From: Candidatus Omnitrophota bacterium
Lineage (GTDB): Bacteria; Omnitrophota; Gorgyraeia; Tantalellales; Tantalellaceae
DNA length: 32,307 bases
Reading direction: 5' to 3'
NCBI GenBank assembly: GCA_018813285.1
Contig: JAHJBY010000050.1
Location: 1 to 32,307 of the forward strand
Part shown: piece after piece, positions 1 to 32,307 of the stretch
Numbering within the stretch: position 1 is the first letter of the stretch
How the letters are laid out: every line of letters starts with the position of its first letter
Program-made: the position numbers and the translations under genes
The notes under the pieces: model-generated
Told to the model about the DNA's origin: nothing
The model's database searches: none
The model's input: the letters and a program-made list of their open reading frames with translations, nothing else

Positions 1-2
1 AG

Positions 3-116
3 TGGGTCTATGATCCGGCGGAAAATAATAATGTACCATTTCAAGATCTTCCGGAAGACTGGGTTTGTCCTGAATGCGGTGTTGGAAAAGACCAGTTTGA
101 GAAAGTCGTAAATTAG
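3..116 (+). CDS. Rubredoxin, C-terminal part (5' end outside window)
   Basis: The frame is open from the left edge and ends at TAG 114-116. It gives the last 37 residues of a rubredoxin-type domain: WVYDPAENN, then [18 protein letters not shown]. The CPxCGxxKxxF knuckle is the second half of the Fe(Cys)4 site; the first CxxCG knuckle would lie before base 1. Rubredoxins are one-electron carriers that feed superoxide reductase and rubrerythrin, and both follow immediately downstream, which supports the call. The start and full length cannot be seen, so this could also be the tail of a larger rubredoxin-containing flavoprotein. Confidence 0.85.
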
Positions 117-151
117 GGCGTTGTAAGAAAAAAAGGGGGGGGAGGGGTAAT

Positions 152-556
152 ATGACAAAGCTGAGAGAATTATATCGTTGTGAAATATGCGGGAATGTGG
201 TTGAAATAGCGCATGAAGGAGCGCCGGCTCTTGTGTGCTGTGAACAGCCGATGAATAAACTTGAAGGTAAGACAGAAGACGAAGGACATGAGAAACATGT
301 TCCGATCATTGTGGAAAATCCGGAATGTTCCTGCGGCTGTGACGAAGATATTTGCGTAAAAGTTCAGGTAGGCGGCACGGAGCACCCCATGGAAGACAAG
401 CATTACATAAAGTTCATTGAGATCCTGACAGCAGATAAAGTTCTGCGCGCGGAATTGAAACCGGGGACGCGCCCGCGAGCGGAATTTTGTGTTAACAAAG
501 AGGATATAATCGAGATAAGAGAGTTTTGTACGGTTCATATGTTGTGGAAAAAATAG
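152..556 (+). CDS. dfx: Desulfoferrodoxin (superoxide reductase)
   Basis: Reduces superoxide to hydrogen peroxide in the cytoplasm without making oxygen, using electrons from rubredoxin. The N-terminal desulforedoxin domain has iron ligands C10, C13, C29 and C30. The catalytic centre shows H49 in EKHVP, H78 and H84 in EHPMEDKHYI, and C126 and H129 in CTVHMLW, so the His4-Cys set is plausibly complete and the E47-K48 pair of the family is present. Length (134 aa) is slightly above the usual ~126 because of a cysteine-rich stretch, CSCGCDEDIC at residues 59-68, between the two domains. This is not a usual part of the family as I know it. ATG 152 follows a G-rich ribosome-binding tract. It lies between rubredoxin and rubrerythrin, the classic anaerobe arrangement. 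Confidence 0.95.
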   Translation: MTKLRELYRCEICGNVVEIAHEGAPALVCCEQPMNKLEGKTEDEGHEKHVPIIVENPECSCGCDEDICVKVQVGGTEHPMEDKHYIKFIEILTADKVLRAELKPGTRPRAEFCVNKEDIIEIREFCTVHMLWKK

Positions 557-572
557 TGAAGGAGGAAGCGAA

Positions 573-1148
573 ATGGCATGTATAAAGGGAACAAAGACAG
601 AGAAAAACCTGTTAGCGTCTTTCGCCGGTGAGTCACAAGCGAGAAACAGGTATACATATTTCGCGAGCGTCGCCAACAAAGAAGGGTATAAGCAGATAGA
701 AGCGTTGTTCTTAGAAATAGCTGATAATGAAAAGGAACACGCTAAGAAATTCTTTAAACTACTTGAAGGAGGCGATGTCGAGATAACGGCTGCTTATCCC
801 GCGGGTGTTATCGGCACGACGGTTGAAAATCTTGAAGCTGCCGCGAATGGCGAGCATGAAGAGTGGGATGTGCTTTATCCCGCGGCGGCCAAGATCGCCG
901 ATGAGGAAGGGTTCCCAAAGATCGCGGAACAATTTAGATCTATTGCCGAAGTTGAAAAAGCGCATGAGAAGCGTTACAGAAAACTTTCAAAAAATATCAA
1001 GAATGGCACAGTATTCAAAAAAGACTCATCCATAAAATGGAAATGCCGCAACTGCGGATACATACATGAAGGGAACGAGGCGCCGGCTGAGTGCCCGGCA
1101 TGCGCTCATCCGCAAGCGTATTTCGAGGTTTTTTGTGAAAATTATTGA
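573..1148 (+). CDS. rbr: Rubrerythrin
   Basis: Non-haem diiron peroxidase that reduces hydrogen peroxide to water in the cytoplasm, taking electrons from rubredoxin. The N-terminal four-helix ferritin-like domain carries the expected diiron ligands: E20, E53 and H56 (DNEKEH), E94 and E97, and E128 with H131 (EVEKAH). The C-terminal rubredoxin-like domain has C158/C161 and C174/C177 (CRNCG...CPAC). At 191 aa the length and domain order match the canonical family. ATG 573 is preceded by GAAGGAGG and lies 16 bases after the desulfoferrodoxin stop, so the two are almost certainly co-transcribed. It removes the peroxide that desulfoferrodoxin makes. Confidence 0.97.
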   Translation: MACIKGTKTEKNLLASFAGESQARNRYTYFASVANKEGYKQIEALFLEIADNEKEHAKKFFKLLEGGDVEITAAYPAGVIGTTVENLEAAANGEHEEWDVLYPAAAKIADEEGFPKIAEQFRSIAEVEKAHEKRYRKLSKNIKNGTVFKKDSSIKWKCRNCGYIHEGNEAPAECPACAHPQAYFEVFCENY

Positions 1149-1198
1149 TGGGGCGAAATGATTGCCGTAGATCTACCGAAAAAAAACAGGAGAAAAGC

Positions 1199-1675
1199 AT
1201 GGGAGATAGTTTTTCCGGAAGTGAGATCGTTGAGATAGGGATCCAGATCGAAATAAACGGCCGAGATTTTTATAAAAAAATGGCCGAAAAAACGAAAAAT
1301 CAAAGTGTTAGAGATATATTTCAGGCCTTGAGTGAAGAAGAAGAGGAGCACATTACGACTTTTCAAAAGATATTGAATTCCGTGCATGAATATGAGCCGA
1401 GAGGGGCATACCCCGATGAATACTTCGCCTATATGAATGCCCTTGCCGGCGGGCATGTTTTCACAAAAGAACATACCGCCTCTTCGATCGCTGAAAATAC
1501 AGCAAAGGACATTGATGCCGTAGATATTGGTATCATATTTGAAGAAGAATCAATAACTTTTTACGAAGAAATGAAAATGATCGTGCCTGCAAACGCTCAG
1601 GAACTGCTTGTTCAGTTGATAGAACAGGAAAAAAAACATCTCCAAAAGCTTATAGCTTTTAAAAACAAGTTATGA
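1199..1675 (+). CDS. Ferritin-like diiron protein (rubrerythrin core without rubredoxin domain)
   Basis: A 158-residue four-helix protein with two ferritin half-motifs: E18 in the first helix and E48..H51 (EEEEEH), then E117 (EEESITFYEE) and E144..H147 (EQEKKH). It lacks the rubredoxin tail of rubrerythrin, so it belongs to the short ferritin-like group. Members probably bind a diiron site, but the reaction (peroxidase, oxidase or iron storage) cannot be read from sequence. The frame is open from 1145, but ATG 1199 is preferred because AGGAG at 1188-1192 sits six bases before it and the family pattern begins there. It lies inside the oxidative-stress operon. Confidence 0.85.
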   Translation: MGDSFSGSEIVEIGIQIEINGRDFYKKMAEKTKNQSVRDIFQALSEEEEEHITTFQKILNSVHEYEPRGAYPDEYFAYMNALAGGHVFTKEHTASSIAENTAKDIDAVDIGIIFEEESITFYEEMKMIVPANAQELLVQLIEQEKKHLQKLIAFKNKL

Positions 1676-1755
1676 TAAGAGTGCTGCAAAATGCGTGTTT
1701 TCGTCGTCATTGCGGGACGAGCCATTTTGCAGAACCCTGAAAAACAAGTTATGAT
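1661..1755. repeat. Short hairpin insertion flanked by 16-base direct repeats
   Basis: The 16 bases at 1661-1676 (end of the ferritin-like gene, over its stop codon) recur exactly at 1740-1755. Between them lies an inverted repeat, CTGCAAAATG at 1684-1693 against CATTTTGCAG at 1723-1732. The layout suggests a ~79-base insertion or duplication with a hairpin core, placed so that the upstream reading frame and its stop are unchanged. No coding capacity. Confidence 0.7.
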
Positions 1756-1769
1756 CTAAAGGGAGCCTT

Positions 1770-2006
1770 ATGAGAAAAAATGTAAAAGTCTATGGAACGC
1801 CAACGTGCCCTTTTTGCGTAAGAGCTAAAAAGTTTCTCGAGGATAACAATATTGAATTTGAGAACATAGATATTTCAACGGATGCCGAAAAGACCCGGGA
1901 AATGGTGAAAAAATCGAATCAAATGGGGGTTCCAGTATTGGACATTGAGGGGGAGATCATCGTTGGATTTGATAAGGATAAAATAACACAGGCGCTGGGG
2001 TTATAA
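1770..2006 (+). CDS. Glutaredoxin-like thiol-disulfide protein
   Basis: A 78-residue single thioredoxin-fold protein with the dithiol active site C13-P-F-C16 and the cis-proline segment GVPVLDI, ending in the GFDKDKI helix expected for the small glutaredoxin/YruB/NrdH group. These proteins reduce protein disulfides or mixed thiols in the cytoplasm. The next gene, five bases downstream, is a thioredoxin-reductase-type flavoprotein, so its electrons more likely come from that enzyme than from glutathione. ATG 1770 follows AAAGGGAG. The exact client proteins cannot be inferred. Confidence 0.9.
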   Translation: MRKNVKVYGTPTCPFCVRAKKFLEDNNIEFENIDISTDAEKTREMVKKSNQMGVPVLDIEGEIIVGFDKDKITQALGL

Positions 2007-2010
2007 CACT

Positions 2011-2925
2011 ATGCAGGACAATTTGTTTGATCTTATCATTATAGGAGCCGGCCCGGCCGGGATAACCGGCGCGGTTTATGCCGCGAGGAAAGGATTGAAT
2101 TTCCTGGTTCTCACGGGTGATATCGGCGGACAGGCCGCATGGAGTTCTGATATCGAAAATTACACAGGTTATCAATTTGTGAGCGGAGCCGAGTTGACTA
2201 TTAAGTTCGAAGAGCATATGAAAAAATACAATATAGATATCAGGGAGAATGAACCGGCCGGAGAACTCAGCCGCGAGGGCGATATTGTTCTGGTCAAAAC
2301 AGCAAAGACCGAATACGCGGCCAAGTCAGTGGTGATAGCTTCAGGGAAACAGTCGAAGGAGTTGGGGGTTCCCGGTGAAAAAGAGTTTAGAAATAAAGGT
2401 CTCGCGTATTGCGCTACTTGTGACGGGCCTCTTTTCGCGGGAAAAGATGTCGCTGTTATCGGCGGCGGCAACTCAGCTCTGGACGCCGCTCTTCAACTGA
2501 TAAAGATCGCGAAAAAGATATTTATCGTCAACATTTCTCCTGAACTGGGCGGGGACGCTGTGATGAGGGATAAGGTCATAAAGAGTGGGAAAGTCATTGT
2601 TATGAACAACACCCGGGTGACCGGAGTTTTGGGAGATAAGTTTGTTAGCGGTATCAGCGTAAGTAATAAAGAAGGCGAAAGAGAACTTGCCGTTGAAGGT
2701 GTTTTTGTTGAAATAGGTCTCATACCTAACTCTGATTTTGCCGCGGATATAGAAAAAAATGATCAAGGTGAAATAAAAGTGAATTGCCGCAATGAAACAA
2801 ATGTGAAGGGAGTATTTGCCGCGGGAGATGTTACCGATGTTCCGGAAAAACAGATAATCATAGCCGCCGGAGAAGGATCGAAAGCGGTTTTGACCGCTTC
2901 CAGGTATCTGGCCATACAGGAGTGA
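2011..2925 (+). CDS. trxB: Thioredoxin reductase-type flavoprotein
   Basis: A 304-residue cytoplasmic FAD/pyridine-nucleotide disulfide reductase of the low-molecular-weight TrxB type. Visible elements in order are the FAD-binding GAGPAGI (residues 12-18), the redox dithiol CATC at 134-137, the nucleotide-binding GGGNSALDA at 151-159, and the C-terminal FAD motif AAGDVTD. The length is normal. It starts four bases after the glutaredoxin-like gene, so the two are probably a reductase-substrate pair that repairs oxidised thiols. The NADPH-specific helix signature was not checked residue by residue, so NADH or ferredoxin as donor remains possible. Confidence 0.93.
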   Translation: MQDNLFDLIIIGAGPAGITGAVYAARKGLNFLVLTGDIGGQAAWSSDIENYTGYQFVSGAELTIKFEEHMKKYNIDIRENEPAGELSREGDIVLVKTAKTEYAAKSVVIASGKQSKELGVPGEKEFRNKGLAYCATCDGPLFAGKDVAVIGGGNSALDAALQLIKIAKKIFIVNISPELGGDAVMRDKVIKSGKVIVMNNTRVTGVLGDKFVSGISVSNKEGERELAVEGVFVEIGLIPNSDFAADIEKNDQGEIKVNCRNETNVKGVFAAGDVTDVPEKQIIIAAGEGSKAVLTASRYLAIQE

Positions 2926-2930
2926 TCTTG

Positions 2931-3173
2931 ATGATACGGAAAGAAGAATTATATAAAGGTTTGGGCCGGCTGGTAGATACTGAAGAGGGCCTGGTAACGT
3001 TGTATGCCAACTTCGATAAAGTGCTGGTCAAACTTGACAAGGATATAACTGAAGAGAAGCGGGAGAAGATACAAGCTTTGCTTTCCACGCTTCATCGCGA
3101 CTCCTCGGGGCATCGAGACACGATCTATGAAATGATGGACAAAATTAAGGCGTCTGACAAAAATGAGTATTGA
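2931..3173 (+). CDS. Small helical protein of unknown function, possible ferritin-like half
   Basis: An 80-residue protein that I do not recognise. It appears almost wholly alpha-helical, with an acidic/aromatic first helix (EEGLVTLYANF) and a later helix with LHRDSSGHRDTI. The spacing recalls a ferritin-like helix pair, but the Glu of the ExxH motif is Ser (S58-S-G-H61), so metal binding is doubtful. The frame is open from GTG 2922, but ATG 2931 is chosen because AGGAG at 2918-2922 lies eight bases upstream. Its end overlaps the next small gene by 11 bases, which suggests translational coupling and perhaps a complex between the two products. Confidence 0.75.
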   Translation: MIRKEELYKGLGRLVDTEEGLVTLYANFDKVLVKLDKDITEEKREKIQALLSTLHRDSSGHRDTIYEMMDKIKASDKNEY

Positions 3174-3351
3174 AATGTTAAAAAGAGAATTTGAAGAAAT
3201 ATCAGGCTTCGAAAAAAACGCCAAAATAGCTTATGATTACTACATCACGCAAGTCGACGATGAGGAGATAGCGAAACAACTCATTTCCATACGTGATGAT
3301 GAAATAAGGCATATCGAGATCGCCGAGGCGTTGATCGAACTTTTATCATGA
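3163..3351 (+). CDS. Two-helix ferritin-like mini-protein
   Basis: A 62-residue protein with just enough length for two antiparallel helices. Helix one carries E17 followed by AYDYY; helix two carries E47-I-R-H50. The E17-to-E47 distance of 30 and the ExxH motif match the ligand spacing of the encapsulated-ferritin type, in which two-helix subunits pair to make a ferroxidase centre. No encapsulin shell gene or cargo-loading tail is visible here, so the match may reflect only general ferritin-like geometry. It overlaps the previous gene by 11 bases and the glycosylase gene by four (ATGA), so all three are probably co-translated. Confidence 0.75.
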   Translation: MSIEMLKREFEEISGFEKNAKIAYDYYITQVDDEEIAKQLISIRDDEIRHIEIAEALIELLS

Positions 3352-3980
3352 TCGGAAAAATCATTTCAGAACATACCTCAAAGAAAAGGTTTATCAAGAA
3401 CAGGCTGAAGGAATTTAGATCGATTTGGAACAGTTCTGATAAGAAAATTTTCAGTGAATTATGTTTCTGCATATGTACTCCTCAATCAAAAGCTGTTTCT
3501 TGTGATCAGGCTATTTCCAGGTTAAGCGCGAACGGAGCCCTGTTTAAGGGCGGTTTAGGAGAGATCAGAGCCGGTTTAAAAGGAGTGAGGTTCCCGAACA
3601 ATAAAGCCAAATATATTGCGCGCGCTCGTGATCTTTTTACACAGAATGAGGTTATTAAGATCAAAGAAAAGATCAGAGTTTCTGATATTCCCGGGACGCG
3701 TTACTGGTTTGCCCGGAATGTTACAGGCATAGGTTTAAAAGAAGCCAGTCATTTCTTGCGCAATATAGGTTTTGGTAAAGACCTGGCCGTACTGGATGTG
3801 CACATATTAAGAAATATGTCGGCCTGCGGTTTGATAAGCAGCATCCCAAATAGTATTCCTGAAAAAACCTATTTGCTTATGGAAGACAAGCTGCGGAAAT
3901 TTTCAAAAAAGATAAATATTCCAATGGATGAATTAGATCTGCTTTTTTGGTCGCACGATACCGGGGAGATATTTAAGTGA
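3348..3980 (+). CDS. ogg: 8-oxoguanine DNA glycosylase/AP lyase (archaeal-type Ogg2)
   Basis: Removes 8-oxoguanine from DNA and can nick the abasic site. This 210-residue protein has the helix-hairpin-helix GPD core of the HhH superfamily: VTGIGLKEASHFLRNIGF with catalytic K131, then LAVLDVHIL with catalytic D150. It ends in WSHDTGEIFK, the C-terminal lysine tail typical of the short Ogg2 form found in archaea and some anaerobic bacteria. There is no iron-sulfur cluster loop. It starts within ATGA, overlapping the upstream mini-ferritin stop. The genomic setting with peroxide and superoxide scavengers fits repair of oxidised guanine. Confidence 0.9.
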   Translation: MIGKIISEHTSKKRFIKNRLKEFRSIWNSSDKKIFSELCFCICTPQSKAVSCDQAISRLSANGALFKGGLGEIRAGLKGVRFPNNKAKYIARARDLFTQNEVIKIKEKIRVSDIPGTRYWFARNVTGIGLKEASHFLRNIGFGKDLAVLDVHILRNMSACGLISSIPNSIPEKTYLLMEDKLRKFSKKINIPMDELDLLFWSHDTGEIFK

Positions 3981-4378
3981 AGATGATAACAAGGGATACA
4001 GATTACGCCATAAGGGCTTTAAGCTACATGGTTGCTTCAGGCGGTGATACCGCTACAGTATCGGCTCTGTCAAAAAAACTTGGCATACCCAGAGCTTACT
4101 TAAGGAATATCTTGCAGCGGTTGGGTAGAGAAGGTTTACTTGAATCCACCCGGGGTAAGGGAGGCGGTTTTTCTTTGGTGAGAGATCCAAAGAAAATTAC
4201 GGTATTTTCACTAATGGAGATCTTTCAGGGTGAGTTTCAATTGAGCGATCACATTTTTCGGGGGAAGATATGCCCTGAGGTGAAGGTTTGCAGCCTTAAG
4301 ATGAAATTGGACTTGATAGAGAATCGCTTGATCAAAGAACTGAGATCCATTTCAATAAGATCCATAGTAACCCGATAG
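3977..4378 (+). CDS. Rrf2-family transcriptional regulator
   Basis: A 133-residue winged-helix regulator. It begins MKMITRDTDYAIRAL and has the family wing pattern STRGKGGGFSL. The cluster-binding loop keeps two cysteines, C99 and C105 (CPEVKVC). The third cysteine common in IscR/RsrR/NsrR-type members is not visible, so an Fe-S cluster, if bound, would need another ligand; direct thiol or metal sensing is an alternative. GTG 3977 overlaps the glycosylase stop by four bases (GTGA) and lies eight bases after GGGGAG; ATG 3983 is the other possible start. It probably controls this operon or the permease gene that follows. Confidence 0.92.
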   Translation: MKMITRDTDYAIRALSYMVASGGDTATVSALSKKLGIPRAYLRNILQRLGREGLLESTRGKGGGFSLVRDPKKITVFSLMEIFQGEFQLSDHIFRGKICPEVKVCSLKMKLDLIENRLIKELRSISIRSIVTR

Positions 4379-4390
4379 GAAAAATAAACC

Positions 4391-5449
4391 ATGAATAGCA
4401 TTTTAGGGGTCTTGCGAGAAGCGTATTTATTACTTAATCAGATGTCCCCTTATTTGCTATTCGGTTTTTTATTTGCCGGTATTCTGCACATTATCATAAA
4501 ATCGGATATGGTTAGCAGGCACCTCGGCAGGAACACTACACTTTCGGTAATAAAAGCCTCTCTTTTTGGTATTCCGCTTCCGCTTTGTTCCTGTTCGGTT
4601 GTTCCGGCCGCGATGTCTTTGCGTAAAGAGGGAGCAAGTCAAGGGGCGGTATTATCCTTTTTTATCGCAACACCTACAACGGGCGTAGACTCGATCCTGG
4701 CTACCTATTCACTTCTTGGCGGTCTTTTTACCATATACAGGATAATCGCCTCGTTCCTGACCGGAGTGATAGCGGGTCTTATCTCAAATTTGCTAAAAAA
4801 AGGACAACCATCATCTATAAAAAACGAGCCCGACAGATGCAAACACTGCGGATCAGGGGAAGAACATGTTCACAGTGTTCTGGATAAGATAAAAGGTGTG
4901 TTTACCTACGCGTTCGGGGATCTTCTGCGGGATTCGGGGACGGCGCTGGTTGTGGGGATCCTGATCGGAGGGGTGATAGCCTATTTTGTTCCGGAAAGTT
5001 TTATCGAGGCGTATATGGGATCCGGATTAAAAGCCATGATAATTATGCTTCTTGTCGGAATACCTATGTATGTATGCGCGACCGCCTCTATCCCGATAGC
5101 GGCCGCGCTTATGCTGAAAGGAATGGCTCCCGGCGCGGCGCTTGTTTTTTTGATAGCCGGTCCGGCGACGAACATTGTTACCATGATGGTTGTTAAGAAA
5201 AATATGGGAACGCAAGCGCTGGTGATATATCTATCCTCGATCATTGTGAGCAGTTTGGCGCTTGGCGCGCTTTTTGACGTGATTTCCGGATATTTTTATA
5301 AAACCGGATCTGCTTTTTCCGTATTAGCGCATCATCAGAAGGCCGGGATCGGGTGGATGGGGAACGCGGCAAGCATAGTTCTTATGGCGCTCGTCATTTA
5401 TACATTCGGCGGCGCTAAACTCCGCCGTTTATGGCGGAGATACATGTGA
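4391..5449 (+). CDS. SO_0444-type Cu/Zn efflux permease (COG0701 permease)
   Basis: A 352-residue inner-membrane permease with about eight to ten hydrophobic segments. Diagnostic stretches are PLPLCSCSVVPAA with C66 and C68, SFFIATPTTGVDSI, and a second related half with GIPMYVCATASIPIAAA. The loop between halves has C150-K-H-C153 and H159, H161, a likely soft-metal site. The family is linked with copper/zinc export, although substrate evidence is limited. It lies 12 bases after the Rrf2 gene. The last residues (RRYM and stop) are encoded by an 84-base repeat found again near 27.0 kb, so the native C-terminus has probably been replaced. Confidence 0.85.
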   Translation: MNSILGVLREAYLLLNQMSPYLLFGFLFAGILHIIIKSDMVSRHLGRNTTLSVIKASLFGIPLPLCSCSVVPAAMSLRKEGASQGAVLSFFIATPTTGVDSILATYSLLGGLFTIYRIIASFLTGVIAGLISNLLKKGQPSSIKNEPDRCKHCGSGEEHVHSVLDKIKGVFTYAFGDLLRDSGTALVVGILIGGVIAYFVPESFIEAYMGSGLKAMIIMLLVGIPMYVCATASIPIAAALMLKGMAPGAALVFLIAGPATNIVTMMVVKKNMGTQALVIYLSSIIVSSLALGALFDVISGYFYKTGSAFSVLAHHQKAGIGWMGNAASIVLMALVIYTFGGAKLRRLWRRYM

Positions 5450-5516
5450 TCCGCCTCAGTATGAATCCCCACCTGGAAGCCCTGGGCTTCAGTCCGGGGA
5501 GTTGAAAGGATTCATA
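5433..5516. repeat. 84-base structured repeat, copy 1 (IS200/IS605-end-like)
   Basis: This segment is about 88% identical (74 of 84 positions by eye) to 27027-27110. It holds nested inverted repeats: GGCGG/CCGCC at the left, an outer stem TATGAATCC (5460-5468) with GGATTCATA (5508-5516), and an inner stem around GGGCTTC. A foldable subterminal hairpin rich in CCCGGGCTTCAG is characteristic of IS200/IS605 right ends, so this may be an element end or a small non-autonomous derivative. Its left edge overlaps the permease gene and supplies that gene's TGA. Confidence 0.7.
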
Positions 5517-5537
5517 ATTTTCGTCCCAAATAAAATA

Positions 5538-5566
5538 TTGTCTCGCAGAAATTCTCATGTTATCAT
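5538..5566 (+). promoter_or_regulatory. Predicted sigma-70 promoter for the ThyX-like gene
   Basis: TTGTCT at 5538-5543 and TATCAT at 5561-5566 are separated by exactly 17 bases. Transcription would begin near 5573 and give a ~40-base leader before ATG 5614. This separates the gene from the upstream operon. Confidence 0.55.
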
Positions 5567-5613
5567 GGGGCGTATCGTCCGAATGATCACAAATAACAGC
5601 AGAATGGAGAAAC

Positions 5614-7131
5614 ATGGAAGTATATTTAGCCGGTTACAATGTTGATACGGCCGTTCTTAAAGAACTGGAGGAGAAATCCGGAAAACGTGAAGATCTGACC
5701 CCGGAAGTCCTTTCCGCGGCATATGCCCGTATAAGCCGGGATCCGCGCCCGATCAACGAGATCAGAGAATCCGCCAGAGGTGAGGTGGAACGGTCCCGAA
5801 GATCAAATTCAACGATCATATTCAAAATGGGACATCATTCGGTCGCTGAACACGCGATATTCAATCTGGACATCATCGGTGTTTCACGCCTTGCGATGGA
5901 AGAAATCGAAAAATTCAGATTATGTTCTTATACAGAAAAGTCGCAGCGATATATTACGCTTGATAAGGATTTCGTTATTCCCGAGGAGATAAAAGGGCGA
6001 CAGGCAGAAAAGATGTTCGTTAATATGATCCATGAGCAAAATAAAGCGTATTTCGCGCTTTTCGGGAAATTGCAGGAACATGTTTTCGCGAAACACGCGG
6101 ATCTTGCCGCCGATCCTAAAAATCATAACCTTCTGGAAGGATGGGCAAAAGAAGATGCCCGTTACATCACGGCGCTTGCGACGGAATCGCAGGTGGGCCA
6201 GACGATAAACGCCCGCAATATGGAACTTCTGCTCAGGAGGTTCGCGTCGCATCCGTTGGCCGAGGTCAGGGCTCTGGGATGCGCGTTGTATGAAAAAATA
6301 TCGGATGTCGCGCCCTCTATAGTCCTTTTTCACGAGGCGAACGATCGCGATCTCAAAACGTACCCTGAACTAAGAGAATTGGCCGGAGGGATTCTCGGCA
6401 CTGCCGCTGCGGATATTTCACAGAGCTCCTCACCTGAAGTGCAGCTGGTTGGATCCACGGAAAACGGTGACAATATCATCGCGGCGTCTCTTCTCCATGT
6501 CTCATCAGACATTTCGTATGAACATTGTTTGTCCGTTGTTCAAAATATGCCGGGCGAGAAAAAAATGGAAATATTCAAGGCGGCTTGGCGCAATATGCAG
6601 TTTTATGATTCTATGCCGCGTGAATTTGAGTATGTAAATCTCACTTTCGATGTTGTATTGTCGGCAGCATGTTTCGGGCAGTTAAAAAGGCATCGCATGT
6701 CGACGATCACGGCTCAGCCTTATGACCCGCGGCTTGGCGTCACAATACCCGAGGCGGTAAAAGAGGTCGGCATGGAAGCATATTTTTGGGGGATCACCGA
6801 TAAAACGGCTGAAGTGTATGACGCCATCCGCCGGGAAATACCTCAGGCGGCGCCGTATATTCTGACAAACGCTCACAGGAAGCGAGTGCTGATAAGGCTT
6901 AATGCCCGGGAGATGTACCACATATCACGTTTAAGGGAAGACGCGCACTCCCAATGGGATATCCGGAACATCGCGCGCGCCATGAGTAGAGCGGCGAGGC
7001 AGACAATGCCGTTAGTGTTCGCGGCGACGGGCGGCAAGGATCAGTACAACGAAATTTATAAGAATGTTTTCGGACGGACGCCGAAAGTGGGCGAAGCGGT
7101 GTTGCCCGGCGAGCGAAAGATAAAAGGATAA
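5614..7131 (+). CDS. Tandem ThyX-like protein (flavin-dependent thymidylate synthase family)
   Basis: A 505-residue protein, about twice the length of normal ThyX, made of two ThyX-like halves. Half one (about 1-270) keeps HHSVAEHAIFNLDIIGVSR, but the RHRxxS signature has become KFRLCS (100-105); it also has TINARNMELLLRRF. Half two (about 310-490) keeps FGQLKRHRMST (RHR at 359-361) and IRLNAREMYHISRLR, but has lost the HxSxxEH segment (now REFEYVNL). ThyX makes dTMP from dUMP with methylene-tetrahydrofolate and FAD. Whether this form is catalytic is uncertain: the halves may form one composite site or the protein may have another role. ATG 5614 follows TGGAG. Confidence 0.85.
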   Translation: MEVYLAGYNVDTAVLKELEEKSGKREDLTPEVLSAAYARISRDPRPINEIRESARGEVERSRRSNSTIIFKMGHHSVAEHAIFNLDIIGVSRLAMEEIEKFRLCSYTEKSQRYITLDKDFVIPEEIKGRQAEKMFVNMIHEQNKAYFALFGKLQEHVFAKHADLAADPKNHNLLEGWAKEDARYITALATESQVGQTINARNMELLLRRFASHPLAEVRALGCALYEKISDVAPSIVLFHEANDRDLKTYPELRELAGGILGTAAADISQSSSPEVQLVGSTENGDNIIAASLLHVSSDISYEHCLSVVQNMPGEKKMEIFKAAWRNMQFYDSMPREFEYVNLTFDVVLSAACFGQLKRHRMSTITAQPYDPRLGVTIPEAVKEVGMEAYFWGITDKTAEVYDAIRREIPQAAPYILTNAHRKRVLIRLNAREMYHISRLREDAHSQWDIRNIARAMSRAARQTMPLVFAATGGKDQYNEIYKNVFGRTPKVGEAVLPGERKIKG

Positions 7132-7146
7132 GCCGGGAAGCGGCTT
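7130..7146 (+). terminator. Weak terminator-like hairpin at the ThyX-like stop
   Basis: AAGCCG and CGGCTT pair around GGAAG, starting within the TAA stop codon. Only a short T run follows, so termination would be inefficient or this is a stability hairpin. Confidence 0.35.
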
Positions 7147-7217
7147 TCACATACCTATCGAAAGGTTGTCGTTTGGATCATGATAAGGGGCTTCCCGGTG
7201 ATCAGGGAGGAGTAAGG

Positions 7218-7316
7218 GTGAGCGGTTTTAAAGAAGCTTTGATCGAATTTTTGAAAGAAAGAATACCGGTTAACAATTACGCAGAGAATTGTTCGCGCGG
7301 GCAGGAAAAAATTTGA
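7218..7316 (+). CDS. Possible 32-residue open frame, unknown
   Basis: GTG 7218 is preceded by GGGAGGAG and opens a 32-codon frame (VSGFKEALIEFLKERIPVNN...) ending at TGA 7314-7316, which overlaps the -35 element of the next promoter. The product looks helical and matches nothing I know. The good ribosome-binding site argues for translation; the tiny size and absence of a partner argue for the remnant of a decayed gene. No function is proposed. Confidence 0.25.
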   Translation: MSGFKEALIEFLKERIPVNNYAENCSRGQEKI

Positions 7317-7341
7317 CAAAGTATATATTTTTGTGTACACT
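7313..7341 (+). promoter_or_regulatory. Toxin-antitoxin promoter with overlapping palindrome
   Basis: TTGACA at 7313-7318 and TACACT at 7336-7341 are 17 bases apart, a strong sigma-70 match. The eight-base palindrome GTGTACAC (7333-7340) covers the -10 element and is a candidate operator for autorepression by the AbrB-like antitoxin, as is usual in such systems. Confidence 0.65.
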
Positions 7342-7364
7342 TACATTAGAAGGGGGGATTGAAA

Positions 7365-7664
7365 ATGAGTGTGATTGTAAAAAAGTTATTCAAACATGGA
7401 GGTAGCTATGCGGTGGATATACCCATAGAGTTCATTAGAAACAATAGTGGCAGTGAGGTTATCATAGAGGCAACCGCTAAAAAGATAAGTATTCGTCCCA
7501 AAACGGAGTTAGACAATATTGAGTCTGATCCTATGTTTGCTGAATTCATTCAGGCATTAGCTATGGATGTAATGAAACATCCGGAAAAATTGCATGAAGC
7601 AAAAGAGGTTTGGGATGAAGAATGGGATGATCTTCTAAAAGGCATTGTCGCTGATGATGAATAA
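7365..7664 (+). CDS. AbrB/MazE-type antitoxin
   Basis: A 99-residue protein with an N-terminal swapped-hairpin (SpoVT-AbrB) DNA-binding domain, seen as KKLFKHGGSYAVDIPIEFI and EVIIEATAKKISIRP, followed by an acidic C-terminal tail that would wrap and neutralise the toxin. ATG 7365 is preferred over the upstream TTG because AGGGGGG at 7351-7357 is correctly spaced. The gene overlaps its partner, and the pairing of an AbrB-fold antitoxin with a YhaV-like toxin matches the PrlF/YhaV class. It probably represses its own promoter through the palindrome at 7333-7340. Confidence 0.85.
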   Translation: MSVIVKKLFKHGGSYAVDIPIEFIRNNSGSEVIIEATAKKISIRPKTELDNIESDPMFAEFIQALAMDVMKHPEKLHEAKEVWDEEWDDLLKGIVADDE

Positions 7665-8100
7665 TTATCTTTTAAGGTATCATGATTTTTACTATCATCG
7701 CATAGTACGATTGAAACAGCGGGTGATAGAGCTGCGGAAAAAACTTAATGATAAAGAATACGCGCAACATGAAATTGTAAAATTCGCTGCTCGTATCCGT
7801 AAAGCTGATCAAGAAATTATTCCGGAAAACCCTGATCGGCCGGAATATCGTTTGCACGGCGATCTTAAAAGATACCGGCGTTATAAGCAGGGTTTGCAGC
7901 GCTATAGAATGTTTTTCTGTTTTTCTAACCAGCCTAAAATCATTGTTTATCTCTACCTGAATGATGAAAAGCACCTGCGTAAATCCGGCGATAAAAATGA
8001 TGCCTACAAAGAATTTAAAAAACTTGTAGTCAAAAAACACTTCTCGCATAATCCCGAAGATCCTAAAATTCAAAAATGGATAACGAATTATCGCCCTTAA
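7654..8100 (+). CDS. YhaV-family mRNA-cleaving toxin
   Basis: A 148-residue protein whose C-terminal half carries the YhaV pattern: GDLKRYRRYKQGLQRYRMFF, then IIVYLYLNDEKHLRKSG, then DAYKEFKKLV. YhaV proteins are RelE-superfamily ribosome-dependent ribonucleases that block translation when free. The start is ATG 7654 or 7657, both inside the antitoxin gene (8-11 base overlap) with only a weak AAAAGG upstream, which fits coupled, lower-level synthesis of toxin. It is highly basic and AT-rich. The pair looks intact and is probably a recent acquisition. Confidence 0.85.
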   Translation: MMNNYLLRYHDFYYHRIVRLKQRVIELRKKLNDKEYAQHEIVKFAARIRKADQEIIPENPDRPEYRLHGDLKRYRRYKQGLQRYRMFFCFSNQPKIIVYLYLNDEKHLRKSGDKNDAYKEFKKLVVKKHFSHNPEDPKIQKWITNYRP

Positions 8101-8154
8101 AGATAGAAAGCGGGATAACAATACGTGAAATAAACGGGGGAGTATTACCGGTAT

Positions 8155-11007
8155 CTATACTGAAAATAATGCTGCAGAAACCACGTCCGGATCGGGGGAT
8201 TCTATCTTCTCCGGACGTTTCCAATGAATTATGGTCTTTACGATAGACCCAACCCCATCTCTACTAAGATCCTCAATGTATTTGACTATGATTATCGCCC
8301 GATTATCGGTTTCTTCCATTAAGGTATTGATAAAAAACTGGAGTAATCTATATAGCTTTGAATTTTCTAATAGGTCGTTATTAGTTATTTTTCTTGCGAG
8401 AAGCATCATAGCAAAAATATTTTTTCTATGTTTTGAACTATCGACCGTATCTTTCATGCCCTGTGTGTTTATTATCATAAAACGAACGCCGGGTGCGTTA
8501 TCAATGAGCCTTTGAATCTCGCTCTGATTATCCGGGTTTGAGAATTTTTGGGGCAATTGAACCATTACATTATGCGGGTCAAGGCCTCCGGGGTTGTCTT
8601 CGGTTCGGACGATATCGAGTATACGATTTATTGTTGTTCTCGGCCTTGCAGGCTTAATCCACTCAATGTTGAAAATGCTTCCATATTCATCCTTGATATC
8701 TGATTTCTTTTCTTCTTCATCCTTGTAAAAATCGCCGCATGTTATCAAAGTATAATTTTCCTCAAGAACAGGACGTGAAATCTCCATACCAAGTTCATGG
8801 GCAAGAGATTTTGCTTTCTCTATTGCTTTTTTCGCTAATTTATCTTTTATTATTTTTTCCAATATTTTGGGGTTCTCTGTAGCTTTTACTATTGCCATAT
8901 CATCTGACGCACTCCTATTCATTAGAAGACCTACAGCGTAATCACGTGTTAGAAGGTTTGTGTCGAGGCTGACAATAGCAACTGGATTCGGTTCAACCCT
9001 TCTTTCTTCTAATATCTGTAAAACTTCTGTTATTAAGCCTTGAATTGGCTGCGACATTGTTTCTTTTTCTATCGATTGCAGCCCTTGCCTCAACATATCT
9101 TCTAATCGAACGCCATTTACATCTGGATTATCTTCATCACTAAGCCTGTTAACCATTGAAACCATTGTTCCTCTTACAACTTCTATGCTCAATTGTCCCC
9201 TTTCCGCTCTATCAAATATCTTTTCGACCCATGCCTTAATATCTTCCGATGAGCCTGCCTCGGCAGATTTTCTCAAAGCCACTATCATCTCAAAAGGCAT
9301 CCTCGCTTCTCTTGCGACTCGATTGATATAATCAATACCGGCACCTTTCTCGCCTGAATCTACTTCATCCTTTATCCTGTCAAAATCTTCATCATTCACC
9401 CAATGTCCTGTAGGCTTTGACGTATCTAGTTCATCAGAAATCGCGGCTACTGTTTCCGCAGTAAGCTGAGTTACAACAGAAAACCCTATTAGCAGTGTAA
9501 GATGTTTTCTTCTTTCTTCAATTTTTCTCTTTGCGTCAATAACATATGGATGCACTTCCATCCTTTCTTTGTCCGTCCTTTCCGGTCTCCAGGTTCTACC
9601 ATGTGCCAATGTCGCACTTACACGTCTAGCCAAGGCTTTATCAGGAATATGCGTGGAGTCTATTTTATAGCCACCCAGCACGTATCGTACCACTTCCCTC
9701 GCATTTTCAGTTAATGCACCGCTTATAGCCGCGTTGATATCTTTATCGGTAAGCCCTTCATTTTTTACCAAAACTTTAACAATCTCTGGGGCATATTTCC
9801 CGAAATTGAGTAGCGATTTTTCTTGGGGAGTTTTCCGAAGCCAACCCATCGCGTAATCACGTGTTAGAAGGTTCTGATCTAAATCGATAACGGTAGCTTG
9901 TAATTCATTAGCTGGTCTTTCTCCTTGCTGAACTTTTTCCCAGCGCTTATCCAGAAGATTGTAGGGTATTCCATCTTTAACTTCTGTTACAGGATATCCA
10001 AATATAACACCCAATTCATGGATCAGAGACTTAATCCCCTCTTGTTGATCAGCGTTAAAATAAGCCGACACTGTAGCAGTGTCATCCTTCTCGCTTTTTG
10101 GTTCAACTTCTATCTTATGGCCTGCTATGGCATCAAATATTTCAAAATATTTTTCACTGACAAAAATATGGATTGCACTATTACTGGAATGTGAAATGTA
10201 ATTCATACTATGTTCTTTCCCGTTTTCATCCACAATTTCTACTGGTTTCATCTTTGCCTTAAGATCCGGAGTCATTTTTACCCAAAAAATTTCTCTTTTT
10301 TCTACAGGAACAAGGCCATCGAGTGTTGTTATGTTTAGCTTTAAAAGTGTTTGTAGACGGTTCAATAAACTCTCACTCCAGATTTCTCCCATGCCCTGGA
10401 CAAGATTATTTTCATGGGCATATTCCAATACGCTATCTATACCTTTTTCATGCTGGATATATCTTTCAATCGCCTTCGCATCTTCTGGTTTTTGCGTTTT
10501 TCTCCGAGGCAGGATATCCAAACCCAGTTTTTTATATTTCTTCCACTCTTTTTTAGTTAAGACTTCCAGCGGAAATCCACCGTCGTCTTTTTCCTTAGCG
10601 AAAATAACATAGTAATCTTCTGTCCTGTCCCCTTTCTTGAGCCTGCATTTAACAACGGCATACTTATCACTTATGTTTTCCATTCCTTTACCTGAGAAAA
10701 AGAAATGCATATCGGTAGGGCTATAAACGGTATTCTCAGATAATATTGTATCTCTCAATGAAGTTATGTCTATGGTGCCCGCACCATACTTCAATAAATA
10801 CGCTTGTAGAGATAGTTGTATATTGGCAATATCTTTATGCTGCGGACCCTTGAGACCACCAAATATTGAAGCTGCGGCAAGAGTATTTTGGGAAATGTTA
10901 AACCCTACAGGTTTCGCGAACGAAATAGTATTTGTACAAAAAAGGCATACAATAATTGTGGCTATGCTTTTAAATAGGATCACATGTCTTTTTTTGAACA
11001 CATTCAT
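8155..11007 (-). CDS. Large exported protein of unknown function (950 aa)
   Basis: The only clear minus-strand gene. The N-terminus is a signal peptide: basic MNVFKKRHVILFK, a hydrophobic core, then a likely cut after SFA near residue 31. The mature protein is hydrophilic and helix-rich with no family that I recognise. Two segments near residues 378 and 683 share NLLTRDYA followed by [MV]G, and the DNA for this motif is identical over 23 bases (8936-8958 and 9851-9873), so part of the protein is an internal duplication. HELG-containing helices recur (IHELGVIFGYP, LAHELGM), but no HExxH zinc motif is visible. Its style recalls the large secreted orphan proteins of Omnitrophota; the location (periplasm or beyond) is inferred. 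Confidence 0.85.
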   Translation of the reverse strand: MNVFKKRHVILFKSIATIIVCLFCTNTISFAKPVGFNISQNTLAAASIFGGLKGPQHKDIANIQLSLQAYLLKYGAGTIDITSLRDTILSENTVYSPTDMHFFFSGKGMENISDKYAVVKCRLKKGDRTEDYYVIFAKEKDDGGFPLEVLTKKEWKKYKKLGLDILPRRKTQKPEDAKAIERYIQHEKGIDSVLEYAHENNLVQGMGEIWSESLLNRLQTLLKLNITTLDGLVPVEKREIFWVKMTPDLKAKMKPVEIVDENGKEHSMNYISHSSNSAIHIFVSEKYFEIFDAIAGHKIEVEPKSEKDDTATVSAYFNADQQEGIKSLIHELGVIFGYPVTEVKDGIPYNLLDKRWEKVQQGERPANELQATVIDLDQNLLTRDYAMGWLRKTPQEKSLLNFGKYAPEIVKVLVKNEGLTDKDINAAISGALTENAREVVRYVLGGYKIDSTHIPDKALARRVSATLAHGRTWRPERTDKERMEVHPYVIDAKRKIEERRKHLTLLIGFSVVTQLTAETVAAISDELDTSKPTGHWVNDEDFDRIKDEVDSGEKGAGIDYINRVAREARMPFEMIVALRKSAEAGSSEDIKAWVEKIFDRAERGQLSIEVVRGTMVSMVNRLSDEDNPDVNGVRLEDMLRQGLQSIEKETMSQPIQGLITEVLQILEERRVEPNPVAIVSLDTNLLTRDYAVGLLMNRSASDDMAIVKATENPKILEKIIKDKLAKKAIEKAKSLAHELGMEISRPVLEENYTLITCGDFYKDEEEKKSDIKDEYGSIFNIEWIKPARPRTTINRILDIVRTEDNPGGLDPHNVMVQLPQKFSNPDNQSEIQRLIDNAPGVRFMIINTQGMKDTVDSSKHRKNIFAMMLLARKITNNDLLENSKLYRLLQFFINTLMEETDNRAIIIVKYIEDLSRDGVGSIVKTIIHWKRPEKIESPDPDVVSAALFSV
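8183..8218. other. Inverted repeat inside the 3' end of the 950-residue gene
   Basis: ACGTCCGGA (8183-8191) pairs perfectly with TCCGGACGT (8210-8218) with an 18-base loop. It lies within coding sequence about 30 bases before the stop on the minus strand. With no T tract it is not a standard terminator, but it could protect the mRNA 3' end between two convergent genes. Confidence 0.4.
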
Positions 11008-11014
11008 AACAGGT

Positions 11015-11043
11015 ATTGTACCAAAACATGTGAGTTAATTCAA
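11015..11043 (-). promoter_or_regulatory. Predicted promoter giving a near-leaderless mRNA
   Basis: Read on the minus strand, TTGAAT (11043-11038) and TACAAT (11020-11015) are separated by 17 bases. Only seven bases lie between the -10 element and the ATG at 11007, so transcription would begin at or one base before the start codon. There is no Shine-Dalgarno sequence upstream of that ATG, consistent with a leaderless message. Confidence 0.55.
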
Positions 11044-11202
11044 TAAAAAGTAAATAGATATTGTATCCTTAACACCGGCGTAATCAGAAAACTAAACAGG
11101 ATTAATAACTGCCATAGTAACAATAGGGTAACATAGTACGTTTATCAAATCAAACCCACAGGTGTCCCCGGAATTTCGTGAATATGAAAGTGTCCATAGT
11201 TC

Positions 11203-11258
11203 TTGACACTACTGAAACACTTTTTTTATAGACTTACCTCTCGATCTCTTGCTATAAT
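11203..11258 (+). promoter_or_regulatory. Promoter elements of the small exported protein gene
   Basis: TTGACA (11203-11208) and TATAGA (11227-11232) are spaced 18 bases apart. A second, perfect TATAAT at 11253-11258 is preceded by TGC, giving an extended -10 form. The ten bases TATAATAACG at 11253 recur at 11740 before the phosphoglycerate mutase gene, so both may be read by the same sigma factor in the same way. Confidence 0.5.
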
Positions 11259-11310
11259 AACGCGTAACAAACTATATAATGCTTTGATCATAACGGTCCT
11301 TGGAGGCGGG

Positions 11311-11664
11311 ATGATCAAGAAAGGCATAATAACTTTTCTGTTTGCCCTGGCATGTTTTATACCCCGCATAGCCGCCTGTGAGCCAGTCCCCGGCGTGTCT
11401 TTAGAACAAAACATTTCAACCGGAAATCTCACCGCCCCGACGGTTTTCAGCAATTTCGGAACACAAGAATTTAAAGAATTTGAGCGTTATTTCAGGATTT
11501 TAAGGGGCGATGCGGACGAAGACGCGCGTTTAATTGACACGTGCGTTAAAGCGCTTGCGAGCGGTGAGACAGATGTTTTTAAAGAAATACTTTTTGTGCC
11601 TATCAAAAAGAAAAGCATTATCAACGACAACAGGGAGCTTACGAGTACCATGGTATCAGTTTGA
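11311..11664 (+). CDS. Small exported protein, possible lipoprotein, unknown function
   Basis: A 117-residue protein starting at ATG 11311 after GGAGG (11302-11306); the frame is open further upstream, but the signal peptide and ribosome site fix this start. The N-terminus MIKKGIITFLFALACF is a signal sequence followed by RIAAC, which could be a lipobox with the cysteine near residue 23, or a signal-peptidase-I site just after it. The rest is acidic and helical (FKEFERYFRILRGDADEDAR) with no recognised domain. It stands alone between a divergent large exported protein and phosphoglycerate mutase. Function unknown. Confidence 0.6.
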   Translation: MIKKGIITFLFALACFIPRIAACEPVPGVSLEQNISTGNLTAPTVFSNFGTQEFKEFERYFRILRGDADEDARLIDTCVKALASGETDVFKEILFVPIKKKSIINDNRELTSTMVSV

Positions 11665-11739
11665 TCCTTGCCACCATTCACCATTCACGACTTGTAATAT
11701 GTTTTTTCACGGGTAAACTAAAAATATCTTGAGATCCTG

Positions 11740-11745
11740 TATAAT
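11740..11745 (+). promoter_or_regulatory. -10 element upstream of phosphoglycerate mutase
   Basis: A perfect TATAAT at 11740-11745 lies 20 bases before ATG 11766. No convincing -35 hexamer is correctly spaced. The leader would be only about 13 bases, with GGAGACAG serving as ribosome-binding site. Confidence 0.4.
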
Positions 11746-11765
11746 AACGGCCGGAGACAGGTATT

Positions 11766-12518
11766 ATGAACAAACTGATCTTACTGAGGCACGGTGAAAG
11801 CGAGTGGAACAAAGAGAACAGGTTCACCGGATGGACCGATGTGGATCTTTCTTGTAAGGGGATCGATGAAGCCCGGAAAGCCGGTCTTATCCTTAAAAAA
11901 AAAGGTTTTACCTTCGATATCGCGTTCACTTCGGTGCTTATAAGGGCCACACGTACGTTAGAGATAGTTTTGGACAGAATGGACCTGGCGAAAATACCTG
12001 CCCGGCGTTCATGGCGGTTAAACGAGAAGCATTATGGCGCGTTACAGGGATCCAATAAAAAAGACACTGTTCTGAAATACGGGGAAAAGCAGGTTCTGCT
12101 TTGGAGAAGAAGTTATGACGTTGCGCCTCCGCCGCTTGACAAGTCGGACGCGAGATATCCAGGAAACGATCCAAAATACAAAGATCTTGATGAATCTGAA
12201 TTGCCGTTAACCGAATGTTTGAAAGACACCGTTGAACGGTATATGCCCTATTGGCACGATGTTATAAGCCGAGAGGTCGCATCCGGAAGAAAAGTCCTTA
12301 TAGCCGCCCATGGCAATAGTTTAAGGGCCCTGGTGAAACATCTTGACAATGTATCTGATGAAGACATAGTGGATCTCGACATTCCCACAGGTGTGCCGCT
12401 TGTTTATGAATTTGATGACAATATGCATCCTGTTAAACATTACTATCTGGGTGATCCTGACGCGGTTAAAAAAGCTATGGATGATGTAGCGTCGCAGGGT
12501 AAGACAGACAAACAATGA
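11766..12518 (+). CDS. gpmA: 2,3-bisphosphoglycerate-dependent phosphoglycerate mutase
   Basis: Interconverts 3- and 2-phosphoglycerate in glycolysis and gluconeogenesis, in the cytoplasm. The 250-residue length is normal for the dPGM branch. The phospho-acceptor motif [12 protein letters not shown] has catalytic H9; [23 protein letters not shown] (general acid Glu) and the second histidine motif [10 protein letters not shown] follow in the expected order. The bulky insert between residues 110 and 150 (APPPLDKSD...) is typical of true mutases rather than broad phosphatases. ATG 11766 follows GGAGACAG. With phosphofructokinase and citrate synthase in the same window, it supports sugar catabolism. 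Confidence 0.95.
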
Positions 12519-12536
12519 TTCAACAAGGATCGGAAA

Positions 12537-12590
12537 ATGTCAAAAGAAAAGATACTGATAGTTGAATGTATAGGAATTTCAATGTTTTGA
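12537..12590 (+). pseudogene. Truncated response-regulator start
   Basis: ATG 12537, preceded by AAGGATCGG, begins MSKEKILIVE, the near-universal opening of CheY-like receiver domains (normally continuing DDE). The frame then reads CIGISMF and stops at 12588-12590. No receiver sequence follows; instead the 99-base palindromic element begins at the same point. This looks like the 5' stump of a lost response-regulator gene. The match is only ten residues, so chance similarity is possible. Confidence 0.4.
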
Positions 12591-12688
12591 GATTCTTCGT
12601 CCTTCGGACTCCCCTCGACTTCGCTCGGGACAAGCAGAATGACAGACTTACACGCCGTCATTCTGAGGAGCAGCGCGACGAAGAATCT
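12590..12688. repeat. 99-base palindromic element (MITE/REP-like)
   Basis: Terminal inverted repeats AGATTCTTCGTC (12590-12601) and GACGAAGAATCT (12677-12688) are perfect over 12 bases. An internal pair, CAGAATGAC (12635-12643) and GTCATTCTG (12657-12665), forms a second stem. No coding capacity. Sequences of this AGATTCTTCG/GTCATTCTGAG type occur as dispersed intergenic repeats in many environmental bacterial genomes; I am recalling this, not citing a search. Confidence 0.8.
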
Positions 12689-12730
12689 AATTCAATTTGA
12701 AGGTATTTTTACTGTTAAGGAGGAACCTCA

Positions 12731-14107
12731 ATGTCTAAAAAAATTATATGTACGGTATTGGTGGTGATTTTTAACATATTTTGCGTCAACAGCGTCGCGT
12801 TTGGCGATGAACTGACGGATCTAAAAAAACAAATAGTGGAAATGCAGCGGCAAATGGGCGAGGCGGCCAGGCAGATGAAGTTGATGCGGAAAAAGATCGA
12901 AGAAATGGAGTTACGGAAAGTCGCGGAAGTTCCGAGTGAAACTCCGGCGCAGCCGGCAAAACCGGCAGGCGATGACCTGCGCGTATACTGGAAAAACGGA
13001 CTTCATTTTAAGAGCTTAGATGACAAGTTCAATTTGAGAATAGGAGGCAGGTTCTTTCTGGATACCGCGCGGATGTGGGAGCAGGCTGCCGTGAAAGACG
13101 CATTCGGCGATCTTAATGCCGACGTTGAAGTTAGAAGGCTGCGGGTTTATTTAAGCGGAGACATTTATGAAGATTACATTTACAAGTTACAGGTGGATTT
13201 TGCGGGCGGAAATGCCGCGCTTCGAGACGCGTACATCGGTATGAAAAATATTCCATATTTTGGACAGGTGAGGGTAGGGCAGTTTACCGAGTCCATAAGC
13301 ATCGAAAATCTGACCAGCAGCAACTACATAACTTTTATGGAAAGAGACATGCCGGAGGAAATACTGTGTCCGCATCGTAACGATGGTATCGAGTTTAGTA
13401 CCACTTTGTTTGATGACAGAGCCACATTGAGTGCCGGCGCGTTTCTTGACGCCGATGGTTATGGACTGGTAACTTCTCATGAGCCCAATTTCACGGGACG
13501 GTTTACGATATTGCCGTGGTATGAGGAAGACGGCGCAAAACTTCTACATCTTGGGGCGGCGTATAGTTTCAGGAATGCCAAAGAAGCACATTATGCCGGT
13601 AACCCCGAGGCGCATTTGGCGCCCGATTTTGTTGATACAGGTGTCATCCCCGTCGATCATGTTAACCTCATAGGCCTTGAAGCGGTGCTGATACATGGCC
13701 CCTTTTCTGTGCAGGGGGAATTTCTTGAATCCATCGTAGACCAGAGAGACGGGCCGTCCAGTACTCATTTTGAAGGGGCTTATGTACAGGTAAGTTATTT
13801 TCTGACGGGTGAACACAGGAACTACCGGACCAATGGGGAGGTTAAGGCGGTATTTGGCGGTATAACACCAAAGAGGGATTTCTCGGTAAAAGGCTGGGCG
13901 CCCGGGGCGTGGGAAGTGGCTACCCGATATTCCTATCTGGATCTTAATGACGACAACATAAAAGGGGGGATACTGTCGGACGTGACTCTTGGTGTCAACT
14001 GGTATCTTAATCCGAATATGCGCATAATGATGAATTACGTACACGCGCACGCGAACGGCAAAGGGAATGCTGATATCGGTATGATGCGGTTCCAGATAAA
14101 TTATTAA
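12731..14107 (+). CDS. Porin_O/P family outer-membrane porin (phosphate-selective type)
   Basis: A 458-residue outer-membrane protein. The signal peptide MSKKIICTVLVVIFNIF... is probably cut after VAFG. A short coiled coil follows (DLKKQIVEMQRQMGEAARQM and onward, about residues 28-65), then a Pro/Ala linker, then a beta-barrel of alternating strands beginning NLRIGGRFFLDTA. VRRLRVYLSGDIYEDYIYK and AYIGMKNIPYFGQVRVGQF are the most family-specific parts of OprO/OprP-like porins, and the final residues MMRFQINY end in an aromatic as barrels do. Substrate selectivity cannot be read directly. It has a strong AAGGAGG site and is followed 38 bases later by an exported phosphatase. Confidence 0.88.
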   Translation: MSKKIICTVLVVIFNIFCVNSVAFGDELTDLKKQIVEMQRQMGEAARQMKLMRKKIEEMELRKVAEVPSETPAQPAKPAGDDLRVYWKNGLHFKSLDDKFNLRIGGRFFLDTARMWEQAAVKDAFGDLNADVEVRRLRVYLSGDIYEDYIYKLQVDFAGGNAALRDAYIGMKNIPYFGQVRVGQFTESISIENLTSSNYITFMERDMPEEILCPHRNDGIEFSTTLFDDRATLSAGAFLDADGYGLVTSHEPNFTGRFTILPWYEEDGAKLLHLGAAYSFRNAKEAHYAGNPEAHLAPDFVDTGVIPVDHVNLIGLEAVLIHGPFSVQGEFLESIVDQRDGPSSTHFEGAYVQVSYFLTGEHRNYRTNGEVKAVFGGITPKRDFSVKGWAPGAWEVATRYSYLDLNDDNIKGGILSDVTLGVNWYLNPNMRIMMNYVHAHANGKGNADIGMMRFQINY

Positions 14108-14145
14108 CGCGGATTTGCGAACGAAGATAAAAAGGAGGATGTGTT

Positions 14146-15156
14146 ATGAGTGCGCCAAGACGTTTTTTTAGTGCCGTCATGGGTTTATCAGTTTTCCTTA
14201 TTATGGCGGCCTGTTGTCTGGTTCCTCTCGATGTGGCGCTGGCGCGGATGGGGGACGAACCTCTATCATCCTGGAATAACACTCCGGCCAAACAAAGGAT
14301 AATAGCGTTTGTCGATGAAGTGACTGATCCATTAAGCGATTCGTATGTTGCCGAAGAGATGCGTCTTGCGGCTTTTGATCTTGACGGAACTTTATTTTGT
14401 GAAAAACCACTGTATTTGCAAGTTTTGGTGGCGGCTGAAGGATTGTATGACTTGGCTGAGAAAGATCCGACGTTGCGTGAAGAGTACCCATACAACGGCG
14501 CGTGGAAACGTGATATGGAGTTTATTTCCGATTCTAAAAATTTCCTGGAAATGAACCTAACCGCTTTTGCGGGGATGACACAGGAAGAGTATCAGGCCTA
14601 TGTCAGGGATTTTCTTCGCCGGGATCATCCGAAATACGGAGTGCCGTACGATCAGTTGTTTTATTCACCCATGGAAGAACTGCTGCGTTTTTTACGTGAT
14701 AACGGTTTTCAGATATATTTAGTCTCGGGGTCACCACAGGAATTTATCAGGAGTTTTTCAGTGGAAATTCTTGATGTCCAGCCGGAACGTGTTATAGGTG
14801 ATACCATAAGTATCGATTTCGAGATCCGTGACGGCGAAGTGGCATACGTGCGTAAGCATGATTACGTAAAACCCGAGGTATTGAAGGCTGGCAAACCGGT
14901 GAACATTAGATTACGTACAGGAAGAAGCCCGATACTCGCTTTCGGGAATTCCAGCGATGATATCCAGATGTTAGAGTCAGCAGGTGCCGGTGGTTTGCCG
15001 TCACTGGCGCTTACGTTGCGTCATGACGACGCGGAGCGTGAATATGCCTACGATAAAGGCGCCGAAAAAATGATAGAAGTAGCAAGCGAGAACGGATGGG
15101 TGATCGTAAGCATGAAAGAGGATTTCAAGACGGTGTTCGAAAATATAGACGATTAA
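14146..15156 (+). CDS. Exported HAD-superfamily phosphatase, possible lipoprotein
   Basis: A 336-residue protein with an N-terminal signal sequence ending in IMAACC, which resembles a lipobox. The HAD core is complete: motif I DLDGTLF with nucleophile D78 and D80, motif II serine in VSGSPQEF, motif III lysine in the VKPEVLKAG region, and motif IV GNSSDDIQML with the paired aspartates. The arrangement is that of the HAD-IB/acid-phosphatase-like group with a helical cap. A phosphate-type porin immediately upstream suggests periplasmic release of phosphate from organic esters, but the substrate is unknown. ATG 14146 follows AAGGAGG. Confidence 0.85.
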   Translation: MSAPRRFFSAVMGLSVFLIMAACCLVPLDVALARMGDEPLSSWNNTPAKQRIIAFVDEVTDPLSDSYVAEEMRLAAFDLDGTLFCEKPLYLQVLVAAEGLYDLAEKDPTLREEYPYNGAWKRDMEFISDSKNFLEMNLTAFAGMTQEEYQAYVRDFLRRDHPKYGVPYDQLFYSPMEELLRFLRDNGFQIYLVSGSPQEFIRSFSVEILDVQPERVIGDTISIDFEIRDGEVAYVRKHDYVKPEVLKAGKPVNIRLRTGRSPILAFGNSSDDIQMLESAGAGGLPSLALTLRHDDAEREYAYDKGAEKMIEVASENGWVIVSMKEDFKTVFENIDD

Positions 15157-15247
15157 TATTACGCAAAACGCAGGATCCAAACCTACGCGCAAAACTCGCG
15201 ACGATAATGGGCGAAGAAAGCCTTTTTCCCGGGTTTTTGTCGGATTA

Positions 15248-15276
15248 TTGACAAAAATCATGTGTAGCTTTATAAT
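15248..15276 (+). promoter_or_regulatory. Perfect-consensus sigma-70 promoter
   Basis: TTGACA at 15248-15253 and TATAAT at 15271-15276 are separated by exactly 17 bases. Transcription would begin near 15283 and run through a ~55-base leader to the PilZ gene. Confidence 0.8.
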
Positions 15277-15336
15277 GTGATAGTAGCCTTGGGGTAAAAA
15301 TGAATACAGAGACTATAGCGATCACGGAGGTGTCTT

Positions 15337-15714
15337 ATGTATAGTGGAGTGGAGAAGAGAAGACACAAAAGAATAAGACAACAGTTTATGGTAAAGGTCC
15401 GGGAAAAGACGTCTGAGGCCGAAGATAGTGAATGGGATATGGTCACCACGAGAAATCTTAGTGCAGGAGGGGTGCTTTTAAATCACAATAGAGGGCTGAA
15501 ATCCGGCTCTTTACTGGAGATGCAGGTGAACTTTCCGTTATCAGAGGATCCGATAAATTGTGTTGGAAAAGTGTTGCGATTTAATGATGTTCCTCATTCA
15601 CCGTTAGTGCAAATGGCGGTGATGTTTACTGAGATCGATGACAAAATAGTGAGACTCATTGATCAGGTTGCCGAAGAATTTCATTTCAGAAAGCCGCAGC
15701 GAATTAAACCCTAA
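15337..15714 (+). CDS. PilZ-domain protein (probable c-di-GMP receptor)
   Basis: A 125-residue stand-alone PilZ domain. The c-di-GMP-binding elements are present: the arginine cluster RRHKR (residues 8-12) before the first strand and NLSAGG (40-45) matching [D/N]xSxxG. The rest follows the six-strand barrel pattern plus a C-terminal helix. Such proteins pass the c-di-GMP signal to motility, secretion or polysaccharide machinery, but no partner is encoded nearby, so the target is unknown. ATG 15337 follows ACGGAGG. It sits behind a perfect sigma-70 promoter, suggesting strong constitutive expression. Confidence 0.88.
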   Translation: MYSGVEKRRHKRIRQQFMVKVREKTSEAEDSEWDMVTTRNLSAGGVLLNHNRGLKSGSLLEMQVNFPLSEDPINCVGKVLRFNDVPHSPLVQMAVMFTEIDDKIVRLIDQVAEEFHFRKPQRIKP

Positions 15715-15855
15715 TAAGAGCTATCAGCTTTCAACTATAAGTAAGAAGCGAAAGGTAGGAAGTAAAATAGTTGTTAGAGTTTAGCCGAAGCTCTAAAAAC
15801 CAGAAACCAGAAACTTAGGAACTAAATGCGGTATTTACATTAAACTGGGGATACG

Positions 15856-16947
15856 ATGAAAAGACGAAAAAGAGTGGCTATTCTCACAGGCGGTGGTGAT
15901 TGTCCGGGTATAAACGCGGTGATACGAGCTGTGGCGAAAAAGCTTATCAACGAACAGAATGCCGAAGTCATAGGGTTTAAGGATGGCTATCACGGGCTTG
16001 TGCGGAACAGACACCGAAAACTTAAATACACGGATGTTTCTGGGATACTCACGCTCGGCGGCACGATATTGGGTACGTCCAAAATAGCGAACCCATACAG
16101 GTATGCGGTACAGAATGGCAAGAAATTTGAGTTTAAAGACATGTCCAAAACTGTAATAAAAAATTGCGAGAAACTCAAATTAGATTGTCTGGTTTGCATC
16201 GGAGGAGATGGTTCACTTGGTATTGCTAACAGGCTTTTCGAGGACGGCCTGCCGGTGGTAGGCGTACCAAAGACGATAGATAACGATATACGCGGAACAG
16301 ATCTCACTTTTGGTTTTGATTCCGCTGTGTCCATTGCGACGGAAGCTATTGATCGTTTACATACGACAGCTGAGTCCCATCATCGTGTTATGATCCTTGA
16401 GGTAATGGGACATAACGCTGGTTGGATCGCTCTTAGCGCCGGAATAGCCGGTGGCGGGGATATAATACTTATGCCGGAAATACCATATGATATAGATGTG
16501 ATAGCGCGGATGGTAAGGGCGCGAAATAAAAAGGGCAGAAGGTTTAGCATAATCGTGGTTTCCGAAGGGGCGAAACCAAAAGGCGGCAACGTTGTGATCA
16601 AAAGAATGGTGGAAGCCAGTGCGGATTCTATTCGTCTTGGCGGAATAGGGTTTGTGCTGGGTAAACAGATAGAGGATGCGACCGGGCTTGAAACACGCGC
16701 CGTGGTTTTGGGACATCTTCAACGTGGCGGGTCTCCGACCGCTTTTGACAGAGTATTCGCGACAGGGTTAGGAGCCAAAGCCGGCGACATGGTAGAGAAG
16801 AAAAAGTTTGGATATATGGTAGGCCTGAAAAAAGGCATGTTTGTTGAAGTTTCACTTAAAAACGTCGCGAAAGGTTCTAGAACCATACCCGCGAATGCTC
16901 CTTTACTAAAAGTGGCGAAAGCCGTTGGAACGAGCTTCGGCGTTTAA
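15856..16947 (+). CDS. pfkA: 6-phosphofructokinase, G104/K124 type
   Basis: Phosphorylates fructose 6-phosphate in glycolysis. The 363 residues show GGGDCPGINAVIR (12-24), GGDGS (116-120), PKTIDND (138-144, catalytic D142), then MGHNAGWIAL and HLQRGGSPTAFDR. By E. coli numbering the phosphoryl-donor positions are G104 (here G119) and K124 (here K139). Gly at 104 favours ATP; Lys at 124 is typical of PPi enzymes and of the mixed group III/X proteins, which are generally ATP-dependent. ATP is therefore the better guess, not a certainty. It starts at ATG 15856 with a modest GGGGA site. Confidence 0.93.
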   Translation: MKRRKRVAILTGGGDCPGINAVIRAVAKKLINEQNAEVIGFKDGYHGLVRNRHRKLKYTDVSGILTLGGTILGTSKIANPYRYAVQNGKKFEFKDMSKTVIKNCEKLKLDCLVCIGGDGSLGIANRLFEDGLPVVGVPKTIDNDIRGTDLTFGFDSAVSIATEAIDRLHTTAESHHRVMILEVMGHNAGWIALSAGIAGGGDIILMPEIPYDIDVIARMVRARNKKGRRFSIIVVSEGAKPKGGNVVIKRMVEASADSIRLGGIGFVLGKQIEDATGLETRAVVLGHLQRGGSPTAFDRVFATGLGAKAGDMVEKKKFGYMVGLKKGMFVEVSLKNVAKGSRTIPANAPLLKVAKAVGTSFGV

Positions 16948-17032
16948 TATAGGACCATAATCCCTCTAACCGTTTTGGCCATAACCAAATGTGTTTTGGA
17001 CACAGCGCGTTAGATTTCAGGAGAAAATAAAG

Positions 17033-18220
17033 ATGGGTAAAGTTCTCATAATCGGGGCCGGAGGCGTGGGCAATGTTGTGGCACAAAAATGTGCTTCTCG
17101 ACCGGAGGTGTTCGATGAAATATGCCTGGCCAGCAGGACCCTTGAAAAGTGCGAGATGATAGCCGCTGAAATAGACCGGCCGATCAAAACCCAACAGATA
17201 AACGCGGACAATACCGCTGAAGTCGTCACATTGATCAAAAAATTCAAACCGGAACTTATAATTAATGTCGCTTTGCCGTATCAAGATCTTTCTATTATGG
17301 ACGCATGTCTTGCGACAGGGATCAACTACCTCGATACGGCGAATTATGAGCCTCCGGACGAAGCCAAGTTTTGTTACAAATGGCAGTGGGATTATCAAGA
17401 TCGGTTCAAAGAAAAAGGGGTCATGGCGCTATTGGGCTCGGGCTTCGATCCCGGAGTGACGAATGTTTTTTGCGCGTATGCTATGAAGCATTACTTCGAC
17501 GAGATACATGCTATAGATATTATGGATTGCAACGGCGGATCACATGGCGAGGCCTTTGCTACGAATTTTAATCCGGAGATCAATATTCGCGAGATTACCC
17601 AACGCGGAAAATTCTGGGGAAAAGGCAAGTGGATAGAGACCGATCCGTTATCGGTCCATAAGACGTTTGATTTTCCCGGGATTGGATCGCGTGAAATGTA
17701 TCTTATGTATCATGAAGAACTGGAATCTCTGGTGAAAAACATAAAAGGGTTGAAACGTATCCGTTTCTGGATGACTTTTGGTGAAGAGTACCTTACACAT
17801 CTCAGAGTGCTTCAAAATGTGGGTATGACCCGTATTGATACCGTGAAATACGATGGTCATGACATTGTGCCGCTTAAGTTTCTTAAAACGGTTTTACCCG
17901 AACCGTCATCTTTAGGCGAGAACTATAAAGGCAAGACCAATATCGGGTGCTTGATTAGGGGCGTCAAAGACGGAGAACCGGCTGAAGTGTACATTTATAA
18001 TGTTTGTGACCATGCGGAGTGTTATAAAGAGGTCAAGTCCCAGGCGATCGCTTATACCACCGGTGTTCCGGCCATGATAGGCGCCATGTTAATGATGACA
18101 GGTGTGTGGTCAGGAAAAGGTGTTTTTAACATGGAAGATCTCGATCCCGATCCGTTTATGGAAAAACTGAATATTTATGGCCTTCCCTGGGTGGCGCGGC
18201 AGGATAACCCCGGCGAATGA
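17033..18220 (+). CDS. Carboxynorspermidine dehydrogenase/synthase (saccharopine dehydrogenase family)
   Basis: Condenses aspartate semialdehyde with a diamine (putrescine or diaminopropane) and reduces the product to carboxyspermidine or carboxynorspermidine with NADPH. The 395-residue protein begins MGKVLIIGAGGVGNVVAQKC, a Rossmann GxGxxG fold, followed by the saccharopine-dehydrogenase-like core (ALLGSGFDPGVTNVF, VKSQAIAYTTGVPAM). ATG 17033 is chosen over an upstream open frame because CAGGAG lies just before it. The next gene, overlapping by four bases, is the matching decarboxylase, which secures the pathway assignment. Homospermidine or saccharopine metabolism is less likely. Confidence 0.92.
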   Translation: MGKVLIIGAGGVGNVVAQKCASRPEVFDEICLASRTLEKCEMIAAEIDRPIKTQQINADNTAEVVTLIKKFKPELIINVALPYQDLSIMDACLATGINYLDTANYEPPDEAKFCYKWQWDYQDRFKEKGVMALLGSGFDPGVTNVFCAYAMKHYFDEIHAIDIMDCNGGSHGEAFATNFNPEINIREITQRGKFWGKGKWIETDPLSVHKTFDFPGIGSREMYLMYHEELESLVKNIKGLKRIRFWMTFGEEYLTHLRVLQNVGMTRIDTVKYDGHDIVPLKFLKTVLPEPSSLGENYKGKTNIGCLIRGVKDGEPAEVYIYNVCDHAECYKEVKSQAIAYTTGVPAMIGAMLMMTGVWSGKGVFNMEDLDPDPFMEKLNIYGLPWVARQDNPGE

Positions 18221-19371
18221 CGCGATCTATGAATATTATCTCAAAAGTCCCTGTTACTCCCTGTTATGTTGTTGATGAAAATTTGCTCATCAAAAACCTT
18301 GAGATCCTTGCGGATGTCGAACGCCGGGCGGGATGTAAGATCATATTGGCCCTCAAGGCTTTCGCGATGTTCAGCACATTTCCGCTTATTCGTCAGTATC
18401 TGTCGGGTATCGCGGCAAGTTCTCTCGATGAAGCCCGGCTTGGTTCACGTGAGTTCGGTGGCAGTGTACACATATGCGCCCCGGCATACAAGGAACAAGA
18501 GATCGATGAGCTTATCAGTCACGCCACCCACATAAATTTCAACTCTTTTTCGCAATGGAAACGTTTCAAGCAGAACATAATGTCTGCCGGAAATGAAGTG
18601 CGTGCCGGCCTGCGTGTTAATCCCGAACATTCTGAAGTCGCGGTTGCCTTATATGACCCATGCGCACCGGGTTCCCGTCTCGGGATCAAGGCGGATCATT
18701 TTGCAGGGGAAGATCTTTCCGGTATCACGGGTCTGCATTTTCATACTCTTTGTGAGCTTAATTCAGATTCCCTGGAACGTACACTCGCGGTGGTGGAGAA
18801 AAAGTTCGGAACGATTCTTGCGCAAATGGAATGGGTGAATTTCGGAGGTGGTCATCACATTACACGTTCGGATTATGATACGGACAGGCTTTGCCGTCTG
18901 ATATCCGGGTTTCGAAAAAAATATGATGTCAAAGTATACCTTGAACCGGGCGAAGCCGTCGTGCTTGATACCGGTTTTCTGGTGGCGTCCGTGCTTGATG
19001 TCATACAGGATGATAAGGCCGATATCGCTATTCTTGATACCTCGGCTGCCGCGCATATGCCGGATGTGTTGGAGATGCCGTATCGCCCGATGGTCTTAGG
19101 CGCGGGACTTCCCGGAGAGTACGAACACACGTACCGCCTTGGAGGGTTGACATGTCTGGCAGGCGATGTTATCGGGGATTATTCGTTTCCCGAACCGCAG
19201 GCGGCGGGAAGCCGCATTGTTTTTAAGGATATGGCGCATTACACCATGGTCAAGAATAACACTTTTAACGGTGTCTCTTTACCGGACATAGCCATTCTTA
19301 CTAAAGGGAACGGTGAGTTTCGCGTAGTACGTGAATTCGGGTATAAAGATTATCGGGATCGCCTCTCATGA
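18217..19371 (+). CDS. nspC: Carboxynorspermidine/carboxyspermidine decarboxylase
   Basis: A 384-residue PLP enzyme of the alanine-racemase-fold (group IV) decarboxylase family that completes synthesis of spermidine or norspermidine. The Schiff-base lysine is K47 in ILALKAFA. Other matches include LGIKADHF, GLHFHTLCE, VNFGGGHHITR, YLEPGEAVV (phosphate binding) and CLAGDVIGDY (active-site Cys/Asp). It starts at ATG 18217 in an ATGA overlap with the dehydrogenase; ATG 18229 is a possible alternative. With the previous gene it gives the S-adenosylmethionine-independent polyamine route. Confidence 0.95.
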   Translation: MTRSMNIISKVPVTPCYVVDENLLIKNLEILADVERRAGCKIILALKAFAMFSTFPLIRQYLSGIAASSLDEARLGSREFGGSVHICAPAYKEQEIDELISHATHINFNSFSQWKRFKQNIMSAGNEVRAGLRVNPEHSEVAVALYDPCAPGSRLGIKADHFAGEDLSGITGLHFHTLCELNSDSLERTLAVVEKKFGTILAQMEWVNFGGGHHITRSDYDTDRLCRLISGFRKKYDVKVYLEPGEAVVLDTGFLVASVLDVIQDDKADIAILDTSAAAHMPDVLEMPYRPMVLGAGLPGEYEHTYRLGGLTCLAGDVIGDYSFPEPQAAGSRIVFKDMAHYTMVKNNTFNGVSLPDIAILTKGNGEFRVVREFGYKDYRDRLS

Positions 19372-20192
19372 AAAAAGGAACGGGCATTAAACAATTTGTC
19401 ATTGCAAGAAGATGCTTTCAGGTATTTTTCTTATTACTTTTTGTGTCTATCCTGACGCCGGCCGGAGAACGCTTAGCAGATATCCTGCCGGCCAGATTTT
19501 TTTTAAGATCCAGTCCGCTTATGGTGATAAGGATTTCCATCGGTATCAAAGCGATCGCCTCCGGCGCCGGGTTTGCCTTTATCATTTTGCTTCTTACCAT
19601 GGTGTTCGGCAGGTTTTTTTGTGGATGGGTATGTCCAATGGGTACAGTTATAGATTGTGCCGGGGCGTTAAAGAAAAAGCGTAAAGTATTTACCGATAGG
19701 GTCACCGGTTGGATAAGTAGCGTAAAATTTTATATTTTAGGACTCCTGATTCTTCTGGCGGCTTTTAGTGTTCAAACGCGAGGGGCAGGCGATCCCATGG
19801 TGATAATGGCGAGGGTTATATCGCTTTATATCATTCCGGCCGTATCCATGTTGTCCGGTGCCGCGCAAAATTATTTCACACAGTCATGGTTGCCTTTGCT
19901 GTTATTTGTTCTTATCTGTTGCGCGTCCGCGGTAATCCCGAGATCATGGTGCCGTGTGTTATGTCCTCTTGGAGCGTTATACGCGCTGATGAGCAGATTT
20001 GCCCTGTTGGAGCGTGTTGCTACTGATTGTTCTGATTGTAAAGTATGTCCTGAGACTTGCCGCATGGGTGCGATCAAAGATGAAGGGAATTATGTTAAAT
20101 CGGAATGTGTTTTATGCATGGACTGTGTTTATAGTTGTCCGAGACATGACGTGAAATTTGCCTGGCATCATTTTTGGGGCAATGATAAGTAA
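19368..20192 (+). CDS. Membrane-bound polyferredoxin, NapH/RdxA-like
   Basis: A 274-residue inner-membrane iron-sulfur protein. The N-terminal part has four to five hydrophobic helices. Two CxxxCP motifs, FFCGWVCPMGT and WCRVLCPLGAL, lie at membrane edges as in NapH/NosR/MauN relatives. The soluble C-terminus carries two 4Fe-4S sites: DCSDCKVCPETC and CVLCMDCVYSCP. Such proteins pass electrons from quinol or ferredoxin to periplasmic or membrane partners. It begins in an ATGA overlap with nspC, so it is coupled to polyamine genes, a pairing for which I know no mechanism. The true partner may be elsewhere. Confidence 0.85.
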   Translation: MKKGTGIKQFVIARRCFQVFFLLLFVSILTPAGERLADILPARFFLRSSPLMVIRISIGIKAIASGAGFAFIILLLTMVFGRFFCGWVCPMGTVIDCAGALKKKRKVFTDRVTGWISSVKFYILGLLILLAAFSVQTRGAGDPMVIMARVISLYIIPAVSMLSGAAQNYFTQSWLPLLLFVLICCASAVIPRSWCRVLCPLGALYALMSRFALLERVATDCSDCKVCPETCRMGAIKDEGNYVKSECVLCMDCVYSCPRHDVKFAWHHFWGNDK

Positions 20193-20198
20193 ATAGGG

Positions 20199-20215
20199 GG
20201 CGGGGTTTCCCCGCC
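20199..20215 (+). terminator. GC-rich hairpin after the polyferredoxin gene
   Basis: GGCGGGG and CCCCGCC form a perfect seven-pair stem with a TTT loop, six bases after the stop codon. It lacks a following T run, so it is a weak terminator or an mRNA 3' end stabiliser. Confidence 0.5.
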
Positions 20216-20243
20216 TTGGAAATTTCAAGAAAAGGAGGGTTTA

Positions 20244-20588
20244 ATGGGACAAAAAGATCTGGGAAAAACGACAACAGGCATTAACCCGGCTATGTCGGGA
20301 TTATTATGCTATCTTGGCGGATTTGTCACGGGGATAATATTTTATGTTGTCGAGAAAGAGAATAAATTCGTGAGGTTTCATGCAGTGCAGTCCATAGTGG
20401 TATTCGGTGGGTTGTTTGTGATAAACCTGGCGCTGGGTTTCATATTGCCCTGGGTGCTAAGCGGGATCGTTTCTATACTTATGGGGTTATTGAGTTTTGT
20501 ATTATGGATCGTGCTTATGGTCAAGGCGTATCAGGGTGAAATGTTCAAATTACCCGTTGCCGGTGAAGTGGCAGAAAAGCATGCGTGA
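20244..20588 (+). CDS. Small membrane protein, DUF4870-like
   Basis: A 114-residue integral membrane protein. It has a short polar N-terminus, then LLCYLGGFVTGIIFYVVEKE, the conserved VRFHAVQSI, and two more hydrophobic helices. The YLGG...FY..EK...VRFHA.QS pattern is the signature of DUF4870/Tic20-like small membrane proteins, whose function in bacteria is not established. ATG 20244 follows AAAGGAGGG, an excellent ribosome-binding site. It appears to be a separate unit downstream of the GC-rich hairpin. Confidence 0.8.
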   Translation: MGQKDLGKTTTGINPAMSGLLCYLGGFVTGIIFYVVEKENKFVRFHAVQSIVVFGGLFVINLALGFILPWVLSGIVSILMGLLSFVLWIVLMVKAYQGEMFKLPVAGEVAEKHA

Positions 20589-20628
20589 TTGCCGCGAAAA
20601 TAGTATTTCCATTACGATGATTTCTCTA

Positions 20629-20651
20629 TATAATGAGATGATCTCTCTCAT
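20629..20651 (+). promoter_or_regulatory. Candidate -10 element with overlapping inverted repeats
   Basis: TATAAT at 20629-20634 runs into the palindrome GAGATGATCTC (20635-20645), and ATGAGA/TCTCAT (20633-20638 and 20646-20651) form a second pair. No good -35 is present. This may be a regulated promoter for citrate synthase. Confidence 0.3.
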
Positions 20652-20713
20652 GTAATGATATGGTTGTTATTTTGGAGAAAAGCGTTTGTTTATAAGATAA
20701 CTAAGGATGGATC

Positions 20714-22129
20714 ATGCCTCACAGAAAAGACGAAAAAACCAGAGATATCACAGAACTGATCGTTAAAGCCGGAGAAAAGGCCAGACGGGAGACTCGAGCC
20801 ATACCGGAGCCTGAATTAACCAGGCCGATCGAATGGCCTGTTTCGTGTACTGTCGGCCCCGGGCTGGAAGGGGCGATCGCCTGCGAGACCAAAATAGGTT
20901 ATGTGAACGGCTCCAAAGGGTGGCTGATATACAGGGGGTACGATATTTTTGAGCTTTGCGCTTATTCAACCTTTGAGGAAGTATCATATCTGCTTCTTCA
21001 TGGGAATCTTCCAACAAAAAAACAGCTCGCGGAATACAATAAAAAACTTGTAGATTCCCGGAATCTCAACAATACGATGCGGCTTTTTATGAATTATCCG
21101 GTGGAAGGAATGAACGCGATGTCCGCTCTTAGGCTGGGGACTAATTTGATGCGCCATGAGCTGACGTATATCGACCGGGAAGAGTACAAACCTAACTTGG
21201 ACGGAGTTATCGGTTCTGATGAGGATTCTATTCCCATGGAAACAAAACCTATGGGAGAGAAAGATGCCATATATGGGTTTAAGAGAATAAAGATGAACAG
21301 GCCATTTAAAGGCGTGAACCCGGAGCTTCATCCTGCGGCCGGTGCGGAGTCCTGCAATCACCTGGTTTCAGGAGTCGCGACCATTGCCGCGGCTGTCGCC
21401 CGGCTTAAACTGGGGCAGTTGCCGATAGAGCCCGATCCGGAGCTAAGCCACGCCGCTAATTTTCTTTATATGATGACAGGCTGCCGGCCCAGTCCGGTTG
21501 AGGAACGGATCATGGATGTTGCGCTTATATTGCACGCCGATCATGGAATGAACGCCAGCACATTCGCCTCAATGGTGGTTGCTTCCACGCTATCAGATAT
21601 GTATTTCTCTGTCGGTGCAGGTATAGCGGCGTTAAACGGTCCGCTTCATGGTGGGGCTAATGAGCAAGTATTGTATATGCTTGAAGAAATAGGTAACCCC
21701 GGGAATGTAAAAAAATGGGTAAAAAAATCCGTTAAGGAAAAGAAAAAGATCATGGGGTTTGGTCACAGGGTGTATAAGTCATATGATCCCCGTGCAAGAG
21801 TACTCGCGCCATTGGCTGAATATCTGGTAAAAAAGGACAGTTCTAACCACAATTTATTAGAAACAGCGACAACATTGGAAAAGGAGATACTTGACACAAT
21901 AGGCACGAAGAAAAAAATATTCCCAAATGTTGATTTCTATTCAGGTATTGTTTACGCGTGCATGGGTATTTTGCCGGAGAACTTCACAACCATATTTGCC
22001 GTAAGTCGTGTTGCAGGTTGGACTTCACGCATATTGGAATATCTGGAAAATAATCGTATTTTCCGGCCGCGCGCGATGTACACCGGATCATTTGAAAAAG
22101 AATTTAAACCGCTTGAAAAAAGAAGATAA
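20714..22129 (+). CDS. gltA: Citrate synthase with an extra internal segment
   Basis: Condenses acetyl-CoA and oxaloacetate. Catalytic residues are in place: H277 in HADHGMNAST, H312 in GPLHGGANE, the MGFGHRVYKSYDPRA substrate loop at 347-361, and D407 in NVDFYSG. At 471 residues it is longer than the common ~380-430. The extra length comes from an N-terminal extension (about 40 residues) and an insertion at about 153-212 (EEYKPNLDGVIGSDED... to ...AGAESCNHL), where most citrate synthases pass straight from MSALRLG to the VATIAAA helix. A 2-methylcitrate synthase role cannot be excluded. It stands alone between two putative regulatory regions. Confidence 0.92.
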   Translation: MPHRKDEKTRDITELIVKAGEKARRETRAIPEPELTRPIEWPVSCTVGPGLEGAIACETKIGYVNGSKGWLIYRGYDIFELCAYSTFEEVSYLLLHGNLPTKKQLAEYNKKLVDSRNLNNTMRLFMNYPVEGMNAMSALRLGTNLMRHELTYIDREEYKPNLDGVIGSDEDSIPMETKPMGEKDAIYGFKRIKMNRPFKGVNPELHPAAGAESCNHLVSGVATIAAAVARLKLGQLPIEPDPELSHAANFLYMMTGCRPSPVEERIMDVALILHADHGMNASTFASMVVASTLSDMYFSVGAGIAALNGPLHGGANEQVLYMLEEIGNPGNVKKWVKKSVKEKKKIMGFGHRVYKSYDPRARVLAPLAEYLVKKDSSNHNLLETATTLEKEILDTIGTKKKIFPNVDFYSGIVYACMGILPENFTTIFAVSRVAGWTSRILEYLENNRIFRPRAMYTGSFEKEFKPLEKRR

Positions 22130-22170
22130 AATGGCGTGGCTATTTCGCGCAAATTATTAATGGAGAATAA

Positions 22171-23781
22171 ATGAGTCAGTTATCTTTTGACGCCGTGATC
22201 TTTGACCTGGACGGAGTAGTCACCAAAACGGCACTTGTTCACGCCACCGCGTGGAAGGCGGTTTTCGACGAATATATGCATGGAAGAGAGAAGACCCGCG
22301 GTGAGCCTTTCAGAGAATTTACGCATGAAAAGGATTACTTGCCATATGTGGACGGTAAACCGAGGTACGAGGGTGTGAAAAGTTTTCTGGAATCGCGAGG
22401 AATCGATCTGTCGTATGGTGATCCTGAAGACGCTCCGGAAAAAGAAACAGTGTGTGGTATAGGGAACCGAAAGAACATTAAGTTTGTGGAAATATTGGAA
22501 GCAAATGGTGTGGAGGAATATGATTCCACCGTTAGTTTTGTAAAGGAATTACAAAAGAAAGGCATTCGTATCGGTGTCGCGTCATCGTCAAAAAACTGCA
22601 AGTATGTGCTTAAGGCCGCCGGGATAGAAGAGCTTTTTGAGACACGTGTAGATGGAGAAGTTTCGGCTCAAATGGGGCTTAAGGGGAAGCCGGAAGGAGA
22701 TATTTTTGTGACCGCCGCGGCGAATATCGGCGCGCGTCCGGCCAGGTCCGTTGTTGTGGAAGACGCGACTTCCGGAGTCGAGGCCGGTAGGAACGGGGCT
22801 TTCGGGCTTGTGATAGGTATAGCGCGCGAAAATAACACAGGTGAACTTTACAAGAACGGGGCGGACGTGGTGGTTCCCGATATGGAATATATCGATGTTG
22901 AATGGATAGAGAAATGGTTCAGAAAGAAGCCGCGTGATCTGTTTGAGTTCTGGGACAGAAGCATTACCGTAAACGAAGCGGCCGGAAACGCGAAAAACAA
23001 AGCCAATATCAATCCATGTTATTTGAAGAGCGGAAAAGACACCATATTTAACGGAAAAAAACCCGTATTTTTCTTTGATTATGACGGCACATTGACCCCG
23101 ATAGTGGCGCGTCCGGAGCTTGCTGTTATTTCCGGGGATATGAAAGAAGTTGTAGAGCGGATCATAGAGAAATACACTACTGCCATAGTCAGCGGCAGAC
23201 CCCGGGAAGATGTTGAACAGCTTTTAGGCATAGAAGGGCTTATTTATGCGGGAAATCATGGTTTTGACATCGCAGGTCCGAATATCTCCATGATATATCC
23301 GGGAGCCGAGGAGTATATGCCGCTCATAAAGGAGATCACCGGGGAACTTTTCGGCCGGATCGGGTCTATTCCGGGGGTGCTGATCGAGGAAAAGAAGTTC
23401 TCCCTGGGTGTTCATTACCGCCTTGTGGATAAAAAAGCATTTCCGGAGATAAAAAAAATCATTGAAAAAACAGTTCGAGATCATGAGAAACTCCGCATAA
23501 TGCATGGGAAAAAGGTCTTTGAGATCATGCCGGCGATAGAGTGGGACAAAGGTAAAGCGGTTCGTTGGATAATGGGGGTGTTGGGGCTTTCATGGGATGA
23601 GGCATCTGTTATATATGTCGGTGATGATACGACAGATGAGGATGTTTTCAGGATACTCAGGACAAGAGGGGTGGGAATCCTTGTTACGGATGAAGATAAT
23701 CCGTCGTTTGCGGATTTTTCCGTAAAATCCCCCGAAAAAGTAAAAGAATTGCTCGATGAAATATTATCCACAGGAAAGTGA
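22171..23781 (+). CDS. otsB: Fused HAD (beta-PGM-like) phosphatase and trehalose-6-phosphate phosphatase
   Basis: A 536-residue two-domain protein. The N-terminal domain (1-250) is a complete HAD-IA unit: FDLDGVV with D12/D14, VASSSKNCKYV as motif II, KPEGDIF as motif III and VVEDATSGVEAG as motif IV, in the style of beta-phosphoglucomutase. The C-terminal domain (about 295-536) is OtsB-like: FFFDYDGTLTPI with D303/D305, SGRPREDV, AGNHGF, and YVGDDTTDED. It would release trehalose from trehalose 6-phosphate. A similar domain order is known in mycobacterial OtsB1. No OtsA synthase is in the window. ATG 22171 follows TGGAG. Confidence 0.92.
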   Translation: MSQLSFDAVIFDLDGVVTKTALVHATAWKAVFDEYMHGREKTRGEPFREFTHEKDYLPYVDGKPRYEGVKSFLESRGIDLSYGDPEDAPEKETVCGIGNRKNIKFVEILEANGVEEYDSTVSFVKELQKKGIRIGVASSSKNCKYVLKAAGIEELFETRVDGEVSAQMGLKGKPEGDIFVTAAANIGARPARSVVVEDATSGVEAGRNGAFGLVIGIARENNTGELYKNGADVVVPDMEYIDVEWIEKWFRKKPRDLFEFWDRSITVNEAAGNAKNKANINPCYLKSGKDTIFNGKKPVFFFDYDGTLTPIVARPELAVISGDMKEVVERIIEKYTTAIVSGRPREDVEQLLGIEGLIYAGNHGFDIAGPNISMIYPGAEEYMPLIKEITGELFGRIGSIPGVLIEEKKFSLGVHYRLVDKKAFPEIKKIIEKTVRDHEKLRIMHGKKVFEIMPAIEWDKGKAVRWIMGVLGLSWDEASVIYVGDDTTDEDVFRILRTRGVGILVTDEDNPSFADFSVKSPEKVKELLDEILSTGK

Positions 23782-23832
23782 CATCACGGATATCCTGAAA
23801 TTGATGTAACATATTTAAACGGCAGAAGTTAA

Positions 23833-23859
23833 TTGACATTTTTTTCTTCTTGTGATAAC
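23833..23859 (+). promoter_or_regulatory. Predicted promoter of the tRNA cluster
   Basis: TTGACA at 23833-23838 is followed after 15 bases by GATAAC (23854-23859) with an upstream TG (23851-23852) in the extended -10 position. It lies about 40 bases before tRNA-Cys. A seven-to-eight-base T run sits directly before the tRNA. Confidence 0.45.
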
Positions 23860-23900
23860 GTAGCAAATTACTAATGCCCTTGAGGCCGTTTTTTTGTTTG

Positions 23901-23974
23901 GGCGCGGTGGCCGAGCAGCTAGGCAGCGGTCTGCAAAATCGCGTACACCGGTGCGAATCCGGTCCGCGCCTCCA
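23901..23974 (+). tRNA. tRNA-Cys (GCA)
   Basis: Cloverleaf by eye: acceptor GGCGCGG (23901-23907) pairs with CCGCGCC (23964-23970), discriminator T, and encoded CCA at 23972-23974. The anticodon loop CTGCAAA gives GCA. The T-arm GGTGCGAATCC is standard. The U73 discriminator is the identity base for cysteine. Confidence 0.95.
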
Positions 23975-24037
23975 CTGTTCGATTGGGCAAAAATTCGATC
24001 TTTGACTTAATTATTGTTACATAAAGTGCGCATACTA

Positions 24038-24124
24038 GGGCGAGTGGCGGAATTGGCAGACGCAAGGGATTTAAAATCCCTCGGCCTTAGGGCTATGAGG
24101 GTTCAAGTCCCTCCTTGCCCACCA
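24038..24124 (+). tRNA. tRNA-Leu (TAA)
   Basis: A class II tRNA of 87 bases. Acceptor GGGCGAG pairs with CTTGCCC (one G-U), discriminator A and encoded CCA at 24122-24124. The anticodon stem AGGGA/TCCCT frames the loop TTTAAAA, giving UAA. The long variable arm and the GGTTCAAGTCC T-arm are as expected for leucine. Confidence 0.95.
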
Positions 24125-24173
24125 GTTATGGGAAATAGCCGGTGGCGGATAGTCTGCGTTGGTGTAATAAAAT

Positions 24174-24250
24174 GGGCGGTTAGCTCAGCTGGTTAGAGCG
24201 CCACGTTGACATCGTGGAGGTCACTGGTTCGATCCCAGTATCGCCCACCA
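24174..24250 (+). tRNA. tRNA-Val (GAC)
   Basis: A 77-base cloverleaf: acceptor GGGCGGT pairs with ATCGCCC, discriminator A, encoded CCA at 24248-24250. The anticodon stem CCACG/CGTGG frames TTGACAT, giving GAC. The T-arm GGTTCGATCC is normal. Its CCA is also the first three bases of the tandem repeat that follows. Confidence 0.95.
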
Positions 24251-24409
24251 GATTTGCCGGAGGCAAATCTGATCCTGAGAGAGTAAAATAATGCGATGAG
24301 GAAGAGAATTATTTCGCGGATCGAAGGGCCAGATTTGCCGGAGGCAAATCTGATCCTGAGAGAGTAAAATAATGCGATGAGGAAGAGAATCATTTGACGG
24401 ATCGAAGGA
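24248..24409. repeat. Two-copy 81-base tandem repeat starting at the tRNA-Val CCA
   Basis: Unit one (24248-24328) and unit two (24329-24409) match at 77 of 81 positions. Each contains a perfect hairpin, AGATTTGCC-GGA-GGCAAATCT. Unit one begins on the CCA that ends tRNA-Val, and a third CCA follows unit two at 24410-24412. No supported gene lies in it; open frames on the minus strand here read through tRNA sequence and are not credible. Confidence 0.85.
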
Positions 24410-24441
24410 CCAATTATAGTGAAGCGAACAGTCCATGGTAG

Positions 24442-24461
24442 GGGCGAATAATTATTCGCCC
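24442..24461. repeat. 20-base perfect palindrome before thrS
   Basis: GGGCGAATAATTATTCGCCC lies 12 bases before the thrS start. It could be an operator, an mRNA hairpin or the end of a small dispersed repeat. Motifs of this kind are common in intergenic DNA of other bacteria. Confidence 0.6.
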
Positions 24462-24473
24462 TAAAATTTAAAT

Positions 24474-26204
24474 ATGATGAAGAAGCAGAATGAAAATTTG
24501 ATTAAATTAAGGCACAGCGCCGCGCATGTGATGGCGGATGCCGTGCAAAGATTGTTCCCGGGCACTAAACTGGGGATGGGGCCGGCTATTGAAGACGGTT
24601 TTTATTATGATTTTGATTGCAAGAGGCCCTTGACACCGGATGATCTTTCTCAGATAGAAAAAGAGATGTCCTCTATAATCGGAGAGCGCCTCCAGTTCGG
24701 CAAAAAAGTCGTTACGAAGAAAGAAGCAGAGAGGATATTTAAAGAAAACGGCGAGAAGTATAAGCTCGATCTTCTTGCCGGCTTGGATGACGAAGAAATA
24801 TCCATGTATTCTCACGGAAATTTCACGGATCTTTGTAAGGGGCCGCATGTTGAGAACACCGGTGATATAAAGGCGTTTAAACTCCTCGCCGTTGCCGGCG
24901 CGTACTGGAAGGGATCCGAAAAAAACCCTATGTTGCAGAGGATATACGGTACGGCTTTTTGTGATAAAAACGAACTAAAAAAATACCTGCATCTGAAAGA
25001 AGAAGCCGGAAAGCGGGATCACAGAAAATTGGGTAAAGAGCTGGAACTTTTTAGTTTTAATGAGACGGCCGGCGCCGGATTAGTATTGTACCATCCGAAG
25101 GGCGCTATGTTGCGGCAGGTCATTGTTGATTACATAACCGCCAAACATGTTGAAAAAGGGTATGAGCTGATATCGAGTCCGCATATACTGAAAAGTGATA
25201 TATGGATAAGATCGGGGCATTATGACTATTACAAAGAGAACATGTACATCTTTGAGAGCGACGGGCAGGAATACGCGGTAAAACCCATGAACTGCCCCAG
25301 TCACATACTTGTATATGCTTCCCGGAAAAGAAGTTATAAGGAATTTCCGATAAGGTATTTTGAGTTGGGCAGTGTCTACAGGCATGAAAAATCCGGTGTA
25401 CTTCACGGGCTTTTGAGGGTAAGAGGATTCACACAGGACGACGCGCATATTTTTTGTTTATTAGATCAAACTGAACGAGAGATAAGAGGTGTCATTGATT
25501 TTGTCCGGGAGACTCTTTCTGTATTTGGCTTTAATGCTTTTGAAATCGAACTAAGTACACGTCCTGAAAAGTCTATCGGAACGGACGAAGATTGGGAAAT
25601 GGCTACTCAAGCGTTAAAAAAGGCGCTGGCCGCGCAGGGACTTAATTACGATATAAATGAAGGGGACGGCGCGTTTTACGGGCCGAAGATCGATATAAAA
25701 TTAAAGGACGCATTGGGAAGATCGTGGCAGTGCGCTACGATCCAGTGTGATTTTGCTTTGCCGGAACGGTTCGATCTTAAGTATGTCGATTCGGATGGCA
25801 CGGAAAAGCGGCCGATAGTGCTGCACCGTGTAATATTGGGCAGTCTTGAGCGGTTTATCGGCGCGCTTATTGAACATTATGGCGGCGCGTTCCCGCTGTG
25901 GTTAGCGCCGATTCAGATGATGGTAGTACCCATCGCGGGATCACATGTGGATTATGCTTTGGAGTTAAAAGCTTTTTTACGTGACGCGGGTATACGTGCG
26001 GAGATAGATGCGCGATCCGAAAAAATGCAGAAAAAGATAAGAGACGCTGAGATCTCCAAGATCCCTTACATAGCTGTCCTGGGGGACAAAGAAGCGGAGG
26101 CGGGTACCGTTTCCTTGCGCGGTAAAAAAGACGGGATGGTGGGGGTTATGTCAAAGCCTGCCGTTTGTGAACGTTTGCTTCAGGAGATCAAGGACAGGAA
26201 ATAG
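24474..26204 (+). CDS. thrS: Threonine-tRNA ligase lacking the TGS domain
   Basis: Charges tRNA-Thr. The 576-residue protein begins almost directly at the editing domain, RHSAAHVMADAV with H14 and H18, followed by HGNFTDLCKGPHVENTG. The catalytic class II core then shows the zinc region MNCPSH, motif 2 FELGSVYRHEKSG with VRGFTQDDAH, and motif 3 VLHRVILGSLERFIGA. The C-terminal anticodon-binding domain is complete. The usual ~60-residue N-terminal TGS domain (full length ~640) is missing. No Shine-Dalgarno sequence precedes ATG 24474; the upstream DNA is repetitive. The next gene, infC, follows after 18 bases. Confidence 0.95.
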   Translation: MMKKQNENLIKLRHSAAHVMADAVQRLFPGTKLGMGPAIEDGFYYDFDCKRPLTPDDLSQIEKEMSSIIGERLQFGKKVVTKKEAERIFKENGEKYKLDLLAGLDDEEISMYSHGNFTDLCKGPHVENTGDIKAFKLLAVAGAYWKGSEKNPMLQRIYGTAFCDKNELKKYLHLKEEAGKRDHRKLGKELELFSFNETAGAGLVLYHPKGAMLRQVIVDYITAKHVEKGYELISSPHILKSDIWIRSGHYDYYKENMYIFESDGQEYAVKPMNCPSHILVYASRKRSYKEFPIRYFELGSVYRHEKSGVLHGLLRVRGFTQDDAHIFCLLDQTEREIRGVIDFVRETLSVFGFNAFEIELSTRPEKSIGTDEDWEMATQALKKALAAQGLNYDINEGDGAFYGPKIDIKLKDALGRSWQCATIQCDFALPERFDLKYVDSDGTEKRPIVLHRVILGSLERFIGALIEHYGGAFPLWLAPIQMMVVPIAGSHVDYALELKAFLRDAGIRAEIDARSEKMQKKIRDAEISKIPYIAVLGDKEAEAGTVSLRGKKDGMVGVMSKPAVCERLLQEIKDRK

Positions 26205-26210
26205 TATACC

Positions 26211-26216
26211 AGGAGG
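26211..26216 (+). promoter_or_regulatory. Shine-Dalgarno sequence that fixes the infC AUU start
   Basis: AGGAGG at 26211-26216 is followed by six bases and then ATT at 26223. No ATG, GTG or TTG lies in the right frame at that distance. This strong site marks ATT as the start codon, as in other infC genes. Confidence 0.85.
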
Positions 26217-26222
26217 TGGAAA

Positions 26223-26774
26223 ATTAGTTTTACAAAACCAAGTTACGGTCAGCACCGGTTTAACGGTAAAGATCGTATCAGGATCAATGGCTCGATAAGG
26301 GCCGCGAAGGTACGGTTGGTGGACGACGAAGCTAACCAGTTGGGAGTGGTAGAGATCCGGGAGGCGGTCAAAATAGCGGCCGAGAAAGGCCTGGATCTGG
26401 TGGAGGTATCGCCAAACGTTTCACCGCCTGTATGCCGCATAATGGATTACGGCAAATATAGATTTGAGCAGGAAAAAAAGAAAAAAGTCGCCAAGAAAAA
26501 ACAACATGTTGTTCAGCTCAAAGAGATACGGTTTAAGATACGTATCGAAGAACACGATTATCAGTTCAAGATAAAACACATAAAGGAATTTCTGGAGAAA
26601 AAAGACAAAGTAAGGGTAACATTGCGGTTTAGGGGCCGGGAGAATGCTCACAGGGATCTGGGTGAAGTCCTTATGAACAGAGTAGCCGCGGATGTGGTTG
26701 CCTGGGGGGAGATCGATTCGCGCCCTAAATTTATGGGTAGAACGATCATAATGACCATCATACCAAAGAAATAG
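26223..26774 (+). CDS. infC: Translation initiation factor IF-3 with AUU start codon
   Basis: Binds the 30S subunit and checks start-codon selection. Reading from ATT 26223 gives 183 residues: ISFTKPSYGQHRFNG, then RINGSIRAAKVRLVDDEANQ, the N-terminal domain seen in all IF-3 proteins, then LVEVSPNVSPPVCRIMDYGK, the lysine-rich linker, and the C-terminal domain (LKEIRFKIRIEEHDYQFK, TLRFRGRENAH). The first conventional start, TTG 26316, would remove half of the N-terminal domain. AUU starts in infC allow IF-3 to repress its own translation in E. coli, so the same feedback is likely here. It lies in the thrS-infC-rpmI-rplT order. Confidence 0.93.
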   Translation: MSFTKPSYGQHRFNGKDRIRINGSIRAAKVRLVDDEANQLGVVEIREAVKIAAEKGLDLVEVSPNVSPPVCRIMDYGKYRFEQEKKKKVAKKKQHVVQLKEIRFKIRIEEHDYQFKIKHIKEFLEKKDKVRVTLRFRGRENAHRDLGEVLMNRVAADVVAWGEIDSRPKFMGRTIIMTIIPKK

Positions 26775-26821
26775 CGATGGTGAGGATATAAGTAAAACAA
26801 AGGAACAGAAGTGAGGATAAA

Positions 26822-27019
26822 ATGCCAAAAATGAAAACGCATAAAGGGGCTAAAAAACGGGTTAGTTTCACAAAGTCGGGGAAAATAAAAAGGACAAAGT
26901 CTAACAAGAGCCACATATTGACAAAAAAAACAACGAAAAGAAAACGCAATCTCAGACGGTCTGCGCTTGTGGACAAAACGTTTGAGAATAAAATTTCAAA
27001 AATCTTGCCCTATGGTTGA
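26822..27019 (+). CDS. rpmI: Large ribosomal subunit protein bL35
   Basis: A 65-residue very basic protein. [20 protein letters not shown] is the standard L35 opening, followed by [20 protein letters not shown] and the RRSALVDKT segment. Length is normal. ATG 26822 follows GAGGATAA. It sits in its usual place between infC and rplT, but the gap to rplT is widened by an 84-base repeat that begins eight bases after its stop. Confidence 0.97.
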
Positions 27020-27026
27020 TACATTC

Positions 27027-27110
27027 GGCGGGGATACATGTGAGCCGCCTCAGTATGAATCCCTACCTATAAACCCCGGGCTTCAGCCAGGGGAGTTGAA
27101 GGGATTCATA
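27027..27110. repeat. 84-base structured repeat, copy 2, between rpmI and rplT
   Basis: About 88% identical to 5433-5516, with the same outer stem (TATGAATCC, pairing GGATTCATA at 27102-27110) and a CCCCGGGCTTCAGCCAGGGG hairpin. It lies in an otherwise compact ribosomal-protein operon. Upstream of it the shared TACATTCGGCGG is also seen near copy 1 (5401-5412). A long open frame here is a by-product and is not called as a gene. Confidence 0.7.
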
Positions 27111-27166
27111 AAAGTGCCATGCAGGCGGGAAGTAAAAATACGCACAGATACAGATAAGGAGTAACG

Positions 27167-27511
27167 ATGTCCAGAGTAAAACATGCGGTGAGTTCACTTA
27201 AGAGAAGGAAAAAGACCCTGAAGGCAGTAAAGGGCCAGCGTGCTTCAAGGTCCAAGTTATTGAAAACCGCGAAAGAAGCCGGCAGGAAAGCGCTTATATC
27301 GAACTATATCGACCGGAAAAAGAAAAAGAGGAATTTCCGTTCATTGTGGGTTGCCAGAATCAACGCGGCTTGCAAATCCGGTGATATGTCTTACAGCAGA
27401 TTTATTGCCGGATTAAAAAAAGCCGGGATCATTTTAAACCGTAAGATGTTGTCGGAAATAGCTATTAGCGACAGCGCCGGGTTTAAGTCTCTTGTAAAAA
27501 AAACCGGTTAA
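27167..27511 (+). CDS. rplT: Large ribosomal subunit protein bL20
   Basis: A 114-residue basic protein that binds 23S rRNA early in 50S assembly. MSRVKHAVSSLKRRKKTLK is the standard start, followed by LWVARINAACKSGDMSYSRF and LKKAGIILNRKMLSEIA, the best conserved part. Length is normal. ATG 27167 has AAGGAG at ideal spacing. L20 is known in other bacteria to repress its own operon by binding the mRNA; whether the inserted 84-base repeat disturbs such a site cannot be told from sequence. Confidence 0.97.
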   Translation: MSRVKHAVSSLKRRKKTLKAVKGQRASRSKLLKTAKEAGRKALISNYIDRKKKKRNFRSLWVARINAACKSGDMSYSRFIAGLKKAGIILNRKMLSEIAISDSAGFKSLVKKTG

Positions 27512-27526
27512 TAAAACAGGCCATTT

Positions 27527-28873
27527 ATGGGAAAACTTACTCCATCTCGCATGGTGATATTGAGTTTCCTCACAGCGATTTGTCTGGGGACGATAGCTTT
27601 GTCTCTTCCTGCGGCTACCCGCGGTCCGGACGGCATATCCCTCATAGACAGTCTTTTCACGGCTACCAGCGCTACATGTGTAACCGGGTTGGTTGTGAAA
27701 AACACCGGGACTTATTTCACAACGTTCGGGAGATGGGTGATCTTTGTGTTGTTCCAGGCCGGCGGCTTGGGGATAATGACATTTTCCACGTTATTCGCGG
27801 TTGTGCTTGGCCGGAGGATCGGTCTTAATCAGAGTGAGACTGTTAGCAGCACGTTGTGCGATCAGCATATGATCGGCCTTAAGCGACTGGTGTGCTACAT
27901 CCTGGGTATTACATTTGCGATTGAAACCGCGGGGGCGGCGCTGTTGTATTTTAGATGGCGGGTCATTACTGACTGGACTTTCTGGGAGACGATCGAGGCG
28001 TCTATATTTCATTCTGTATCCGGGTTCTGCAACGCCGGGTTCGCGCTTTTCAATTCCAGTTTTATTCAATTTCGCGGCGATGCGGTGATAAACAGCACGA
28101 TGATCGCCCTTATTGTCGTCGGGGGCATAGGGTTTGTCGTGATCATGGACATTATAGGGTTGTTCTTTAAAAAAGGGCCTGAAAGAAGAATAAGTTTACA
28201 GGCTAAAGTGGCGCTTACGGCCTCAGCCATACTGATCATAGCCGGGGCCTGTGTTCTGTTTTTTGTAGAAAAAGACGGCGTTCTAAAAGGCATGCCGATG
28301 GCTGAACGTTTGTGGGCTGCTGTGTTTCAGTCGGTTACGGCGCGGACAGCCGGATTTAACACGTTACCGATAGGTGAGCTTGCTGTTCCTTCACTTGTAT
28401 TCTTGATGCTCCTCATGTTTATCGGAGCGTCACCCGGCTCCACAGGCGGCGGCATAAAAACATGTACTTTTGTTGTAATAATCGCGACAATATGGAATAT
28501 GCTTAGAAACCGGAGAAGGGTCATGCTTTTCGGGCGTTCCATTCCAAAGAAGGTTGTAAGGGAGTCGCTCACAATATTCTTTCTCGCGGTCACATGGATA
28601 TTTGTTATGGTTTTAGCGCTTACTTATCTTAGAGCGCGGAATGTCGGCGGAGACATTTCGTTCATACGTCTGTTATTTGAGATCTTCTCAGCGTTTGGAA
28701 CGGTAGGGCTCTCGACCGGCATTACAGAGGGTTTGGATAATGTGAGCAAACTATGCGTAATAGCTACTATGTTTGCCGGAAGGATAGGGCCGTTAACGTT
28801 AGCGCTTGCGATAGCTTTCAAAGAAAGAGGCGAGAGATATGTTTTTCCTGAAGAGAACATCATGATCGGATGA
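27527..28873 (+). CDS. TrkH/KtrB-type potassium uptake channel subunit
   Basis: A 448-residue inner-membrane protein built of four M1-P-M2 repeats. Selectivity-filter-like loops can be seen in TSATCVTGLVV, SVSGFCNAGFAL, ARTAGFNTLPI and FGTVGLSTGI, each with the filter glycine, which marks the K+ transporter superfamily. At this length it is closer to KtrB than to the ~480-residue TrkH. It starts 15 bases after rplT. Its cytoplasmic gating partner is the next gene. The pair lies between rplT and pheS, genes that are often adjacent. Confidence 0.93.
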   Translation: MGKLTPSRMVILSFLTAICLGTIALSLPAATRGPDGISLIDSLFTATSATCVTGLVVKNTGTYFTTFGRWVIFVLFQAGGLGIMTFSTLFAVVLGRRIGLNQSETVSSTLCDQHMIGLKRLVCYILGITFAIETAGAALLYFRWRVITDWTFWETIEASIFHSVSGFCNAGFALFNSSFIQFRGDAVINSTMIALIVVGGIGFVVIMDIIGLFFKKGPERRISLQAKVALTASAILIIAGACVLFFVEKDGVLKGMPMAERLWAAVFQSVTARTAGFNTLPIGELAVPSLVFLMLLMFIGASPGSTGGGIKTCTFVVIIATIWNMLRNRRRVMLFGRSIPKKVVRESLTIFFLAVTWIFVMVLALTYLRARNVGGDISFIRLLFEIFSAFGTVGLSTGITEGLDNVSKLCVIATMFAGRIGPLTLALAIAFKERGERYVFPEENIMIG

Positions 28874-28886
28874 TCGGAGGTAAATA

Positions 28887-29582
28887 ATGAAACGATTTGC
28901 CGTTGTAGGATTAGGAAGGTTCGGAAGCAGCGTGGCAAAGGCGCTTGCTGAAAAAGGGCAGGAAGTGCTGGCTATCGACAAACAGGAAGAGTTGGTCCAT
29001 GATATCATGGATTTTGTGAACAAGGCGATATGCCTTGATTCCACCGATGAGAAAGCCATGAGATCAATAGGCATACAGGATGTTGATGTCGCGATCTGTG
29101 GTATCGGAACGAACATTGAAGCCAGTATTCTCGTGACACTTCTTTTGAAGGATCTTGGTATTCCCACAATAATATGTAAAGCCGTCAACGAACCACACAA
29201 GAAGGCGCTGATGAGGATAGGCGCGTCCAGAGTGGTTTTGCCGGAGAGGGATATGGGAGAGAGGATCGCCAATACAATAATTTCATCGGATGAAAACGTA
29301 CTTGAACACATCCTTCTTCCGGGGGATGCCGGTATCATAGAGTTCATACCTCCGAAAGAATTTATGGGTAAAACACTCCGTGACATTGACATGAGAGCAA
29401 AATACGGTGTGAATGTCATTGCGATCAAGAAACAAGAAAAAAATTCCGAAACCGGAAAAATCACCGGCAGCGCGCGTATAAATATAACGCCGTTAGCGGA
29501 TGATGTTGTGGCCGAGGACGATGTGCTTGTGGTGTTCGGAGAGAACAAAAAGATCGAAAAACTTAAGAACCCTCAAAAGTAA
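28887..29582 (+). CDS. TrkA/KtrA-type potassium uptake regulator
   Basis: A 231-residue cytoplasmic gating subunit. The N-terminal RCK domain has a Rossmann nucleotide site, FAVVGLGRFGSSVAKALAEKG, with an acidic residue at the end of strand two (AIDKQ), then DSTDEKAM and CGIGTNIEAS. The C-terminal RCK_C domain starts near residue 140 (SDENVLEHILLPGD). It opens or closes the membrane subunit in response to bound ADP/ATP or NAD(H). ATG 28887 has CGGAGG upstream and lies 13 bases after the channel gene, so they form one unit. Confidence 0.93.
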   Translation: MKRFAVVGLGRFGSSVAKALAEKGQEVLAIDKQEELVHDIMDFVNKAICLDSTDEKAMRSIGIQDVDVAICGIGTNIEASILVTLLLKDLGIPTIICKAVNEPHKKALMRIGASRVVLPERDMGERIANTIISSDENVLEHILLPGDAGIIEFIPPKEFMGKTLRDIDMRAKYGVNVIAIKKQEKNSETGKITGSARINITPLADDVVAEDDVLVVFGENKKIEKLKNPQK

Positions 29583-29589
29583 AGGTGTT

Positions 29590-30612
29590 ATGGATATCCT
29601 GAAAGATCTTGAGGCTATCAAGGAAAATTTTAAAACTGAATACGAAAAATGCGGATGCATGTTGCAGCTTGAAAATGTCAGAACCGCGTTTCTTGGGCGC
29701 AAGGGCGAGCTGAACAATATTTTGAAAAACATCTCCTCACTTTCAGTCGATGAAAAACGCGTAATAGGGAAACAGGCGAATATGCTCAAGAATGAGTTTT
29801 CCGTTCGGTTGAGAGAACTGAAAGAAGCGCTTATGGACTCTCAGTCCAGCGATGAAACTCACGGGATCGATGTCACGCTTCCGGGGATCCGGCCGCGCAT
29901 CGGAACAACACATCCCCTGACAAAAACACTTTCCCGGATAAACAACATTTTTATTTCCATGGGATTCCGTATAGCGGAAGGGCGGGAGATAGAGACCGAG
30001 TTCTATAATTTTGAAGCTTTGAACATACCGCTTGATCATCCCTCCAGGGATGCTTTTGACACGTTTTATGTCGACGAAAAATATCTTTTAAGAAGCCATA
30101 CATCCAATGTCCAGATCCATGTTATGGAGGATCGAAAGCCGCCGATACAAGTGATAATGCCCGGCAGGGTGTATCGTCCTGACGCTGTTGACGCGACGCA
30201 CTCTTTCATGTTTCATCAGGTGGAAGGGCTTATGGTTGATAAAGACATTAGTTTTTCGGATCTCAAAGGGGTCTTGCTTTATTTTTGTAAAAGCATGTTT
30301 GGGGAAGATATCAAAATGCGGCTCCGGCCGCACTTTTTTCCTTTTACCGAACCGAGCGCGGAAGTTGATATTTCGTGCATAATGTGCAAAGGAAAAGGGT
30401 GCCGGGTATGTTCAGGGAACGGATGGCTGGAGATACTTGGCGCCGGTATGGTCAATCCGAAAGTCTTTGAAGCGGTCGGCTACGACACCGATAGATATAC
30501 TGGATTTGCCTTCGGCATGGGCGCGGAAAGGATCGCGATGCTCTTGTACGGAATAGAGGATATCAGGTTGTTTTACGAGAACGATATCAGGTTTTTGGGA
30601 CAGTTCGCGTAA
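29590..30612 (+). CDS. pheS: Phenylalanine-tRNA ligase alpha subunit
   Basis: The catalytic subunit of the alpha2beta2 class IIc enzyme. The 340 residues comprise an N-terminal coiled coil (MDILKDLEAIKENFKTEYEK to about 85), then the catalytic domain: HPLTKTLSRINNIFISMGF, DTFYVDEKYLLRSHTSNVQ (motif 2 area), PGRVYRPDAVDATHSFMFHQ, and motif 3 FAFGMGAERIAMLLYGIEDI. The frame is open from 29500, but ATG 29590 is preferred because it matches the family start, has AAAGG upstream and avoids overlap with the potassium regulator. It ends 49 bases before pheT. Confidence 0.96.
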   Translation: MDILKDLEAIKENFKTEYEKCGCMLQLENVRTAFLGRKGELNNILKNISSLSVDEKRVIGKQANMLKNEFSVRLRELKEALMDSQSSDETHGIDVTLPGIRPRIGTTHPLTKTLSRINNIFISMGFRIAEGREIETEFYNFEALNIPLDHPSRDAFDTFYVDEKYLLRSHTSNVQIHVMEDRKPPIQVIMPGRVYRPDAVDATHSFMFHQVEGLMVDKDISFSDLKGVLLYFCKSMFGEDIKMRLRPHFFPFTEPSAEVDISCIMCKGKGCRVCSGNGWLEILGAGMVNPKVFEAVGYDTDRYTGFAFGMGAERIAMLLYGIEDIRLFYENDIRFLGQFA

Positions 30613-30661
30613 GCAAGTTACGAGAGTTTCACCTTCGGGGTGGAATCGGGTAAGGGATAAG

Positions 30662-32307
30662 ATGAAAATAAGTTACGAATGGATAAAAGAATATGTTGGC
30701 ATCAAGGTAAGTCCGGATGAACTTGCTAGGGGTCTCACTATGTCCGGGTCTGAAGCAGGATTAACGCGCGATGTCGGCACCGACAAGATCATGGAGCTTG
30801 AGATAACTTCAAACAGGCCCGATTGCTTGAACATACTGGGCATAGCGCGGGAAGTATCCACGGTTTTTGACGCGGATCTCAAAGGTCCGTCTATCAGCCA
30901 TCAGCTTTCAGCTGTCACAACAGCCCCCGGGATCAAATGCGTGATCCGGGACAAGAAGCTTTGTCCAGCGTACACTGCCAGGGTGATAACCGGTGTAAAC
31001 ATAAGACCGGTGGAGAAAGCGATCGCGAAAAAACTGGAAGCCCTCGGTTACAGGACAGTTAACAGTGTTGTTGATATAACGAATTTTTGCCTTATGGAAT
31101 TAGGACAACCACTTCACGCGTTTGATCTTGATAAACTCAACAGAGGTAAGATCATTGTACGCAAAGCAAAGAAAGGCGAAAAGCTGGTCACTATTGACGG
31201 TGTTTGCCGCGAATTGGAACCGGACATGCTTGTTATTGCCGATAGCGAAAAGCCCGTGGCTATCGCCGGTATCATGGGCGGGATTGATACGGAAGTGACG
31301 AACTTAACGAAGAACATACTTCTTGAAAGCGCGTATTTTGATCCATTGTCTATACGCCGTACTGCCCGCAAATTGGGTATGTCCACAGATTCCAGTTACC
31401 GTTTTGAACGCGGAGTAGATAAGGGCATGGTGCGGGGCGCCTCTCTCAGGGCAGCCAGTCTTATCATCAAAGAAACCGGCGGTGAACCCGGCGGTTTTTA
31501 CGAAGATGGCACGCTTAATATATGTGAGCCCGTACTGGAATTTGATTGCGAAAAAGCCGGGAATATCCTGGGGGCAGAACTCGGAAAAGAATGGGTAAAA
31601 CATATTTTTACAAGGCTCGGAATGACGATCACCGGGGAAAATGGCGAGCGGCTATCAGTTAAAGTGCCTACGTTCAGGCAGGATCTGCGGAGAGAATGGG
31701 ATCTTATAGAGGAAGCGGCCAGAATATACGGTTATGACAAGATCCCCGAGACGATGCCGGCGATATCACCGGCGATACAGAGAAAAGATAGCGCGAGGCT
31801 TGCCGCGGAAAAATTATCGAAAGCACTTGTCGCGTCAGGATTTTTTGAAATAATGACTTACAGTCTTATTAGTGATCCGGCGGCTAAAAGGTTCACCGGG
31901 ATCTTAGGGGATCCGGTAACTCTTAATAATCCGTTATCCGAAGAACAGAAAGTACTTGTGCCTCAACTTGTCGACGGGATGTTAAAGTCTATCTCCTGGA
32001 ACATTAACAGGCGTAATAAGGATCTTATGCTGTTTGAGATTGGGAAAATATATTCAAAGGCGCAAGAGGGGGAAGGGTATCTGGAAATTCCCGCGCTTTG
32101 TATCGGCATAACAGGCCTGGCAAACGCGGACTGGGCGCACGGTAAAAAGGGCATAAGTTTTTATGATCTAAAAGGCTGCATAGAGGAGGCGTTCCGGCTA
32201 TTGAATGTCAGTCCGGAATTTTTTCCATCAGAGTTAAATGAGATGTCTCTTTGCGCCGGTGTGCGTCTTAAGGGAGAGGAGCATTGTATTGGTTACGCCG
32301 GACGCAT
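30662..32307 (+). CDS. pheT: Phenylalanine-tRNA ligase beta subunit, EMAPII-like domain absent (3' end outside window)
   Basis: 548 codons are visible before the window ends. It begins MKISYEWIKEYVGI like other PheT proteins but passes from LTMSGSEAGLTRDVGTD directly to KIMELEITSNRPDCLNILG. The ~110-residue B2 (EMAPII/OB-fold tRNA-binding) domain that normally lies between these points is not there. The B3/B4 editing domain (SVVDITNFCLMELGQPLHAF), the B5 domain (TFRQDLRREWDLIEEAARIYGY) and the start of the catalytic-like domain (FFEIMTYSLIS) follow normally. ATG 30662 follows AAGGGA. A small hairpin lies in the pheS-pheT gap around 30627-30645. Confidence 0.95.
   Translation, partial: MKISYEWIKEYVGIKVSPDELARGLTMSGSEAGLTRDVGTDKIMELEITSNRPDCLNILGIAREVSTVFDADLKGPSISHQLSAVTTAPGIKCVIRDKKLCPAYTARVITGVNIRPVEKAIAKKLEALGYRTVNSVVDITNFCLMELGQPLHAFDLDKLNRGKIIVRKAKKGEKLVTIDGVCRELEPDMLVIADSEKPVAIAGIMGGIDTEVTNLTKNILLESAYFDPLSIRRTARKLGMSTDSSYRFERGVDKGMVRGASLRAASLIIKETGGEPGGFYEDGTLNICEPVLEFDCEKAGNILGAELGKEWVKHIFTRLGMTITGENGERLSVKVPTFRQDLRREWDLIEEAARIYGYDKIPETMPAISPAIQRKDSARLAAEKLSKALVASGFFEIMTYSLISDPAAKRFTGILGDPVTLNNPLSEEQKVLVPQLVDGMLKSISWNINRRNKDLMLFEIGKIYSKAQEGEGYLEIPALCIGITGLANADWAHGKKGISFYDLKGCIEEAFRLLNVSPEFFPSELNEMSLCAGVRLKGEEHCIGYAGR

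Follow-up and report, generated by a model that had tools for sequence, protein, structure and literature searches.

A gene in a genome of Candidatus Omnitrophota bacterium seemed to hold two copies of the flavin-dependent thymidylate synthase ThyX in one frame, each copy missing part of the active site, which raised the question of whether the encoded protein can still make thymidylate and, if so, how its sites are built. The product of ThyX is a DNA building block, and the absence of the enzyme from humans makes it a drug target. We analysed the gene within its window, the whole stretch of 32,307 nucleotides of contig in which it lies, together with relatives of the protein and the genomes that encode them.

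The gene, identified from open reading frame calls, Pfam and NCBIfam as an FAD-dependent thymidylate synthase, is a single uninterrupted frame of 505 residues with an ATG start, bounded exactly by positions 5614–7131 of the forward strand and preceded by GGAG ~8 nt upstream. Pfam Thy1 (PF02511) matched the whole protein in two stretches (189.1 bits against a cut-off of 24.8), with per-half matches at 5698–6318 (113.5 bits) and 6445–7011 (78.6 bits). The protein also passed the cut-off of the NCBIfam thyX equivalog TIGR02170 (123.8 vs. 87.9 bits), while the Pfam scan gave Thy1 alone and no ThyA domain (PF00303). On the forward strand, domain 1 (residues 1–245) spans 5614–6348 and domain 2 (residues 275–490) spans 6436–7083; the linker between them (6349–6435) has no invariant column over residues 246–270.

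Elsewhere in the window, a likely toxin-antitoxin pair lies directly downstream of thyX (7359–8100), where a YhaV-family toxin gene (7645–8100, Pfam 94 bits) overlaps a small frame with a weak VapB-like match (7359–7664). Adjoining genes for a carboxynorspermidine synthase-like protein and a carboxynorspermidine decarboxylase (16991–19371) make up a polyamine pathway pair, and one protein combines HAD hydrolase and trehalose-phosphatase domains (22171–23781). A 950-residue frame on the minus strand (8155–11007) had no Pfam or NCBIfam match.

A sequence-only reading of this DNA had proposed that the two halves lost complementary motifs, the first keeping HxSxxEH and losing RHRxxS and the second keeping RHR and losing HxSxxEH, and both observations held in the single protein with two Thy1 domains. 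Residue numbers below follow Mycobacterium tuberculosis (Mtb) ThyX unless given as tandem-protein or T. maritima numbers, and the motif positions in the window are on the forward strand. Domain 1 carries HxSxxEH as GHHSVAEH (5830–5853; H69, S71, E74 and H75, each in 79/79 tandem sequences) and keeps NAR (6208–6216; N188–R190; tandem N199 and R201 in 79/79). In KFRLCSYTEKSQRY (5911–5952), its RHR is degraded (R95 to K, H96 to F) and the SxRY loop is kept (S105, R107 and Y108, corresponding to tandem S110, R112 and Y113 in 79/79), with the lost RHR positions occupied by K/R/H and F/Y/L across relatives. Domain 2 keeps QLKRHR (6679–6696; R95, H96 and R97; tandem Q356, K358, R359, H360 and R361 in 79/79) and NAREMYHISRLR (6901–6936), which ends in tandem R441 (Mtb R199, T. 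maritima R174), the arginine that activates dUMP; both R432 and R441 were found in 79/79 sequences. HxSxxEH is degenerate in domain 2. A complete RHRxxS occurs in neither half, the counterpart being KFRLCS in domain 1, where the second Arg and the Ser remain, and RHRMST in domain 2. Beyond what had been noticed, the SxRY loop, which handles dUMP and folate and shuts the site, is also lost downstream of the domain-2 QLKRHR.

The pattern of losses can be compared with the published roles of ThyX subunits. Every active site of the Mtb tetramer is built from three subunits with roles A, B and C: role A contacts FAD through RHR (R95-H96-R97) and dUMP through R95 and R199; in role B, S71 and R190 contact the phosphates of FAD; and in role C, R87, S105 and R107 contact dUMP, Y108 forms a lid and Q103 adds a backbone contact (PMC6514825). 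The catalytic T. maritima residues S88, R90, Y91 and R174 correspond to S105, R107, Y108 and R199, and H53 of that enzyme is supplied by a third monomer (PMC3498832, PMC8316439, PMC11940539). Mapped across 79 tandem sequences, domain 1 retained H69, S71, E74, H75, R87, R97, S105, R107, Y108 and R190 in 79/79, with the R95 position held by K in 63, H in 4 and R in 12 and the H96 position by F, Y or L. Domain 2 retained R95, H96, R97, R199 and R190 in 79/79 and was without S71, R87, S105, R107 and Y108. By this mapping, all role-A residues fall in domain 2 and all role-B and role-C residues in domain 1, and only by pooling both domains is the full FAD/dUMP set obtained (R95, H96, R97, R199; S71, R190; R87, S105, R107, Y108). 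The retained residues divide by published subunit role, not arbitrarily. The domain-1 site is degraded rather than erased, since R97 is kept and R95 is still Arg in 12/79 relatives.

All 12 scored retained role residues were invariant among 79 homologues, in an alignment with 96 invariant columns out of 505 and pairwise identities as low as 54% for domain 1 and 41% for domain 2. The probability of placing 12 role residues within those columns (hypergeometric P ~1 × 10−9) overstates independence, as the sequences are related and active sites are generally conserved, and serves as a guide only; the keeping of complementary residue sets in each half is the stronger argument. Relatives of the tandem protein were encoded, by the criterion of the search, on 343 stretches, counting one genome per GTDB species, and the follow-up used the best 80 of these, in which all that were translated were tandem. 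Labels among the best 80 of 343 were mostly Omnitrophota and Aminicenantes, with some Elusimicrobia, Acidobacteria, Auribacterota, Latescibacterota, Fibrobacterota and Chitinivibrionales and one Clostridiales; these are labels of metagenome-assembled genomes, which may include misbinned contigs. The tandem was also found on one 470-kb IMG/VR contig. This variant of a known enzyme is widespread, and its annotation is simply FAD-dependent thymidylate synthase.

We then assessed the thymidylate synthase complement of the genomes that encode the tandem. The source genome (1.76 Mb, 96.7% complete) has one ThyX locus, and no second ThyX, no ThyA (PF00303), no dihydrofolate reductase (DHFR) and no convincing thymidine kinase were found in it; a separate thymidylate synthase, which together with a predicted structure lacking an intact FAD/dUMP site would have counted, for the sequence-only reading, against its own proposal, was not found in the assembly. 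Among 59 genomes comprising the source genome and relatives of the same class, 12 encoded this tandem, 3 another tandem type and 14 a single ThyX only (one of them partial), ThyA or a ThyA-like protein occurred in 26 (two of them beside a single ThyX), and nothing was found in 6. ThyA was present in 0/15 tandem genomes and 26/44 others (Fisher P = 3 × 10−5, kinship not corrected), and the same contrast for the 12 genomes with this tandem, in which PF00303 was also absent from the other 11 relatives, gave P = 6 × 10−4 (kinship likewise not corrected). Within the family, the tandem occurred in 9 genomes and a single ThyX in 7 (one a partial match), and only one had both (P = 0.057). DHFR was confined to the four of the 59 genomes that have a strong ThyA match, as expected because ThyX does not convert tetrahydrofolate to dihydrofolate.

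The survey was extended to 50 further tandem genomes drawn from the best-80 loci, two of which coincide with the 59-genome set. PF00303 was unmatched in 36 of these, a canonical ThyA occurred in one and a divergent ThyA-like protein in 13, and a normal ThyX was also present in two. Weak ThyA matches were counted as possible second synthases because the three cases inspected were ThyA-like proteins with a PPC motif. Taking both sets together, the tandem was the sole recognised thymidylate synthase candidate in 42/60 tandem genomes, and at least 18 had another candidate (normal ThyX in 4, canonical ThyA in 1, divergent ThyA-like protein in 13). The gene most likely encodes the host's essential thymidylate synthase.

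The 13 tandem genomes with a ThyA-like protein were mostly Aminicenantes, with frames mostly of 308–340 aa. Separately, many genomes of the class without ThyX encoded a divergent ThyA-like protein (mostly 250–314 aa, ~33–49 bits to PF00303) and had no DHFR match. Thymidine kinase salvage was considered and set aside: matches of ~19–24 bits, mostly to frames of 350–380 aa in about half of the genomes, were borderline and resembled another P-loop protein.

An alternative offered with the original proposal was a new flavin-dependent activity, and for this no positive evidence emerged. In its most specific form, the protein would be a neofunctionalised methylase that binds FAD and folate at the composite site and methylates another pyrimidine, with dUMP not the main substrate. 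There is precedent in PolB, a ThyX paralogue that methylates both dUMP and UMP for the antibiotic polyoxin (PMC5954106), and four genomes (G004, G040, G074 and G078) encode the tandem together with a normal ThyX. Yet every dUMP-contacting residue is retained and invariant, most tandem genomes lack both ThyA and normal ThyX and would be left without a visible source of dTMP, and no antibiotic cluster was present among the genes annotated within the window, all of which makes such a shift of substrate very improbable. PolB also differs in that it is a ThyX relative with a further role, while the tandem usually stands in for a missing thymidylate synthase.

We consider it highly likely, from residue conservation and gene content, that the tandem serves the cell as its functional flavin-dependent thymidylate synthase, acting as a dimer that imitates the usual tetramer with two composite sites live and two dead, and the two halves very probably build these sites together. 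Under this model, an ancient ThyX duplication would have been fused into a single chain, after which the active-site roles were divided between the halves, and two chains would form a pseudo-tetramer. Each live site would take role A from domain 2 of one chain, with RHR gripping FAD and Arg activating dUMP; role B from one domain-1 copy, with the Ser of HxSxxEH and the Arg of NxR reaching the FAD phosphates; and role C from the other domain-1 copy, with R87, S105 and R107 on dUMP beneath the Y108 lid. The remaining two sites would lack role A and be dead. The ThyX tetramer has 222 (D2) symmetry (PMC3498832). If role-A domains took two positions related by one axis, with the remaining two filled by domain 1, each role-A domain would meet domain-1 neighbours supplying roles B and C. 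Two sites per dimer would then be complete, and this would be the only kind of two-plus-two assignment that completes any site. The composite-site interpretation put forward at the outset is supported in so far as the split follows subunit roles, the symmetry permits it and no rival synthase was found in the genome; from these we infer a dimer with two sites that would bind FAD and dUMP and form dTMP.

Structure prediction of the monomer was consistent with the ThyX fold. An AlphaFold2 model from 72 sequences (pLDDT 83.4, pTM 0.82) showed ThyX-like elements in both halves, with weak stretches at residues 27–41 and 60–75, the latter immediately preceding HxSxxEH; it was used in place of an earlier run with 12 sequences, in which the N-terminal half was poor (pLDDT 59.7). 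The PDB matches listed for the model were all T. maritima ThyX (best E = 4 × 10−8, TM by target length 0.63–0.72) and covered ~205–243 columns, equivalent to one domain, while the best match among viral models, the thymidylate synthase of Microcystis phage LMM01 (491 residues), spanned the full length. As the model covers the monomer alone, a true thymidylate synthase could in principle complete its site within one undimerised chain or in a higher oligomer of another geometry. This seems very unlikely given that the known ThyX site needs three subunits and one chain has two domains, so that no assembly smaller than a dimer could fill all three roles. That the protein is instead a decaying, inactive paralogue whose losses are plain degeneration, with dTMP coming from salvage or from an enzyme missing from the 96.7% complete assembly, is highly improbable given the invariance of twelve role residues across 79 homologues from several phyla, a conserved open frame and the repeated absence of other synthases across dozens of genomes.

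The same core split was found in tandem ThyX proteins at 22–27% identity, including a second tandem family within the Omnitrophota class and proteins from plasmids of Bacillus, Paenibacillus, Euzebya, Miltoncostaea and Parabacteroides, from Tunturiibacter phage Tunturi_5 and from a faecal phage record. In these divergent tandems domain 1 holds S71 (Thr in one branch), S105, R107 and Y/F108, and domain 2 holds RHR or RHxR plus R199, with some role-B and role-C residues altered (H69 to Asp, R87 to Asn). When the halves were placed separately in a tree, domain 1 of the two Omnitrophota-class families grouped with support of 100, but the branches were too long to tell whether all tandems go back to a single duplication. 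A further idea, which we regard as speculative and rather doubtful, is that such proteins form a large unrecognised class of obligately asymmetric enzymes in which two of four ancestral sites, now permanently retired, persist as non-catalytic pockets that may have a regulatory role and carry conserved replacement residues such as tandem Arg 336 of domain 2, which is invariant and lies near the S71 position.

One second-type tandem (765 aa; genome G058, L123:1357–3651, minus strand) is interrupted by an intein between HPFYN and SEQVSQRY, within the substrate loop, as indicated by a Pfam intein splicing domain (59.4 bits) and NCBIfam N- and C-terminal splicing regions.

A tandem of this kind would amount to a natural genetic dissection, with three subunit roles allotted to two distinct domains, which the normal ThyX site does not permit as each subunit plays all roles. 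It would allow role A to be mutated without affecting roles B and C, half-of-sites behaviour to be tested and the question of why fusion was favoured to be addressed. Motif checks on single domains, such as for RHRxxS, would wrongly call such proteins inactive.

Among known systems, we found no description in the open literature of tandem or duplicated ThyX with divided roles. Griffin et al. (2005, J Biol Chem 280:5456) reportedly assayed the activity of a long (~530 aa) ThyX from Chlamydia trachomatis, which may be of the tandem kind; if so, the class has already been assayed. Public records WP_080623771.1 (B. licheniformis plasmid), WP_009276148.1 (Parabacteroides plasmid) and XOB77493.1 (Tunturiibacter phage Tunturi_5) each contain a pair of Thy1 domains, show the same core split and are annotated as (FAD-dependent) thymidylate synthase; unlike the Omnitrophota protein, public long tandems, at ~22–27% identity to it, carry some role-B and role-C substitutions such as H69 to Asp. 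Canonical ThyX, also termed FDTS (T. maritima TM0449, M. tuberculosis), shares with the tandem the Thy1 domain, the pooled active-site residues and the FAD/dUMP roles, and like it is largely exclusive with ThyA. It uses FAD and NADPH to convert dUMP to dTMP and is a homotetramer with four sites, each shared by three subunits, whereas the tandem has two fused, role-divided domains and is predicted to form a dimer in which two sites are live and two dead.
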